Part shown: positions 1-64,000 of the stretch, piece after piece
Layout of the letters: each line of letters begins with the position of its first letter
How positions within the stretch are numbered: the stretch's first letter is position 1
DNA from: Sphingobacteriia bacterium
GTDB lineage: Bacteria; Bacteroidota; Bacteroidia; Chitinophagales; Chitinophagaceae
Length of the DNA stretch: 64,000 nt
NCBI GenBank assembly: GCA_947452295.1
Contig: CANGCK010000003.1
Location: forward strand, 1 to 64,000
Direction: 5' to 3'
The notes under the pieces: generated by a model
Told to the model about the DNA's origin: nothing
What the model saw: the letters and a program-made list of their open reading frames with translations, nothing else
Database searches by the model: none
Made by a program: the position numbers and the translations under genes

Positions 1-597
1 CCTTCTGCCATTACTAAAACTCTCATCAATATCTGCAGTATAACCAGCTTTAGCCATTTTCTGAACAACTTTTTCAAACATTCGCCTTAATTCATTTCTT
101 CGTTTAAAAAGGCTCATCCTTATTTTCTGCAGTTCATCTGAGGCATTGTCTTTTACAACACCGGCATCATCCATCACTTCGTTAATCATTTCCACAATTA
201 ACTTCTCATAATAACTATCTATAATCACATTGCATAAAGCCGGGAATGACAATCTACGTTCATTGTCAAACCACCTGAAAATATTACCAACACTTTCTGT
301 AAGCTTTTTAATTTGCATCCATTGCTCTCCAACAATTAATGCACCTGGTATAGATAATAATTTTATGTCTTTACTAATATTAATCGTAAAATCTATTGGA
401 AAATATTGCTGTTGTAAGAGGATCATCTTAAACTCATGACTTTGTTTCAAATCACGATCAATGAAATCTTTTCGAGTATGGATTCGTAATTGAGCAGCCT
501 TCTGTCTTGAATAATCGGTATTGCACTGATCAATCAATAAGTTACGAATTTTATCGAATTCAAGTTGAGTTAAAGCAGATTCCGGGTATAAACGCAT
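1..597 (-). CDS. mutS2: Endonuclease MutS2, N-terminal part (cut by window edge)
   Basis: The minus strand is open from an ATG at 595-597 to the left edge, giving 199 residues with no stop; the rest of the gene lies outside the window. The translation opens MRLYPESALTQLEFDKIR and later has GNIFRWFDNE, a YEKLIVEMINEV helix, a GVVKDNASDEL stretch and a final SNGRR. These match the N-terminal domain of MutS2, the MutS homologue of about 780 residues that has an ATPase and a C-terminal Smr nuclease domain and acts in recombination control or ribosome rescue. The ATPase and Smr parts cannot be seen here. A Bacteroidota-type promoter element lies 22 nt upstream. Identification is from the pattern of conserved N-terminal segments. 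Confidence 0.85.
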   Translation of the reverse strand, partial: MRLYPESALTQLEFDKIRNLLIDQCNTDYSRQKAAQLRIHTRKDFIDRDLKQSHEFKMILLQQQYFPIDFTINISKDIKLLSIPGALIVGEQWMQIKKLTESVGNIFRWFDNERRLSFPALCNVIIDSYYEKLIVEMINEVMDDAGVVKDNASDELQKIRMSLFKRRNELRRMFEKVVQKMAKAGYTADIDESFSNGRR

Positions 598-619
598 GTA
601 GTGTCTTCAATTAAAGCAG

Positions 620-627
620 CAAAGGTA
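620..627 (-). promoter_or_regulatory. Candidate -7 element for mutS2
   Basis: On the minus strand the sequence reads TACCTTTG, a perfect TAnnTTTG, the -7 element recognised by the Bacteroidota primary sigma factor. It lies 22 nt before the mutS2 ATG. No convincing TTG is seen at the usual -33 distance. Confidence 0.5.
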
Positions 628-749
628 AGGGCTAACTTTAAAAGTAGCAGATTGATTGTAGTTGAAAAAAGCAGGTCAAGAATGAAGATGGCCAAATTAA
701 ACAATTTTAGTTTGTAGGTGTTAATTCAAATAAGCACAAATAGATTATT

Positions 750-1418
750 ATGAATAATTGTGGGTTATTATTGGTTTTATTGACTTTAACATGTAGTTCT
801 TGTAAAGGGAATAAATCAACCAACCAACAGCAAAATATACAGGTAAACATGAATTCGCAATCAATTCCCAATAACATCCATACAGATACAGCAACTTTTG
901 GAGAAGGTTGTTTTTGGTGTACAGAAGCCTTTTTTCAAAGATTAGAAGGCGTATTACAAGTAGTTAGCGGATATGGGGGTGGTTTTATTGAAAACCCTAC
1001 TTATGAGCAGGTTTGCGATAAAAATACCGGACATGTTGAGTTATGCCGCATTATTTATGACCCATCAAAAATAAGTTATGATGAACTGTTAGAAGTTTTC
1101 TGGAAAACACATAATCCAACTACAATAGATCAACAAGGAAATGATGTTGGTCCGCAATATAAAAGTGTTGTTTATTACCACAATGAAGAGCAAAAAAATA
1201 AAGCAATTCAATACAAAGATGCATTAAACAAAAGTGGCGCATGGGACAACCCAATTGTTACTTTAGTTGAAGCATTTAAAAATTTTTATCCTGCAGAAAA
1301 TTATCATCAAAACTATTACAATTCAAATCAAACACAAGGCTATTGTAGGTTTGTTATTCAACCAAAGTTAGAAAAATTCGAAAAAGTATTTAAAACTAAG
1401 CTTAAGCATACTAATTAA
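750..1418 (+). CDS. msrA: Peptide-methionine (S)-S-oxide reductase MsrA, lipoprotein form
   Basis: This 222-residue enzyme reduces methionine-S-sulfoxide in proteins. The catalytic motif GEGCFWC is at residues 51-57, with Cys54 as the expected nucleophile, and a late QGYCRFVI segment probably supplies the resolving cysteine. The N-terminus is a hydrophobic signal of about 14 residues followed by TCSSCKG, a type II (lipoprotein) signal, then a Gln/Asn-rich linker to residue 45. The protein is therefore probably exported and membrane-anchored, repairing envelope proteins. Its stop overlaps by 4 nt the stop of the convergent binding-protein gene. A stand-alone MsrA without a fused MsrB is usual in this group. 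Confidence 0.95.
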   Translation: MNNCGLLLVLLTLTCSSCKGNKSTNQQQNIQVNMNSQSIPNNIHTDTATFGEGCFWCTEAFFQRLEGVLQVVSGYGGGFIENPTYEQVCDKNTGHVELCRIIYDPSKISYDELLEVFWKTHNPTTIDQQGNDVGPQYKSVVYYHNEEQKNKAIQYKDALNKSGAWDNPIVTLVEAFKNFYPAENYHQNYYNSNQTQGYCRFVIQPKLEKFEKVFKTKLKHTN

Positions 1419-3046
1419 TAAATAGTACACTTTCGAAGTTCTAGTATATTCAAAGCGTTGGGAGAAAACCCTTTAATATTTGATTGAACTAAATGAATAG
1501 CCATATCGTACCACAATGGTAATATAGGCGCATCATCAATCACCAATTGATCCATTTTTCTGTACAAGTCATACCGAATAGAATCATTGGTTTCTTGTAA
1601 CGCTCTCTCATACAACACATCGAAAGCAATATTTTTATACCTTGTATAGTTGGGCGGAGCTGGATTTTTGCTGTAAAACATGGTCATATAATTTTCTGCA
1701 TCAGGATAATCTGCAATCCAACTTGCCCTAAAAAAAAGTGCTTGTGATTTTGCTGTTTGTTCTAATAACAAACTTTTTTGTACTACTTCTACTTGAACTT
1801 TTATACCTACTTCCTCCATTTGGCGGGCTATAAAGCTGGCTATATCTGCATAGATTGATACAGTTAATAATTTTATTGGAACTTGATTATCTAAATATCC
1901 GCATGACTTTAACAATTCCCTAGATTTGGCAGGATTGTAATGATACCCTTTCACCAATTCTGTATTTCTAGATGGTAATCCACCCGGAACAAAACCAGCT
2001 TCTGCTGGAATACCAATTGAATTACGCATATACATCATTAATTGTGGGCGATTAATGGCATAATTCATTGCTTGTCGGACTGCCTTTATTTTAGTTGGAG
2101 ATGTTCTTACCAATTCATTATTGGTATCTACCAAAATACCCATGTATTCTGTGTTTAAATAGGGATGCTTTTTCATTTGAAGTTTTGAAGTCCATTCTTT
2201 TCTCAAGTCTCCTTTTTTGGTCAATAGCTCATCTTTAAAAGAAGGGTCAATATCATTCACAAAACTTAATTTACCTTGCCTAAACTGTAAAAACTCGGTA
2301 GCTTTATTGTCATAAAAACTCACTTTTATGGCATCAATATAAGGCAGCCTTTGCCCTTTTTCGTCTTTTTCCCAATATTGGTCATTTTTATGTAAGATCA
2401 TCGACTCGCCTTCATCCCATGAAACCAATGTAAATGGACCAGTTCCGCAAGGATTATTCCTAAAATCTTTTCCGAAATGTTCTACTATCTCATGGGGTAC
2501 AATACTACAATATTGCATACTCAATATGCCTAAAATTGGTTGAAATGGAGCAACTAATTTTAACTCGAATGTACTGTCATTCAATGCTTTAAAACCATTT
2601 ACTTCAATTCTATTGTTAAATATCCAAGCTCCACTACTTGCCACTTTTTTGTCTTGTATTCTATTTAAACTATACACCACATCCGCCGCAACCAATTTTC
2701 TTCCCCGTCCATTTTTGAACAATGGATTATTGTGAAAATATATACCCTCTTTTAAATGAAAGGTATATGTTCTTCTATCTGCACTAACTTCCCAGCTTTT
2801 CGCAACTGAAGGAACAATATTGAGGTTACTATCAATTTCAACTAACGTATTATAGAGTTGATGAACAGCCCACATGATTGATTGATTTTTGGCAAATGCC
2901 GGATCTAATGTGGCTATTCCTGTAGATTCGTTATAAGAAAAAACCTTTTTATTGTTGGACCTAATATCATTACATGAGATAAAAAAAATGGCAAAAACCA
3001 ACCCTAAAATGGCGCTTTTCGCAAAAAAAATACTTGTTTTTTTCAT
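1415..3046 (-). CDS. ABC transporter substrate-binding lipoprotein, family 5 (peptide/opine/nickel type)
   Basis: The product is a 543-residue periplasmic-type binding protein of the SBP_bac_5 family. I place the start at the ATG at 3044-3046, because it gives a clean lipoprotein signal (MKKTSIFF...FFISC, lipid Cys25); a longer reading to 3109 would run into the divergent aminopeptidase gene. Family features include an early TLDPAFA segment, the region around SWEVSADRRTYTFHLKEGI, a FRNNPCGTGPF segment and the RASWIADYPDAENYM stretch near the C-terminus. Such proteins usually deliver oligopeptides to Dpp/Opp permeases, but no permease or ATPase gene is nearby. The ligand is unknown. Confidence 0.88.
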   Translation of the reverse strand: MKKTSIFFAKSAILGLVFAIFFISCNDIRSNNKKVFSYNESTGIATLDPAFAKNQSIMWAVHQLYNTLVEIDSNLNIVPSVAKSWEVSADRRTYTFHLKEGIYFHNNPLFKNGRGRKLVAADVVYSLNRIQDKKVASSGAWIFNNRIEVNGFKALNDSTFELKLVAPFQPILGILSMQYCSIVPHEIVEHFGKDFRNNPCGTGPFTLVSWDEGESMILHKNDQYWEKDEKGQRLPYIDAIKVSFYDNKATEFLQFRQGKLSFVNDIDPSFKDELLTKKGDLRKEWTSKLQMKKHPYLNTEYMGILVDTNNELVRTSPTKIKAVRQAMNYAINRPQLMMYMRNSIGIPAEAGFVPGGLPSRNTELVKGYHYNPAKSRELLKSCGYLDNQVPIKLLTVSIYADIASFIARQMEEVGIKVQVEVVQKSLLLEQTAKSQALFFRASWIADYPDAENYMTMFYSKNPAPPNYTRYKNIAFDVLYERALQETNDSIRYDLYRKMDQLVIDDAPILPLWYDMAIHLVQSNIKGFSPNALNILELRKCTIY

Positions 3047-3087
3047 AGCTTGTACTAACATGGTTTCGAATATCCTACTTTTAATGC

Positions 3088-4794
3088 ATGAATACAAAAA
3101 GACTACCATTATTGTCGATATTTTTTATATTTTCTCTATATACAATCGCCCAAAGTGTATCTGAAAAACCTTTTTCTAAGTCCGACACATTAAGAGGAAC
3201 CATTACACCCGAAAGGGCTTGGTGGGATTTATTGCATTATGCTATTTATATCCAACCCAATATCCCGCAAAAAAGTGTTGAAGGCAATGTGGCTATACAA
3301 TTCAAAGCTATACAACCAGGAAAAATACTACAAATTGATTTGCAGCAGCCACTTATAATTGACAGTGTTTTAGAGGTTGGTAATAAACAGCAATTTAATT
3401 CACTGTCTTTTAAAAGAACCGGAAATATTGCATTAATTAATTTTAATCACACCATTGTTACAGGGAAAAAAGCTACTATCATTGTTTATTACCATGGAAA
3501 ACCACGAGAGGCAGTTAGACCTCCTTGGGATGGCGGGGTAAGTTGGAAAAATGACCAACAAGGCAACCCTTTTGTAGCCACTTCTTGTCAGGGTTTAGGT
3601 GCAAGTGTTTGGTGGCCTTGTAAAGACCACCAAGCTGATGAGCCCAATGATGGTTTATCTATTTCTGTAAGAATACCGGACACTTTGGTGGAAGTATCAA
3701 ATGGTCAACTTAAAAAAGTAATTACACATACTGATCATACTAAAACTTGGACATGGGAAGTAAAAAATCCTATTAACAACTATGGAGTGAGTATGAATAT
3801 TGGGAAATACGAACGCATTAAAGATACTTTTAACGGAGAAGCCGGCGTATTAAATCTCAACTATTATATATTATCTGCCCATAAAGACAGTGCGTTACAA
3901 CAGTTAAAACAGATAAAGCAAATGCTATCCTGTTTTGAATACTGGATGGGAAAATATCCATTTTATGAAGATGGATATAAATTGGTTGAAGTGCCCTACC
4001 TTGGCATGGAACACCAAAGCAATGTGGCCTATGGAAATAAATTTAAAAATGGTTATTTAGGAAGAGATTTATCGGGAACCGGATGGGGATTAAACTGGGA
4101 TTTTATTATTATTCATGAAAGTGGTCATGAATGGTTTGGCAATAATATTACCTCTAAAGACATTGCTGATATGTGGATTCATGAAGGATTTACGAATTAC
4201 ACCGAAACATTATTTACGCAATGGTTAAATGGCAAAGAAGCTGCAAATGAATATAATTATGGTAGCAGAAAAAATATTTTAAATGATAAGCCAATCATAG
4301 CGCCGTTTGGTGTGAACGCTATGGGAAGTGGTGATATGTATAGTAAGGCCTCAGCAATGATACATAGTATAAGAATGGGAATGAATGATGATATACAATT
4401 TAGAAAGTTGCTTAGAGCAATGAATAGTAACTTTTACCACAAAACTGTTACAACTGAAGATGTTGAACAATTAATTAGTAAGTATACTGGCTACCCTGTT
4501 AAACAGATCTTTAATCAATATTTACGCAACACAACAATTCCTATTTTAGAATACTATTTAGCTGCAGATAAAAAAATGTTGAATTATAGGTATACCAATG
4601 CCATTGATGGTTTTAATATGCCATTAATCATTGCTTGCGGTAATACATTCAAGAAAATAGTCCCCAAAAACAATGAATGGCAACAATTGCAATTAACAAT
4701 AGAAGAAGCAACTGCATTGCAAATTAGCAATATTGAAAAATATTTCTATCTTCAATTGAAAGAGCGCAAAGAATTAGTGATTAAAGCATATTAA
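3088..4794 (+). CDS. M1 family zinc aminopeptidase, secreted
   Basis: The 568-residue product starts with a signal peptide (MNTKRLPLLSIFFIFSLYTIAQ). The zinc site is complete: HESGH at residues 343-347, followed after exactly 18 residues by Glu366 in WIHEGF. The exopeptidase motif appears as YLGMEHQS upstream (the family's GAMEN-like position). An N-terminal beta domain (about 40-240) precedes the thermolysin-like catalytic domain. The length fits bacterial M1 enzymes without the large C-terminal helical domain. It probably trims N-terminal residues from peptides in the periplasm. The start lies 41 nt from the divergent binding-protein start, and the flippase follows after only 6 nt, so the two may be co-transcribed. 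Confidence 0.93.
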   Translation: MNTKRLPLLSIFFIFSLYTIAQSVSEKPFSKSDTLRGTITPERAWWDLLHYAIYIQPNIPQKSVEGNVAIQFKAIQPGKILQIDLQQPLIIDSVLEVGNKQQFNSLSFKRTGNIALINFNHTIVTGKKATIIVYYHGKPREAVRPPWDGGVSWKNDQQGNPFVATSCQGLGASVWWPCKDHQADEPNDGLSISVRIPDTLVEVSNGQLKKVITHTDHTKTWTWEVKNPINNYGVSMNIGKYERIKDTFNGEAGVLNLNYYILSAHKDSALQQLKQIKQMLSCFEYWMGKYPFYEDGYKLVEVPYLGMEHQSNVAYGNKFKNGYLGRDLSGTGWGLNWDFIIIHESGHEWFGNNITSKDIADMWIHEGFTNYTETLFTQWLNGKEAANEYNYGSRKNILNDKPIIAPFGVNAMGSGDMYSKASAMIHSIRMGMNDDIQFRKLLRAMNSNFYHKTVTTEDVEQLISKYTGYPVKQIFNQYLRNTTIPILEYYLAADKKMLNYRYTNAIDGFNMPLIIACGNTFKKIVPKNNEWQQLQLTIEEATALQISNIEKYFYLQLKERKELVIKAY

Positions 4795-4800
4795 GCAAGC

Positions 4801-6288
4801 ATGGGATCTATAAGAAAACAAACCATCATTTCTAGTTTACTGGTTTATGTAGGCTTTATTATTGGGGCTATTAACACCTATTTTTACACAAAAAATGGAT
4901 CATTTACACCCGAACAATATGCCCTTACCCGCATATTTTTTGATTTCGCACAAAACATGACTGCTTTTGGTGCTTTAGGTGTAATTCCTGTGATTTATAA
5001 ATTTTATCCTTATTACAAAGACAATTTAGAGAAACATAAAATCGATTTAATGACATGGGGTATGCTAGCCTCATTAATTGGTTTTTTATTGATTTTACTC
5101 TTAGGCTTGTATTTTCAGCCAATCTTTGTACATCAATTCACAGAGAAGTCTAAACTAATTCTCGATTATTATTATTGGATGTTTCCCTTTGCGCTTGGGA
5201 TGTTGTTATTTAGCACCTTAGAAGGGTTTGCCTGGGCACTTCAAAAAACAGTGGTGACTAATTTTCTAAGAGAAACCTTCCTGCGCATTATTACAAGTAT
5301 CATCATTGTATTGTATTATTTCAAAATAATATCCTTCGATAGATTTGTTCAAATCTTTGCATGTCTTTATTTATTGGTGTTTTTAGTGATGTTAATCTTC
5401 CTTTTAAATACAGGAGAACTTCATTTCCCTTCTGTTATTAGTAGAGTCACTAAGAAATTCTGGAAGAAAATGTTAAGTATGCAAATACTTATATATTGTG
5501 GCACCCTTATAGCATCTATTGCGGCAACTATCGATAGTTTTATCATTGCAAAGTTTCAGGGCTTGGTGGTGGTGGGTGTTTTTGTATTTGCACAATATGC
5601 AGCGAACCTTGTACAAGTTCCACAACGAAGTATCCAAGCCATTTCTGCAGGAGTATTATCGAGAGCATGGAAAGACAAAAACTATCAAGAAATTTCAAGA
5701 ATATATAAAAGGTCTTGCATTAATTTAATGCTCATTGCATTGTTCATATTTGGGAATCTTTGGCTCAATGTTCATCAAGGAATCCAGGTTTTACACATTC
5801 AAAAAGAATATGAAACAGGTCTTGGAGTAATATTTATATTAGGTTTGGTTCGAATTATTGATGCGGCCACCGGTTTAAATGGAATGGTAATTGCCACTTC
5901 AACTTTTTGGCGATTTGAATTTTTCAGCGGTGTTATACTATTGGCACTGCGGTTACCCCTTACCTATTATTTAATAAAAAACTATGGTATTTTAGGATCT
6001 GCAGTGGCCGAGTTGGTATCTTATAGCTGTTATAATTTAATACGATTTGAATTTCTTAGACGAAAATTCAATATGCAACCATTTGATGGCAAAACTGTAC
6101 TTGCATTATTAGTAACCGGATTTGCCTATTTTACTGCGTTTTATGTATTTAATAACATAGAGGGTTTTGTGGGAATTACAATACGTACGATAACTTTTTC
6201 CGGAATAATGGTCGCTGGTATATTTGCATTGCAATTAACACCCGATGCATTACAATTGTATCATAATTTTAAAAAGAGATTTGAATAG
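4801..6288 (+). CDS. Polysaccharide (O-antigen/teichoic-type) flippase of the MOP superfamily
   Basis: The 495-residue product is an integral membrane protein with about 12-14 hydrophobic segments and few soluble stretches. It begins MGSIRKQTIISSLLVYVGFIIGAINTY, the typical first helix of Wzx-like lipopolysaccharide flippases, and the pattern of helices and basic loops fits the polysaccharide biosynthesis export family. Such proteins flip lipid-linked glycans across the inner membrane. No glycosyltransferases are adjacent, so the substrate is unknown; lipid-linked O-unit or exopolysaccharide repeat is the usual role. It follows the aminopeptidase by 6 nt and ends 9 nt before the convergent NlpC/P60 gene. 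Confidence 0.82.
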   Translation: MGSIRKQTIISSLLVYVGFIIGAINTYFYTKNGSFTPEQYALTRIFFDFAQNMTAFGALGVIPVIYKFYPYYKDNLEKHKIDLMTWGMLASLIGFLLILLLGLYFQPIFVHQFTEKSKLILDYYYWMFPFALGMLLFSTLEGFAWALQKTVVTNFLRETFLRIITSIIIVLYYFKIISFDRFVQIFACLYLLVFLVMLIFLLNTGELHFPSVISRVTKKFWKKMLSMQILIYCGTLIASIAATIDSFIIAKFQGLVVVGVFVFAQYAANLVQVPQRSIQAISAGVLSRAWKDKNYQEISRIYKRSCINLMLIALFIFGNLWLNVHQGIQVLHIQKEYETGLGVIFILGLVRIIDAATGLNGMVIATSTFWRFEFFSGVILLALRLPLTYYLIKNYGILGSAVAELVSYSCYNLIRFEFLRRKFNMQPFDGKTVLALLVTGFAYFTAFYVFNNIEGFVGITIRTITFSGIMVAGIFALQLTPDALQLYHNFKKRFE

Positions 6289-6297
6289 CGTAGGATT

Positions 6298-7005
6298 CTA
6301 TTGACTGATTCTTCCACCGCCTCTAAATTTGGGATTCCAATATTTATCATTTAAATCAGTTATGGTCACACCAACTGAAGTAGATGCATGTACAAATTTA
6401 TTGTTCTGCAAGTATATGCCTACATGTGAAATAGATTTATAACTATGGCCAAAAAATACCAAATCTCCTTCTCGTAAATCTTCTTGTTCAATTCTTTGTG
6501 ATTGATTGTATTGTTCCTGAGCGGTTCTTAAGATGTTTACATTATATACATCCTTCATCATCATATGCGTAAAACCAGAACAATCAATACATGTTTCACC
6601 ATTTCCTCCAATACAATATTTTGTGCCCCACCATTTATCGATCTGTTCTAACAACATAATATTTACCAATTGTGTAACCGGCACATTGATGATAGGAGAA
6701 TATTTTAATTGTAATAAGTTGGCTCTTTCAATATCTCCACTAATAATCGGCGTATTACTCCTCCCATTCAACTCCAAATTTTTATTCGGTGAAGCAGATG
6801 TGATACTGCTTGTTTTTTGTTTGGTAGTTGTAACAGTTCCAAGGGTAACTTGAATGCCATTGATAAATTCTCTTTTTTCTGTACCGTATTTTTTCACAAC
6901 TACTTCTGAACCACTATTATCACGATTGGTTATATTCCTTACCGATTTACAACTGGTAAAAAGAATAAAGCTTACAAGAATCGTTATATAAAAATTCAAT
7001 TTCAT
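6298..7005 (-). CDS. NlpC/P60 (C40) peptidoglycan endopeptidase lipoprotein
   Basis: The 235-residue protein has a lipoprotein signal (LFTSCK, lipid Cys19) and a C-terminal NlpC/P60 domain from about residue 112. The likely catalytic Cys142 sits in IDCSGF and His194 in SHVGIYL; His206 in VHAS may be the third polar residue. This family cuts D-Glu-gamma-mDAP-type bonds in wall peptides. Between residues 20 and 110 there is a low-complexity spacer without a recognisable SH3 domain, so targeting is presumably by the lipid anchor. It lies between a convergent flippase and the divergent dnaE. Confidence 0.9.
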   Translation of the reverse strand: MKLNFYITILVSFILFTSCKSVRNITNRDNSGSEVVVKKYGTEKREFINGIQVTLGTVTTTKQKTSSITSASPNKNLELNGRSNTPIISGDIERANLLQLKYSPIINVPVTQLVNIMLLEQIDKWWGTKYCIGGNGETCIDCSGFTHMMMKDVYNVNILRTAQEQYNQSQRIEQEDLREGDLVFFGHSYKSISHVGIYLQNNKFVHASTSVGVTITDLNDKYWNPKFRGGGRISQ

Positions 7006-7051
7006 ATGTTATGCAAAATAGTCACTTTGCGTGAATGTGGAAAATTGATTC

Positions 7052-7082
7052 TTTGAAGAAGAATGACAAAGTCCGACTTTTG
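7052..7082 (+). promoter_or_regulatory. Candidate dnaE promoter
   Basis: TTTG at 7052-7055 is followed after 19 nt by GACTTTTG at 7075-7082. This matches the Bacteroidota layout TTTG-N19-21-TAnnTTTG except for one base. It would put the transcript start almost at the dnaE ATG (7091), giving a nearly leaderless mRNA. Confidence 0.3.
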
Positions 7083-7090
7083 TACAATAT

Positions 7091-10000
7091 ATGTCTAATT
7101 TTTCCCATTTACACGTTCATACGCAGTACTCTCTCTTAGATGGAGCGGCTTCTATTGGAGATTTATACAATAAAGCGGCCGATAATAATATGCCAGCGAT
7201 TGCTATCACAGACCATGGTAATATGTTTGGTGCTTTTGAGTTTGTGAGCCAAGCCTGGAAAAAAACTAAAGTAGTGGGCACCGACGAATTTGGCAAAGAC
7301 ATTCTGGAGCCGGTGGTAAAACCTATTGTAGGCTGCGAGTTTTATGTAGTAAAAGATCGGCACATTAAATCTTTCAGTAAAGAGTTGAAAGACGAAAGAT
7401 TTCACCAAGTATTACTTGCCAAAAACAAAATTGGCTACCAAAATTTAGTGAAATTAACTTCATTGGGATATATAGAAGGGATGTATAGCAAGTATCCAAG
7501 AATTGACAAAGAGCTTATTGAAAAATACCATGAAGGGATTATTGCAACAACTTGTTGTATTGGCGCCTATGTACCTCAAACCATATTAAAATACGGCGAA
7601 GAAAAGGCTGAGCAAGAACTAAAATGGTGGATCAATTTATTTGGAGATGATTACTACATCGAATTACAGCGCCACGAAATTAAAGAGCAAGAAATCATCA
7701 ATCAAACGCTTCTTAAATTTTCAAAAAAATACAATATTCCAGTAATTGCCACCAATGACAGCCATTATGTAGAACAAGATGATGCCAATGCGCATGACAT
7801 ATTACTCTGTATCAATACCGGTGAAAAACAAAGTACACCAGGGTTTGATGATTTTGTGAATGATGAAGTTCAAATTAAAAATAGACGTTTTAAATTTCCC
7901 AATAACCAATTTTATTTTAAAACGCCGGAAGAGATGCAAAAACTCTTCCACGATATTCCGGAATCTCTGGATAATACCAATTTAATTGTAGACAAGGTTG
8001 AAGTGCTGAACCTAAAAAAAGATATACTTTTACCTGCATTCCCTATCCCTCCCTCCTTTCAGGTTCACAATGATTCGAACATGAACCAATGGGAGTTTTT
8101 AAAACACCTGACTTATGAAGGTGCGCATAAAAGATACAACGACCTAACTCCGGCTATTCAAGAACGAATTGATTTTGAGTTATTTACCATCCGCACCATG
8201 GGCTTTGCCGGATATTTCTTAATCGTTAGCGATTTTATTAAAGCGGGTAGAGATATGGGGGTATTTGTAGGCCCTGGTCGTGGTTCAGCTGCAGGTAGCG
8301 TTGTGGCTTATTGTATAGGAATAACCAACATCGATCCTATTAAATACAATTTACTTTTTGAGCGTTTCCTCAATCCAGATAGAAAGAGCATGCCCGATAT
8401 TGATACCGATTTTGATGATGAAGGCCGGCAAAAAGTAATCGATTATGTAGTTGATAAGTACGGAAAAAGTCAAGTTGCTCAAATTATTACCTATGGTACC
8501 ATGGCCGCTAAAATGAGTATCAAAGATGTTGCTCGCGTAATGGACCTACCGCTTGCAGAAAGTAATATGCTGGCAAAATTGGTTCCCGATAAACCAGGTA
8601 CCGTATTAGGAAGAGTATTAAAAGCCCCTATTACTATAAAGGAAGGGCCTAAATCATTGGAAGAAAAAGAAGGCTATCAACAAGAAGATATTGATAATAT
8701 TAAGAAAATTAGAGAAATTTATAGAGGAGCCGACATCAGAGCGCAAGTTTTGAAAGAAGCTGAAAGACTAGAAGGTTCTGTTAGAAATACGGGAATTCAT
8801 GCAGCGGGTATTATTATTGCTCCTTGCGATTTAACAGATTTAATTCCTGTAGCAACTGCAAAAGATTCTGATTTATGGGTAACACAAATTGAAGGTAGTA
8901 TAATTGAAGATGCTGGTGTTATTAAAATGGACTTTTTAGGACTTAAAACCTTATCTATATTAAAAACAGCACTGGAACTGATAAAGCAAAACCATGGCGT
9001 TAGTATTGATTTAGATTACCTTCCATTAGATGATGAAAAAGCCTTTCAATTGTACCAAAAAGGGGAAACCAATGGCACTTTTCAGTTTGAAAGTGTAGGT
9101 ATGCAAAAATACCTGAGAGAGCTAAAACCCGATAAGTTCGACGACTTAATTGCAATGAATGCGCTTTATCGCCCTGGACCAATTGCATATATTCCCAACT
9201 TTATTGATAGAAAGCATGGAAAAGAAGCCATTAGTTACGATCTGGCAGATATGGAAGAATATCTAGCAGATACCTATGGAATTACAGTTTATCAAGAACA
9301 GGTAATGTTGCTTTCGCAAAAAATTGGTGGATTCAGTAAAGGGGATGCAGATGTATTAAGAAAAGCAATGGGTAAAAAGGATCGAAAAACCCTCGACAAA
9401 ATGAAAAGTAAATTTGTTGATGGTGCTATTGCAAAAGGTCATGCTCCTGAAAAATTAGAAAAAATATGGACAGACTGGGAAGCCTTTGCCCAGTATGCGT
9501 TCAATAAATCACACTCCACTTGTTATGCTTTTGTAGCGTATCAAACAGCGTATTTAAAAGCGCATTACCCCGGTGAATACATGTCGGCAGTGTTGAATCA
9601 CCAAGGCAATATCGAAAAAATCACCTTCTTCATGGAAGAGTGTAAAAGAATGGGGATTAAGGTATTAGGTCCAGATATCAATGAATCGCTCAAAGGATTT
9701 GCAGTAAATAAAAAAGGGGAAATACGTTTTGGTTTGGGCGGATTGAAAGGTGTGGGTGAAATGGCTATTGAAACCATCATCTCCGAAAGAAATAAAAATG
9801 GCGCTTATGAAGATATTTTTGACTTTGTAAAAAGGGTATTACAAAAAAGTGTTAACAAAAAATCATTGGAAAGCTTAGCTTATTCGGGCGCATTCGACTG
9901 CTTCCCTACATATCATAGGGCTCAATACTTTACATTGATTGAAGGAGAAAGAGTTACCGGACTAGAAAAAATTGTAGCTTATGGCCAGCAACAACAGTCG

Positions 10001-10768
10001 GCAGCCACCGCTACCACCAATACATTATTTGGGGATTTACCCGGTGCTATGCAAGTAGCAGTTCCCAAAATTCCAGATTGCGAACCATGGACTTTAACTG
10101 AATTACTTAATTTTGAAAAGGAAGTTACCGGTATGTTTATGAGTGGTCATCCATTAGACCACTTTAAGTTCGAGTTAAAATATTACGAAATAACAGGCAT
10201 TGCAGACTTTAACGAGACCAAAGACTCCATTGCCATGATGCCCAATGCTGCCGGTAAAATGATTCGTTTGGCAGGCCTTGTAACAGATGTACAACATAGG
10301 GTTACCAAAACAGGGAAAAATTTTGGGTCTTTTACCATTGAAGATTTTAGCGGCAAAACCGAATTTACATTGTGGAGTGAAGACTATGTGAAATTTCAAA
10401 ACTATTTAGAAAAAGGGCAGAATATATTATTTAATGGTTTTTTTAGAAACAGGTACAATCAACCAAATGTTTTCGAATTTAAAATAAATAATATGTCTTT
10501 GTTAGAAACAGTCAAACAGACACTAACCAGAAATGTTGATATAAGCTTACATCCCGGAGCAATAAGCAAAGACATGGTAGTATTTTTGGAAAATAATCTA
10601 AAAGCATATCCTGGAAAGTCTACTTTGAAATTTACTATAACAGAACCCAAGGAGAGCTTGAAAATCAATATGTTTACGATAGAAAGAGGGTTCCAAATGA
10701 ATGAAGAAATGGCAGACTTTTTAATGAGTAATCCCGATATTGATGTAAAAGTAGGATTGGTGAGTTAA
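7091..10768 (+). CDS. dnaE: DNA polymerase III subunit alpha
   Basis: This is the replicative polymerase, 1225 residues. The N-terminal PHP domain opens with HLHVHTQYSLLDGA, keeping the metal-binding His-x-His. The polymerase active site PDIDTDFDD places the aspartates at 436, 438 and 440; the later KMDFLGLKT supplies the third catalytic Asp. A helix-hairpin-helix region with LGGLKGVGEMAIE follows, then an OB-fold near residues 1055-1120 (IRLAGLVTDV). There is no N-terminal exonuclease domain, so this is DnaE and not PolC. The gene is flanked by the divergent NlpC/P60 gene and trxA and appears to be transcribed alone. Confidence 0.98.
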   Translation: MSNFSHLHVHTQYSLLDGAASIGDLYNKAADNNMPAIAITDHGNMFGAFEFVSQAWKKTKVVGTDEFGKDILEPVVKPIVGCEFYVVKDRHIKSFSKELKDERFHQVLLAKNKIGYQNLVKLTSLGYIEGMYSKYPRIDKELIEKYHEGIIATTCCIGAYVPQTILKYGEEKAEQELKWWINLFGDDYYIELQRHEIKEQEIINQTLLKFSKKYNIPVIATNDSHYVEQDDANAHDILLCINTGEKQSTPGFDDFVNDEVQIKNRRFKFPNNQFYFKTPEEMQKLFHDIPESLDNTNLIVDKVEVLNLKKDILLPAFPIPPSFQVHNDSNMNQWEFLKHLTYEGAHKRYNDLTPAIQERIDFELFTIRTMGFAGYFLIVSDFIKAGRDMGVFVGPGRGSAAGSVVAYCIGITNIDPIKYNLLFERFLNPDRKSMPDIDTDFDDEGRQKVIDYVVDKYGKSQVAQIITYGTMAAKMSIKDVARVMDLPLAESNMLAKLVPDKPGTVLGRVLKAPITIKEGPKSLEEKEGYQQEDIDNIKKIREIYRGADIRAQVLKEAERLEGSVRNTGIHAAGIIIAPCDLTDLIPVATAKDSDLWVTQIEGSIIEDAGVIKMDFLGLKTLSILKTALELIKQNHGVSIDLDYLPLDDEKAFQLYQKGETNGTFQFESVGMQKYLRELKPDKFDDLIAMNALYRPGPIAYIPNFIDRKHGKEAISYDLADMEEYLADTYGITVYQEQVMLLSQKIGGFSKGDADVLRKAMGKKDRKTLDKMKSKFVDGAIAKGHAPEKLEKIWTDWEAFAQYAFNKSHSTCYAFVAYQTAYLKAHYPGEYMSAVLNHQGNIEKITFFMEECKRMGIKVLGPDINESLKGFAVNKKGEIRFGLGGLKGVGEMAIETIISERNKNGAYEDIFDFVKRVLQKSVNKKSLESLAYSGAFDCFPTYHRAQYFTLIEGERVTGLEKIVAYGQQQQSAATATTNTLFGDLPGAMQVAVPKIPDCEPWTLTELLNFEKEVTGMFMSGHPLDHFKFELKYYEITGIADFNETKDSIAMMPNAAGKMIRLAGLVTDVQHRVTKTGKNFGSFTIEDFSGKTEFTLWSEDYVKFQNYLEKGQNILFNGFFRNRYNQPNVFEFKINNMSLLETVKQTLTRNVDISLHPGAISKDMVVFLENNLKAYPGKSTLKFTITEPKESLKINMFTIERGFQMNEEMADFLMSNPDIDVKVGLVS

Positions 10769-10834
10769 AATGACTCGTTGTCATTAAATCACATACGTGG
10801 AAAAGTCAATAAAGCAGTTCAACATCTTTGGTTG

Positions 10835-10842
10835 TAAATTTG
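10835..10842 (+). promoter_or_regulatory. Candidate -7 element for trxA
   Basis: TAAATTTG matches TAnnTTTG and lies 38 nt before the trxA start. No clear -33 TTG is present at the expected spacing. Confidence 0.4.
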
Positions 10843-10880
10843 ATGAACAAATAAAATAAACAACAATTAAAATACAGACA

Positions 10881-11198
10881 ATGGCTTTAGAACTAACAGA
10901 TGCAAATTTCCAAGCAACAGTTTTGGATAGTGATAAATTAACTATAGTAGATTTTTGGGCAGAATGGTGCGGTCCTTGCCGTGCAATTGGCCCGGTTATA
11001 GAAGAATTGTCTAAGGAGTATGAAGGCAAAATAAATGTAGGTAAAGTAAATGTAGACCATAATCCTAACTTAAGTGTCAATTATGGCATCACTTCTATCC
11101 CTGCAATTTTATTTATTAAAGGTGGACAAATCGTAGACAAGCAAATTGGCGCAGTACCAAAGTCAGTTTTAGTTAAAAAAATTGAAACACATCAGTAA
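10881..11198 (+). CDS. trxA: Thioredoxin
   Basis: The 105-residue protein has the full thioredoxin fold and the active site WCGPC, with Cys30 and Cys33. The cis-proline loop is present as TSIPAILF. There is no signal peptide, so it is the cytosolic disulfide reductant, reduced by thioredoxin reductase and serving ribonucleotide reductase, methionine sulfoxide reductases and others. It stands alone, with its own candidate promoter and a strong terminator 70 nt downstream. Confidence 0.97.
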   Translation: MALELTDANFQATVLDSDKLTIVDFWAEWCGPCRAIGPVIEELSKEYEGKINVGKVNVDHNPNLSVNYGITSIPAILFIKGGQIVDKQIGAVPKSVLVKKIETHQ

Positions 11199-11269
11199 TC
11201 TTTATTTAAAATTCACATTACATTTTTTATAAAGTTCGCTTCAACCAAATTATACTACTTACATATAAC

Positions 11270-11303
11270 GAGCGTTAGTTAATATAATTAACGCTCATTT
11301 TTT
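11270..11303 (+). terminator. Intrinsic terminator after trxA
   Basis: GAGCGTTA (11270-11277) pairs with TAACGCTC (11289-11296) around an 11-nt loop, followed by a T-run at 11298-11303. Confidence 0.75.
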
Positions 11304-11343
11304 ACTTTAACAGAAACTTATCAAATTACAAATTCCTTTTCTT

Positions 11344-11351
11344 TAAATTTG
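11344..11351 (+). promoter_or_regulatory. Candidate -7 element ahead of the small membrane protein and efflux genes
   Basis: TAAATTTG matches TAnnTTTG and lies 25 nt upstream of the ATG at 11377. It could drive the small ORF and possibly the efflux genes behind it. Confidence 0.4.
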
Positions 11352-11376
11352 TACTTATTGTGTTTTTTACTATCTA

Positions 11377-11826
11377 ATGCAACATACAAACATCAATACC
11401 AAGAAAAAAAAACAAACTAAATCTCCAATAAAAAAGGGGATGCTCAATTGTTTTTTGATTGTTTTTGCATTAACATTTTTCTTACAGCAACTCCAAGTAT
11501 TCGCATTAATTAGCAACGCTTACAATAATAAAACGAATACGAATAAATCAACTTCAATATCTCATGCAACTGGTACTCATTTTTTAGCATCACTTACTTA
11601 TCCTTCTTCATTAGAATTAATGGAAATGGAGGAAACGGAAGATGAAGACATTCAAAGCAATCACCAGGAACTCAATAATAATTTTTCACAAAAATACAAT
11701 ACCGAGGAACTCGCGTATAATTGTATTCTGCAAAGTCGCTATTTACAATTAGCAACTTCTATTCACCAGCAACAAGCTATTCCTTACTTTATTTTATATC
11801 ATTCTTGGAAGAACTACCTCTCATAG
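11377..11826 (+). CDS. Small membrane or secreted protein of unknown function, upstream of RND efflux genes
   Basis: I do not recognise this 149-residue protein. A lysine-rich N-terminus (residues 9-20) is followed by one hydrophobic helix at about 22-46, then an Asn/Thr/Ser-rich stretch, an acidic cluster EMEETEDED at about 85-93, and a C-terminal part ending in IPYFILYHSWKNYLS. The lysines before the helix could also be the n-region of a long signal peptide. A candidate promoter lies 25 nt upstream and the efflux adaptor starts 129 nt downstream on the same strand. It may be an accessory to the efflux system, but nothing in the sequence proves this. Confidence 0.6.
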   Translation: MQHTNINTKKKKQTKSPIKKGMLNCFLIVFALTFFLQQLQVFALISNAYNNKTNTNKSTSISHATGTHFLASLTYPSSLELMEMEETEDEDIQSNHQELNNNFSQKYNTEELAYNCILQSRYLQLATSIHQQQAIPYFILYHSWKNYLS

Positions 11827-11955
11827 TTCTTATTATTCTTTCGTAATTAATTGATGAGTAAATGTAGGTAAACCTATGTTATACAAACACTTCAGCGTAA
11901 GAATGCAATAAATCTTTTGAACATATTTTCATTTTAACACTTAATCTTAAATTTA

Positions 11956-13041
11956 ATGAAGAGGATTTTTATTCTCGCCATTTTGGCACCAGTATTGATT
12001 TTATCGTCTTGCGAACACAAAACAGAAGTAAAAGAAGAAGAAAGTAGTTTTTTAGTGATAAGTCCCGTACAAAGGGATACAATTATTTACAAGGAATATG
12101 TGGGTCAGGTTCAATCTGCCAATCATATCGAACTTAGGTCACAAGAAAAGGGCTATTTAGAAAAAATATATGTAGATGAAGGGCAGTATGTTAATAAAGG
12201 GCAGTTAATGTTCAAAATCATGCCAACTATTTACCAAGCTGAATTAGAAAAGGCAAAAGCAGAGATGAACTTTGCAGAAATTGAATACAACAATACAAAA
12301 AGCCTTTCCGACAACAATATTGTTTCTCCCAATGAACTAGCGATGAACAAAGCTAAGCTCAATCAGGCTAAAGCAGCAGTTTCTCTAGCACAAGCGCATT
12401 TAAACTTTACAGATATAAGAGCGCCTTTTGGTGGAATTATGGATCGTTTTCAAAAAAGATTAGGTAGCCTTATTGATGAAGGAGAGTTAATTACTACTCT
12501 TTCAGACAATAGCAAAATGTGGGTATACTTTAATGTACCAGAAGTAGAATATTTAAACTACATCAAATCATCTAAAACAAAGGGCAAGCAAAATGTATTA
12601 TTGCAAATGGCCAACGGCGAGCTATTCGATATACAAGGAGTAGTGGAAACCATTGAAGCTGATTTCAACAACGAAAACGGGAACATTGCCTTCAGGGCTA
12701 CATTCCCCAACCCAAAAGGCATTCTCCGGCATGGTGAAACTGGAAATATCCAGTTGCCAGTTTTGTTGAAAGGAGCTATTCTCATACCTCAAAAAGCCAC
12801 TTTCGATGTACTCGATAAAAAATATGTATACATCGTTGATGAACACAATGTATTAAAAGCTAAAGAAATTAAAATTGCCGAAGAAATGCCTCATTTATAT
12901 GTAGTAGCTGCTGGATTAAGTAAAAATGATAAAATACTTGCAGATGGCTTGGGCAAAGTAAAGAACAATGAGCACATAAAATATGAGATTGTTTCTTTTG
13001 AAAAGGAGCTGACTGAGTTAAATAATTTACATGCCGAATAA
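11956..13041 (+). CDS. RND efflux periplasmic adaptor (membrane fusion protein), lipoprotein
   Basis: The 361-residue adaptor links the inner-membrane pump to the outer-membrane channel. A lipoprotein signal ends in ILSSCE (lipid Cys19). The barrel-sandwich (lipoyl) halves are visible: ELRSQEKGYLEKIYVDEGQYVNKGQ at roughly residues 55-80 and FTDIRAPFGGIMDRF near 155, separated by a helical hairpin rich in Ala, Glu and Lys. A beta-barrel and membrane-proximal domain follow. This is the AcrA/MexA type that serves HAE1 pumps. The pump gene starts 26 nt downstream. No regulator gene adjoins. Confidence 0.94.
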   Translation: MKRIFILAILAPVLILSSCEHKTEVKEEESSFLVISPVQRDTIIYKEYVGQVQSANHIELRSQEKGYLEKIYVDEGQYVNKGQLMFKIMPTIYQAELEKAKAEMNFAEIEYNNTKSLSDNNIVSPNELAMNKAKLNQAKAAVSLAQAHLNFTDIRAPFGGIMDRFQKRLGSLIDEGELITTLSDNSKMWVYFNVPEVEYLNYIKSSKTKGKQNVLLQMANGELFDIQGVVETIEADFNNENGNIAFRATFPNPKGILRHGETGNIQLPVLLKGAILIPQKATFDVLDKKYVYIVDEHNVLKAKEIKIAEEMPHLYVVAAGLSKNDKILADGLGKVKNNEHIKYEIVSFEKELTELNNLHAE

Positions 13042-13067
13042 GGCAGGACCCAATAAATAATCATTCA

Positions 13068-16000
13068 ATGTTTAATAAGTTTATTAAAAGACCGGTTCTA
13101 GCCATTGCCTTATCTGTTGTGATCGTTTTCATGGGGTTATTGGCCATTAATACTTCACCCGTTGCTCAATTCCCTGAAATAGCTCCTCCCAGAGTAAGCA
13201 TTTTTATAGAGTTCCCGGGGTCTAATGCAGATGTTTTGGTTAAATCAACCCTAACAATACTTGAGCGTGAAATCAACGGTGTACAAGGTATGCAATACAT
13301 GATGTCAGATGCTACCAGTGCGAGTGAAGCAACTATTGATATTGTTTTTGAACCGGGCACAGACCCTACCCTTGCCGCTGTAAGGGTAAAATCAAGGGTA
13401 GATCAAGTAATGACCAATCTTCCCCCACTGGTTCAAAGAGAGGGTGTAATTATCACACCTTTGCAGCCTAGTATGTTAATGTATTTAAACCTTTTCAGTA
13501 CCGGAAATAATGTAGATGAAAAGTTTTTGTTTAACTACGCTAACACCTATGTGTTACCCGAACTTCAAAGGATTAAAGGGATGGGGTTAGCCCAAGCAAT
13601 TGGTAGCCGGGCGTTTGCTATCCGTGTATGGTTAAACCCTGAAAGAATGCGGGCGTATAATATTTCAGCGGATGAAGTATTGAAAGCAATTGATGAACAA
13701 AGTGTATTAGCCAGACCCGGAAGAGTTGGACTTAGTTCAGGAAAAAAAGCACAATCACAAGAATATGTTTTTACCTATAAAGGATGGTACAACAAACCTG
13801 AACAATATGAAGACATTATTGTAAAGGCGAATGCAGATGGGGAGATGTTAAAGTTAAAAGACATTGCTAAAGTTGAGATAGGAAGTGAATTTGTAGACAT
13901 TTATTCTAATAAAGATGGCCATCCTTCTGCATCATTGGTATTAAAACAAAATCCCGGCAGTAATGCTAGCCAAGTAATCAAAGACATAAAAGTAAAACTA
14001 GAAGAATTAAAAAAAGATTTTCCACCAGGACTTGATTACGAAATCAATTATGATGTATCGAAATTTGTGGACGCATCCATCGAAAAAGTATTGCATACTT
14101 TATTTGAAGCATTTGTTTTGGTAGCAATTGTTGTATTTGTTTTCTTGGGAGATTGGCGTTCTACTATTATCCCCATTTTAGCTGTTCCTGTATCGTTAAT
14201 CGGCGCATTTACCTTGATGAATTTCTTTGGTTTAAGCATTAATCTAATTACACTATTTGCGCTAGTATTAGCAATTGGGGTGGTGGTAGATGATGCCATT
14301 GTAGTAGTAGAAGCCGTTCATGTTAAGATGGAAGAAGAACATCTGAGTGCTTTTGAAGCTGTAAAAAAAGTAGTAAGAGAAATCAGCGGCGCCATTATTG
14401 CAATTACATTAGTAATGACTTCCGTATTTATTCCAGTTGCATTTATGACTGGACCAGTAGGAGTACTTTATCGTCAATTTTCACTTACAATGGCAAGTGC
14501 TATTGTTATTTCCGGGTTTGTAGCGCTTACACTTACCCCAGTATTATGTGCAATTCTATTAAAGAATACACATGGAAAACCAAAAAGAAAAACGCCAATT
14601 AATCTATTTATTGATTGGTTTAATAAAACTTTTGAGCGCGTTACAGGAAAATATACCAAGTTCCTAACGTTAATTGTAAATAGAAAAATAATCACTTTTG
14701 GGATCTTAATTGCATTCGCTTTTGGGATTGTAGGAATCAATAAAATACTGCCTGCAGGATTTATTCCGAGTGAAGACCAAGGACAGATTTACGCTATTAT
14801 TCAAACTCCTCCCGGAACTACACTTGAACGTACTAATGAAATATCCAGAAAATTACAATTAATAGCCAAAACCGCCGAAGGAGTATCTTCAGTAACCGCA
14901 TTAGCTGGTTACGAAATTCTTACAGAAGGAAGGGGATCTAATGCCGGCACTTGTTTAATCAATCTAAAAGATTGGGCTGAGCGTAAGCAATCGGTAAAAG
15001 ACATCATTAAAGATTTAGAAGAAAAATCAAAAGATCTACCTGCAAATATTGAATATTTCGAACCACCTGCAGTTCCTGGCTATGGTACTTCTGATGGTTT
15101 TTCATTAAGATTATTAGACAAAAGTAGTGATGTTGATTACCAAGAGTTCGACAAAGTAAATGCAGCATTTGTAGCTGCATTGGAAAAAAGAAAAGAGCTG
15201 AATGGCATATTTGCATTTTATTCAGCCAAATATCCGCAATATGAAATTATTGTAGACAATAAGTTGGCAATGCAAAAAGGTGTATCTGTTGGTGTTGCAA
15301 TGGAAAACCTGAACGTTATGATTGGTAGTACGTACGAACAAGGATTTATACGTTTCAATAATTACTATAAAGTGTATACCCAAGCTGGGCCAGAATTCAG
15401 AAAACAACCTTCTGATCTATTGAATATGTTTATTAAAAACGATCATGGTGAAATGGTTCCCTATTCTGCATTTATGCGAATCAAAAAGACACAAGGGCCT
15501 AATGAAATTTCTAGATATAATTTATATGTATCCTCTTTAATCAATGGAATACCTGCCAAGGGATATTCTTCGGGTGAAGCAATTAAAGTAATTAAAGAAG
15601 TTGCCGCACAAACACTACCACGTGGCTACGATATTGCATGGGAAGGTATTTCTTATGATGAAGCAAAAAGAGGCAATGAGGCACTTTACTTATTTCTTAT
15701 TGTACTTTTCTTTGTTTATTTAATCCTTGCAGCGCAATATGAAAGTTTCCTTCTTCCTTTTGCTGTATTACTTTCACTGCCTCCAGGTATATTCGGATCT
15801 TTATTACTCTTAAAAACTTTAGGATTAGCCAATGATGTTTATGCACAAGTAGGGCTCATTATGTTGGTAGGATTACTAGGGAAAAATGCTGTATTGATTG
15901 TAGAATTTGCAGTACAAAAACACAACCAAGGGTTGAGTGTACTTGAATCTGCAATTGAAGGTGCAAAAGCCCGCTTCCGACCAATTTTAATGACTTCATT

Positions 16001-16292
16001 TGCGTTTATCGCCGGATTAATTCCTTTGGTTATTGCTACTGGTCCAGGTGCAGTAGGCAACCACACAATAGGTGCATCTTCATTAGGTGGCATGTTGTTT
16101 GGAACCATCTTTGGCGTCATCATCGTACCTGGTCTTTACTTTATATTTGGCAAACTACAAGAAGGAAGAAAATTAATTAAAGATGAAGATGAAGTGCCAT
16201 TGAGTGAAGATTTTGTAGAGAGTAGCTCCAATAATGCGCTCAGTAAGCAAATAATTAAAATTATTAAACGATTCAGCAAAAAAAATGACTAA
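13068..16292 (+). CDS. RND multidrug efflux pump, AcrB/MexB (HAE1) type
   Basis: The 1074-residue inner-membrane pump has the RND layout: TM1 near residues 10-30, a large periplasmic loop, a block of TM helices at about 340-560, a second large loop, and a final TM block at about 870-1040. The start MFNKFIKRPVLAIALS is characteristic of the family. The proton-relay Asp pair is present in VLAIGVVVDDAIVVVE (TM4), with the partner Lys expected in the VGLLGKNAVLIVEF segment. It works as a trimer with the adaptor and the TolC-like channel to expel drugs, dyes or detergents. Its last 8 nt overlap the start of the channel gene, which indicates translational coupling. Confidence 0.95.
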   Translation: MFNKFIKRPVLAIALSVVIVFMGLLAINTSPVAQFPEIAPPRVSIFIEFPGSNADVLVKSTLTILEREINGVQGMQYMMSDATSASEATIDIVFEPGTDPTLAAVRVKSRVDQVMTNLPPLVQREGVIITPLQPSMLMYLNLFSTGNNVDEKFLFNYANTYVLPELQRIKGMGLAQAIGSRAFAIRVWLNPERMRAYNISADEVLKAIDEQSVLARPGRVGLSSGKKAQSQEYVFTYKGWYNKPEQYEDIIVKANADGEMLKLKDIAKVEIGSEFVDIYSNKDGHPSASLVLKQNPGSNASQVIKDIKVKLEELKKDFPPGLDYEINYDVSKFVDASIEKVLHTLFEAFVLVAIVVFVFLGDWRSTIIPILAVPVSLIGAFTLMNFFGLSINLITLFALVLAIGVVVDDAIVVVEAVHVKMEEEHLSAFEAVKKVVREISGAIIAITLVMTSVFIPVAFMTGPVGVLYRQFSLTMASAIVISGFVALTLTPVLCAILLKNTHGKPKRKTPINLFIDWFNKTFERVTGKYTKFLTLIVNRKIITFGILIAFAFGIVGINKILPAGFIPSEDQGQIYAIIQTPPGTTLERTNEISRKLQLIAKTAEGVSSVTALAGYEILTEGRGSNAGTCLINLKDWAERKQSVKDIIKDLEEKSKDLPANIEYFEPPAVPGYGTSDGFSLRLLDKSSDVDYQEFDKVNAAFVAALEKRKELNGIFAFYSAKYPQYEIIVDNKLAMQKGVSVGVAMENLNVMIGSTYEQGFIRFNNYYKVYTQAGPEFRKQPSDLLNMFIKNDHGEMVPYSAFMRIKKTQGPNEISRYNLYVSSLINGIPAKGYSSGEAIKVIKEVAAQTLPRGYDIAWEGISYDEAKRGNEALYLFLIVLFFVYLILAAQYESFLLPFAVLLSLPPGIFGSLLLLKTLGLANDVYAQVGLIMLVGLLGKNAVLIVEFAVQKHNQGLSVLESAIEGAKARFRPILMTSFAFIAGLIPLVIATGPGAVGNHTIGASSLGGMLFGTIFGVIIVPGLYFIFGKLQEGRKLIKDEDEVPLSEDFVESSSNNALSKQIIKIIKRFSKKND

Positions 16293-17712
16293 AATAATCA
16301 ACCCTAAAATTTTATATTACCTATTGAGCATCATTGTCATAGGATCTTGTAAAGTACCAGCAATAACAAGTAAACAGGAAAATACATCAACACCTGCTAC
16401 TTACAATAATTTGCAGGATACAACCAATATAGCAAACATCAAGTGGACCAGTTATTTTAAAGACCCGTATTTGATTGAACTTATAGATACTGCTTTAAAG
16501 AACAACCAAGAACTCAATATTACCCTTCAGGAAATTGAAATGAGTAAGAATGAAATTATGGCTAAAAAAGGCGAATATCTGCCGTTTCTTCGTTTTGGAG
16601 GAAGTGCTGCTGCCGTAAAAGAAAGTAAATATAGCTGGAATGGGATGTCGGAAGAAGACTTAAAAGCTAATCCTGACAAAGGGCCAAAGTACATAGGTGA
16701 TTTTATTGCAGGTACTTACTTTTCATGGGAAATGGATTTTTGGAAGAAATTGCACAACGCAAAAAAAGCTGCCGCAATTAGATACTTATCTACCATTGAA
16801 GGAAAAAACTTTATGGTAACAAATATTATTGCAGAAATAGCCAGCTCGTACTATGAATTAATTGGACTCGACAATTTGCTGAATATTTTGCAACAAAACA
16901 TAGAATTGCAAACAAATGCACTTCAATTAGTTAAGCTAGAAAAAGAAGCAGCTAAAGTTTCTCAATTGGCTGTAAATAGATTTGAAGCCCAATTACTCAA
17001 CACGAAAAATCTACAATATGAAACTCAACAGAAAATAATTGAGGCTGAAAACAAAATCAACTTTTTATTGGGTCGTTTTCCTCAACAGGTAAAGAGAAAT
17101 GTAGATAGTTTTAATAATTTGGCAACTGATAATTTATATGCAGGTTTGCCATCTCAATTATTAGCAAACCGACCAGACATTCGCAAAGCCGAACTTGAAC
17201 TTGCCGCAGCAAAATTAGATGTTCAGGTTGCAAAAGCCAATTTCTACCCATCTTTTAGCCTAACTGGTGGTTTAGGTTTCCAAGCATACAATCCTTTGTA
17301 TTTAATCAGACCAGATGCGATTCTTTTTAATTTAGGTGGTGAAATTATGGCGCCCTTAATTAACAAAAATGGCATTAAAGCAACTTACTTCAATGCCAAT
17401 GCCAACCAAATTCAAGCAGTTTATCAATTTCAGCAATCTATTTTAAATGCGCATATTGAAGTAGTTAATCAACTTTCTAGAATAGAAAAATACAATAAGA
17501 GCTATGAAACCAAGGCTAAAGAAGTAGATATTCTCACACAGTCTATCACCATTTCAAATAGCTTATTTAGATCAGCAAGGGCAGACTATATAGAAGTATT
17601 GCTTACTCAACGTGAAGCATTAGATTCAAAAATCGATTTAATTGAAATCAAACTGAAACAATTGGATGCAAAAGTTAATTTATATAAAGCTTTAGGAGGA
17701 GGATGGAATTAA
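16285..17712 (+). CDS. TolC-family outer-membrane efflux channel, lipoprotein (NodT type)
   Basis: The 475-residue channel has a lipoprotein signal (IGSCK, lipid Cys22) and the duplicated outer-membrane efflux repeat: one half at about 60-250, the second at about 285-470. The conserved LLANRPDIRKAELELAAAK segment and the ending QLDAKVNLYKALGGGW are hallmarks of NodT-type factors. It trimerises in the outer membrane and completes the efflux system encoded just upstream, overlapping the pump gene by 8 nt. Confidence 0.94.
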   Translation: MTKIINPKILYYLLSIIVIGSCKVPAITSKQENTSTPATYNNLQDTTNIANIKWTSYFKDPYLIELIDTALKNNQELNITLQEIEMSKNEIMAKKGEYLPFLRFGGSAAAVKESKYSWNGMSEEDLKANPDKGPKYIGDFIAGTYFSWEMDFWKKLHNAKKAAAIRYLSTIEGKNFMVTNIIAEIASSYYELIGLDNLLNILQQNIELQTNALQLVKLEKEAAKVSQLAVNRFEAQLLNTKNLQYETQQKIIEAENKINFLLGRFPQQVKRNVDSFNNLATDNLYAGLPSQLLANRPDIRKAELELAAAKLDVQVAKANFYPSFSLTGGLGFQAYNPLYLIRPDAILFNLGGEIMAPLINKNGIKATYFNANANQIQAVYQFQQSILNAHIEVVNQLSRIEKYNKSYETKAKEVDILTQSITISNSLFRSARADYIEVLLTQREALDSKIDLIEIKLKQLDAKVNLYKALGGGWN

Positions 17713-17817
17713 GTTTTTTCTCTTTATATATTGTGCTTTTCAAATATTCACTTTGGAATTTTTAGTTTTGAATTTTCCCCGTATCTTTCAAAATTAAACA
17801 AGGCTAACAACTTATAT

Positions 17818-19047
17818 ATGGAAAGATTTCAAGGTATAATAGGTATAATTTTGATTTTAGGTATTGCGTTTTTGTTTTCTAATAATAGAAAGAGAATCAA
17901 TTTCAGGTTGGTAATTAGCGGTATTATGCTTCAAATATTTATTGCTATTATGGTTTTGAAAGTGCCTCCTGTTACTCATTTTTTTCAACTTTTGGGAAAG
18001 GGGATGGAAAAAATTGAGCGATTTGCCAGAGAAGGGGTAGCTTTTGTTTATGGTGGAATTATGGTGAATACGCCGGTTGGCGTTAAAAATTTCGGCGAAA
18101 GTGGCTTTGTATTTGCATTTAGTGTAACTGCAACCATTATTCTAGTATGCGTATTGGTCGCTATTTTGTATCATTTCGGAGTAATGCAGTTTATCGTTTC
18201 TGTAATTGCCAAAGCAATGAATTTTATTATGCGCGTAAGTGGCGCCGAAGCTTTAAGCAATGTAGCCAGTGCATTTGTGGGTCAGGTTGAAGCACAAGTA
18301 ATGATACGCCCCTATTTAAGCACTATGACTAAAAGTGAGTTATTAGCCAGCATGAGTGGGAGTTTGGCTTGTATTGCCGGTGGTATATTAATTGTATATG
18401 CAAACATGGGCGCTAAAGCCGAATATTTATTAACTGCAAGTTTAATGGCTGCACCAGGCGCTTTGGTTATTTCCAAAATTGTTTTTCCCGAAACAGAAGA
18501 ATCACAAACAATGGGTAAAGTAAAACTGGAAGTAAAAAGTCCATACAGCAATTTAATTGATGCAATATCACATGGCGCAAGTGATGGAATGAAAATAGCC
18601 ATTAACGTAATTGCTATGTTAATTGGATTTATTGCCTTGATAGCTTTTATCAATTGGGGTATGGGTAAAATTATACCTGGCATGACATTAGATGTAATTT
18701 TCAGTAAAATATTTTTTCCAATGACATGGGCAATGGGTGTACCTTCTCAAGATATTGCAAATGCAGCTTCTCTTTTAGGTCAAAAATTAACCATCAACGA
18801 ATTCGTAGCTTTCAATAATTTAACTACCAAAACCATTCCAATAGTTACTGAAAAAGGACTTTTAATTGTTAGTATTGCTATTTGCGGATTCGCTAATTTC
18901 AGCAGCGTCGGCATGCAAATCGGCGGCATCGGTGAGTTAGCTCCTACCCGACGTGCAGACTTAGCTAAATTGGGTTTAAAAGCGCTTTTATGCGGCACAT
19001 TGGCCTCATACTTGTCTGCAACTATTGCAGGGATACTAATGTCTTAA
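17818..19047 (+). CDS. nupC: NupC/CNT-family nucleoside transporter
   Basis: The product is a concentrative nucleoside transporter of 409 residues. I choose the ATG at 17818 (MERFQGIIGIILILGI) over one at 17731, because the extra 29 residues are unlike the family. Conserved CNT segments include FVFAFSVTATIILV, GQVEAQVMIRPYL (nucleoside/sodium site), SGSLACIAGGILI, and near the end GFANFSSVGMQIGGIGELAP. About eight to ten membrane helices are expected. It imports nucleosides with Na+ or H+. A terminator follows immediately, so it is probably a single-gene unit. Confidence 0.95.
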   Translation: MERFQGIIGIILILGIAFLFSNNRKRINFRLVISGIMLQIFIAIMVLKVPPVTHFFQLLGKGMEKIERFAREGVAFVYGGIMVNTPVGVKNFGESGFVFAFSVTATIILVCVLVAILYHFGVMQFIVSVIAKAMNFIMRVSGAEALSNVASAFVGQVEAQVMIRPYLSTMTKSELLASMSGSLACIAGGILIVYANMGAKAEYLLTASLMAAPGALVISKIVFPETEESQTMGKVKLEVKSPYSNLIDAISHGASDGMKIAINVIAMLIGFIALIAFINWGMGKIIPGMTLDVIFSKIFFPMTWAMGVPSQDIANAASLLGQKLTINEFVAFNNLTTKTIPIVTEKGLLIVSIAICGFANFSSVGMQIGGIGELAPTRRADLAKLGLKALLCGTLASYLSATIAGILMS

Positions 19048-19055
19048 ATATTTTC

Positions 19056-19089
19056 GCATGCGCCCCCTTGAAAGGAGCGCATGCTTTTT
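19056..19089 (+). terminator. Intrinsic terminator after nupC
   Basis: GCATGCGC (19056-19063) pairs with GCGCATGC (19077-19084), with further partial pairing inside, followed by TTTTT at 19085-19089. Confidence 0.75.
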
Positions 19090-19134
19090 AAAATTTTCTT
19101 GCTTTTTACTATTAAATGCTAACTTTCTCTTTCG

Positions 19135-19142
19135 TAACTTTG
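19135..19142 (+). promoter_or_regulatory. Candidate -7 element for mqnE
   Basis: TAACTTTG matches TAnnTTTG, 16 nt before the mqnE ATG. Confidence 0.45.
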
Positions 19143-19158
19143 CTACAAATTAAGAGAG

Positions 19159-20331
19159 ATGAATACTGCTGCAATATCAGTTTTAGTGCGTGCCGAAAAA
19201 GATCCAATACTACAATCAATAGGAAATAAAGTAATTGCTAAACAAAGAATCAACTTTGAAGAAGGTGTGCAATTATTTGAAAGAGGTTCTCTATCATTTT
19301 TAGGTGCTCTAGCCAATTGGGTTCGAGAAGAAAAACATGGTAACAAAACTTATTTCAATAGAAATTTTCATATTGAACCAACCAATATTTGTGTTTTTTC
19401 TTGTGCATTTTGTTCTTACTCAAGACTATATTCTAACAGAGAAGAAGGATGGGAACTAAGTATTGAACAAATGATGCATATCGTAAAAAGTTACGACGGG
19501 AAACCAGTAACAGAAGTGCACATTGTTGGAGGCGTTCATCCTAAAATGACCCTATCTTTTTTCATCGAACTATTACAAACCATCAAAGCACATAGACCAT
19601 CATTGCATATAAAGGCATTTACACCTGTAGAATTGGATTACATGTTTCGGAAAGCAAATGTTTCTGTAGAAGAAGGCATGCGTTTGGCACATGAAGCAGG
19701 ATTAGATTCTTTACCTGGTGGTGGCGCAGAAATATTTCATGAAGATATCAGATCAAAAATTTGTGATGACAAAGTGAATGCAGAAGGATGGTTAAAAATC
19801 CACGAAACTGCTCATAACATAGGCATGAACAGTAATGCCACACTATTATATGGACATATAGAATCTTATGCGCACAGAATAGATCATATGGAACGTCTTC
19901 GCAGTTTACAAGACCAAACTAAAGGGTTTAACACTTTTATTCCCCTTAAATTCAGGAATAAAGACAACGACATGAGTAATATTGCAGAATCTTCTATTAT
20001 TGAAGACATGAAGATGTATGCAGTAGCAAGAATTTACATGGACAATTTCCCGCATATTAAAGCATATTGGCCAATGTTAGGAAGGCAAAATGCCCAGTTA
20101 ACCCTTGCCTTTGGTGTAAATGATATTGATGGCACAATAGATGATTCTACTAAAATTTATTCAATGGCGGGTAGTGAAGAGCAAACACCTACAATGAGTA
20201 CTGCAGATTTAGTAAGATTAATTCAACAAGTTAATCGTCAACCTATTGAGCGCGGCACATTGTACAATGAAATTAGAGACTATGCTAACATTGATCCTGC
20301 AACATTAGAGGCAGAAGCTTTATCGAATTAG
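19159..20331 (+). CDS. mqnE: Aminofutalosine synthase, radical SAM enzyme
   Basis: The 390-residue protein carries the radical SAM cluster motif C-x3-C-x2-C (Cys78, Cys82, Cys85) in [14 protein letters not shown]. Downstream are [12 protein letters not shown], the [10 protein letters not shown] segment and [14 protein letters not shown]. This pattern fits MqnE, which joins the enolpyruvyl product of MqnA with SAM-derived adenosine to make aminofutalosine in the alternative menaquinone pathway. MqnC is a close relative and the chief alternative; the [10 protein letters not shown] context favours MqnE. No other menaquinone gene is in the window. The stop overlaps that of sdaA by 4 nt in a convergent arrangement. 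Confidence 0.9.
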
Positions 20332-21755
20332 CATTCACTCAACCCAAGTGGTATTTGAATAGCTAAACCACCATCAGCAGTTTCTTTGTATTTACTGTTC
20401 ATATCCAAAGCAGTATTCCACATGGTGGCAATCACCTTGTCGAGGCTCACTAATGCAAAGTCTGGTGTACTTTGTAATGCCAATTGGGAGGCTGTAATGG
20501 CTTTTATGGCACCCATTGTATTTCGTTCGATGCAAGGTATTTGCACCAATCCACCAATCGGATCACAAGTAAGACCTAAATGATGCTCCATGGCAATTTC
20601 TGCGGCCATTAATACTTGCTGTTGTGTTCCGCCCATACAGGCAGTTAAGGCACCTGCCGCCATTGCAGAAGATACGCCAATTTCAGCCTGGCATCCTCCC
20701 ATAGCAGCAGAAATAGTAGCTCCTTTTTTAAAAATACTGCCTATTTCCGATGCAGTAAGTAAAAAAGTAACAATATTATTTTCGGCATTTTTATCTCCAA
20801 AAGCAATGTAATACTGTAATACAGCAGGTATAACACCTGCCGCTCCATTAGTAGGTGCTGTAACTACTCTTCCAAAAGATGCATTTTCTTCATTTACCGC
20901 TAATGCAAAACAACTCACCCAATCTAATATGTATTGAAAAGAAGTTCCTCCGGCTTTAATGGCAGTAAGCCAATCATTGTAGTTGTAATATGACTTATTA
21001 TTGAGTAATTTTCTATTTAAATCAAATGCCCGCCTTCTTACTTGTAATCCACCTGGCAATATACCTTGGGCATAACAACCGCTAAAAATACAATTCCGCA
21101 TCGTTTCCCAAATATTGAATACACCCTTAATAGTTGCTGATTCTGAACGCCAAACTTGTTCATTTTCTAATACAACTTCATGTATTGCCAAGCCGGTTTT
21201 TCTACACCAATGTAATAAATCCGAGGCAGTATTTATTGGAAATGGCAAGTCGATACTTTGTTGTTGGTGACTAATATCGCCTTCATAAACAACAAATCCA
21301 CCCCCTATAGAATAAAACGTTTCACACCAATGATTTCCGTCTTTCGTTGCAATTAAAAATGAAAGTCCATTTGGATGATAGGGCAACGATTCATTAGATA
21401 AAAAATGAATATTAGTTTGCACATGAAATTCAATATTTTTTTTACCTGCTAACAACAAGACAGATCGACTGCGGATTTGATTTATAATTGGTGTAATAGT
21501 ATTAACATCAATTGTTTCAGGGTCTTCACCACTCAATCCCATCATAACAGCAATATCAGTACCATGCCCCTTACCTGTTTTTGCAAGAGAGCCATACAAT
21601 AAAATGGTGATTGATTGGATATTATCAAAGGTTGTTTTAGATTGAATACTAGCTAAACAGCGTAAAGCCGCTTTCCAAGGACCTAATGTATGAGAACTAG
21701 AAGGGCCTATCCCAATTTTAAACATGTCGAAAACAGAAATAGCTTCATGTGGCAT
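20328..21755 (-). CDS. sdaA: L-serine ammonia-lyase (single-chain, Fe-S dependent)
   Basis: This 475-residue enzyme converts L-serine to pyruvate and ammonia. The N-terminal half carries [21 protein letters not shown], the SSSHT motif of the beta domain. The C-terminal half has the alpha domain with [26 protein letters not shown] and [16 protein letters not shown], which provide the Cys ligands of the catalytic [4Fe-4S] cluster. Both domains in one chain is the common form in Bacteroidota and Gammaproteobacteria. The start is the ATG at 21753-21755; the divergent aminotransferase starts 98 nt further on. Confidence 0.95.
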
Positions 21756-21853
21756 TTTGCTAAGTTAATTCTAAAAAATATAATTACTTACGAGTGTTAG
21801 GATAGTTTTTCCGAACTTTATGCCTCAATTGTATATTCATAATAACCCAACAC

Positions 21854-23044
21854 ATGGAACTTTCTTCTTTATTAAACCGGTTTAATGAGCCTGAAACCCT
21901 TAAAATGGCTAAGCTAGGTCGCGAATTGCGTGCCAGTGGTATTGATGTGATCGATTTAAGTCTGGGTGAACCCGATTTCGACACACCACAACATATTAAA
22001 GACGCTGCAATTAAAGCAATTAATGACAATTGGAGCCATTATACGCCTGTTTCCGGATTTCTTGATTTGAGAGAAGCTGTATGTACTAAGTTAAAAAGAG
22101 ACAATAATCTTGATTATACGTTCGATAATATTGTAACATCTACTGGTGCAAAGCAGAGTTTAGCAAATGTTATTTTAGCGTTGGTAGATGAGGGTGATGA
22201 AGTGATTATCCCAACCCCTTACTGGGTTACTTATTCTGAATTAGTAAAAATTGCAAGAGGTAAAGTGGTTGAAATAAGAACTACTGTTGAAAATGAATTT
22301 AAAGCAACGCCTGCTGAAGTAGAAGCTGCAATTACTCCACGTACTAAAGTGTTCATGTTTTCGTCACCTTGTAACCCATCTGGAGCGGTATACAGTAAAG
22401 AAGAATTAGCTGCCTTAGCTGAGGTTTTTAGAAAACATCCACATGTAACCATATTATCCGATGAAATTTATGAGTACATTAATTTTGTGGGTGCTCATGA
22501 AAGTATAGCTCAATTCAGTGATATTAAAGATCGTGTGGTTATAGTAAACGGACTGAGTAAAGGATTTGCAATGACAGGCTGGAGATTAGGATATATTGCT
22601 GCAAGCACAGAAATAGCCAAAGCTTGTGAAAAATTACAAGGGCAATTTACCAGCGGTACTTGTTCTATTACCCAAAAAGCAGCTGTTGTTGCTCTAACTG
22701 GTGACTTAAAGCCTTCTATTGAAATGACGGAAGAATTTACAAAAAGAAGAGCTAGAACGCTAGAACTTGTAAAATCGATACCTGGCTTCAAATGCTTTGA
22801 ACCACAAGGTGCATTTTATGTATTTCCTGATGTAAGTTCTTATTACGGTAAGAGCAATGGAACTGAAAAAGTAAATAATGCAGCAGACTTTAGCATGTAT
22901 TTATTAAATACAGCCCATGTATCATCGGTTATGGGAGATGCATTTGGGGAGCCTAATTGTGTGCGTTTTTCTTTTGCCAATAGCATGGAAAATATTGAAA
23001 AAGCTTGGAAACGTATTGCTGATGCATTAGCGCAGTTGAAATAA
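21854..23044 (+). CDS. aspC: Aspartate aminotransferase-type PLP enzyme (class I/II)
   Basis: The 396-residue fold type I aminotransferase has the substrate-loop LSLGEPDFDTP near residue 36, PLP contacts SPCNPSG (Asn174) and SDEIYEYI (Asp203), the Schiff-base Lys236 in NGLSKGFAMTGWRLGY, and the C-terminal carboxylate-binding Arg in CVRFSFANS. It resembles subgroup I-gamma (thermophile or Rhizobium-type) aspartate or prephenate aminotransferases. The exact amino-acid preference cannot be read from sequence. The gene is followed by a terminator that reaches almost to the next start codon. Confidence 0.9.
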   Translation: MELSSLLNRFNEPETLKMAKLGRELRASGIDVIDLSLGEPDFDTPQHIKDAAIKAINDNWSHYTPVSGFLDLREAVCTKLKRDNNLDYTFDNIVTSTGAKQSLANVILALVDEGDEVIIPTPYWVTYSELVKIARGKVVEIRTTVENEFKATPAEVEAAITPRTKVFMFSSPCNPSGAVYSKEELAALAEVFRKHPHVTILSDEIYEYINFVGAHESIAQFSDIKDRVVIVNGLSKGFAMTGWRLGYIAASTEIAKACEKLQGQFTSGTCSITQKAAVVALTGDLKPSIEMTEEFTKRRARTLELVKSIPGFKCFEPQGAFYVFPDVSSYYGKSNGTEKVNNAADFSMYLLNTAHVSSVMGDAFGEPNCVRFSFANSMENIEKAWKRIADALAQLK

Positions 23045-23070
23045 TAATTTTATAGCATTATTTTCTATAT

Positions 23071-23116
23071 TCCCTGTTTTCATCAAAATCATAACTGTTG
23101 AAAACAGGGATTTTTT
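23071..23116 (+). terminator. Intrinsic terminator after aspC, abutting the next gene
   Basis: TCCCTGTTTTCA (23071-23082) pairs perfectly over 12 bp with TGAAAACAGGGA (23099-23110), followed by six T at 23111-23116. The methyltransferase ATG follows after only 7 nt. Confidence 0.75.
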
Positions 23117-23123
23117 AAATACA

Positions 23124-24074
23124 ATGATTGATCCACAGAAAGAAGAAATGTTCAGAAATCGACTGAACAAAGTATACAAACACAAAAACAAAATTGCCAA
23201 GCGCCAACAAGTAAGTTGTTACCGTTTGTACGACCACGACTTGCCCGAATTCCCATTTAGCATTGAACTGTACGAAGACAATATTTATATAGCTGAATAT
23301 CTTCGTCGGCATGGAATGGAAGACGAGGTACACGATGAATGGTTATTAGATTGTATGAAAATAATTCAATCAATAACAGGGGTTGACATTGATAAAATGT
23401 ACTGTAAACAGCGAAAAAGAATGTCTCACAGAGACGGGCAATATGAAAAACTTTCTACAGAAAAACAATATTTTACAGTTGTTGAAGATGGATTGAAATT
23501 TTTAATAAACCTTACTGATTACTTAGATACAGGCTTATTTTTAGACCACCGGATTACCCGAAATAAAATCAAACAAATAAGTAATGGCAAAAGAGTCTTA
23601 AATTTATTTTGTTATACTGGTTCATTTTCTGTTTATGCTGCTGCAGGCAGTGCAGCAAATGTTACGTCTGTAGATTTATCAAAAACTTATTTAGCTTGGG
23701 CAGAAGACAATTTAGCTATTAATTTATTTAAAGACCCAACGAAATATGTTTCGATTCATGCAGATGTAAAACAGTATCTTAAAACACTATTGCCCAATAG
23801 TTTTGATCTAGTAATAATGGATCCTCCAACATTCAGTAATAGCAAAAGAATGAAAGATATCTTAGATATACAACGTGACCATGTAGAACTTATTAATGAT
23901 GCATTAAGCGCAATCTCACCGGGTGGTGAATTGTATTTTAGCACCAACTTTACAAAATTTGAAATTGATATCCCTAATATTCAAGCCACTAGTATTAAGG
24001 ATATAACTAAAGCCACTACCCCATTTGATTTTGAAGGAAAACTTAAAAGATGGTGTTATCAAATTCAAAAATAA
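23124..24074 (+). CDS. Stand-alone RlmK-like 23S rRNA methyltransferase
   Basis: The 316-residue class I SAM-dependent methyltransferase has motif I VLNLFCYTGSFSVYAAAG, a following SVDLSKTYL acidic motif and the catalytic-region signature MDPPTFSNSKRM. The last is the hallmark of the C-terminal half (RlmK) of E. coli RlmKL, which makes m7G2069 in 23S rRNA. The N-terminal third, with YRLYDHDLPEFPFSIELY, also matches that domain. Here it is a separate protein without the RlmL half. The likely role is 23S rRNA guanine-N7 methylation; RlmI-like cytosine-C5 activity is less likely. It ends 3 nt from convergent coaE. Confidence 0.85.
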   Translation: MIDPQKEEMFRNRLNKVYKHKNKIAKRQQVSCYRLYDHDLPEFPFSIELYEDNIYIAEYLRRHGMEDEVHDEWLLDCMKIIQSITGVDIDKMYCKQRKRMSHRDGQYEKLSTEKQYFTVVEDGLKFLINLTDYLDTGLFLDHRITRNKIKQISNGKRVLNLFCYTGSFSVYAAAGSAANVTSVDLSKTYLAWAEDNLAINLFKDPTKYVSIHADVKQYLKTLLPNSFDLVIMDPPTFSNSKRMKDILDIQRDHVELINDALSAISPGGELYFSTNFTKFEIDIPNIQATSIKDITKATTPFDFEGKLKRWCYQIQK

Positions 24075-24077
24075 ACA

Positions 24078-24689
24078 TCACAGATTATTTGATTCGCTGT
24101 AATGTGTAGCGCGTTGAAGCAAACTTTGATGCAATTCCAGCACTTGAGGAATCATTAATTCTTCTTCATTATTATAAATTATCCAATCACACAATTTCAT
24201 TTTAAGGCTTTCATCGATTTGTTGATTCATACGAGCCAACACCTGTTCCCTACTCAGATGGTCGCGATCCATTATTCGTTTAATGCGCAATGATTTAGAG
24301 CAGCTTACTCCAATTATACCATCGAGGCCTTTTGCTGAACCAGACTCAAAAAAAAGGGCAGCCTCTTTCAAAATATATGGAGCATTTTGTTGAAGCACCC
24401 AATCATTACTGGCCTTTATTGTAGCAGGATGTACTATTGAATTTAAAACCAACAACTGATGAGGGTCATTAAAAACCTTACTTGCAAGAAAGGACTTATT
24501 TACCTGACCATCAACATATGCATCTTTTCCAAATGCATGAATAATTGCTTCTCGAACTGATTGATTTTCTTGCATAATTGAACGAGCAAGATCATCTGCC
24601 TTTAACACAGGAATACCCAATTGAGCAAAAACTGCAGCAACCGTAGATTTACCGCACCCAATACCTCCAGTAATTCCTATTTTAAGCAT
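24078..24689 (-). CDS. coaE: Dephospho-CoA kinase
   Basis: The product phosphorylates the ribose 3'-OH of dephospho-CoA, the last step of coenzyme A synthesis. The P-loop GGIGCGKSTV is at residues 7-16, followed by the LKADDLAR loop and the characteristic HPATIKA segment. The start is the ATG at 24687-24689, giving MLKIGITGG and 203 residues; a TTG 21 nt upstream lies inside a terminator hairpin and is unlikely. The T-run of that terminator ends only 2 nt before the ATG, so there is no room for a ribosome binding site. Confidence 0.95.
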   Translation of the reverse strand: MLKIGITGGIGCGKSTVAAVFAQLGIPVLKADDLARSIMQENQSVREAIIHAFGKDAYVDGQVNKSFLASKVFNDPHQLLVLNSIVHPATIKASNDWVLQQNAPYILKEAALFFESGSAKGLDGIIGVSCSKSLRIKRIMDRDHLSREQVLARMNQQIDESLKMKLCDWIIYNNEEELMIPQVLELHQSLLQRATHYSESNNL

Positions 24690-24691
24690 AT

Positions 24692-24718
24692 AAAAAAAGC
24701 CGGTAATCAATACCGGCT
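24692..24718 (-). terminator. Intrinsic terminator after yajC, abutting coaE
   Basis: On the minus strand AGCCGGTA (24718-24711) and TACCGGCT (24705-24698) form an 8-bp stem with a 5-nt loop. The last stem T begins a run of seven T (24698-24692). The coaE ATG begins at 24689. Confidence 0.75.
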
Positions 24719-24745
24719 ATAAATTTACTTGAAATTTGTAATTGA

Positions 24746-25081
24746 TTACTTTTTTTCAGCTGGTGTTTTATTAATAGCAACAGTCCACTCCATACTGATT
24801 GACGATTTTTCAATCTTTAAATAGCTTCCGGGACTCACTTCTAATTGAAGTGTATTGTCTTCATTGATTTTATTAATGGTTCCGTGTATGCCTGCAATGG
24901 TAACAATTTTATCGCCTTTCTGCATATTGTCAATGAAAGTCTTTTGCTCTTTTGCTTTCTTTGCTTGTGGACGAATCATAAACAACCAAAATACCAAAAT
25001 AATGGCTCCCATCATAACCAATTGAAAAGTTCCACCATTTTTTGGATCTGCTGATAAAAGAATTGTAGCTAAATTATACAT
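24746..25081 (-). CDS. yajC: Preprotein translocase accessory subunit YajC
   Basis: This 111-residue protein has one membrane helix (about residues 20-38) ending in the family signature FWLFMIRPQAKKAKEQKTFIDNM, then a small cytoplasmic domain with the GDKIVTIAGIHGTI motif. YajC associates with SecDF and the SecYEG/YidC translocon. secDF is also in this window, about 5 kb away on the other strand. It follows nusB by 36 nt and probably shares its transcript, which ends at the hairpin just downstream. Confidence 0.95.
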   Translation of the reverse strand: MYNLATILLSADPKNGGTFQLVMMGAIILVFWLFMIRPQAKKAKEQKTFIDNMQKGDKIVTIAGIHGTINKINEDNTLQLEVSPGSYLKIEKSSISMEWTVAINKTPAEKK

Positions 25082-25117
25082 GTGATTTGTTTTTTAAATG
25101 ATTGGCAAGTTAAGTAA

Positions 25118-26050
25118 TTATGCTAACTTATTTTTGAAACTTATTTTGTTGATTTTGCCCTCAGCAGATAATTCTTTGTGAAGATTATCTAAAAGACCAT
25201 TTACAAATTGACCGCTTTGACTAGTACTATATTCTTTAGCTAAATCAATGTATTCATTGATCGTTACTTTGGTAGGTATGGTCTCAAAAAACAGTAACTC
25301 ACAAATGCCCATCCTCATCAAAATCATATCTAACAGAGCTATCCTATCTGCATCCCAGTTCTTTAATTTAGGCTTAATCAATTCGGTACAGAATTCTTTT
25401 TTATCGATGGCGGTTTTTAATAATTGACGGGCAAAATCCCATTTATCGAGACTCATTAATTGATCTAACTGAACGCTAGCAGGTTTTTTGATATATGACA
25501 ATATCAATTGATCAATCATATCCGCATCATCATCCCAATTATTGAAATGTTCTTCAATATGTGCAATAAAATCCTCGTTCGGCAGCATAATCTGGGTAAA
25601 AATCAGTTTAATGATTTCCTGTTCTTTTGATTTATCTCTGCTTTGCTCAATTATATAAGCCTGATACGCATCTGTTTCTACCAGATTTAAATAAAGTTTT
25701 TTAACTAAATCTTTATCGATTCTTTGTGCTGGTTTATCAACCTCAATTGCTTTTTGGTAAGATTTGTTTTCCAGCAAACCCCATATGAAGTCGTTTCCTG
25801 CAATTTTAATGTTGACATTCAAATCACTGGTTGAGGGTAAATTTTTTGCAGCTCTTTGTGCAGCGCTTACTTCAGCAAAACGAGCAATTTCAGAAAGAAA
25901 ATAAATCAAATAAATAAATAATTCACGACTTTTATCTAACTGTTTTTCTAATGTTTGAATCGGTTGTTTGAACGTATTAATTGAATCAGCGGACTCAATC
26001 ATATAGAGCAACTGCATCACCTTAACACGAATATTTCTTCTGCTGATCAT
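25118..26050 (-). CDS. nusB: Transcription antitermination factor NusB (long Bacteroidota form)
   Basis: The 310-residue product starts MISRRNIRVKVMQLLY, the NusB RNA-binding N-terminus, and ends with the NusB C-terminal helices (LLFFETIPTKVTINEYIDLAKEYSTSQSGQFVNGLLD). Between these lies an insertion that makes it about twice the length of E. coli NusB, as is usual in this phylum. NusB binds boxA RNA with NusE (ribosomal protein S10) and protects rRNA transcription from early termination. It heads a nusB-yajC unit with a good -7 element 25 nt before its start. Confidence 0.93.
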   Translation of the reverse strand: MISRRNIRVKVMQLLYMIESADSINTFKQPIQTLEKQLDKSRELFIYLIYFLSEIARFAEVSAAQRAAKNLPSTSDLNVNIKIAGNDFIWGLLENKSYQKAIEVDKPAQRIDKDLVKKLYLNLVETDAYQAYIIEQSRDKSKEQEIIKLIFTQIMLPNEDFIAHIEEHFNNWDDDADMIDQLILSYIKKPASVQLDQLMSLDKWDFARQLLKTAIDKKEFCTELIKPKLKNWDADRIALLDMILMRMGICELLFFETIPTKVTINEYIDLAKEYSTSQSGQFVNGLLDNLHKELSAEGKINKISFKNKLA

Positions 26051-26075
26051 TAAACAAGAACTTTTTTGAGGAGTG

Positions 26076-26083
26076 CAAAGGTA
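26076..26083 (-). promoter_or_regulatory. Candidate -7 element for nusB
   Basis: The minus strand reads TACCTTTG, a perfect TAnnTTTG identical to the element before mutS2, 25 nt from the nusB ATG. Confidence 0.5.
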
Positions 26084-26202
26084 AGGATTTAAATAAAAGT
26101 AAATTTGTTAAATGTAAATTTGACAGCTTTTTTTTATTTAGGGGCTTATACTCTGACAGCAAAGTGAATATAATATAGGTTTAACCCCAATAAACTGTTA
26201 AA

Positions 26203-26233
26203 TTGACTTATTAAATCCTTTGGCATAATTATC
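26203..26233 (+). promoter_or_regulatory. Candidate groESL promoter
   Basis: TTGACT at 26203-26208 is followed after 17 nt by TAATTA at 26226-26231, close to a classic sigma-70 promoter. The same sites also fit the Bacteroidota layout (TTG, 20 nt, TAnnTTTG-like TAATTATC). groES starts 45 nt downstream. No CIRCE inverted repeat is present. Confidence 0.4.
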
Positions 26234-26278
26234 GACAGAATACCAAAAATTACATTAATTAATTAAATTTAATAACGT

Positions 26279-26560
26279 ATGGCTAAGAAAATCAACGTTA
26301 CTCCTCTGCACGACAGAGTTATTGTTAAGCCTGCTGCTGCTGAAGAAAAAACAGCCGGTGGAATTATTATTCCTGACACTGCAAAAGAGAAGCCACAACG
26401 TGGTATTGTTGTTGCTGCCGGAAAAGGAAAAACAGATGAACCAATGACTGTAAAAGTAGGCGACACTGTGTTATACGGTAAATATGCCGGTACTGAAGTT
26501 CAGATTGAAGGACAAGATTTATTAATCATGAGAGAAAGCGATCTTTTAGCGATTATCTAA
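26279..26560 (+). CDS. groES: Co-chaperonin GroES
   Basis: The 93-residue cap of the chaperonin starts [18 protein letters not shown]. The mobile loop that docks on GroEL is in [18 protein letters not shown], and the family's [14 protein letters not shown] segment is present. It forms a seven-fold lid on GroEL in the cytosol. groEL begins 36 nt downstream, so the two are one operon. Confidence 0.99.
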
Positions 26561-26596
26561 ATCCATTTTAAACAAAATAATAAATTTAATATTGAT

Positions 26597-28234
26597 ATGG
26601 CTAAGCAAATATTCTTTGATATAGAAGCTAGAAATAAAATGAAAAAAGGCGTTGATACATTGGCCAACGCTGTAAAAGTTACATTAGGACCAAAAGGTCG
26701 CAATGTGGTTATTGAAAAAAAGTTTGGTGCTCCACAGGTTACTAAAGATGGTGTATCAGTAGCTAAGGAAATTGAATTAGAAGATGCAATTGAAAACATG
26801 GGTGCTCAAATGGTGAAAGAAGTAGCTTCTAAAACTGCAGATATTGCGGGAGATGGTACTACAACTGCAACTGTTTTGGCTCAAGCTATCATCAGCGAAG
26901 GTTTAAAAAATGTAGCTGCTGGCGCTAATCCTATGGATTTAAAGCGTGGTATCGATAAGGCTGTAGACAAAATTATTGAGAATTTAAGAGTACAATCTCA
27001 AACGATTGGCAACGATAGTAAAAAAATTGAGCAAGTAGCGACCATTTCTGCTAATAGTGATAGTGAAATTGGTAAGTTAATTGCCACTGCTATGTCAAAA
27101 GTTGGTAAAGAAGGGGTTATTACCGTAGAAGAAGCGAAAGGTACCGATACAACAGTTGATGTAGTTGAAGGTATGCAATTTGATCGCGGATATATTTCGC
27201 CTTATTTTGTAACCAACAGCGAAAAAATGGAAGCTGAGTTACAAAATCCTTACATATTAATCTATGATAAAAAGATTAGTGCAATGAAAGACATTCTTCA
27301 TATTTTGGAGAAAGTTGCACAAACTAGCCGACCATTAGTAATTATTGCAGAAGATTTAGAAGGAGAAGCATTGGCAACATTAGTTGTAAACAAATTACGT
27401 GGTACTATTAAAGTTGCTGCAGTTAAAGCACCTGGTTTTGGTGATCGCAGAAAAGAAATGTTAACAGATATTGCTATCCTTACAGCGGGTACAGTTATAA
27501 GTGAAGAACAAGGTTTCAAATTAGAAAATGCTGATTTAACCTATTTAGGTCAAGCCGCTACTGTAACAATCGACAAAGACAATACCATTGTTGTTGGAGG
27601 TAAGGGTAAGAAAGCTGATATCGTTGCTAGAGTTAATCAAATTAAAGCGCAAGTAGAAAATACTACTTCTGATTATGACCGTGAAAAACTACAAGAACGT
27701 TTAGCCAAATTAAGTGGCGGTGTGGCTGTTTTATATGTAGGTGCTGCTACAGAAGTAGAAATGAAAGAAAAGAAAGACCGTGTAGATGATGCATTACATG
27801 CAACAAGAGCGGCTGTTGAAGAAGGAATCGTTCCTGGTGGTGGTGTAGCTTACATTCGTGCAGTACAAAGTTTAGAAAAATTAAAAGGCGCTAACGAAGA
27901 CGAAACAACTGGAATTCAAATTGTAAAAAGAGCAATTGAAGAACCACTTCGTCAAATTGTTAGTAACAGTGGAATAGAAGGTTCTATTGTTGTTCAAAAA
28001 ATTAAAGAAGGAAAAGCTGATTTTGGATTTAATGCACGTACAGAAGTGTACGAAAACTTATTCAAAGCCGGTGTAATCGATCCTACTAAAGTTACACGTG
28101 TAGCATTAGAGAATGCTGCATCTATTGCTGCGATGTTATTAACTACAGAATGTGTAGTTGCCGACAAGCCTAAACCAGAAGCTGCTCCTGCTCATCCAGG
28201 TGGTGGACATGATATGGGTGGAATGGGTTATTAG
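26597..28234 (+). CDS. groEL: Chaperonin GroEL
   Basis: The 545-residue product is a standard Hsp60. It has the [12 protein letters not shown] segment near residue 31, the ATP-site [14 protein letters not shown] near 86-99 (catalytic Asp in GDGTT), and the [13 protein letters not shown] segment near 410-422. The C-terminus ends in a short [10 protein letters not shown] tail, the glycine-methionine tail that lines the folding chamber. It forms a double heptamer with GroES. A long perfect inverted repeat 22 nt after the stop is the terminator. Confidence 0.99.
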
Positions 28235-28255
28235 TATTAACATTCTTGGTTATAC

Positions 28256-28305
28256 AATTAAAATTAAAATGGCTCCCAATTTTGGGAGCCATTTTAATTT
28301 TAATT
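28256..28305. terminator. Bidirectional terminator between groEL and the lysoplasmalogenase gene
   Basis: A perfect 24-bp inverted repeat (28256-28279 and 28282-28305) has only TT between the arms. The GC-rich core GGCTCCCAA/TTGGGAGCC is flanked by A/T tracts that serve as T-runs in either direction. The two genes are convergent. Confidence 0.8.
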
Positions 28306-28344
28306 AATCAACCTAATCATAAAATCAGGTAATTGTATGAACAA

Positions 28345-29028
28345 TTAAACCCTTAAGTATCTAACAAAACCTTGTACCATCAAACACTGCGCATATCCAT
28401 AACTCAACATCACCACCACATTTAAAAACTCATCTCGGTAAATGAAATTGTTCATTGCCAAAACAGCGTCTGACAAAACAAATAATAAAGAACCCGGAAT
28501 GAAAAAAGATACCGACAATGCCCTTAAAATTTTATGTCCAAATAAACTAGCTGCAGAAGCAGACATAATACAAATAGCCATTACATAAACAATAATAGGT
28601 ACTAATAAATTTCCAACATAGGGCTTCATAAACTTTACCAACTGCAAGGAAATAAGACCTAAAAAAACGGCTGCTATTACAAATTCAGTAGACTTTTCCC
28701 ATTTGAATTTACCTGCTCTAAAGAAAAAAATCGCATAACACACATGGGTCACTATAAAAGCAATCATACCTGAAATAAAATAAGAAGGCCCTTTGAATAT
28801 TAGCAATAAATCGCCTAAAAATGATCCAATTAATGCAATTGAAATGATTTTTTTCATGAATTTCGATCCCAACTTGCGCACATTTAAAAATAAATGCAAT
28901 CCTAGTAGTGGTATTAACAGTAGTTTGGTAAAATTGCTGATATTGGTTTTACCGAGATAAACCAATCCACAATGAACAAACAATAAAATCCAAAAAATAA
29001 ATATTCCTTCTTTTTTTATTAGTAGCAT
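28345..29028 (-). CDS. Lysoplasmalogenase, YhhN family membrane protein
   Basis: The 227-residue protein has about eight hydrophobic helices and very few soluble loops. Its conserved pieces fit the YhhN (TMEM86) family: an NFTKLLLIPLL segment early, GSFLGDLLLIF in the middle, and LFVLSDAVLAMNNF towards the end, where the acidic residues form the proposed catalytic site. YhhN/TMEM86B hydrolyses the vinyl-ether bond of lysoplasmalogens, though bacterial members are largely uncharacterised. The gene is convergent with groEL. Confidence 0.8.
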   Translation of the reverse strand: MLLIKKEGIFIFWILLFVHCGLVYLGKTNISNFTKLLLIPLLGLHLFLNVRKLGSKFMKKIISIALIGSFLGDLLLIFKGPSYFISGMIAFIVTHVCYAIFFFRAGKFKWEKSTEFVIAAVFLGLISLQLVKFMKPYVGNLLVPIIVYVMAICIMSASAASLFGHKILRALSVSFFIPGSLLFVLSDAVLAMNNFIYRDEFLNVVVMLSYGYAQCLMVQGFVRYLRV

Positions 29029-29103
29029 ATTGAAAATTAATTAAAACTGATTTTACTGTAAATTTGAAATAATTATTCGTAAATGATGATTTATTTTTGA
29101 AAA

Positions 29104-29424
29104 ATGGTATTAAATGATGAAGATTTTGAGCTTTTTTGGTTAAAAAATCGAGAAAAAGAGAAAAATAACATAAAAACCTATTTATTTGGATTGTCTTCGG
29201 GCTTTGCAATTGGGGTTTCAATAATATTAACCATATACTCTGGTTGGTACCAAAGAGCAACAATGGTTGCTTATAGTAAAATGAGTGGTGTAATATTATT
29301 TGTTGCTATTATTCTTATTTCAATATTTTTTGCAGTGATTTACAGTAAATTCAAATGGGAAATGCAAGAACAGCGATATTTGGAGATTAAACACAAGAAA
29401 TCAAAAGAAAAAAATCCAGCTTAA
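29104..29424 (+). CDS. Small protein with two membrane helices, unknown function
   Basis: I do not recognise this 106-residue protein. A charged N-terminus (MVLNDEDFELFWLKNREKEKNN) is followed by two helices, at about residues 26-44 and 62-82, and then a strongly basic tail (KHKKSKEKNP). The layout suggests a small inner-membrane protein with both ends in the cytoplasm. It stands between the divergent lysoplasmalogenase gene and the FKBP gene. Its codon use looks like that of the neighbours and the frame is clean, which supports a real gene. Confidence 0.6.
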   Translation: MVLNDEDFELFWLKNREKEKNNIKTYLFGLSSGFAIGVSIILTIYSGWYQRATMVAYSKMSGVILFVAIILISIFFAVIYSKFKWEMQEQRYLEIKHKKSKEKNPA

Positions 29425-29512
29425 ATAAAAGAATTTATTAATACTTAATAAAAACTATACAAAAAGTTGATGCAGCTAATTAAGCTTAAAATGCATCTAT
29501 AAAACAAAAAAA

Positions 29513-29998
29513 ATGAGAAAAATTCTAATTGCGGTAGTTGGTTTAGTTTGCACAACCATATTATTTTTTGCTTTATCGTGTGGTAAAACGGCTGAAACGG
29601 GTTGTACACCAGCAACTGTAGCATCTGAAAAAGCATCAATGGTGGCTTTTTGTACAGCTAATAACATCAATTTACAAGAGCATTCAAGTGGGATATTGTA
29701 TGAAATCGTATCTGCTGGTACTGGGGCCAATCCAAATTTAAATTCAAAAGTTTCTGTATTCTATTTAGGGAAATTATTAAATGGAACTCAATTTGATGCC
29801 TCATCGGGATCTGCTCCAGCATCATTTTATCTAACTTCAGTAATAGAAGGATGGAAAATTGCCATTCCTTTATTAAAAAATGGGGGTAAAATTAAAATGG
29901 TGATCCCATCTTCCTTAGCATATGGCTGTGTTGGCAACGGAAGTATAGCTCCAAATACACCATTATACTTTGAAGTGACCCTAGTTGGAGTACAATAA
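29513..29998 (+). CDS. FKBP-type peptidyl-prolyl isomerase, lipoprotein
   Basis: The 161-residue protein has a lipoprotein signal (FALSCGK, lipid Cys23) and a single FKBP domain from about residue 65. FKBP hallmarks are VSVFYLGKLLNGTQFDAS, then VIEGWKIAIPLLKNGGKIKMVIPSSLAYG and the closing NTPLYFEVTLVGV. Trp133-like pocket residues (VIEGW) and the GxxxxxxIPxxLAYG pattern are intact, so isomerase activity is expected. It probably helps fold envelope proteins. It may form a transcript with the small protein upstream (88 nt gap). Confidence 0.92.
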   Translation: MRKILIAVVGLVCTTILFFALSCGKTAETGCTPATVASEKASMVAFCTANNINLQEHSSGILYEIVSAGTGANPNLNSKVSVFYLGKLLNGTQFDASSGSAPASFYLTSVIEGWKIAIPLLKNGGKIKMVIPSSLAYGCVGNGSIAPNTPLYFEVTLVGVQ

Positions 29999-30065
29999 CA
30001 CATTATATTTTTTATATATTTAAGGATAGTGAATAATGAATTCAACGAATTATAAGTCATTCCCC

Positions 30066-30073
30066 TATCTTTG
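30066..30073 (+). promoter_or_regulatory. Candidate -7 element for secDF
   Basis: TATCTTTG matches TAnnTTTG and lies 45 nt before the secDF ATG. Confidence 0.4.
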
Positions 30074-30118
30074 CCATCCTGAAAAATCGGGATTAAAAAT
30101 TCGTAAACCGTTACTAAT

Positions 30119-33100
30119 ATGCAACTGAAAGGTTTAGTGCGTTTTTTTGCAATTGCACTCACGTTAATTTGTTTGTACCAATTATCATTTACATGGTTTG
30201 TACGTAATCATGAATCTGAAATGGAAAAGAAAGCCAATGTATGGTTAAAATCGTATCCTACTGCTGAGCAGAAATATCCTGGCAATAAAGAATTGCAGGC
30301 TGCTTATGCTGATACTTTAGCTGAACTAAAGAAAGCTCGTGTATCAAGACTGTTAGACAGTACCAAAGACACAAAACTTGCTTTTGGTTTAACTACTTAT
30401 CGCAGTGCGAAAGAAAAAGAGTTAATGCTTGGACTAGACCTTCAAGGGGGAATGAGCGTAACGATGGAAGTAGGTTTAGATGGTCTTATAAAATCATTAG
30501 CCAACTATTCTAAAGATGTAAACTTCAACAAAGCATTAAACAGTGCCGTTGCAAGAAAAGCCAATAGTGGCGCAGATTTGATCACTTTATTTATTGAAGA
30601 ATTCAAGAAAATAAATGCTGATGTAAAGCTTGCACCATTTTTTGCTAATCGCAGTAACGGAAAATTAAAAATTGATGCCAGCAATGATGCGGTTACTAAT
30701 TATTTAAGAGACCAGGCAACTGCAGCTTTTAATAATACCTATCGCATTTTGAGAACAAGGATTGACCGCTTTGGTGTAGCTTCTCCAAATATTAACCCTG
30801 ATCCAGCAAAAGGAATCATCAGTATTGAATTGGCTGGAGTTAGTGATAAAGAAAGAGTTAGATCTTATTTACAATCTACCGCTAACCTACAATTTTTTGA
30901 AGTATATACTTTAGAAAGTAAAGACATTCAAGACGGTTTAATTGCTGCAGATAAATCAGTACAAGATTATTTAAATGGAGCAAACAATACATCTACCTTA
31001 ACAGATACTGCAAAAAAAGTTGAAACTACAGTAGCAACTACTAAAGCCGATACTACCAAAACTGCTACTTTATCTAGTTTAGCTACCAACAATACAACAA
31101 CTGCAAAAACAGATACCAGTAAAAATAAGCAAAACGTGAACCCGATTTTGCGTATTATGCAGCCGTCTCAACCATACAAGGCCGACAATGGTAAATATAT
31201 TTTCCCATCAACAATTGGCTATGTATTGTCAAAAGACACTGTTACTTTGAATAGCTATTTAAGAATGGAATCAGTGAAAACCAAATTCCCTTCTAACTTA
31301 GTTTTCATGTATGGAAAAACAGAAGGCGATGATCCTAAAACTAGAGATGTCTTAACACTATATGCTGTTAAAACATTAGACAATGGTCAAGCTGAATTAG
31401 AAGGAGACCATATTTCTGGTGCCTCTCAAGATTATGATGAAAGAGGAAGAGTGGCTATTAAAATGAATATGGACAAAATAGGGTCTAATATTTGGGCGAA
31501 GATGACTACTCGTAATGTGGGTAAACCAATTGCCATTGTATTAGATAATATAGTATACTCTGCCCCTAACGTAAATGACCCAATCACTACTGGTAATTCA
31601 CAAATAAGTGGGAACTACTCTATTAAAGAAGCCAAAGATTTATCAGAAATTCTAGAAAGTGGTAAACTACCTGCTCCTGCAAAAATTGTTCAGGAACAAC
31701 AAGTTGGTCCAACATTAGGTAAAGAATCTGTAAAAGGTGGTATGATGTCGTTCGCCATTTCTTTTATTGTGATTTTTGCATTAATGTTATTGTATTTCAA
31801 TACCGGTGGATGGGTTGCTAATATTGCATTGATATTAAACTTATTATTTACCATAGGTGTGTTAAGTGCACTTGGATTTACTTTAACTGCCCCAGGTATT
31901 GCCGGCTTAGTACTTACTATTGGTATGGCAGTAGATACCAACGTTATTATATTTGAACGTATCAAAGAAGAATTAACCAAAGGCAAAAACTATGCAGCGG
32001 CTGTTACAGATGGTTATAAGCGTTCTTTATCTCCTGTATTAGATGCCCACGTTACTACGCTATTAACAGCAATCATTCTTGCCTATTTTGGATTAGGTCC
32101 AGTACTAGGATTTGCAACTACACAAATAATTGGTATTTTATTGTCATTATTCTGTGGAATTTTAGTGTCTAGATTGATTACAGATATCTATACTAAAAAG
32201 AACCGCCATTTTGAATATTTCACAGCTATTTCAAGAGGAGTATTTAAGCATGCAGCATACAAGTTTATTGAATACAGAAAATTCTTCTACGGAGTTTCGG
32301 CTGTAATTTTGGTATTAGGTATTGCATCTTTCTTTAATGGATTTGATGAAGGTGTTGAATTTGCAGGTGGTAGAAGTTATACTGTTAAATTTGACCAATC
32401 AATCAACCAAGACCAAATTCGTGAAGAATTGAAAACTGTTTTTGGAGAAGCACCAATTATTAAAACGGTTGATTCTAAAAATCAAATTAATATTACCACT
32501 TCTTACAAAATCAAGGAAACTGGAAGTAACATAGATTCATTAGTAGAACAAATGTTGTTTACTGGATTACAGAAGCATTTACCTGCAGGTACTACTTTTG
32601 CTAATTTTGAAACAATTTATAAGCAAAGTTCTCAAACAGTACTTCCAACCATTTCTGATGATTTAAAATCAGGAGCTACCAAGGCAACAATCTTTGCCAT
32701 CATTGCAATTTGTCTGTACATCTTTATGCGTTTCCGTGATTGGAGATACTCTTTAGGTACAATCTTCGCATTGCTACATGATGTATTGGTAACATTAATT
32801 GTATTTAGTTTCTTGAGAAAAGTAGTACCATTCCCTTTAGAGATAGACCAACATTTCATTGCTGCAGTTTTAACTGTAATTGGTTTCTCGATGAATGATA
32901 CTGTAATTGTATACGATAGAATTAGAGAAGATAGTCACTTAATGACTGGTGCTGACAATGCAACCATTATTAATAAAGCCATCAATCAAACATTAAGTCG
33001 TACAATTATGACATCTTTAACGGTATTCTTGACCATCTTAATATTGTTTATTTTTGGTGGTGAAGTAACTCGCGGTTTTGCTTTTGCAATGCTAATTGGA

Positions 33101-33199
33101 GTAATTACCGGTACTTATTCTTCTATATTTGTGGCTGCCCCAATATTGGTTGATTTTGGTAAAAATCGCCCGCTTGGAAAATCTGCTAATAAAAAATAA
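30119..33199 (+). CDS. secDF: Protein translocase subunit SecDF (fused)
   Basis: This 1026-residue fusion of SecD and SecF uses the proton gradient to pull exported proteins out of SecYEG. The SecD part has LGLDLQGGMSVTMEV at about residue 117, the P1 domain with RIDRFGVASPNI, and the TM4 region LTIGMAVDTNVIIFERIKEE near 600. The SecF part begins about residue 720, with FNGFDEGVEFAGGRSY and, in its TM4, VIGFSMNDTVIVYDRIRED. Within P1, residues about 285-340 form a Thr/Ala/Lys-rich low-complexity insert. Fusion of the two subunits is standard in Bacteroidota. A strong terminator follows. Confidence 0.97.
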   Translation: MQLKGLVRFFAIALTLICLYQLSFTWFVRNHESEMEKKANVWLKSYPTAEQKYPGNKELQAAYADTLAELKKARVSRLLDSTKDTKLAFGLTTYRSAKEKELMLGLDLQGGMSVTMEVGLDGLIKSLANYSKDVNFNKALNSAVARKANSGADLITLFIEEFKKINADVKLAPFFANRSNGKLKIDASNDAVTNYLRDQATAAFNNTYRILRTRIDRFGVASPNINPDPAKGIISIELAGVSDKERVRSYLQSTANLQFFEVYTLESKDIQDGLIAADKSVQDYLNGANNTSTLTDTAKKVETTVATTKADTTKTATLSSLATNNTTTAKTDTSKNKQNVNPILRIMQPSQPYKADNGKYIFPSTIGYVLSKDTVTLNSYLRMESVKTKFPSNLVFMYGKTEGDDPKTRDVLTLYAVKTLDNGQAELEGDHISGASQDYDERGRVAIKMNMDKIGSNIWAKMTTRNVGKPIAIVLDNIVYSAPNVNDPITTGNSQISGNYSIKEAKDLSEILESGKLPAPAKIVQEQQVGPTLGKESVKGGMMSFAISFIVIFALMLLYFNTGGWVANIALILNLLFTIGVLSALGFTLTAPGIAGLVLTIGMAVDTNVIIFERIKEELTKGKNYAAAVTDGYKRSLSPVLDAHVTTLLTAIILAYFGLGPVLGFATTQIIGILLSLFCGILVSRLITDIYTKKNRHFEYFTAISRGVFKHAAYKFIEYRKFFYGVSAVILVLGIASFFNGFDEGVEFAGGRSYTVKFDQSINQDQIREELKTVFGEAPIIKTVDSKNQINITTSYKIKETGSNIDSLVEQMLFTGLQKHLPAGTTFANFETIYKQSSQTVLPTISDDLKSGATKATIFAIIAICLYIFMRFRDWRYSLGTIFALLHDVLVTLIVFSFLRKVVPFPLEIDQHFIAAVLTVIGFSMNDTVIVYDRIREDSHLMTGADNATIINKAINQTLSRTIMTSLTVFLTILILFIFGGEVTRGFAFAMLIGVITGTYSSIFVAAPILVDFGKNRPLGKSANKK

Positions 33200-33205
33200 T
33201 CAACT

Positions 33206-33238
33206 AAAAAGCCCATTCAAAATTTGAATGGGCTTTTT
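33206..33238. terminator. Bidirectional terminator after secDF
   Basis: A perfect 16-bp inverted repeat (AAAAAGCCCATTCAAA at 33206-33221 and its complement at 33223-33238) with a 1-nt centre has an A-run on the left and a T-run on the right, so it can stop both secDF and the convergent Fe-S carrier gene. Confidence 0.85.
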
Positions 33239-33284
33239 AAATAATTTTAAAATGCTACTTGTTTAAGGCTATTCGAAAAAATCA

Positions 33285-33635
33285 TTAAACTGCAAAAGAA
33301 GTACCACAACCACAAGTTTTACTTGCATTTGGATTGCTAAAAGTAAATCCACGACTATTTAAACCTCCTTGCCAGTCTACTTCCATCCCATATAAGTATA
33401 ATCCATGACTTTTATTCATGATGCAGGGAATTCCTTCAATTGAAAAGAGCTCATCTTCTGGCTCAACCTGATCAAATCCCAATACATAAGTCATACCGCT
33501 ACACCCCCCTCCTTTTACGCCTACTCTTAATCTAGATTTAGTATCAAAATCGGGTTCAGTCATTAAACGTTTAATCTCGCTTACTGCACCAGCTGTTAAA
33601 CTTATTGGGGTATTAATAGATATAGATGTGTCCAT
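33285..33635 (-). CDS. A-type iron-sulfur cluster carrier (IscA/SufA/ErpA family)
   Basis: The 116-residue protein has the three invariant cysteines of the HesB/IscA family: Cys45 in GGGCSGMTY, and Cys108 and Cys110 in TCGCGTSF. It also has the LRVGVKGGGCSG strand and the GFTFSNPNA segment. Such proteins receive Fe-S clusters from the SufBCD or IscU scaffold and pass them to target enzymes. No suf or isc gene adjoins, so the specific subtype cannot be told. A -7 element lies 19 nt upstream of the start. Confidence 0.92.
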   Translation of the reverse strand: MDTSISINTPISLTAGAVSEIKRLMTEPDFDTKSRLRVGVKGGGCSGMTYVLGFDQVEPEDELFSIEGIPCIMNKSHGLYLYGMEVDWQGGLNSRGFTFSNPNASKTCGCGTSFAV

Positions 33636-33654
33636 ATAAACTAAATTTAAAAAT

Positions 33655-33662
33655 CAAAGTTA
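33655..33662 (-). promoter_or_regulatory. Candidate -7 element for the Fe-S carrier gene
   Basis: The minus strand reads TAACTTTG (TAnnTTTG), 19 nt before the ATG. Confidence 0.45.
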
Positions 33663-33819
33663 CGATTTTGAGCTGCTTAACTATTATGAAGATTTTCGAT
33701 AGTAGGAATTTAAGCAATATTTATCACTTTAAGAAAGTCGATCAATCAGCTATTTCAATTTATCTATCGCAAATAACAATAGTTTATTCTCCTTAACTTC
33801 GTTCAAATAACATGCTAAA

Positions 33820-34326
33820 ATGGATCAAAATACAGTTTATACATTATTAGGAGGTATTATTATTGCTGTGGTATTAATTTATTTTCTTTTTATTGAACCT
33901 AAAAAAAGCAATAAGGTAACACCAACTACAGCAGCTAATAACAGCAATCAGCTGCAATTACAGGCTTACGAACGTTTAATACTTTTAGTAGACCGAATAG
34001 CACTCCCCAATTTAATAAGTAGAACAGTTGGTGAGGGATTATCTGCTCGAGATATGCAACAAATTCTTTGCAAGAACATCAAAGATGAATTTGATTATAA
34101 CGTTACACAACAAATTTATATTAGTCCGGCAGCATGGAATGCGGTAAAAAATTTAAAAGAAAAGAATATATTAACGATTAATCAAATTGGAGAACTATTA
34201 CCTATAGATGCGAGTTCATTGGATCTAAAAAAGAGCATTTTAACGTATTTAATGGAGGAGCCAAAAGCAAATTTACATGAATTAGTAAGTGAAGCTTTAA
34301 GTTTTGAAGCCAAAAAACATTTATAG
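33820..34326 (+). CDS. Conserved Bacteroidota membrane-anchored protein, probably DUF7935 family
   Basis: The 168-residue protein has one N-terminal membrane helix (about residues 8-26), then a cytoplasmic-looking helical domain with LQAYERLILLVDRIALPNLISR, MQQILCKNIKDEFDYNVTQQ and IYISPAAWNAVKNLKE. This pattern is what I remember for the family called DUF7935, whose function is unknown. It precedes the mutase gene by 29 nt on the same strand, so the two are probably co-transcribed. Whether it has any part in acyl-CoA mutase assembly is only suggested by position. Confidence 0.7.
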   Translation: MDQNTVYTLLGGIIIAVVLIYFLFIEPKKSNKVTPTTAANNSNQLQLQAYERLILLVDRIALPNLISRTVGEGLSARDMQQILCKNIKDEFDYNVTQQIYISPAAWNAVKNLKEKNILTINQIGELLPIDASSLDLKKSILTYLMEEPKANLHELVSEALSFEAKKHL

Positions 34327-34355
34327 AATTTCTATAACCTAAAGCTTATTGACAT

Positions 34356-35915
34356 ATGTCTGAAAAAAAAGTATATACAGATAGTGATATAGAAATTAAG
34401 CAAATCTATACTGAACAAGACATTCCCAATAATACTAGCGAGTTACCAGGTACCTTTCCATACAAAAGAGGCATTCAAGCAGATATGTATCGTGGACGAT
34501 TATGGACCATGCGACAATATGCCGGATTTTCTACTGCTGAAGAAAGCAATAAACGCTATCATTATTTATTGAGCCAAGGAGTAATGGGTTTGAGTGTGGC
34601 TTTTGATTTACCCACACAAATTGGATACGACAGTGACCATGAATTAGCTGAGGGAGAAGTGGGCAAGGTTGGCGTCGCAATCGATTCACTAGAAGACATG
34701 GAATTACTGTTCAAAGACATTCGGCTAGAGGAAGTAAGTACTTCGATGACTATTAATGCTACTGGTTTTATACTATTGGCTTTTTATGTAGCCCTGGCCA
34801 AAAAACAAGGAGCTGATTTAAGTAAAATAACTGGTACCATTCAAAATGATATATTAAAAGAATATGCTGCCAGAGGAACGTATATCTATCCTCCAAAGGC
34901 ATCTATGCGCATCATTACCGACATATTTGAGTGGTGCAGTACCCATTTACCCAAGTGGAATACCATTTCAATTTCGGGGTATCACATAAGAGAAGCAGGC
35001 AGTACTGCCGTTCAAGAAATTGCCTTTACCCTGAGCAATGGCAAAGCCTATGTAAAAGCAGCATTAGATAAAGGGTTGGATATTAACGTTTTTGGGAAAC
35101 GATTGTCTTTTTTCTTCAATGCACACAACCATTTATTTGAAGAAGTTGCCAAGTTCAGGGCTGCCCGTAAAATGTGGGCTACAATGATGAAGGAATTAGG
35201 GGCAACAGATCCTAAAGCAATGATGCTTCGCTTTCATACTCAAACTGGCGGGGCAACACTTACTGCCCAGCAACCTTTAAACAACATCAGCAGAGTAACC
35301 ATTCAAACATTAGCAGCGGTTTTAGGTGGAACGCAAAGTTTACATACCAACGGATTTGATGAAGCATTGAGTTTGCCTAGTGAAGATGCAGCCCGAATTG
35401 CATTAAGAACTCAACAAGTTGTTGCTTTTGAAAGTGGCATACCCGATACGGTTGACCCCTTAGCAGGCAGCTATTTTGTAGAATCATTAACCAATGATGT
35501 AGAACAGAAAGCGTGGGAACTTGTGCACAAAATTGATGCTTTGGGAGGTAGCGTAAGTGCCATTGAAGAAGGGTTTATGCAGGATGAAATAGGTAAAAGT
35601 GCTTATGAATATCAACGAAAAATTGAAAGTGGTGAAAAAACAATTGTTGGTGTAAATCAATTTACTGTTGACAAAGAAATTCAAATTCCAGGTTTCAAAA
35701 TAGATGATACCATTCAGCAAATACAGGCAGCTAAAATTGCTGCACTTAAAAGAAAAAGAGACCCTAAAAAAGTTGAATTATGTCTTAATGCCATTACAAC
35801 AGCTGCTTCTACCGATCAAAACTTAATGCCACTAGTCATTACAGCGGTTGAATCACTCTGTACATTGGGCGAAATTGCCAACTGTCTCCGAACTGTATTT
35901 GGAGAATATAAATAG
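34356..35915 (+). CDS. Acyl-CoA mutase catalytic subunit without B12 domain (methylmalonyl-CoA mutase family)
   Basis: The 519-residue protein is the TIM-barrel substrate-binding part of a B12-dependent acyl-CoA mutase. Family motifs are [37 protein letters not shown], the [11 protein letters not shown] segment, [18 protein letters not shown], and [16 protein letters not shown]. The tyrosine in RQYAGF (Tyr55) and the arginine in SMRII are the positions that, from what is known of methylmalonyl-CoA mutase, contact the malonyl carboxylate, which favours that substrate over isobutyryl-CoA. The roughly 130-residue cobalamin domain with DxHxxG is absent, so a separate small subunit is needed; none is encoded in this window. 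Confidence 0.88.
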
Positions 35916-36044
35916 TCTTTTTGTTGTACCTTTCGTATACTGGTAAAATCTTGTCAATGAAATGAACCAATTATAATCGGTTGAATTGAATTCAACACTT
36001 TAATTGGCCAAATGAAAATGACAACAACTAATAAAAATAAACAT

Positions 36045-37337
36045 ATGAAAAAAACAATTTTCTCTTGTTTGATGATCATAACTACAATTGCTGGTTATGC
36101 CCAAACTAGTGCTGCAAATTTGGAGCAACTTTTCAAGGAAGAAACGCCCAAAATCATTAGTTGGAGACGTTATTTTCACGAGAATCCTGAATTAGGAAAC
36201 AGAGAATTCAACACTTGTAAAAAAATAGATGCCTCGCTTAAAGATTGGGGTATTACTACACGCATTGTAGCTAAAACAGGGGTTGTAGGTGTTTTAAAAG
36301 GGGGAAAGCCCGGACCAGTTATTGCTTTAAGGGCTGACATTGATGGATTACCGGTAGAAGAAAGAAATGATTTGGCATTTCGTTCTAAAGCAAAAGGAGA
36401 ATACCAAGGTAATACAGTTTCTGTGATGCACGCTTGTGGACATGACACACATATTTCTATGTTACTGGGTGCTGCCGAAGTATTAAGTAAAGTAAAAAAT
36501 GATATTCAAGGTACAGTTGTCTTCTTATTTCAACCAGCAGAAGAAGGTCCTCCTGGTGATGAAGAAGGTGGCGCTCCTTTGATGATTAAAGAAGGCGCAT
36601 TAGACAACCCAAAAGTAGATGCGGTATATGGCATACATATATCATCATCAGGAGATTTAGGTAAAATTTATTATAAACCTGAATCTTTTATGGCTTCTTC
36701 TGATTGGTTTACCATTAAAGTAAAGGGGAAACAAAGTCATGGAGCAAGTCCGTGGAAATCAGTAGACCCAATTGTAGTTGGTGCAGAAATTGTACAAGCT
36801 TTACAAACAATTGTAAGTCGTCAAACTGATATCATTAAAGCGCCTGTTGTAATTACTGTAGGTAAATTTCATTCAGGAGTTAGAGCTAACATTATACCTG
36901 AAGAGGCCCATTTAGAAGGTACCATTAGGACGTTAGACGACCAAATGCAAAAAGATATCCACCAACGCATTAAACAAACTGCTACAAAAATTGCAGAAGC
37001 AAGTGGTGCAAGTGCAGAAGTAAATATTGATACGAAAACATTGGTTACCTATAATGATCCGAAGCTAGTAGCCAAATCGGTAGCTTCCTTGCAAAAGGCA
37101 GCGGGTGGCGCAGCAAATGTATTACCTATCAGCTGGCAAACAGGTGCAGAAGACTTCTCATTTTATGGAAAAAAAGCCCCCGCATTTTTCTTTAATGTAG
37201 GCGCACGTAGCCCACAATTAACAGCGGCTCAATCTACCAGTCATCATGCACCAGAGTTTATGTTAGACGACAGTAGATTAGATGTTGGCATGCGAGCATT
37301 TTGTCACCTTGTATTAGATTTTGCCAATGCTAAATAA
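36045..37337 (+). CDS. Secreted M20-family amidohydrolase (aminoacylase/hippurate hydrolase type)
   Basis: The product is about 430 residues from the ATG at 36045, which gives a normal signal peptide (MKKTIFSCLMIITTIAGYAQ); an in-frame ATG at 36012 adds 11 polar residues and is less likely. Metal-binding motifs of the M20D group are present: RADIDGLPVEE, HACGHDTHISMLLGAA and QPAEEGPPGDEEGG, with ASDWFTIKVKGKQSHGA in the dimerisation domain. It probably removes acyl groups from N-acyl amino acids or hydrolyses peptide conjugates in the periplasm. The S9 peptidase gene begins 10 nt after the stop, so they form a pair devoted to peptide use. Confidence 0.9.
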   Translation: MKKTIFSCLMIITTIAGYAQTSAANLEQLFKEETPKIISWRRYFHENPELGNREFNTCKKIDASLKDWGITTRIVAKTGVVGVLKGGKPGPVIALRADIDGLPVEERNDLAFRSKAKGEYQGNTVSVMHACGHDTHISMLLGAAEVLSKVKNDIQGTVVFLFQPAEEGPPGDEEGGAPLMIKEGALDNPKVDAVYGIHISSSGDLGKIYYKPESFMASSDWFTIKVKGKQSHGASPWKSVDPIVVGAEIVQALQTIVSRQTDIIKAPVVITVGKFHSGVRANIIPEEAHLEGTIRTLDDQMQKDIHQRIKQTATKIAEASGASAEVNIDTKTLVTYNDPKLVAKSVASLQKAAGGAANVLPISWQTGAEDFSFYGKKAPAFFFNVGARSPQLTAAQSTSHHAPEFMLDDSRLDVGMRAFCHLVLDFANAK

Positions 37338-37347
37338 GCGTTATTTT

Positions 37348-39273
37348 ATGAAAAAAATATTTGTATGTATAGCCACAACGATATTTGTTGTGGCAGTTTT
37401 TGCTCAAGAACGTTTAACACCAGAAAAGCTTTGGCAAATTGGTAGAGTAAGCGCAATCGGGTTAAGTAATGATCAACAACAAGTGCTTTATACTGTAGCA
37501 ACTCCAGATATTCAAAACAATAATAGTCAAAGAAAAAAATATGCACTTTCTATCAATGGAGGTAATGCAGTAGAAATTGCAGATGTAGAATCATTACATG
37601 TCAACGACCGAATTTCACCAGATGGAAAATTCATTATTTTTAGCGATGAGGTTAAAATCAAACCTATTACAGGTGCAGACCAATACAACGACTTATCAAA
37701 ATCTAATGCATTCATTTATACATCCCTTAACTATAGGCATTGGGATGCTTGGGAAGATGGAAAATTTGGGCATGTATTTGTTGCTCCATTAATAAATGGA
37801 AAAGCTGGAGAAGCAAAAGATATTATGCTAAATGAACCTTTTGACTGTCCGCAAAAACCTTCTGGTGGTGAGGAAGATTTTATTTGGAGCCCCGACAGTA
37901 AAAAAATAATATACGTAACAAAAAAGAGCTACGGCACTAATTATGCAGTAAGCACCAATACCGATATTTTTGAATACAATATTGAAACTGGACAAACAAA
38001 AAATCTTACTGCCGACAATAAGGGATATGATCTTGCTCCCCAATTTAGTTCAAAAGGCGAATTGGCTTATTTACAGATGAAAAGAGATGGATATGAAGCA
38101 GATAAACAGGATCTAATTGTCTATGTAAAAGGAATGATGAAACTGAATCTAACTGGCAATAGAGACGATATTCATGTAGAAGGATTTAAATGGAGCAATG
38201 ATGGTCAATTCTTATTTTTCTGGGCGCCCATTAATGGCACCATGCAATTGTTTAAGGTGTTAAATACAGGTTTAACAAAAATGCTCCCTGTTGTAGAACA
38301 AATTACCCATGGCGACTTCGACATAACCGGTATTGTTGGGCAAATAGACAATACATTAATTGTTAGCAGAACCGATATGAATCATGCTACAGAATTGTAT
38401 AAAGTTGATATCTCTTCCGGTGATTTAAAACAACTTACTCATGTAAATGATGCGTTTTATCGTAATCTATCCTTATGTAAAACGGAAAGAAAATTCATCA
38501 CTACATCCGACAATCAGCAAATGCTTGCATGGATCGTTTACCCACCTAATTTTGATCCAACTAAAAAGTATCCGACCTTATTGTATTGTCAGGGTGGACC
38601 ACAAAGTCCACTCACTCAATTTTATTCATTTCGTTGGAATTTTCAACTAATGGCCTCACAAGGCTACATAGTTGTTGCCCCAAATAGAAGAGGAATGCCA
38701 GGTCATGGTACAAAATGGAATGAACAAATAAGTAAAGATCATGGTGGACAGGTAATGAAAGATTATTTAGCGGCAATAGATGCGGTTAGTAAAGAAACTT
38801 ATGTTGACAAAAACAGATTGGGATGTGTAGGTGCCTCATATGGAGGATATTCTGCTTTTTATTTAGCAGGAATACACAACAATCGATTTAAAACCTTCAT
38901 AGCACATGATGGTATTTTCGATACAAAAAGTATGTATGGTACAACTGAGGAAATGTGGTTTGTTAATTGGGATTATGGCGGACCTTATTGGGATAAAAAA
39001 AATGTAGCAGCTCAAAAAGCGTACAATGAATTTAACCCGAGTAATTTAGTTGATAAGTGGAATACCCCAATAATGATTGTGCAGGGAGGGAAAGATTACA
39101 GAGTGCCTATAGAACAAGGATTACAAGCATTTCAAGCAGCACAGTTAAAAGGTATTAAAAGTAAATTACTTTATCTACCCGATGAAAACCATTGGGTAAT
39201 ATCTCCTCAAAATTCTTTAGTTTGGCAAAGAGAATTTTATAAATGGTTAGAAGAAACCTTAAATACAAAATAA
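37348..39273 (+). CDS. Secreted S9 family prolyl oligopeptidase-type peptidase
   Basis: From the ATG at 37348 (signal peptide MKKIFVCIATTIFVVAVFAQ) the product is 641 residues. The first 370 residues carry WD-like beta-propeller repeats such as ISPDGKFIIFSDE and FIWSPDSKKIIYVTK. The C-terminal alpha/beta hydrolase domain has the triad Ser497 (GASYGG), Asp583 (GGKDYRVP) and His615 (DENHW). This is the acylaminoacyl-peptidase/dipeptidyl-peptidase type of S9 enzyme that cleaves short peptides. An alternative ATG at 37321 would overlap the M20 gene and spoil the signal peptide. The gene is followed by a strong terminator. Confidence 0.92.
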   Translation: MKKIFVCIATTIFVVAVFAQERLTPEKLWQIGRVSAIGLSNDQQQVLYTVATPDIQNNNSQRKKYALSINGGNAVEIADVESLHVNDRISPDGKFIIFSDEVKIKPITGADQYNDLSKSNAFIYTSLNYRHWDAWEDGKFGHVFVAPLINGKAGEAKDIMLNEPFDCPQKPSGGEEDFIWSPDSKKIIYVTKKSYGTNYAVSTNTDIFEYNIETGQTKNLTADNKGYDLAPQFSSKGELAYLQMKRDGYEADKQDLIVYVKGMMKLNLTGNRDDIHVEGFKWSNDGQFLFFWAPINGTMQLFKVLNTGLTKMLPVVEQITHGDFDITGIVGQIDNTLIVSRTDMNHATELYKVDISSGDLKQLTHVNDAFYRNLSLCKTERKFITTSDNQQMLAWIVYPPNFDPTKKYPTLLYCQGGPQSPLTQFYSFRWNFQLMASQGYIVVAPNRRGMPGHGTKWNEQISKDHGGQVMKDYLAAIDAVSKETYVDKNRLGCVGASYGGYSAFYLAGIHNNRFKTFIAHDGIFDTKSMYGTTEEMWFVNWDYGGPYWDKKNVAAQKAYNEFNPSNLVDKWNTPIMIVQGGKDYRVPIEQGLQAFQAAQLKGIKSKLLYLPDENHWVISPQNSLVWQREFYKWLEETLNTK

Positions 39274-39308
39274 AAAAAAGAGACGCCTAAATGGCGTCTC
39301 TTTTTTTT
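39272..39308. terminator. Bidirectional terminator between S9 peptidase and yggS genes
   Basis: Eight A plus GAGACGCC (39272-39287) pair with GGCGTCTC plus eight T (39293-39308) around a 5-nt loop. It serves both convergent genes. Its left edge lies within the last bases of the peptidase stop codon. Confidence 0.88.
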
Positions 39309-39332
39309 ATACCTAAAGTTTGTAAAAAAATG

Positions 39333-40010
39333 TTAGGAAGCAGTATAATTCCGGGCACCAAATAATAAACTGCCAATCCGAACCATTGTACTACCGCAAT
39401 CAATGGCCAACAAATAATCGCTACTCATTCCCATAGATACTATAGAAGGATGCATACAATTAGGCTGTTCCCAGGTTTGTATAGATTGATAAATTTGTTG
39501 TAAATAGTTAAATTCAGATTGTAATAATTCGGTATTTTCAGAAAAAGAAGCCATGCCCATTACCCCACAAATATTTATATTGCTCAAATCAGCCAAATTC
39601 TCCTTAACATTTATTAATTCACCCCCATCGAATCCAAATTTAGTTTCTTCCTGCGCAATATGTATTTGCAATAAACAATTAATTACTCGATTGTTTTTCT
39701 TTGCCTGTTTATTAATTTCATGTAATAATTTCAAGCTATCTACACCATGAATTAAATACACAAAAGGTGCTATGTATTTTACTTTATTGGTTTGTAAATG
39801 ACCAATAAAGTGCCAAAGAATATCTTTAGGCAATGCTGCTTCTTTATCTACTAATTCTTGCACATAATTCTCTCCAAAGTTTCGTTGCCCCAAATCATAT
39901 AATTCCTGAATATCTTCTACCGGTTTGGTTTTACTTACTGCAACCAAAGTGACTTTTTTTTCAGTAAGTGTTTGAATAATCGATTGGTATTGTTGAATAT
40001 TTACAGGCAT
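39333..40010 (-). CDS. yggS: PLP homeostasis protein, YggS/PROSC family
   Basis: The product, 225 residues from the ATG at 40008-40010, is a single-domain fold type III PLP-binding protein. The PLP lysine is Lys27 in LVAVSKTKPVED, and YDLGQRNFGENYVQEL, WHFIGHLQTNK and SMGMSSDYLLAI are the usual family segments. YggS has no known catalytic activity and controls free PLP and amino-acid balance. A longer reading from 40055 would overlap the upstream gene and is rejected. It is the last gene of a three-gene unit with the acyl-CoA dehydrogenase. Confidence 0.94.
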   Translation of the reverse strand: MPVNIQQYQSIIQTLTEKKVTLVAVSKTKPVEDIQELYDLGQRNFGENYVQELVDKEAALPKDILWHFIGHLQTNKVKYIAPFVYLIHGVDSLKLLHEINKQAKKNNRVINCLLQIHIAQEETKFGFDGGELINVKENLADLSNINICGVMGMASFSENTELLQSEFNYLQQIYQSIQTWEQPNCMHPSIVSMGMSSDYLLAIDCGSTMVRIGSLLFGARNYTAS

Positions 40011-40023
40011 TATCGTCTTCTTT

Positions 40024-41205
40024 TTACAATGATACTTCGTGTTTTTGTTGCTCAACCAGATTTTCTAGGATGAGTACATAATTATATGCAGGACAAAAAT
40101 AATAGAACTTCCCCACTCCTATTGCACCCGCTGTTCTTTTCAAGCGATTAGGTAACATAGAAGCCATATTGGCGATAAAAAATGAGAAATCTTCATCTTC
40201 AATTCTTTGAATTAATTCGGCGTTATTGTGCAATGATATAATTTCCGCAGGTTGTACCCCCCATCTCATTAATGAAGTTTGCAACAATATTTTTTCTAAA
40301 AAATTATTATTGTCCAATAACATTTTTTTTGCGCAGCCTATCAAACTATCCTTAAATTTTGCTAGTTCAGGTAAATTTTTTAGGGCCATTAAACGACTAA
40401 AATGATATAGAATAATAGATGTTGCATTATAATGGGGAGAAACAAATGCTGCATCACTAATGTATTTTTTTTCTTCAATCACTTTTTCAATGAGTTTCAA
40501 ACTCGCAGAATCTGCATTGGTCCAAGGGAGGTTATAATTTTGTACAAAATACAATACATTGGTTAATACCGACACATCAAAATCTACAGGCATTTTCTTT
40601 CCAAACCATGTAGAATATGCAGGAATGTCTTTATAAGAGCTAAAGGTGTTCTTTATTTTTTTAGTTCCTCCATTTGTAAATTGTTGCATCAATTGATGGA
40701 CTTCACTTGCAACAGAATCATGGGCATTCATAGCAAGCAACATAATTACTGTGTCATCTAGATCATCTGGCAATGCTTGTTTTTTGTTGAATAAATTCAA
40801 CCAGCCACCATTAGGAAAAATTTGAGGCGTATCTGTAGGCCAAAAATTATAGGTGTTTCTTCCTTTTTGATTTTTAAATTTCACTGCCGGGGCATTACCT
40901 GCAAGTATTATAGATTGGGCTATTTTTTGCTGATATGCAGTAAAATAAGGCAGCATGTTATTTAGTGTAAAAGAAATCAAGCCGGTAAAAAATATATTTA
41001 CATCAGCCTTCTGCCTGTGCGAATTTAACGCATATAATCTGTAAGAAGGAAATAACCCTTTAGGAAATACATCCGACTCTTTTGCTTGTAAAGAAGCAAT
41101 TCGTTGTAACAATTGATAGGTAACAAGTGTATCACTGGCTTTGCTGATGTTTACAATCAATAATATTCCAAAACATAAACACCATTTTACCATACCCAAT
41201 TTCAT
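40024..41205 (-). CDS. Secreted helical protein with a terpene-cyclase-like acidic motif, unknown function
   Basis: I do not recognise the family of this 393-residue protein. It begins with a signal peptide (cleavage expected near SKASDT, residues 21-26). The rest is predominantly helical, with amphipathic segments spaced as in an alpha/alpha barrel. At about residues 142-160 is LPDDLDDTVIMLLAM, which resembles the DxDD(T) proton-donor motif of class II terpene cyclases and related toroid proteins. Near residue 255 is FVSPHYNATSIILYHFSRLM. It lies 5 nt after the acyl-CoA dehydrogenase stop and 13 nt before yggS, so all three are one operon. Enzyme activity is unproven. Confidence 0.65.
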   Translation of the reverse strand: MKLGMVKWCLCFGILLIVNISKASDTLVTYQLLQRIASLQAKESDVFPKGLFPSYRLYALNSHRQKADVNIFFTGLISFTLNNMLPYFTAYQQKIAQSIILAGNAPAVKFKNQKGRNTYNFWPTDTPQIFPNGGWLNLFNKKQALPDDLDDTVIMLLAMNAHDSVASEVHQLMQQFTNGGTKKIKNTFSSYKDIPAYSTWFGKKMPVDFDVSVLTNVLYFVQNYNLPWTNADSASLKLIEKVIEEKKYISDAAFVSPHYNATSIILYHFSRLMALKNLPELAKFKDSLIGCAKKMLLDNNNFLEKILLQTSLMRWGVQPAEIISLHNNAELIQRIEDEDFSFFIANMASMLPNRLKRTAGAIGVGKFYYFCPAYNYVLILENLVEQQKHEVSL

Positions 41206-41210
41206 CTATA

Positions 41211-42365
41211 TTATTTTAATATACTTCTACTGATTACAATTCGTTGTACTTCGCTAGTGCCTTCATAAATCTGCGTTATTTTTGCATCTCGCATTAATCG
41301 CTCCACATGGTATTCTTTTACGAAACCATATCCCCCATGAATTTGAACTGCTTCTGTGGTAACCCACATTGCTGTTTCGCTTGCAAAAACTTTGGCCATA
41401 GATGAACTTAATGTATAATCTAAGTGGTTGTCTTTTTCCCAAGCAGCTTTTAAACACAATAAACGAGCGGCTTCAATTTTAGTAGCCATATCTGCCAATT
41501 TAAATTGTATTGCTTGGTGATGCATAATTTCTTTGCCAAACGCTTTTCTTTGTTTGCTATATGCCAATGCCAACTCATAAGCACCACTTGCTATACCTAG
41601 GGCTTGAGCTGCAATACCAATTCTCCCCCCTGCCAAAGTTTTCATGGCAAAGGTAAAGCCAAAACCATCTTCTCCAATTCTATTTTCTTTAGGCACTTTT
41701 ACATCATTAAATAAAATAGAATGTGTATCACTTCCCCTAATGCCTAATTTGTTTTCTTTTGCAGCAACTGCAATACCGTGCGTATTCTTATCTACAATAA
41801 ATACATTAATGCCTTTACTCCCTTTAGCTGGATCCGTTTGTGCAATCACTAGATAAACTGAGGCAGATGATCCGTTGGTAATCCAGTTCTTTGTACCATT
41901 TATTAAATAGTAGTCGCCCAAGTCTTCTGCAGTGGTTTGTTGGCTGGTGGCGTCACTGCCAGCTTCTGGTTCACTTAATAAAAAAGCACCAATATACAAT
42001 TGGCCATCCTTCTGCCCTTGCGCCAAAGGAACCAAGTATTTTTCTTTTTGTACAGCTGATCCAAAAGTCTCTAATCCCCAACATACCAAACTATTATTAA
42101 CACTCATACTCACACTAGTACTTGCATCAATTTTACTGATTTCTTCCATAGCTAAAACATAACTAATCGTATCCATGCCTGCACCATTGTAATGTGGATC
42201 AACCATCATACCCATAAATCCCAATTCAGCCAATTTTATAATTTGTTCTTTGGGAAATTGTTGATGCTCATCTCTCGCTATAACCCCTGGTAAACACTCG
42301 CTCTTAGCAAAATCTCTTGCAGCTTTTCTAATCATTAAATGTTCTTCAGTTAACTGAAAGTTCAT
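41211..42365 (-). CDS. Acyl-CoA dehydrogenase
   Basis: This 384-residue FAD enzyme oxidises acyl-CoA to the 2,3-enoyl-CoA, passing electrons to ETF. The three-domain fold is clear: an N-terminal helical part, a beta domain with LLSEPEAGSDAT at 129-140 and NGTKNWITNG, and a C-terminal helical domain. The catalytic base is Glu368 in YEGTSEVQR, the position of short- and butyryl-type dehydrogenases (not the isovaleryl or long-chain position). FAD contacts IHGGYGF follow the expected pattern. It is the first gene of an operon whose promoter carries two perfect palindromes, so it is probably regulated. Confidence 0.94.
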   Translation of the reverse strand: MNFQLTEEHLMIRKAARDFAKSECLPGVIARDEHQQFPKEQIIKLAELGFMGMMVDPHYNGAGMDTISYVLAMEEISKIDASTSVSMSVNNSLVCWGLETFGSAVQKEKYLVPLAQGQKDGQLYIGAFLLSEPEAGSDATSQQTTAEDLGDYYLINGTKNWITNGSSASVYLVIAQTDPAKGSKGINVFIVDKNTHGIAVAAKENKLGIRGSDTHSILFNDVKVPKENRIGEDGFGFTFAMKTLAGGRIGIAAQALGIASGAYELALAYSKQRKAFGKEIMHHQAIQFKLADMATKIEAARLLCLKAAWEKDNHLDYTLSSSMAKVFASETAMWVTTEAVQIHGGYGFVKEYHVERLMRDAKITQIYEGTSEVQRIVISRSILK

Positions 42366-42376
42366 ATTTATTATAA

Positions 42377-42409
42377 TTGTAATTACAAATATAAGCTAAC
42401 AATTGTTAG
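42377..42409 (-). promoter_or_regulatory. Promoter of the acyl-CoA dehydrogenase operon with two palindromes
   Basis: The minus strand has TATATTTG (42393-42386), a TAnnTTTG element 20 nt before the ATG. Immediately upstream is CTAACAATTGTTAG (42396-42409), a perfect 14-bp palindrome between the -33 and -7 positions. Immediately downstream, overlapping the end of the -7 element, is TTGTAATTACAA (42377-42388), a perfect 12-bp palindrome. These are the positions expected of repressor operators; the regulator is unknown. Confidence 0.5.
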
Positions 42410-42432
42410 TAACCGAATTTCACATTCAATAT

Positions 42433-45400
42433 TTAGTTGATTACAATTTCATCTGCAAAAATCCAAGCACCGGTACCTGCTGCATGATGCCAATAAGGTG
42501 GTGACTTCATATTATTGCCCACTACCTTTATGTAACGTGCTTTTTGGGATGACAGCAAAGTTGAAAAAAGCTGAATATCATTGATTTTACTTTCTTTGGT
42601 TAAAGGATATTGATTGGGAATGACTGCCACTTTTTCGAAATGCACACCATCAGTAGACACTTCAAATTCAACAGAAGTAGGAAAAAACACTACATGATTG
42701 GTGACTTGCAAAAAAGAAACAGCTATCTTATTAATATTTCTCACTTCTCCCAAGTCTATAACGGCATCCATGGTATCCAAAAATCCAAGCCAATTGGCAT
42801 AAAAACTCCATCCACCAAAAGCACCATCTGTTAATGCCATTGGATTTTCCTTGGCATATTTTACGGGTTTATTTTTTAAAACTACAGCAGTTCCTTTTGC
42901 AAAATTATTGCTGGAGGATGATTTTAGTAAATTCAAATAAGCATTTATATAATCATTGAAAGGCAAACCCATTTCATTCATGATTACAACTTTAGAAGAT
43001 GCTGCGGCGGAGATGAATCTATTCAAGCTTTTAAAAATAGCTGCAGTATCTGTTAATGAATAGGCTCCCTTGTTTAACCGATAGTATTCTAAAGTGGCAA
43101 AGTCTACCCCCATTCTTGCGCTATTAATCCGGTCTATCAATTCGGTGTTATTATTCGCTTTTGTAATTGCAACATCAAATAATGAATTATACTGTTTAAT
43201 ACTGTCTTCATTCAACCAAGAATCAAAACCTTGGGAAGGGTCGCCATATAAAAACAAAAAAAAGTTTGGATTAGTTTTAATGGCATGATGTATTTTATTG
43301 ATATAGGATTTTATTTCATTTCCCGCATCGCCATAATAAGCATGTGTAAATTCTTGTAATAATTTTTCATATGATAAAGAAGGATCCCATAGTAGTTTAG
43401 ACATTAACCAACATCTTAATTCATACAAATCACTCACATTATGACTGTGTTGTTCAAAGATCCAATTTGCATTATTTGCTATAAATAATTCGATATTAGG
43501 TTTAATCGTTTCTAAGTTAGGAAAGGGTGCTAAGAAATTGGTAAATTGAGTGGTGTAATCCCAAATTTGAATAGTTGCACCTAAAGCACCCCATTCTTTT
43601 AAATCACGTTCAAAATCTTTAGATTTTTGAGAAATTGGTGCACTTCTATCACATTCAATTGAGCATAATGTTACCAATACATTGTGTTCTGGTCGTATAT
43701 TTTTAGGTGCTTTTCGAGTATATTGATAAGCTAATGTAGAAATGGTTTTATTGGGAAAAGCACGGGCAATTTTATTCACTAAGCTCAGCATCGAAGCGGC
43801 AGGTGTACCTTCTTTTTCGTCAACACTGTTGCAACGTGCACAAGTACAATATTGGGTATTATCATCTTGACTTACAGATACAACCAACGAAGTGGGATTT
43901 CTTTGAAAAATGGCATTTACAGAATCTTTAATCATTTGAAAAACAGTATCATTACTCAAACACAATTGAGTGGGCAAGCGCTTTCCATTAACCAATGCAT
44001 AGAATTCAGGATTCGTAGCATAATATTTTTTTTGTGGAATAAATCGATTGAAGGTATGCACTCTTGCTTCGGGTGCAAAACCAGGAAATCCTTCGGTTGT
44101 AACTCTTCTCTTTGCAGCAAATATAGGGTTGTCGTAAAATATTTTGGCATGTACTGTTCTGGTTTTTATTGCAGGAGAATAATTATAATTTGCCTTGAGG
44201 TGGATGTTTTTTTGAGTAGGAATATTTTCAACTGTTGGTGTAAGAAATTTGCAATCTAAAAAATCTTCTAACAAAACATAAACAGCCTCTACTGTTTTTA
44301 ATGGACTATTACCAATTATGTGCAACGAGTTACTATTGGAAATAATAGTATAATCTTGCTTACTGTACAAATCATAATAAGGAGAAGCTTTACCAATATA
44401 AATTGCAGGTTGATTAGTAGAATTGTTCCTTACAATTGGCAAGGAAGCACCCGATATTTTAAACAAATATTTTTTCAATTCCAATGCAGCTTGCATTTCT
44501 AAACTATCTGCAGTTGATTGAACATGAATGGAATATTTTGTAGTGCCCTCATTAATCAGTTTAATCAATTGAGCAGTAGTATCTATTGATATTATTAATT
44601 TAGCACCTTTTGCAAAACGAGCACTCAAGAACCCATTTTTTTCGTTCATCTGTTTTACTATTCCTATATGGGATGTACTATAATTTTTAAAAGGCAACTT
44701 CACTTTAGCAAATCCATCTTTCTCCGCTTCAATGATAATTTTATTGATGATCCCATTTTGTTTATCAGCACTCACTAAAAAAGCACCTTCTGCCCTTAGT
44801 TGATGAAATGATAAATTAGTCCAACTTAATGGCACAGCAGGCATTACTTCGATAAATCCAGCGTATGATTGTAATAACATTTCTTGCAAACCTGCTGCAA
44901 AAGCAAAATTACCTTCTAAAGTAAAAGGACTGTATTGAAATTCGGAATAACCCGACTTCGACTGATCACCATTTAAATGGAAACTGTTAGGAGAACAAAA
45001 AGCTTTAGCAAATATGGTTAATGCTTTAGCTGCGCCAAGCCCATCTTTTGCTCTGGCTTTCAAGTTAGCTAACCAAGAGTATGAGTAACCGCACCAGTAA
45101 GCCGGTCCGATATTATCAAGTAATTGAATAGTATTATTAATAATTTGCTGAGCAGCCTGACCATCTTCCCATTTTATCAAACCCAATGGATGTATAGCCA
45201 TAGCATGTGAAAAATGACGATGAGAAACATTATATGGCAAAGTTGAAGAGAACATTAATTCATGATTGTTCGACAAACTGAATTCGGGAAATTGTTGCAA
45301 CAAGGAGTCCCAATGAGCAGCTTCCTTAGAAAGAGAAAGAGCGGTTGCTAATTCTTTAGCAATAGACAAATTAAATTTCATGAGTGCCAAATCATAATTG

Positions 45401-46860
45401 GTAGTTTCGGTGAACCATGCATTGATGCTATTGTCATTAATTTCTGGACTGGAACTAATGGGCAATTGCCTAAACCCTTTTTTATTTACTATGGTAATAT
45501 TTTCAATGAATTCAGCCACTTCTTTTATCCATGGATATGCACTCTTTTTAAGAAATGCTTTATCCATACTATAACGCCATTGCAAATAAAAATGCTGCGA
45601 CAGCCAAGAAGATACTGTTGGAGAAAGAGCATACTGAATCCATCCACCCATTTCAGTACCATTCAATGAAGTTACACCAGGAACAGCTAGTCCTTCAACT
45701 CCGAAATAAGTTTTAGTATATCTGTTATAATTTTTTTTATGCTGAAGAAGATGGTCTAAGTACCCCATTGCTTCATTCAAATGATTGGAACTATACAATG
45801 GCCAATAACTTAATTGCGTATTCAAATCGTGGTGATAATCTCCTTTCCAAGGTGGAAGCTTCCCATTATCTGCCGTCCAAATTGCCTGTAAAGAAATAGG
45901 TGGGGCTCCACTTCTAGCTGTTGACCCTAATTTATATTGTTCTAAATACCATTGTTTTTCAATTAGGGCATCGGGTAGATGTATAGCGGACTGATTCCAA
46001 TATTTTTTCCACCAGTTTGTATGAGCGTCATAATCGGCTTCAAAACCTTTTAATAGATGAGTAGCAAGAAAAATACTGTCTTGAATAGGTTGTTTGAATG
46101 AAGAATTACTGGAAGAGATGGTCCATACACCTTCTATACTATTATTTACTTTTTTCCATTGAATACTCACGCGATAAAAAAAACCGTTCCACCCTTTTTG
46201 ATAATAGTTGATAGACTGGGCATTTTCAGTAACCATACCTTGTTGATACCCTAGTCTTGCCAAATCGTCACCACCCACAACATCTCCTTTAGTATTTACA
46301 ACACCATTGTATAGAGGTGGAATTATTTTGACAACAAAATTGGGAGGTACATTATCGAACTTAAACCATCCAATTGGAGCTGTAGCATGCACAAAACTTT
46401 TTAATTGAATTCCTTTATCCCATTTAACCATTGTGGTGGCTGTAAATAAATCAAGTTGGGCATTTGTAGCATTACCCCAATGTTTAACATCAAATTCAAT
46501 GGCAGCACCGGGTATTTTAGATGGCGCAGGTTCTCTATCATATGGGGCATCTAATTGGTCTTGTACCGGTTTATACTCGTTTTTAAACACCTGATCTTTT
46601 ACCCAGTTATAATTAAACTGATCTATTTGAAAGCCTTTCATTGGACGTTCATCCCATAAATCTGCTCTATCCAATGAAAATCGCAAATGATCATTTTTCT
46701 TCCAAACTAATTCGCCTAACAAACCATTACCCATTGGTAATCCTTGATCCCATTGTGTGGGCAATGCATTAAAATGAAGTTTCTGATAAAAAGGTTGAGC
46801 ATTTAAAAAATGAACTAGAAAAATCAGACAAAGCAAAAATGTAAAATGTATTTTTTTCAT
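42433..46860 (-). CDS. Multidomain secreted glycoside hydrolase: GH95-like + DUF4838 + F5/8C-like
   Basis: The 1475-residue protein starts with a signal peptide (MKKIHFTFLLCLIFLVHFLNAQ). Residues about 23-765 match GH95 (alpha-L-fucosidase or alpha-L-galactosidase): WDQGLPMGNGLLGELVW, DYHHDLNTQLSYW, SSSPEINDN, YSYSWLANLKARAKDG and FTLEGNFAFAAGLQEMLLQS. Residues about 775-890 resemble the N-terminal domain of GH67-like enzymes (ALELKKYLFKISG). Residues about 895-1310 match DUF4838, with SQDDNTQYCTCARC (Cys1005, 1007, 1010) and QIWDYTTQF. Residues 1325-1475 look like a discoidin/F5-8 type C sugar-binding domain. The usual GH95 active-site Asn and Asp positions read Asp345 and Glu649 here. No SusCD pair or other glycan gene adjoins. 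Confidence 0.85.
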   Translation of the reverse strand: MKKIHFTFLLCLIFLVHFLNAQPFYQKLHFNALPTQWDQGLPMGNGLLGELVWKKNDHLRFSLDRADLWDERPMKGFQIDQFNYNWVKDQVFKNEYKPVQDQLDAPYDREPAPSKIPGAAIEFDVKHWGNATNAQLDLFTATTMVKWDKGIQLKSFVHATAPIGWFKFDNVPPNFVVKIIPPLYNGVVNTKGDVVGGDDLARLGYQQGMVTENAQSINYYQKGWNGFFYRVSIQWKKVNNSIEGVWTISSSNSSFKQPIQDSIFLATHLLKGFEADYDAHTNWWKKYWNQSAIHLPDALIEKQWYLEQYKLGSTARSGAPPISLQAIWTADNGKLPPWKGDYHHDLNTQLSYWPLYSSNHLNEAMGYLDHLLQHKKNYNRYTKTYFGVEGLAVPGVTSLNGTEMGGWIQYALSPTVSSWLSQHFYLQWRYSMDKAFLKKSAYPWIKEVAEFIENITIVNKKGFRQLPISSSPEINDNSINAWFTETTNYDLALMKFNLSIAKELATALSLSKEAAHWDSLLQQFPEFSLSNNHELMFSSTLPYNVSHRHFSHAMAIHPLGLIKWEDGQAAQQIINNTIQLLDNIGPAYWCGYSYSWLANLKARAKDGLGAAKALTIFAKAFCSPNSFHLNGDQSKSGYSEFQYSPFTLEGNFAFAAGLQEMLLQSYAGFIEVMPAVPLSWTNLSFHQLRAEGAFLVSADKQNGIINKIIIEAEKDGFAKVKLPFKNYSTSHIGIVKQMNEKNGFLSARFAKGAKLIISIDTTAQLIKLINEGTTKYSIHVQSTADSLEMQAALELKKYLFKISGASLPIVRNNSTNQPAIYIGKASPYYDLYSKQDYTIISNSNSLHIIGNSPLKTVEAVYVLLEDFLDCKFLTPTVENIPTQKNIHLKANYNYSPAIKTRTVHAKIFYDNPIFAAKRRVTTEGFPGFAPEARVHTFNRFIPQKKYYATNPEFYALVNGKRLPTQLCLSNDTVFQMIKDSVNAIFQRNPTSLVVSVSQDDNTQYCTCARCNSVDEKEGTPAASMLSLVNKIARAFPNKTISTLAYQYTRKAPKNIRPEHNVLVTLCSIECDRSAPISQKSKDFERDLKEWGALGATIQIWDYTTQFTNFLAPFPNLETIKPNIELFIANNANWIFEQHSHNVSDLYELRCWLMSKLLWDPSLSYEKLLQEFTHAYYGDAGNEIKSYINKIHHAIKTNPNFFLFLYGDPSQGFDSWLNEDSIKQYNSLFDVAITKANNNTELIDRINSARMGVDFATLEYYRLNKGAYSLTDTAAIFKSLNRFISAAASSKVVIMNEMGLPFNDYINAYLNLLKSSSSNNFAKGTAVVLKNKPVKYAKENPMALTDGAFGGWSFYANWLGFLDTMDAVIDLGEVRNINKIAVSFLQVTNHVVFFPTSVEFEVSTDGVHFEKVAVIPNQYPLTKESKINDIQLFSTLLSSQKARYIKVVGNNMKSPPYWHHAAGTGAWIFADEIVIN

Positions 46861-47221
46861 GCATTAATTTACGATTTAAAGCTCAAATCACAACTTTTAA
46901 CAAAAATTAACAAAAAAACATTTTGCCGTTTTTTTTATATCCACCTCTTTTATATCCTTTGCAAATATTGATTTTTTATATTTTTTTTATATATACAATA
47001 GAATATATATGTTATTTTTTAATCATTTACATCATTTTTTATTTGTTTAATTAAATTTTAAGCTTCATTTTTGCTTTATTAAAAGAAACGGTCATTTTTT
47101 TATATTTTTAAATTTAAAATGACTTTTTTTGATTAAATAAAATATGGAGTTCAGCAACCATTTCAAAAAACGGGGCGAAACCGAAAAGCCAAATGAGTAG
47201 GAATTAAAAAAAAACATTTTT
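46861..47221. other. 361-bp AT-rich intergenic region
   Basis: No gene is supported here. The stretch is extremely AT-rich with long T- and A-tracts, as expected for curved DNA upstream of two divergent secreted-protein genes. It holds one A/T hairpin (47091-47130, listed separately) and an 18-codon open frame from an ATG at 47144 to a TAG at 47200. The latter contains the only GC-richer bases in the gap (around 47171-47190) and could be a leader peptide or chance. No tRNA, repeat or clear promoter pair was found. Confidence 0.6.
47091..47130 (+). promoter_or_regulatory. Weak hairpin followed by T-run, upstream of the barrel gene
   Basis: GTCATTTT (47091-47098) can pair with AAAATGAC (47116-47123), followed by seven T at 47124-47130. 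It lies 91 nt upstream of the outer-membrane barrel start and could be an attenuator, but the stem is A/T-rich and weak. Confidence 0.25.
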
Positions 47222-47812
47222 ATGAAAAAAGTAATTTTAGCAATCTTAGTTTTAGCAACATTTGGAGCAAAAGCGCAGGAAGGTTACAAAAAATTTAAAG
47301 TTGATGCAAGCTTGGGTTATGCAATTCCTAGTGGTAGCGGTGCAAAAACTGGTGCAATTTTTACAATTGAACCTAAATACGCAGTTCTTCCAAACGTATC
47401 TGTAGGTTTAAGATTAGAATCAGCAATTATGGCGAATAGTACTACTTATACAACAAATCAAACAAGTTTTGATCTAAGTGTTAAAGCGATGAATTCTTAT
47501 GTTGTTACTGCAGATTATTATTTATCAGATAAACGTTCATTCAGACCATTTGTTGGTGGTGGACTTGGTTTATTCAGAACTGCTGGCATCCAAATTAATA
47601 GCAATAATAGTATCGATAATACTAGTTATGGCAATAAATTTGGTGGAATCATTAGAGGTGGTTTCGAAGCTGGTCATTTTCGTTTAGGTCTTGAATATAA
47701 TTTAGTTGGAAAAACAAATGCTTTGGCATATAATGGTAGTAAAGTTGGAGAAACAAAAAACAACTATTTAGGAATTAAAGTTGGTTTTTGCATCAGTGGT
47801 GGTAAAAAATAA
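47222..47812 (+). CDS. Small outer-membrane beta-barrel protein
   Basis: The 196-residue protein has a signal peptide (MKKVILAILVLATFGAKAQ) and then alternating hydrophobic and polar strands typical of an eight-stranded barrel. Recognisable pieces are FKVDASLGYAIPSG at the first strand, PFVGGGLGLFRTAG in the middle, and the end GLEYNLVGKTNAL...YLGIKVGFCISGG. It belongs to the broad outer-membrane beta-barrel (OmpA/OmpW-like) superfamily. Its exact role, porin or structural, cannot be read. It has its own strong terminator and stands alone. Confidence 0.85.
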   Translation: MKKVILAILVLATFGAKAQEGYKKFKVDASLGYAIPSGSGAKTGAIFTIEPKYAVLPNVSVGLRLESAIMANSTTYTTNQTSFDLSVKAMNSYVVTADYYLSDKRSFRPFVGGGLGLFRTAGIQINSNNSIDNTSYGNKFGGIIRGGFEAGHFRLGLEYNLVGKTNALAYNGSKVGETKNNYLGIKVGFCISGGKK

Positions 47813-47836
47813 GAAAAACAAACACTTGATTTTTTT

Positions 47837-47872
47837 AAAGGCGTGCCAATTAATTGGCACGCCTTTATTTTT
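47837..47872 (+). terminator. Intrinsic terminator after the barrel gene
   Basis: A perfect 30-nt palindrome, AAAGGCGTGCCAATT followed by its complement (47837-47866), leads into ATTTTTA. Confidence 0.85.
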
Positions 47873-47995
47873 ATCTAATAATTCAGACCTTTTACTTCAT
47901 TTTCTTAGCGTATCAACTCATTGAACGTATATGTTTCCAATCCAATACTTAACTAATGAATTAATTAGTTAATTTGTAATCATAAATAATCTCTA

Positions 47996-48331
47996 ATGAA
48001 ATATTTTTTAATCATAGTATTTAGTCTTTTTTGCATTAAAAACATACATGGACAAAAAGTTTATAGTGTTGAGTACGAGCCGCAAGCAGATGTAAAAATA
48101 TATGTTGTACAATATGAAAATCAGGCAGATTTAAAAGTATTTAAAGTACAATATGAAAATCAAGCTGGTCAAAACAATGGCAAATGGTATTTTACAAAAT
48201 ATCTAAATCAGGCTGAGAAGAAAATATATTTTGTACCCTATGAAAATCAGGCTGATGTAAAAGTATATTTTGTTAAATATGAAAATCAAGCAGGTTGGAG
48301 AAATAATTCAAAAAAACATTTTTTATTTTAA
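47996..48331 (+). CDS. Secreted DUF6150-family repeat protein (candidate septoil-knot fold)
   Basis: The 111-residue protein has a signal peptide (MKYFLIIVFSLFCIKNIHGQ) followed by six repeats of 12-13 residues (21-32, 33-45, 46-58, 63-74, 75-87, 88-100) of the type VKVYFVKYENQAD, ending AGWRNNSKK. Each repeat is a hydrophobic beta-strand followed by a YxNQA turn; a short QNNGK insertion separates repeats three and four. The pattern matches DUF6150, which I recall as Pfam 'septoil knot', a domain predicted and then shown to fold with a 7_1 knot. No function is known for the family. The gene is isolated, with its own 5' and 3' flanks. Confidence 0.82.
   Translation: MKYFLIIVFSLFCIKNIHGQKVYSVEYEPQADVKIYVVQYENQADLKVFKVQYENQAGQNNGKWYFTKYLNQAEKKIYFVPYENQADVKVYFVKYENQAGWRNNSKKHFLF
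48058..48300 (+). repeat. In-frame tandem repeats within the DUF6150 gene
   Basis: Six imperfect repeats of 36-39 bp encode the strand-turn unit. Copies around 48114, 48153, 48237 and 48276 share the core tatgaaaatca. They are coding repeats that have diverged at silent positions (CAGGCAGAT, CAAGCTGGT, CAGGCTGAT), so they are old and not a recent slippage. Confidence 0.75.
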
Positions 48332-48470
48332 TAAATAAAATCAAATAATAAATTATATTAATACAATAATTTTAATAAAAAAAACAAATTCTTAATGTAT
48401 TTTTTATTAAAATTTAATTAATTTCGCTATGTTCATTTTTGAATCATCGGGGGATTATTTTTAAATGAAT

Positions 48471-48499
48471 AAAACCACCAAATTCTGGTGGTTTTTTTT
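48471..48499 (+). terminator. Intrinsic terminator abutting the ung start
   Basis: AAAACCACCA (48471-48480) pairs with TGGTGGTTTT (48486-48495) around AATTC, with T continuing to 48499. The ung ATG at 48507 follows after 7 nt. It is 139 nt downstream of the DUF6150 gene, the only upstream gene it could serve. Confidence 0.75.
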
Positions 48500-48506
48500 A
48501 TTTTGC

Positions 48507-49181
48507 ATGATGGAAGTTAAAATAGAGCCAGGTTGGAAAGAAGTATTAAATAAGGAATTTACAAAGCCTTATTTCAAACAAATTGTGGCACATATTAGAT
48601 CAGAAAAAGCCACCAATGAAACAATCTTTCCTGCAGGGAAACTAATTTTCAATGCTTTTAATACCACACCTTTTGATGAATTAAAAGTAGTAATTATTGG
48701 ACAGGATCCATATCATGGACAAGGTCAAGCACATGGATTAAGTTTTTCAGTACCAGATGGAGTTAAGCCCCCACCTTCTTTGGTCAACATTTTTAAAGAA
48801 TTAAAAGCGGATATTGGTTTATCTTTCCCAACTACAGGAAATTTAACACCATGGGCAAAGCAGGGTGTGTTTTTGTTAAATGCGATTTTAACTGTTCGGG
48901 CAAATGAACCTGCCAGTCATGCTAAAATTGGATGGATGGAATTTACGAATGCTGTTATTCAGAAAATAGCTGAAGAAAAAAAAGGAATTGTATTTGTATT
49001 ATGGGGCAAATTTGCACATGAGAAACAAGTATTCATAGATGCAACAAAACATTATATTTTAAAAGCGGCTCATCCTTCCCCTTTTAGTGCAGATAAAGGT
49101 TTCTTTGGATGTAAACATTTTAGTAAAATAAACGAGTTGCTGATGGGAGAAGGAATTTCTCCTATTGATTGGAATTTATAA
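48507..49181 (+). CDS. ung: Uracil-DNA glycosylase, family 1
   Basis: This enzyme removes uracil from DNA at the start of base-excision repair. The water-activating motif GQDPYHG has its Asp at residue 67, and the minor-groove motif HPSPFSADKGFFGC is near the end. The rest of the 224 residues matches UDG family 1 throughout (LKVVIIGQDPYHGQGQAHG). I choose the ATG at 48507 (or the next one, 48510); a longer frame starting at 48465 would translate through the terminator hairpin and adds residues not seen in the family. plsC follows after 14 nt. Confidence 0.97.
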   Translation: MMEVKIEPGWKEVLNKEFTKPYFKQIVAHIRSEKATNETIFPAGKLIFNAFNTTPFDELKVVIIGQDPYHGQGQAHGLSFSVPDGVKPPPSLVNIFKELKADIGLSFPTTGNLTPWAKQGVFLLNAILTVRANEPASHAKIGWMEFTNAVIQKIAEEKKGIVFVLWGKFAHEKQVFIDATKHYILKAAHPSPFSADKGFFGCKHFSKINELLMGEGISPIDWNL

Positions 49182-49195
49182 CATAATTTAACCTA

Positions 49196-49975
49196 ATGCC
49201 AAACACAAAAAATAATCAATCCAACAAAAGAAATCAATTTTTATTGTTAAATATTTTTGCAAGAATATGGGCATTATGGGGTTTGGTAAGCTTTATTATT
49301 ACATTTTTGGTAATACTTATCCCAGCATTACTTACAGCTATCTTTCCGGACCCAAAAGGCATGCATTATTTTATTAAAGTAGCAAAAGCTTGGATGTTGG
49401 TATGGTTAAAATTAGTAGGTTGCTCTGTTAAAGTTACTGGAAAAGCGCATTTTAGCCAAAACGAGACATTTATTGTTACCTGTAATCATAATTCATTGCT
49501 AGATGTTCCACTATCTTCTCCATTTATTCCTGGCGGTAATAAAACCATTGCCAAAAAATCCTTTACAAAGGTTCCTTTATTTGGATGGTTTTATAAACGA
49601 GGGGCGGTAATTGTTGATAGAAAAAGTGACGCCAGTAGAAGAAAAAGTTTTGAACTAATGAAAGCCGCACTAGATAAGGGGCTACATATGTGCATTTATC
49701 CTGAAGGAACTAGAAACAGGACTGATATGCCATTGAAAAAATTTTATGATGGTGCTTTTAAACTATCGGTAGATACCAAACATGCCATTATACCAGCTAT
49801 CATATTAAATACAAAAAAAGCCCTACCCCTTCACAAATTCTTTTATTTTTTACCACAGCAATTATCTATTAATTTTTTGGCTCCAATTTATCCTGAAGAC
49901 ATGAATGCAGAAACCTTAAAAAATAAGGTTCACCAAATCATGAGCAACTATTATACTGAAGTAGAAGGAAAATGA
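49196..49975 (+). CDS. 1-acyl-sn-glycerol-3-phosphate acyltransferase (PlsC family)
   Basis: The 259-residue protein has an N-terminal membrane segment (about residues 18-45) and the acyltransferase motifs NHNSLLD (the HxxxxD box), the glycerophosphate-binding YPEGTRNRT, and a later PAIILNTKKALPL. It adds the second acyl chain to make phosphatidic acid in the inner membrane. It shares the strand with ung, 14 nt downstream, and ends 4 nt from convergent lptD. Other members of the family acylate lyso-lipids or ornithine lipids, so the exact acceptor is not certain. Confidence 0.9.
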   Translation: MPNTKNNQSNKRNQFLLLNIFARIWALWGLVSFIITFLVILIPALLTAIFPDPKGMHYFIKVAKAWMLVWLKLVGCSVKVTGKAHFSQNETFIVTCNHNSLLDVPLSSPFIPGGNKTIAKKSFTKVPLFGWFYKRGAVIVDRKSDASRRKSFELMKAALDKGLHMCIYPEGTRNRTDMPLKKFYDGAFKLSVDTKHAIIPAIILNTKKALPLHKFFYFLPQQLSINFLAPIYPEDMNAETLKNKVHQIMSNYYTEVEGK

Positions 49976-49979
49976 AGTT

Positions 49980-52637
49980 TTAGTAAGTTACATTAGAAAA
50001 AGTTCTACTCCTATTAATGCGCAGATCTCTTAAAATTCCCGATTTAGGATTAACGGTAATATTAAAAGAACGATACAATCCAACTGGATTTACATTGATC
50101 GACAATTGCCAGCAATGCATTTCACGTGTTATAAATGTACTTAATTGTTGAAGGCTGCCTCTTGTAATATCATAATACCCAGTTGCACCTACTTTCCATT
50201 TGTCTGTTAAACTAAAATCTCCATTAAAATTAAGAGAAGAAAATGTTTCTGTTTTATACCCACTGTAATCTGGTAACAATCGATTGGTAAAGTTAAATGA
50301 GTACGATAAAGATAATGTCCAAGGAATATTGAAATCAGTGAATTCAGCAGGATTGGCGCGTGCAAATTGAAGTTGTCGTTGCTGTTCATCGGGGGTTAAA
50401 AAAGGATCCACTGGAATTGATGCGGCTTTTTCTTTTTCGGTTTTACCGTCTTTCGATTTGCTTTTGAATGAGGTAGACAGTGCAATATTACCATTGGTAA
50501 TTCTACCAAATTTTAAACTGGATGGATTAAAAATCAATTTATTCATTCTGTATCCTCGATTGTCTACTTGATACGGATCCATATTTGCATTTGCGGTAAT
50601 ATTTATTTTTTCAAATAATGTACTTCTTGCATAAATGTTGAAATTACCCAATTGAAAACTGTCTGCTAAAAAATTATAGGAGGAGCTAAATCCAAAACCA
50701 TCTATTAATTTTATCTTTTTGCCCTTTGTGTCAGTAGAATCACTTTGGTTTTTAACTTTCATCTCCAACAAGTTATCAATTCCAAATCCCATACCACCAA
50801 AAGTTCCTTCACCAAATGAACCAATTATTCCACCATCAAACTGAGAAAAACGCATCGTTCTGCCAGAAGTATCAACTTTAGTTGTATAATAATATTTACC
50901 GGCAAAATCAGGATGGTAATTCATTGAGAAAGAGGGCCTTATCTCATGCCTGATTGCCATTATTTTGCTGGTAGGTTTAAATTTATACGTACCGAAAATT
51001 CTGGTACTCATCCCTATACCAAAACTCATTTGACGTGCAGTGTAAAATCCTCGTTGTTTTATTGTATCTACTTTATCTGTGGCATTATTCCAAGATCGAA
51101 ATAAGCGCTGGCCATACCAACGTTCTTCGTAGGATACGCTGGGAGAAATAGTTATTGGCCCCAGCGATGGCAGCGATAAGCTAATGGGTACACTATGTGT
51201 TGCCCCATATTGAATAGTATCCAATACTCTTTGAATATTAAATGCAGTATCGTAAAATGACAATTGGTTTTGAAAGTTTCCAGTATAGCCAATTCCTATT
51301 TTTTCATACCATTTTCCAGATCCGATTTTATCTTTTTGTTGAAATGGATACATCGTAATCATACTAAAATTTACGGTTGGCAAATTCATATTTACCAAAC
51401 GAGTATTGCTATTTTGGTTATGGTTTAAATTGAATGATAAATTGTATTTGCCTTTCCAATCTTTACCATAACTAATGGAAGAACTTAACTGGTTTTGAAA
51501 GTTTATATAAGGGTTATTTAACACAGTTTGATTGTATCTACTACTTCCAAAATTCACATTTGCTGAAAAATAAGTTCCAGGCCTTGCTCTACTATCTCTA
51601 CTATGTGTCCAATTAATCATAAACGATTTAAACTGGGTAAATTCATCGTTACTATTTGAACTTCTATTGAGTGATTTAGTATTTTGAAAAGATAGATTTA
51701 GATTTCCATTATATGCATATCTTTTTATATATTTAGAGTTGAGGTTTAAGCTCCATCCTCCAAAAGAATAAATATTAGCACGAGCAGTTGCATCAAAATT
51801 ATCGTTAAGTACCTTATAATATCCAAAGCCTTCTAAACCTAAACCAAAATCTGGGCTAGCATTGAACTGAGGGCCCATTATTCCAGAATGTCGACCTTTT
51901 TGCATAGGGAAAATAGCAAATGGGATCCCAATAGGCAAAGGCACCCCTTCGAACTCAGGAAAAGTAGGACCTGCTAACCCCATTTTACCATTTATGATTT
52001 TCATTTTACTGGTCCTGAAATTAAAATGTGGTGTATCTAAATTACAGGTTGTAAATCTAGATCTACTTGCAAATACTTCTGTAGCACTTACTTTTTTCAG
52101 TTCTCTGGCATTCACATAAATCTCCCCTTCCTGAAAAAAAGTATTTTTAGTTAATCCCTTTCCCGTTTTTATATTAAAAAAAATAGAATCGCTTAAAGAT
52201 TTCATATTTTCTTGAATAAACTGTGGTTTACTTGTAGGATTTCCAGATGTATCGAGCGATCCGTAGGCTTTTATAGATTGAGATTGTTGATCAAATTGAA
52301 TAGTAGCAGCCTCTAACTTTAAATCAGTATAGTCCACTTTGGCTTTTCCGTATAAAAAAAACGCTCTGGATGGAACAATCAATACACCCGAATCGGAAGC
52401 AAGGTATTTTATAGGGGCGTCTACAGAATCTTTAGATATATTAAGTGTATCTACTTTAGCACGCAGGCTATCCGTCCGCAAAAGTGGTTTCGGGGGCACA
52501 ATGGTGTCTAAAATGGGGCTATTTATGTAAAAAGGGGCTGCAGTTGTATTATCTATATAAAATGTTAATATCCCTAAAAAAAGGGTTAATACAATAGCCT
52601 GCCTAGTTTTTACGTTATTTTTGCAAATTATACTCAT
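49980..52637 (-). CDS. lptD: LPS-assembly outer-membrane protein LptD
   Basis: The 885-residue protein has a signal-type N-terminus (residues 12-33), an OstA-like beta-jellyroll domain at about 80-190 (LKLEAATIQFDQQSQSIKAYG, FFNIKTGKGLTKNTF), and a C-terminal barrel from about 230. The conserved FTTCNLDTPHFNFRTSKMKI segment, with a Cys, links the two parts as in Bacteroidota LptD. In the outer membrane it works with LptE to place lipopolysaccharide on the cell surface. Divergent across a 71-nt gap is an operon with an OstA-like (LptA/C-type) partner, so much of the LPS route is encoded here. Confidence 0.88.
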   Translation of the reverse strand: MSIICKNNVKTRQAIVLTLFLGILTFYIDNTTAAPFYINSPILDTIVPPKPLLRTDSLRAKVDTLNISKDSVDAPIKYLASDSGVLIVPSRAFFLYGKAKVDYTDLKLEAATIQFDQQSQSIKAYGSLDTSGNPTSKPQFIQENMKSLSDSIFFNIKTGKGLTKNTFFQEGEIYVNARELKKVSATEVFASRSRFTTCNLDTPHFNFRTSKMKIINGKMGLAGPTFPEFEGVPLPIGIPFAIFPMQKGRHSGIMGPQFNASPDFGLGLEGFGYYKVLNDNFDATARANIYSFGGWSLNLNSKYIKRYAYNGNLNLSFQNTKSLNRSSNSNDEFTQFKSFMINWTHSRDSRARPGTYFSANVNFGSSRYNQTVLNNPYINFQNQLSSSISYGKDWKGKYNLSFNLNHNQNSNTRLVNMNLPTVNFSMITMYPFQQKDKIGSGKWYEKIGIGYTGNFQNQLSFYDTAFNIQRVLDTIQYGATHSVPISLSLPSLGPITISPSVSYEERWYGQRLFRSWNNATDKVDTIKQRGFYTARQMSFGIGMSTRIFGTYKFKPTSKIMAIRHEIRPSFSMNYHPDFAGKYYYTTKVDTSGRTMRFSQFDGGIIGSFGEGTFGGMGFGIDNLLEMKVKNQSDSTDTKGKKIKLIDGFGFSSSYNFLADSFQLGNFNIYARSTLFEKINITANANMDPYQVDNRGYRMNKLIFNPSSLKFGRITNGNIALSTSFKSKSKDGKTEKEKAASIPVDPFLTPDEQQRQLQFARANPAEFTDFNIPWTLSLSYSFNFTNRLLPDYSGYKTETFSSLNFNGDFSLTDKWKVGATGYYDITRGSLQQLSTFITREMHCWQLSINVNPVGLYRSFNITVNPKSGILRDLRINRSRTFSNVTY

Positions 52638-52647
52638 AATAACGCCG

Positions 52648-52655
52648 CAAAATTA
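52648..52655 (-). promoter_or_regulatory. Candidate -7 element for lptD
   Basis: The minus strand reads TAATTTTG (TAnnTTTG), only 10 nt before the lptD ATG, which suggests a very short leader. Confidence 0.4.
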
Positions 52656-52708
52656 GGGTCTAATTGGTGTATTTGGGTAAATCGTTTTGATTCGTTTAAT
52701 GAAAAGAT

Positions 52709-53647
52709 ATGAAGAGAAGATATTTTGCTGCTTTAACAATGTTAATTTTTGGGGTTACCACCCTTTTCTCTTTTACAGAAAAAGAAAAAAAAACCACACA
52801 GAAACAACCTTTAAAGCGTATTGTAATTGATGCTGGTCATGGAGGAAGTGATGGAGGGGCAAGAGGGCGCTATTCTAATGAAAGTGATATTGCACTTGCT
52901 ATTGCTTTAAAATTAGAAAAAATGATGGGTGAAGCAATTCCAGATGTTGAAATTGTTATGACCAGAAGAACAGATGTGTACGATCATGTAACAAGAAAAG
53001 CTGAAATTGCCAATCAGGCCAAGGGCGACTTGTTTTTATGCATACATGTAAATGATGCTGTTCCGGTAAGACATAGCGAGTTTACAGGATATACAACCGA
53101 AACCTATTATACAGGAAAGGGTAAAAAAAGGAAAAAACATACTAGAAGAGTGAAAAGTTATAACTATTGGACAACTCCCAATCCTGCTAGAGGGACGGAA
53201 ACATTTATTTATCCGGTCGACAAAACTACGGGTAGGATGAATGCATTAATTAAAAACGAAGACATCGATAGTGAATCATTACAGGCCATGCAGGAATTAG
53301 AAAAAAATGATCCAACTAAAATGATGTTGTTGAGCATGAAAACACAAACCTTTTTTCAACGAAGTGCCGATTTAGCTTTAACCATAGAAGACGAATTTAA
53401 AAAAGTAGGCCGGGTAAGTAGAGAGGCCAAGCAGCGAAAAGAAGGGATTTTTGTTCTATATGCAGTAGCAATGCCAGCTGTATTAGTAGAAACAGGATTT
53501 ATTTCAAATCCAGAAGAAGAAGATTATTTGAATAGTGAAGAAGGACAAACTGAAATATGTGAAGTATTAATTAAGGCTTTAAAGAGATATAAATACTCTT
53601 TAGAAAAACAATTAACCAATACCAGTACTTCTGCACCACATAAATAA
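52709..53647 (+). CDS. N-acetylmuramoyl-L-alanine amidase (Amidase_3)
   Basis: The 312-residue protein has a signal peptide-like N-terminus (MKRRYFAALTMLIFGVTTLFSF) and one Amidase_3 domain. Zinc ligands are His44 in DAGHGG, Glu58 in SNESDIAL and His113 in CIHVNDAV; the catalytic Glu is Glu261 in VETGFISN. Between the second and third thirds of the domain there is a basic insertion rich in Lys and Arg (about residues 137-149). It cuts the amide bond between MurNAc and the stem peptide, as AmiA/B/C do in cell separation. It heads a plus-strand run of envelope genes. Confidence 0.95.
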   Translation: MKRRYFAALTMLIFGVTTLFSFTEKEKKTTQKQPLKRIVIDAGHGGSDGGARGRYSNESDIALAIALKLEKMMGEAIPDVEIVMTRRTDVYDHVTRKAEIANQAKGDLFLCIHVNDAVPVRHSEFTGYTTETYYTGKGKKRKKHTRRVKSYNYWTTPNPARGTETFIYPVDKTTGRMNALIKNEDIDSESLQAMQELEKNDPTKMMLLSMKTQTFFQRSADLALTIEDEFKKVGRVSREAKQRKEGIFVLYAVAMPAVLVETGFISNPEEEDYLNSEEGQTEICEVLIKALKRYKYSLEKQLTNTSTSAPHK

Positions 53648-53690
53648 TATTAAGTTAGGGTATTTTCTATAAATACAACGTAAGAATTAG

Positions 53691-53698
53691 TAATTTTG
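53691..53698 (+). promoter_or_regulatory. Candidate -7 element for the mlaD-led operon
   Basis: TAATTTTG matches TAnnTTTG. A start a few bases downstream would place the perfect hairpin at 53706-53733 at the very 5' end of the transcript. Confidence 0.4.
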
Positions 53699-53705
53699 TG
53701 AATTG

Positions 53706-53733
53706 AACGGGCAAATAGGATTATTTGCCCGTT
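53706..53733 (+). promoter_or_regulatory. Perfect 12-bp hairpin in the mlaD leader
   Basis: AACGGGCAAATA (53706-53717) pairs perfectly with TATTTGCCCGTT (53722-53733) around GGAT. There is no T-run after it, so it is not a standard terminator. It lies 28 nt before the mlaD ATG. Confidence 0.55.
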
Positions 53734-53761
53734 ACCTTTATAAAACAACTCGTAGAAACTG

Positions 53762-54769
53762 ATGAAAATTTCGAATGAAACAAAAGTAGGGGCACTAACA
53801 GCAATAGCTATTGCGTTTTTTATTCTTGGATTTAATTTTTTAAAAGGAAAAACTATTTTAAAAACAGGCAACTATTTGCACGCTAAGTATAAAGAAACAA
53901 AGGGTATAATGGTATCCAATATTGTATATGTAAATGGTTTTCCAGTTGGTGCGGTAGCTGAAATAGAAAATGCAGATGAAAAATTATCAAGCTTTATCAT
54001 TACCATCAAATTAAAAGGCAATTACGAAATTCCAATCAATTCGCAAGCTGTTATTAATACAAACCCTTTAGGAAATCCGAGTATAGAAATTCAATTGGGT
54101 AATTCATCTCAATATTTAAATACAGGTGACACTATACATACCGCAAGTTCACTAAGTATGTTAGACGGTGTAATGAATAAATTATCGCCTGTTGCTGATC
54201 AATTAAAAAATACCATTCAAACGTTAGATGTAGTAATGAAAAATATCAATACTATTTTTGATCCTACTACAAAAAATAATCTTCAATCGGTAATTGCCAA
54301 TATCAACAAAACTACAGCAAGTTTAGTTGGGTCTTCCGCATCGTTAGAACGCATGCTAAACAATCAATCCGGATCCATTGCTCAATCAATGAATAATGTA
54401 AATAGTTTTACAAAAAACTTAAGCAACAACAACGATAAAATCACCAATACCCTCAATAACTTATCTATTACTACCGATCATTTGTCGAAAGCAGATTTAT
54501 CGGGAACTGTTGAACAACTTAAAACAGCAGTGGTTCATTTGAATGAGTTAATGCTTAAATTAAATTCGCAGGATGGATCGTTGGGAAAATTGTTGAACGA
54601 CCAATCAATGTATAATAACTTAAACAATACTATTAGAAGTGCGAATATATTAGTGGATGATTTAAGGGTTCACCCGAAGCGGTATGTTAACATATCAGTT
54701 TTTGGCAAAAAAGACAAAACGGGTCCCTTAAAGGAACCGCTTACTGATACCTCAAAGACTACAAACTAA
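53762..54769 (+). CDS. MlaD/MCE-family lipid transport protein
   Basis: The 335-residue protein has a short cytoplasmic N-terminus, one membrane helix at about residues 11-27 (ALTAIAIAFFILGFNF), and an MCE domain at about 37-115 (KETKGIMVSNIVYVNGFPVGAVAEI...NPLGNPSIEIQLGN). The rest is a long helical region with heptad-like Asn/Leu repeats. MCE proteins form hexameric rings or tubes that carry phospholipids between membranes. Here the partner ABC genes (MlaE/MlaF) are not adjacent. Its stop overlaps the next start by 1 nt (TAATG), indicating translational coupling to the OstA-like gene. Confidence 0.9.
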   Translation: MKISNETKVGALTAIAIAFFILGFNFLKGKTILKTGNYLHAKYKETKGIMVSNIVYVNGFPVGAVAEIENADEKLSSFIITIKLKGNYEIPINSQAVINTNPLGNPSIEIQLGNSSQYLNTGDTIHTASSLSMLDGVMNKLSPVADQLKNTIQTLDVVMKNINTIFDPTTKNNLQSVIANINKTTASLVGSSASLERMLNNQSGSIAQSMNNVNSFTKNLSNNNDKITNTLNNLSITTDHLSKADLSGTVEQLKTAVVHLNELMLKLNSQDGSLGKLLNDQSMYNNLNNTIRSANILVDDLRVHPKRYVNISVFGKKDKTGPLKEPLTDTSKTTN

Positions 54770-56394
54770 TGTTTGGTAAAAAATCAATACTCTTTTTAGC
54801 AATAATAATTCCAACAATTCTTATTGCACAACGTCAAGACGTAGATACCACTGTTAAAGAAGGTACTAGACTAGATTTCCTTTATGCAGAAAGATATAAT
54901 CTATATAAAATTGATTCTTTAAATGATTTTATATCTTTAGCAGGGAAAGTACAAGTAAAACAAGGGAGAACAATTTTTTATGCCGATAGTGCAATACTCA
55001 ATCGCCAACTGAATACTTTAGAAGCTTTTGGGAATGTTCACATTAATGATGCAGATAGTATTCATACCTATGCGCAATACTTAAAATATTTGGGGAAGGA
55101 AAGAAAAGCTTTTCTTAAAACTAAAGTGAAACTCACAGATGGAAAAGGTGAATTAACCACAGAAGCATTAGAGTATGATGTTGCCGTAAAAATTGGCACT
55201 TATTTAACTGGAGGAAAGTTAGTAAACAAAAAGTCAACATTAACCAGTGTAGAAGGTTACTATTATGGCGACACACGAGATGTGATTTTTAAGAAAAAGG
55301 TATTGATGATTGACCCCAATAACAAAATATCAGGCGACACCCTACAATACAATACTGGAACTGAAATTACCACTTTTACCTCCCCTACTACCATTTTAAA
55401 TATCAAAGAAAAACGTACCATAAAAACAAAATCGGGTTATTATGATATGAAAAACAAAAAAGGGGAACTATACAAGAGATCCTCAATTGATGATAGTACC
55501 TATACATTTACTGCAGATGAAATGGCGTTTGATGATTCTACAGGTTTGAGTGAATTTAGGGGAAATGCCGTATATAAAGGTAAAGATACTGCCCAGGGAT
55601 TTGACATGATTGCTAATAATATTAAAACAAATAAAAAACGAAATTCATTATTGGCAACACAAAAGCCGTTATTATTAATAAAACAAGGGATAGATTCTAT
55701 TTACATTTCAGCTGATACACTTTATACAGCAAAACTATCTGATTTAATGAAATCCAGAACCGTTCCAAATCTTAGAGATACTACTTTACCCTCCATTATA
55801 AAAGAAAAGAATAAAGAAGATAGCAGCGATAAATTCTTCGAAGCATTTTACAATGTAAAAATATTTTCTGATTCACTGCAAGCTATTGGCGATAGCTTGT
55901 TTTATTCTTTGAAAGATTCTGTTTTCCGATTATTTAAATCACCCATTATTTGGGCGCAAGAAAACCAAATAAGTGGTGATACCATTTACTTATATATAAA
56001 AGCTAAAAAGCCAGAAAGATTGTATGTATTTGAAAATGCAATGGCAATAAATAAAGTAGATAGTTCTGAGTATTTTAATCAACTTAAAGGGCGAACGCTA
56101 AATACTTTGTTTATTGATGGAAAAATTAGTTCAATGCGTTCAAAAGGAAATGCAGCGAATATTTATTATGCAACTGATGATTATAAAAAATTCATTGGTG
56201 TAAATAAATCAACAGCAGATGTAATTGATATCTTCTTTGAAGACAGCAAACCACAGAAAGTAGTATTTTTAAGAAATTTAGAGGGTACAACATATCCAAT
56301 GCGTCAAGTAAACCATACTGAAATAAGATTACGGAATTTTAAATGGCAAATAGATAAAAGACCCAAATCGTCTTTCGACATACTATCAAACTAA
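54769..56394 (+). CDS. OstA-like (LptA/LptC-type) periplasmic protein
   Basis: The 541-residue protein has a signal peptide (MFGKKSILFLAIIIPTILIAQ) and an extended OstA jellyroll: LYKIDSLNDFISLAGKVQVK, FYADSAILNRQLNTLEAFGNVHI, and repeated GDTLQYNTGTEITTF-like strands. In this phylum such proteins are annotated OstA-like and probably form the periplasmic bridge that carries lipopolysaccharide to LptD, which is encoded 2 kb away. Its length is about three times that of E. coli LptA, suggesting a longer bridge. It is translationally coupled to the MCE gene upstream and lies 12 nt from nhaA. Confidence 0.85.
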   Translation: MFGKKSILFLAIIIPTILIAQRQDVDTTVKEGTRLDFLYAERYNLYKIDSLNDFISLAGKVQVKQGRTIFYADSAILNRQLNTLEAFGNVHINDADSIHTYAQYLKYLGKERKAFLKTKVKLTDGKGELTTEALEYDVAVKIGTYLTGGKLVNKKSTLTSVEGYYYGDTRDVIFKKKVLMIDPNNKISGDTLQYNTGTEITTFTSPTTILNIKEKRTIKTKSGYYDMKNKKGELYKRSSIDDSTYTFTADEMAFDDSTGLSEFRGNAVYKGKDTAQGFDMIANNIKTNKKRNSLLATQKPLLLIKQGIDSIYISADTLYTAKLSDLMKSRTVPNLRDTTLPSIIKEKNKEDSSDKFFEAFYNVKIFSDSLQAIGDSLFYSLKDSVFRLFKSPIIWAQENQISGDTIYLYIKAKKPERLYVFENAMAINKVDSSEYFNQLKGRTLNTLFIDGKISSMRSKGNAANIYYATDDYKKFIGVNKSTADVIDIFFEDSKPQKVVFLRNLEGTTYPMRQVNHTEIRLRNFKWQIDKRPKSSFDILSN

Positions 56395-56406
56395 TTCAAT
56401 GATTTT

Positions 56407-57600
56407 ATGCTTACTATCACCCAAAAAATAATGCATCCCCTTAAATTATTTTTTAGAGATAGCAGGGCTGTTGGCATTTCATTAATTGTTTCCACTATTA
56501 TTTCCTTAATCCTATCCAATAATAATACTACAAATCATTGGTATCAAAAAATTTGGTCTTGGAATTTTAGTGGCAAAATTGCACATCACTTTCAAATAGG
56601 TTCCTTTAATTTCCCCAATTCCCCAGTAGCATTGATCAATGATTTTTTAATGGCCATTTTCTTTTTTTTAGCTGGCATGGAAATAAAAAGAGAATTAACC
56701 AACGGAGAGTTGGCTTCACGAAAAAAAGCCGTACTTCCTATTGCTGCTGCAGTTGGAGGAATGGTTACTCCTGCATTAATTTTTTCAATTTTTAACTGGG
56801 GAACTTCGTATAAGAATGGATGGGCCATTCCAATGGCAACAGATATTGCTTTTACATTGGGCGTAGCTTCTTTATTAGGCAAAAAAATACCCCTTTCTCT
56901 TAAAGTATTCTTAACCGCCCTTGCAATTATTGACGACTTAGGCGCCATTGTTGTTATTGCTCTTTTTTACGGTGGGCATATTCATCTATTTTACTTGAGT
57001 ATAGTTATTGTAATTATGCTACTGCTTTGGATTTTCAATAAATTTTCAATTCAATTTGGTTGGTTTTATTGGTTATTAGGGTTTATTTTATGGTACTGTA
57101 TGTTTAATTCAGGTATTCATGCGTCGGTAGCAGGCGTTGTTTTTGCTTTTTTTATTCCAGTTTCCTTATTAAACAAACTAGAGCTTAAATTACATTTTCC
57201 TGTTTACTTTATTATTATCCCTATTTTTGCATTAGCAAATACTGCTATTACCATCCCTCCCCATATTGAGCATCAAATGAATCAGACATTAAGTTGGGGG
57301 ATTATTATTGGATTACTTATAGGAAAACCATTAGGCATTGTTACCGCTTCATTTATAATGGTCAAACTAAAATGGGCTCAATTACCACTAAATACTAATT
57401 GGTATAAAATGGCAGGGGCTGGAATATTAGCTGGTATTGGTTTTACAATGAGTATTTTTTTGTCGACAATATCTTTTGTGAATACCATTGATCAAAATAT
57501 TGCTAAAATATCAGTACTCATTACTTCTATTTTAGCAATGGTTGTTGGATTTTGTTGGTTTCTGTTACAATTTAAAAGTAGTACTATTCACTACAAGTAA
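56407..57600 (+). CDS. nhaA: Na+/H+ antiporter NhaA
   Basis: The 397-residue protein has about 11-12 membrane helices and the NhaA signature: AIIDDLGAIVVIALFY, with the ion-binding Asp176-Asp177 pair (Asp163/164 in E. coli), plus TDIAFTLGVASLLG and MEIKRELTNGEL. It exchanges internal Na+ for external protons to keep pH and salt balance. The next gene starts 1 nt after its stop, an unusual coupling with a barrel protein. An alternative start at an in-frame ATG at 56431 is possible. Confidence 0.97.
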   Translation: MLTITQKIMHPLKLFFRDSRAVGISLIVSTIISLILSNNNTTNHWYQKIWSWNFSGKIAHHFQIGSFNFPNSPVALINDFLMAIFFFLAGMEIKRELTNGELASRKKAVLPIAAAVGGMVTPALIFSIFNWGTSYKNGWAIPMATDIAFTLGVASLLGKKIPLSLKVFLTALAIIDDLGAIVVIALFYGGHIHLFYLSIVIVIMLLLWIFNKFSIQFGWFYWLLGFILWYCMFNSGIHASVAGVVFAFFIPVSLLNKLELKLHFPVYFIIIPIFALANTAITIPPHIEHQMNQTLSWGIIIGLLIGKPLGIVTASFIMVKLKWAQLPLNTNWYKMAGAGILAGIGFTMSIFLSTISFVNTIDQNIAKISVLITSILAMVVGFCWFLLQFKSSTIHYK

Positions 57601-57601
57601 A

Positions 57602-59455
57602 ATGATGCAACAATATTATAAAAAGCTATTTGTTATATTGTTACTGTGCGGATATTATTTTTTTACTCCGATTTTGCTGTGCGCACAAAACAAACAAGAC
57701 TCTGTATTTTTTTTAGCAACCAAAAAGGGACTATTGGGTAAAATTGGCAAATCGGTTTCTGTTAACAACAGTATTACTTCATTGCCATTAGAGGGTGCAG
57801 TAAAAAATGCTGCCAACTTTGAACCTTACCTAGGAAAAATAATTCGCCATATTTATATCCAAAAAATAGGTTTCACAAAATATGGGAACGATTCACTTTC
57901 CACCTTTAAAAACTTTTTTAATCAATTAGGAGATCACTTACATGTTAGCACTAAAGAAAATATAATTAGGAATAATTTATTTTTTACGGAAGGCGAAAAA
58001 GTATATCCAAACTTAATGGCTGATAATGAAAAATTTTTACATGATTTAAGCTTTTTACAAGACGCTAAAATAATTATAGATGAAATAGAAAGTACGCAAG
58101 ATTCAGTTGATGTAGAAATTATTTTAAAAGATGTTTTCCCAATTGGAGGCAGTGTTAGTGAAGCCAATCCTAACAAATCTATATTTGAACTTAATAATGA
58201 TAATTTATTTGGAACTGGCAATAGAATTCAAATAAATAACTTAATTGATTTGAAAAGAAATCCTACTTATGGCATTGGGTTGTCTGTATTAAAAAGAAAT
58301 GTTTCCGGCAGCTTTCTAGATTTATCATTAGGTTTTGACAATCAACATCCTACATTCAATAGTAACCAATTACAAGAAACCAACGTTTATGTAAAAGGGA
58401 ATTTGCCTTTGGTAAGTCCTTATCATGCAATAACTGGTGGATTTGAACTTTCCAAGAACAAAACCATCAACAGATACGACAATGATTCTTTATATCAATT
58501 AATGCTGCAATACAATTACAGTAATATTGATGTATGGATTGGTGTAAACATTGGAACTAAAAAATATACAAAACTTAAATTCGATACGCGACTAAAAAAA
58601 ATAATTTCATTAAGATTATTCAATCGAGATTTTATCACTGTCCCTAATATACAAGCTACACATTATGACAGCAAATATGCTGATATTAGGGGTTTACTTG
58701 CTTCATATACTATTTTTAAACAAGATTTTTATCATACTAATTTTATTTATGGATTTGGAAGAAATGAAGATGTTCCTGAAGGATTTAATTTTTCACTGAC
58801 AAGTGGCTGGACCAATAAGAATGACTTTCCTAGATATTATGTTGGATTTGATTATCAAAGAAACTATTTCAACAAAAAAAACAATTATTTAAATTATAAC
58901 TTTAAAGGAGGGGGATACTATAATTCCGATAGAATTGAAGATATTAGTTTGTTAACAAGTATTGAAATATTTACTCGATTAAGAAAACTGGGGAAAAGTA
59001 CTTGGTATTCAAGGCATTTCATAAGTGGTAGCCTAACCCAACAAATTAATACTTTTTTAAATGAGCCAATTAGACTATCGAGTATATATGGACTTCCCTT
59101 ATTACGAAACCCCAACACATTATCTTCAGGTAGAGTAAGTTTAAATATTGAAACAGTTTTCTATAATACTTGGAAATTTTTGGGATTTAATTTTGCTCCA
59201 TTTAATTTTTTCAACTTTTCATACCTAAAAGATGTAGGGAAAGAAACAATAACAGGTGACTTTTATACTTCAATAGGTGGTGGAATTAGGACTAGAAATG
59301 AAAATCTTGTTTTTGGCACTATGGAGTTAAAGTTTGCTTATTTACCCAGGGTTGTATCTACTTATAATGTCTGGAATATTAGTTTTAATACCGATTTGCA
59401 ATTTCGGTACATTACAGAATTAATTAAAAAACCCGATTTTATCCGTATAAATTAA
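57602..59455 (+). CDS. Omp85/BamA-like outer-membrane barrel protein
   Basis: The product is 617 residues from the ATG at 57602, which gives a signal peptide (MMQQYYKKLFVILLLCGYYFF...AQ); an ORF read from 57542 would start inside nhaA. After a linker, residues about 70-190 form a POTRA-like module (IRHIYIQKIGFTKYG, LSFLQDAKIIIDE, DSVDVEIILKDVFPI). The remaining 430 residues alternate as barrel strands; the end (GGGIRTRNENLVFGTMELKFAYLP) matches the final strands of Omp85 proteins. The usual VRGF motif is not obvious; IYGLPLLRN occupies that region. Its partner or substrate is unknown. Confidence 0.75.
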   Translation: MMQQYYKKLFVILLLCGYYFFTPILLCAQNKQDSVFFLATKKGLLGKIGKSVSVNNSITSLPLEGAVKNAANFEPYLGKIIRHIYIQKIGFTKYGNDSLSTFKNFFNQLGDHLHVSTKENIIRNNLFFTEGEKVYPNLMADNEKFLHDLSFLQDAKIIIDEIESTQDSVDVEIILKDVFPIGGSVSEANPNKSIFELNNDNLFGTGNRIQINNLIDLKRNPTYGIGLSVLKRNVSGSFLDLSLGFDNQHPTFNSNQLQETNVYVKGNLPLVSPYHAITGGFELSKNKTINRYDNDSLYQLMLQYNYSNIDVWIGVNIGTKKYTKLKFDTRLKKIISLRLFNRDFITVPNIQATHYDSKYADIRGLLASYTIFKQDFYHTNFIYGFGRNEDVPEGFNFSLTSGWTNKNDFPRYYVGFDYQRNYFNKKNNYLNYNFKGGGYYNSDRIEDISLLTSIEIFTRLRKLGKSTWYSRHFISGSLTQQINTFLNEPIRLSSIYGLPLLRNPNTLSSGRVSLNIETVFYNTWKFLGFNFAPFNFFNFSYLKDVGKETITGDFYTSIGGGIRTRNENLVFGTMELKFAYLPRVVSTYNVWNISFNTDLQFRYITELIKKPDFIRIN

Positions 59456-59511
59456 TTTGACACCTAAATGCGAACTAATTTTCTTTACTTGCGTTTATAA
59501 AATAAAAAAAC

Positions 59512-60021
59512 ATGAAAAAAATATCTACCATCTTGGGCGTAGCTTTTATGAGCTTATTTATTTGCGCAGCAAATGCGCAACAACCTAGTCCGGCAACAAC
59601 TGCTAAAAACACCTTGAAAAATGGCACTGTAATAACTATAAATTATAGCTCTCCTGCATTAAAGGGCAGAACAATGGGTAAAGATGTAGAGCCGATGAAG
59701 GGACAAATTTGGCGTGCAGGGGCAAATGAAGCAACCACTTTTGAATTCAGCAAGAATGTTACAATTCAAGGAAAACCAGTTCCAGCAGGGAAATACAGTT
59801 TTTTTGTGATAGATAATGGAACAGATTGGACAATCATTTTAAATAAAACATGGAAACAATGGGGTGCTTATGAGTATAAGCAAGCAGATGATGTATTACG
59901 ATTTAACACTACTCCTGTAAAGTCAAATCCATCTTCAGAGCGTTTAACTTACAGCATTTCAACAGAAGGATTAATTGGTTTGAAATGGGGAACAACACAA
60001 GTTTCATTTAATGTTCAATAA
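59512..60021 (+). CDS. Secreted DUF2911 protein
   Basis: The 169-residue protein has a signal peptide (MKKISTILGVAFMSLFICAANAQ). The rest matches DUF2911: INYSSPALKGRTMG, GQIWRAGANEATTFEF, PVPAGKYSFFVI, NKTWKQWGAYEY and a final strand LKWGTTQVSF. DUF2911 domains are beta-rich, periplasmic in Bacteroidota, and of unknown function. It stands 56 nt after the Omp85-like gene and 34 nt before the DUF2452 gene, so a shared transcript is possible. Confidence 0.85.
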   Translation: MKKISTILGVAFMSLFICAANAQQPSPATTAKNTLKNGTVITINYSSPALKGRTMGKDVEPMKGQIWRAGANEATTFEFSKNVTIQGKPVPAGKYSFFVIDNGTDWTIILNKTWKQWGAYEYKQADDVLRFNTTPVKSNPSSERLTYSISTEGLIGLKWGTTQVSFNVQ

Positions 60022-60055
60022 TCTTTCAATTGTAGACCCTATTCACAATAAATAA

Positions 60056-60844
60056 ATGGTTCAAGCATATAACTTTTTAGCTAGTTGGCAACTTTTCCCC
60101 GAGAAATGCATTTTCGAAAATGGCATAGAACCTAAAAGTGGGAACTGTAAAATTGAAAGTATTAATAACGGGCATGCTTTATCTATAAGTATTAATTGGG
60201 TGAGCATTGATAATGAAGCCTATTATACACAATACACATTGGTACCAGATGATACAGAAAGGGACTTTGAAGATATTGAACTTGCCGACAAAATCAAATC
60301 GAGTATATTGAATGCTTCTACTTTTCAGATATTGTTTATAAAAAACAATAGTACTGTGTTAGAAGTGGTCCATGAAATTTTACCAAATGGCTATTTAAAA
60401 GTTACACACCACGGCATTAAAAAAGACAATCAACCATTTAAAAATATTGAAATTTACCACAAGCAAATGAGTGTGCTTCCTTACGCATCATCGGTTGCGG
60501 GGGTTGCAATAAGGCCTACTAAAGAAGGGGTGATTAAACACAAGGCATTAAGTGCAATGGAAGACCAAACCAATATGCAATTGGAACAAATTAGACAGCA
60601 AATTGAACTTTTGGCCAAACAAGCACAGGAAATTAAAAAAAGAAAGGAACTAAGTTTAATGATATATGAAGCCAGGTTATCCTTTAAACCACAAATTGGT
60701 TATATATATCATTTATATGAAAAGCAAGATGGTACGCATATGTTATCATTGGTTGCACCGCAAGAATGGGGTAGTTCCGGTCCTTTTAAACAATTTGTTT
60801 CATCTGTTAAATTATTGGCAGACCATACTTGGATTGAGGTTTAA
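60056..60844 (+). CDS. Two-part protein: unknown beta domain plus DUF2452
   Basis: The 262-residue protein has no signal peptide. The N-terminal 125 residues (FLASWQLFPEKCIFENG and following) form a beta-rich domain I do not recognise, perhaps lipocalin-like. The C-terminal part, from about residue 145, is the DUF2452 signature: GVAIRPTKEGVIKHKALSAM, a long helix LEQIRQQIELLAKQAQEIKKRKEL, then FKPQIGYIYHLYEKQDG and LSLVAPQEWG. Function is unknown for both parts. DUF2452 is very strongly conserved in Bacteroidota, which suggests a housekeeping role. Confidence 0.8.
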   Translation: MVQAYNFLASWQLFPEKCIFENGIEPKSGNCKIESINNGHALSISINWVSIDNEAYYTQYTLVPDDTERDFEDIELADKIKSSILNASTFQILFIKNNSTVLEVVHEILPNGYLKVTHHGIKKDNQPFKNIEIYHKQMSVLPYASSVAGVAIRPTKEGVIKHKALSAMEDQTNMQLEQIRQQIELLAKQAQEIKKRKELSLMIYEARLSFKPQIGYIYHLYEKQDGTHMLSLVAPQEWGSSGPFKQFVSSVKLLADHTWIEV

Positions 60845-60891
60845 GGAATCTGCACAATAATCGATTGAATTAAATATTAAAAAAATGCATT

Positions 60892-61344
60892 ATGGCTAAG
60901 CCTTCTATTTACGATCCATCAATATACCAATCTATACGACATAGAATAGCCTCTTTAACAGTAGAACATACTAGAAAATGGGGTAAAATGGAATTACCTC
61001 AAATGATGGCGCATTTAAGAAAATCGTTAGAAACTGGCATCAATACAAACACGAAAAATCTCCTTATCGGCACGTTGTTTGGGGCAATTATAAAAAAGAT
61101 CGTATTTACTGAAAATCCATATAAACAAAGTTTACCAACAGCTAAAAATATGGTAATTACCAATGATAGAAATTTTGAGGAAGAAAAAGCTAAATTACTA
61201 TCAACATATGATCTTTTTTATACCAATGGAGGAGATTATGCCGCAAAAATAAAACACCCATTATTTGGTAAAATGAACGCTGGAGAATGGGGCTTTAGTC
61301 AATGGAAACATATTGAGCATCATTTACGTCAATTTGGCGTTTAG
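60892..61344 (+). CDS. DUF1569 (DinB-like) protein
   Basis: The 150-residue protein has the DUF1569 arrangement: KWGKMELPQMMAHLRKSLE in the first half, with the conserved His, and HPLFGKMNAGEWGFSQWKHIEHHLRQF at the end, where the histidines would complete a metal site as in DinB/YfiT helical bundles. The family function is unknown; thiol-related or metal-dependent roles are guessed for DinB-like proteins. It follows the DUF2452 gene by 47 nt and is closed by a bidirectional terminator. Confidence 0.82.
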   Translation: MAKPSIYDPSIYQSIRHRIASLTVEHTRKWGKMELPQMMAHLRKSLETGINTNTKNLLIGTLFGAIIKKIVFTENPYKQSLPTAKNMVITNDRNFEEEKAKLLSTYDLFYTNGGDYAAKIKHPLFGKMNAGEWGFSQWKHIEHHLRQFGV

Positions 61345-61359
61345 TAGTCATTTTATAAT

Positions 61360-61400
61360 AAAAACTGCCCCTTATTTAATTAAATTAAGCGGCAGTTTTT
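61360..61400. terminator. Bidirectional terminator between the DUF1569 gene and icd
   Basis: AAAAACTGCC (61360-61369) pairs with GGCAGTTTTT (61391-61400) around an AT-rich loop. Both arms carry five A or T at the outer end and the genes converge. Confidence 0.8.
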
Positions 61401-61420
61401 GTTATAAAAGTGATTGTATA

Positions 61421-62650
61421 TTAATTCAGCTTTTTTTGTAATTCAGCATCAATTGCATCTAAAAATTCTTCAGTGTACAAATAATGTTCACCATGTTTCA
61501 CTTTATTTCCATGAATACAAACAGCTAAGTCTTTGGTCATTTTTCCACTTTCTACCACTTCTACGCAAACTTTTTCTAAAGCTTCGCAGAAATCTACTAA
61601 TTGCTGGTTATTGTCTAGTTTACCACGGAAAGCCAACCCTCTTGTCCATGCAAAAATAGAAGCAATAGGGTTAGTTGAAGTTGGATTACCTTTTTGGTAT
61701 TCTCTGAAATGTCTGGTAACAGTTCCGTGAGCGGCTTCGGCTTCCATTACAGTACCATCTGGTGTAACTAATGTAGATGTCATTAATCCTAAAGACCCAA
61801 ATCCTTGTGCAACAGTATCGCTTTGCACATCACCATCATAATTTTTACATGCCCAAACAAAATTACCGTTCCATTTTAAAGCACTAGCAACCATATCATC
61901 GATTAATCGATGTTCATAAGTAATTCCTGCATCAGCATATGCTTGCTTAAATTCATTTTGATAAATGTCTTCAAATATATCTTTAAAACGACCATCATAT
62001 TTTTTAAGGATGGTATTTTTAGTTGAAAGGTACAAAGGCCATTTTTTTAATAATGCTTGATTAAAACAAGCCCTTGCAAAACCTTTGATACTTTCGTCGG
62101 TGTTATACATAGCCAAAGCAACACCATCTCCTTTAAAGTTGTATACTTCAAATTCTTGAACAGTTCCATCTTCGCCTTCAAACTTAATGGTTAATTTGCC
62201 TTTTCCTTTAGTTACGAAGTCGGTAGCGCGATATTGGTCACCAAATGCATGACGACCGATACAAATTGGGGCAGTCCAGTTAGGCACCAATCTTGGTACA
62301 TTGTTACAAACTATAGGCTCTCTAAATACGGTACCATCTAAAATATTGCGAATTGTGCCGTTGGGGCTCTTCCACATTTGTTTTAACTTAAATTCTTCAA
62401 CACGAGCCTCATCTGGGGTAATAGTAGCACATTTGATGCCCACACCATATTGTTTAATGGCATTGGCTGCGTCTACAGTAACCTGATCATCAGTTTGGTC
62501 ACGATATTCCATACCAAGATCATAATATTTAATATCAACCTCAAGGTAAGGTAGGATAAGTTTTTCCTTAATAAATTTCCAAATAATTCGGGTCATTTCA
62601 TCGCCATCCAGTTCTACTACCGGGTTAGCTACTTTGATTTTCTGCGCCAT
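61421..62650 (-). CDS. icd: NADP-dependent isocitrate dehydrogenase (eukaryote-like dimeric type)
   Basis: The 409-residue enzyme oxidises isocitrate to 2-oxoglutarate with NADP+ in the TCA cycle. It begins [24 protein letters not shown], the hallmark of the subfamily II (eukaryote-like) homodimeric type. Substrate-site [10 protein letters not shown], the YKATDFV-like loop QYRATDFV, the catalytic Tyr/Lys regions and the NADP-site [17 protein letters not shown] are all present. Such enzymes occur in many Bacteroidota. A TATATTTG element lies 31 nt upstream of the start. Confidence 0.97.
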
Positions 62651-62681
62651 TCTTAGTTAATTTTAATTGATTCAAGTATGG

Positions 62682-62689
62682 CAAATATA
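62682..62689 (-). promoter_or_regulatory. Candidate -7 element for icd
   Basis: The minus strand reads TATATTTG (TAnnTTTG), 31 nt before the icd ATG and identical to the element ahead of the acyl-CoA dehydrogenase operon. It lies 26 nt past the stop of the upstream transporter gene. Confidence 0.4.
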
Positions 62690-62715
62690 TTACATTATTT
62701 TCAGGAAAAATAGTG

Positions 62716-64000
62716 CTAAACACTTACAATCAATACAGGAATAGAAAGCCTATGACGAACGTCTTCAATTGTTTCACCAAAAATATAGTCTTTTAACCCA
62801 GAATGGCGGTGTGCCCCCATTACCAACATATTTGCTTCAGTTTCTTGAACAATTCGAACGATTTCATTTACTCTGTTATGAAACCCAATAATACCTTCTA
62901 TTTGATATCCCATTGATTTTAATTGGTCTACGTAATTATTCATTCTTTCTTTATCTCTTCTGGTTTCAATATCGTCACTAGCTGCCTCTAAATATTTAGC
63001 AGAAACACTTTCTACAATATGAATAAGGGTATATGTCACATTTTTGTTGCCCTGAGCTAAAGCATAAGCGATTAACTTTTCATCGGCTTTAGAAAATTCC
63101 AAAGCCACCGCAATACCAGTAATTTGATTGACTTGTAAATTCTCTAGCGCAATTAGATCTCCATGCATGCTCGATTCTCGTTGAAATTTTCTTTTCTGAA
63201 AAATTGGATAAAATGTCATGATAAAAAACAACGACAAAAATGCAGCAATAGCAAATAAGAGCAATAACTTATTGACGAAGCTAGTGTTTGAATGAAGTAA
63301 AAGAATAGCTTCATTTGCCACTAAATTAACATTAAGGGAAATGAGAATAATGGCAATCAGCCAAGCAATTATTTTAGTAGGCAATTTTATGGCAAATTCA
63401 CCCATTGTTTTTTTATCACTAACAAAATGAATAAGGGGAATTACCGCAAAACCAAGTTGAATACTTAAAATCACCTGACTAAACACCAATAAATCATCTA
63501 CTTTATCATCACCGTATATTAAAATAACCAAAATAGCAGGGACAATTGCAATTAACCTGGTGAGTAACCTTCTCAACCAAGGATTAATCCTTAATTTTAA
63601 ATAACCTTCCATAACTATTTGACCAGCAAGCGTTCCAGTTAATGTAGAACTTTGACCGGCAGCAATTAATGCGATGGCAAATAAAATGGGGGCTAATGAA
63701 GTTCCCAATAAAGGTTGGAGCAATTTATGTGCATCTTCAATTTTGGCTACCTGCGTATTTCCTGTATGATAAAACACAGTAGCAGCTAATACGAGAATGG
63801 CAGTATTTACTAAAAAAGCTGCATTCAGTGCTATGGTGCTGTCAATTAAATTGTATTTAATCGCTTTTTTAATTCCTTTTACGGTAGGTGCAATTTTTCT
63901 GGTTTGTACTAACGCGGAATGTAAATAAAGATTATGGGGCATAACGGTGGCGCCAATGATCCCAACTGCTATGTAGAGTGCTTCGTGGTTAAGCTTTGTG
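62716..64000 (-). CDS. Nramp divalent-metal transporter fused to a universal stress domain (N-terminus cut by edge)
   Basis: The minus-strand frame is open through the right edge, so the first helices lie outside the window; the visible part is 427 residues. It starts within TM5/6 and has GIIGATVMPHNLYLHSALVQTR, the MPH metal-site motif of Nramp. Further helices run to about residue 275 of the visible part. The last 140 residues are a UspA domain: VNQITGIAVALEFSKADEKLIAYALAQ, HRHSGLKDYIFGETIEDV and RLSIPVLIVSV, with the GAHxxxG-like nucleotide loop MGAHRHSG. Import of Mn2+ or Fe2+ with the C-terminal domain acting as a cytoplasmic sensor is the likely role. Confidence 0.9.
   Translation of the reverse strand, partial: TKLNHEALYIAVGIIGATVMPHNLYLHSALVQTRKIAPTVKGIKKAIKYNLIDSTIALNAAFLVNTAILVLAATVFYHTGNTQVAKIEDAHKLLQPLLGTSLAPILFAIALIAAGQSSTLTGTLAGQIVMEGYLKLRINPWLRRLLTRLIAIVPAILVILIYGDDKVDDLLVFSQVILSIQLGFAVIPLIHFVSDKKTMGEFAIKLPTKIIAWLIAIILISLNVNLVANEAILLLHSNTSFVNKLLLLFAIAAFLSLFFIMTFYPIFQKRKFQRESSMHGDLIALENLQVNQITGIAVALEFSKADEKLIAYALAQGNKNVTYTLIHIVESVSAKYLEAASDDIETRRDKERMNNYVDQLKSMGYQIEGIIGFHNRVNEIVRIVQETEANMLVMGAHRHSGLKDYIFGETIEDVRHRLSIPVLIVSV

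Follow-up and report, generated by a model that had tools for sequence, protein, structure and literature searches.

The DUF6150 gene and its flanks

The window, by which we mean the whole 64,000-nucleotide stretch that was analysed, carries an open reading frame (ORF) that, judging from its sequence, is a further member of the known family DUF6150, built of six repeats and with a predicted export signal (Table 1). Its best Pfam match is PF19647.4, with a score of 83.4 bits (cut-off 27; E 1.1e-23) and positions 5-98 of the 98-position profile covering residues 16-110. This search bears out the DUF6150 membership that an earlier sequence-only reading had proposed. No second Pfam family rose above its own cut-off, and NCBIfam and PHROGs returned nothing convincing (best PHROG E 0.01). 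The source genome holds a single DUF6150 match.

Table 1. Features of the DUF6150 gene and its immediate flanks (window coordinates)
Feature	Position	Strand	Basis
Terminator-like hairpin	47836..47867	+	between outer-membrane-protein gene and DUF6150 gene
DUF6150 protein gene	47996..48331	+	ORF, 111 codons / 111 aa; Pfam; dN/dS
Predicted signal peptide, residues 1-19; putative cleavage between IHG and Q	47996..48052	+	hydrophobic core, Q position, no lipobox
Repeats 1-3: KVYSVEYEPQAD, KIYVVQYENQAD, KVFKVQYENQAG	48056..48169	+	aromatic spacing
QNNG loop ahead of KW, family-wide	48170..48181	+	G62, W64, 16-residue step
Repeats 4-6: KWYFTKYLNQAE, KIYFVPYENQAD, KVYFVKYENQAG	48182..48295	+	aromatic spacing
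C-terminal tail WRNNSKKHFLF	48296..48328	+	alignment A1
Terminator-like hairpin, downstream	48471..48495	+ (also read on -)	motif scan

Over 92 codons, the dN/dS of the DUF6150 protein against two congeners comes to 0.13 and 0.12, at a dS of 1.2 that is near saturation; five other within-genus pairs give 0.01 to 0.06. By these ratios the gene is under purifying selection, and the ORF, the Pfam score and the dN/dS values show a real, constrained protein. One frame of the reverse complement contains many stops, and no ORF of at least 50 aa overlaps the gene on the minus strand.

The sequence-only reading also gave the gene a regulatory region of its own. This is partly borne out: terminator-like hairpins bound the unit, with three such sites found (the downstream hairpin counted on both strands) against 0.2 expected. 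Promoter-like sites, in contrast, are at chance level, with six found against 7.3 expected, and the one that precedes the gene, at 47854-47882 (10 of 12), shares bases with the upstream hairpin. The stretch 47868-47995 contains no TTG-N20-TANNTTTG site, even with one mismatch allowed, and the upstream DNA aligned convincingly with neither of two congeners. Neither a promoter nor an upstream motif was seen by site scan, pattern search or congener alignment. The uracil-DNA glycosylase ORF that follows (48465-49181, forward strand) has its first ATG, at 48465, just before the downstream hairpin; judged by eye, 48507 or 48510 is the likelier start.

Repeat layout and export signal of the family

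For comparison across the family we started from 115 loci (L001-L115), leaving out L016 (the same protein as L100), L034 (the same as L031), L031 (another architecture) and L026. Ten of the resulting 111 proteins were removed for a low repeat score, giving a set of 101 that includes the window protein and keeps identical pairs such as L003/L071 and L041/L043. Alignment A2 comprises 76 proteins from the 115 loci. In an enlarged set, 22 congeners were added (with L149 out), of which six were removed for low score (L147 among them, through a wrongly chosen ORF) and two as duplicates, giving 115 rows.

Aromatic residues at positions 27, 40, 53, 69, 82 and 95 of the window protein mark six repeats, with steps of 13, 13, 16, 13 and 13 residues. 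The repeat spacing indicates a 3 + 3 layout: three units, a three-residue insertion and three further units. The six strand-turn repeats described earlier are thus present, but the literal motif given for them, VKVYFVKYENQAD, is absent, the nearest form being VKVYFVKYENQAG. The QNNGK loop had been taken for an extra peculiar to the window copy. This claim is refuted: the 16-residue step between repeats 3 and 4 occurs in 98 of the 101 proteins, the window's included (the other three have a 15-residue step), and in a 76-row alignment, which predates the Trp-rewarding row filter, Trp64 is invariant and G62 present in 90% or more of rows. The Trp of the GxW loop is also found in 101/101 rows of the filtered set, a count that is partly circular because the filter rewarded Trp. 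The arrangement of six repeats, three on either side of a GxW loop, is a feature of this set of proteins and not Pfam's definition of the family. In alignment A1 the relatives L009, L010, L011 and L024 stop short of the C-terminal tail.

The position five residues after the aromatic (+5) differs among the repeats. It is Asp or Glu in every protein in repeats 1 and 2 (101/101 each) and in 97/101 in repeat 5, mostly Lys (61/101) or Asp (23/101) in repeat 4, and Gly in repeats 3 (83/101) and 6 (98/101). Because Gly occupies +5 in both repeats 3 and 6, the two halves finish alike.

The N-terminus of the window protein consists of MK, the core LIIVFSLFCI (mean Kyte-Doolittle 3.26) and then IHG followed by Q. 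By simple hydropathy and motif, which we used in place of a trained predictor, all the features of a signal peptidase I substrate are present (n-, h- and c-region, a small residue at -1, no lipobox). Of the 101 proteins, counting the window's, 100 have a hydrophobic stretch at the N-terminus and 98 have Gln directly after the likely cleavage point; Ala precedes this point in at least 77, as counted from the 15 commonest patterns, and none of the 101 has a lipobox. The claim that the protein is secreted accordingly held up as a predicted export signal, and the exported form is the rule among the relatives found and no oddity of the window copy.

Distribution and neighbourhood

With the PF19647 profile, and with the source genome counted each time, DUF6150 is present in 11/60 near genomes, in 20/395 genomes sampled across the phylum (19 of them above the cut-off) and, patchily, in 29/147 genomes of the genus. 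A pattern scan of genome contigs confirmed 411 loci, and the best 80 of these 411 come mostly from Bacteroidota-named records. A match to ung was found in 51/61 genomes, and 30 ung loci were compared. At all 30, ung is followed by an acyltransferase gene, and DUF6150 stands ahead of it at only two (the window and G013), in flanks that measure 143 bases in front at one locus and less than 1.3 kb at some others. Since the gene is patchy within the genus and rarely ahead of ung, it has often been gained, lost or moved.

Across the 82 loci with flanking sequence (the window and 81 relatives), no family of neighbours within four ORFs is found at more than eight. Three families of this frequency belong to a single group of eight loci whose DUF6150 proteins closely resemble one another (L047, L058, L069, L083, L098, L106, L110 and L114). 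There a porZ-like gene precedes DUF6150 by 39-44 bases, and an NMN transporter gene comes directly after DUF6150, followed by the gene for an AAA protein; one member of each family was checked with Pfam. A same-strand gene within 100 bases was seen in front at 32/79 loci and behind at 17/80. Because so many loci have close same-strand neighbours, not every copy forms a solitary unit like that of the window.

At 42433-46860 on the reverse strand, the window encodes a 1475-residue protein in which a GH95-type glycosidase is fused to DUF4838 and F5/8 type C domains. Its C-terminal part has homologues that directly precede DUF6150 in six congeners, in another arrangement; in the window this ORF lies on the strand opposite to the DUF6150 gene, with another gene between. 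Divergent DUF6150 genes lie in close pairs, about 690 bases apart, in G208 (L028 and L033) and also in G466, G533 and G539. The ORF at L031:982-1701 (reverse strand) is built differently: it lacks a signal peptide and encodes five repeats of DUF6150 type, a linker rich in Ser, a single stretch that by eye probably spans the membrane and a domain resembling SH3_3 that scores under its cut-off.

Near-alike copies also appear in records named Sumerlaeota, Anaeromyxobacter, Falkowbacteria, Actinomyces and Polynucleobacter (L062, L066, L094, L101 and L114); these are more likely mis-binned or misnamed metagenome contigs than cases of transfer. Phage records gave no DUF6150 relative. Contigs catalogued as viral gave one (L115:3720-4049), and a second scan of them with another query gave none. 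A Chryseobacterium plasmid ORF (L127:2571-2861), which sits between a LysM protein and dynamin-like GTPases, has a weak likeness to the family by sequence search, and plasmid matches to Borrelia ParA and to Streptomyces were judged to be chance. A search for mobile carriage with the L031 piece had no match; in BLAST, the low-complexity filter may mask matches of so repetitive a query.

Turn residues are alike within most proteins

The residue two positions after the aromatic (+2) is identical across all six repeats in 88 of the 101 proteins, of which 58 are all-Asn and 30 all-Ser. When the letters were shuffled 1000 times, a procedure that ignores relatedness, a mean of 6.7 and a maximum of 14 proteins were all-alike at +2. 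Both Asn and Ser occur at +2 in 10/101 proteins. In pairwise terms, +2 is identical in 85% of repeat pairs within a protein, compared with 42% for the same repeat between proteins (75/76 rows). The likeness persists with the 14 congeners added (101/115) and after thinning to less than 80% identity (21/29). The Asn type is overweighted in these counts because the 80 nearest relatives were chosen by similarity to a query alignment led by the window protein. One protein, L134, has Ser followed by five His at +2 across its six repeats.

The likeness is concentrated at the turn. Among the 29 thinned rows, the between-repeat excess over shuffles is strongest at 0, +1, +2 and +3 (z 16 to 21), smaller at -6, -4, -2 and -1 (z 5 to 12) and absent at -5, -3, +4 and +5, the last two being nearly fixed anyway. 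Strand positions -5 and -3 are specific to the repeat and common to different proteins. This alternation along the strand would fit one face that is alike in all repeats and one that is repeat-specific. No clear pattern emerged as to which repeat pairs agree best.

Recent gene conversion or repeat turnover would make turns alike within one protein, and the excess over shuffles is what such events should leave. We consider this explanation highly improbable. At six positions, codon identity between repeats with the same residue equals the expectation from flanking genes (largest excess 0.043 +- 0.026), and since synonymous codons agree only at this background level, recent conversion is unlikely. 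Moreover, positions -5 and -3 of the very same repeats have not been homogenised, and the ten mixed Asn and Ser proteins also speak against it. The codon test largely refutes recent gene conversion, and speaks to recent events and not to old conversion.

Switches between Asn and Ser recur, and their number is uncertain. With 95 of the 101 rows labelled, we count at least 18 on a protein tree and at least 17 on a DNA tree, both built quickly from short sequences, with masking confined to the +2 columns. Collapsing branches with support below 80 leaves 13 switches in both trees, and collapsing those below 90 leaves four (protein) or seven (DNA). Because so few survive the stricter collapse, the likeness of the turns is partly inheritance. 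What is new here is that most of these proteins carry six like +2 turn residues while their synonymous codons stay at background level, and we regard this likeness as the most useful lead to the role of the DUF6150 protein.

Discussion

We give an even chance to the reading that DUF6150 describes an exported, probably torus-knotted, soluble beta protein with six equivalent turns, for which we infer a role. Sec export and processing by signal peptidase I would yield a soluble protein of the periplasm or the outside. In its mature chain of 92 residues the six 13-residue strand-turn repeats fall into two rounds of three (3 + 3). Ala-Gly, and not Ala-Asp, closes the last repeat of either round, and the GxW loop leads from the first round into the second. 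The chain would pass the membrane unfolded and might then tie itself into a torus-type knot (7_1 or 5_1), and the knotted product may be a small body that resists proteases and denaturants. Most tentatively of all, the six like turns could make up one multivalent surface or one packing ring, and the protein could then be no enzyme but a lasting part of the cell envelope with a binding or structural function.

A more specific form of this proposal is doubtful but worth stating: selection, as opposed to gene conversion, may be what keeps the six turns of the exported, torus-knotted protein alike, as a cooperative array. Such an array could bind a ligand that is itself repetitive, or close like a ring and so lock the knot. 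It would account for a turn residue that switches from all-Asn to all-Ser (and, in L134, is His in five of six) while -5 and -3 stay repeat-specific.

Two further explanations must be weighed against the knotted reading. The exported protein could be an ordinary, unknotted parallel beta-solenoid whose like turns are stacked ladders. Strand-turn repeats with like turn residues are typical of solenoid ladders, and DUF6150 proteins have both these turn residues and 13-residue strand-turn repeats. Two rounds of repeats with like turns would be compatible with a two-turn torus arrangement and with a plain solenoid alike. Against the solenoid, DUF6150 is taken to be the septoil-knot family, and the 3 + 3 layout with its fixed loop is what a closed arrangement of two rounds would give, among other possibilities. 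On balance we think a solenoid rather unlikely. It is far less probable that the type IX secretion system exports the protein as cargo or uses it as a helper, an idea suggested by the porZ-like gene, one of the eight copies being checked with Pfam, that lies close in front of DUF6150 at 8/82 loci. The window protein has no type IX sorting domain in Pfam at E up to 10, and at the other 74 loci, the window included, no porZ-like relative lies within four ORFs on either side, some of these flanks being short.

Like the earlier sequence-only reading, we take DUF6150 (PF19647) to be the septoil-knot family. We judge the window protein to be probably knotted, and the chance that it has a knot of type 7_1 is roughly even. 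The published reference proteins are Q9PR55 of Ureaplasma, the crystallised 7_1 protein (PDB 8IWA; PMC13352647, PMC11223836), of 89 aa with a 7_1 core at 27-83, and P73136, of 112 aa with a predicted 5_1 core at 45-94, a likely Q9PR55 homologue at 48% identity. Both cores are given in PMC9278004, which also contains the prediction of the 7_1 knot. Since these cores span 27-83 and 45-94, a mature chain of 92 residues would be long enough for a knot. The knot type differs within this very pair, and therefore homology, even if real, would not tell which type the window protein has.

Searches of the PDB with five single sequences or probes and three profiles (E up to 10; up to 1 in one) did not list 8IWA, and the copy searched may lack it. 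Unless the chain is missing from that copy, its absence would count somewhat against a link between DUF6150 and the septoil fold. Weak matches to lysostaphin (E 0.0013, no single stretch passing by itself), a short ulvan lyase and an anti-CRISPR protein were put down to chance, as were those to mL80, Rab11 and CelE2, which we judged unrelated. In the literature searched, the word DUF6150 was absent and no protein paper appeared under 'septoil' or 'Septknot'. The available portions of PMC13352647, PMC11223836 and PMC9278004 do not call Q9PR55 DUF6150, and that of PMC11184937 does not mention the family.

Why does it matter whether this family is knotted? Beyond the membrane there is no ATP. A knotted family, if that is what DUF6150 is, would mean that many bacteria send out a chain which has to form one of the most complex protein knots only once it is across the membrane. 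Moreover, the natural all-Asn, all-Ser and mixed versions provide a ready series for testing the stability of the fold and the purpose of the turns.

Compared with the PF19647 profile, the window protein likewise has the standard loop and tail, and its own small differences are Pro at +2 in repeat 1 and Leu at +1 in repeat 4. We presume that it has the same fold as Q9PR55 and P73136, although the PDB searches gave no sequence link between them. The sizes are similarly small, 89 residues for Q9PR55 and 92 for the mature window protein. The Knotted Solenoid fold (PMC13123833) is a knotted, repeat-based bacterial beta protein, as the window protein may also be; its own features are a 3_1 knot, a homodimeric state and a description from Brevundimonas.
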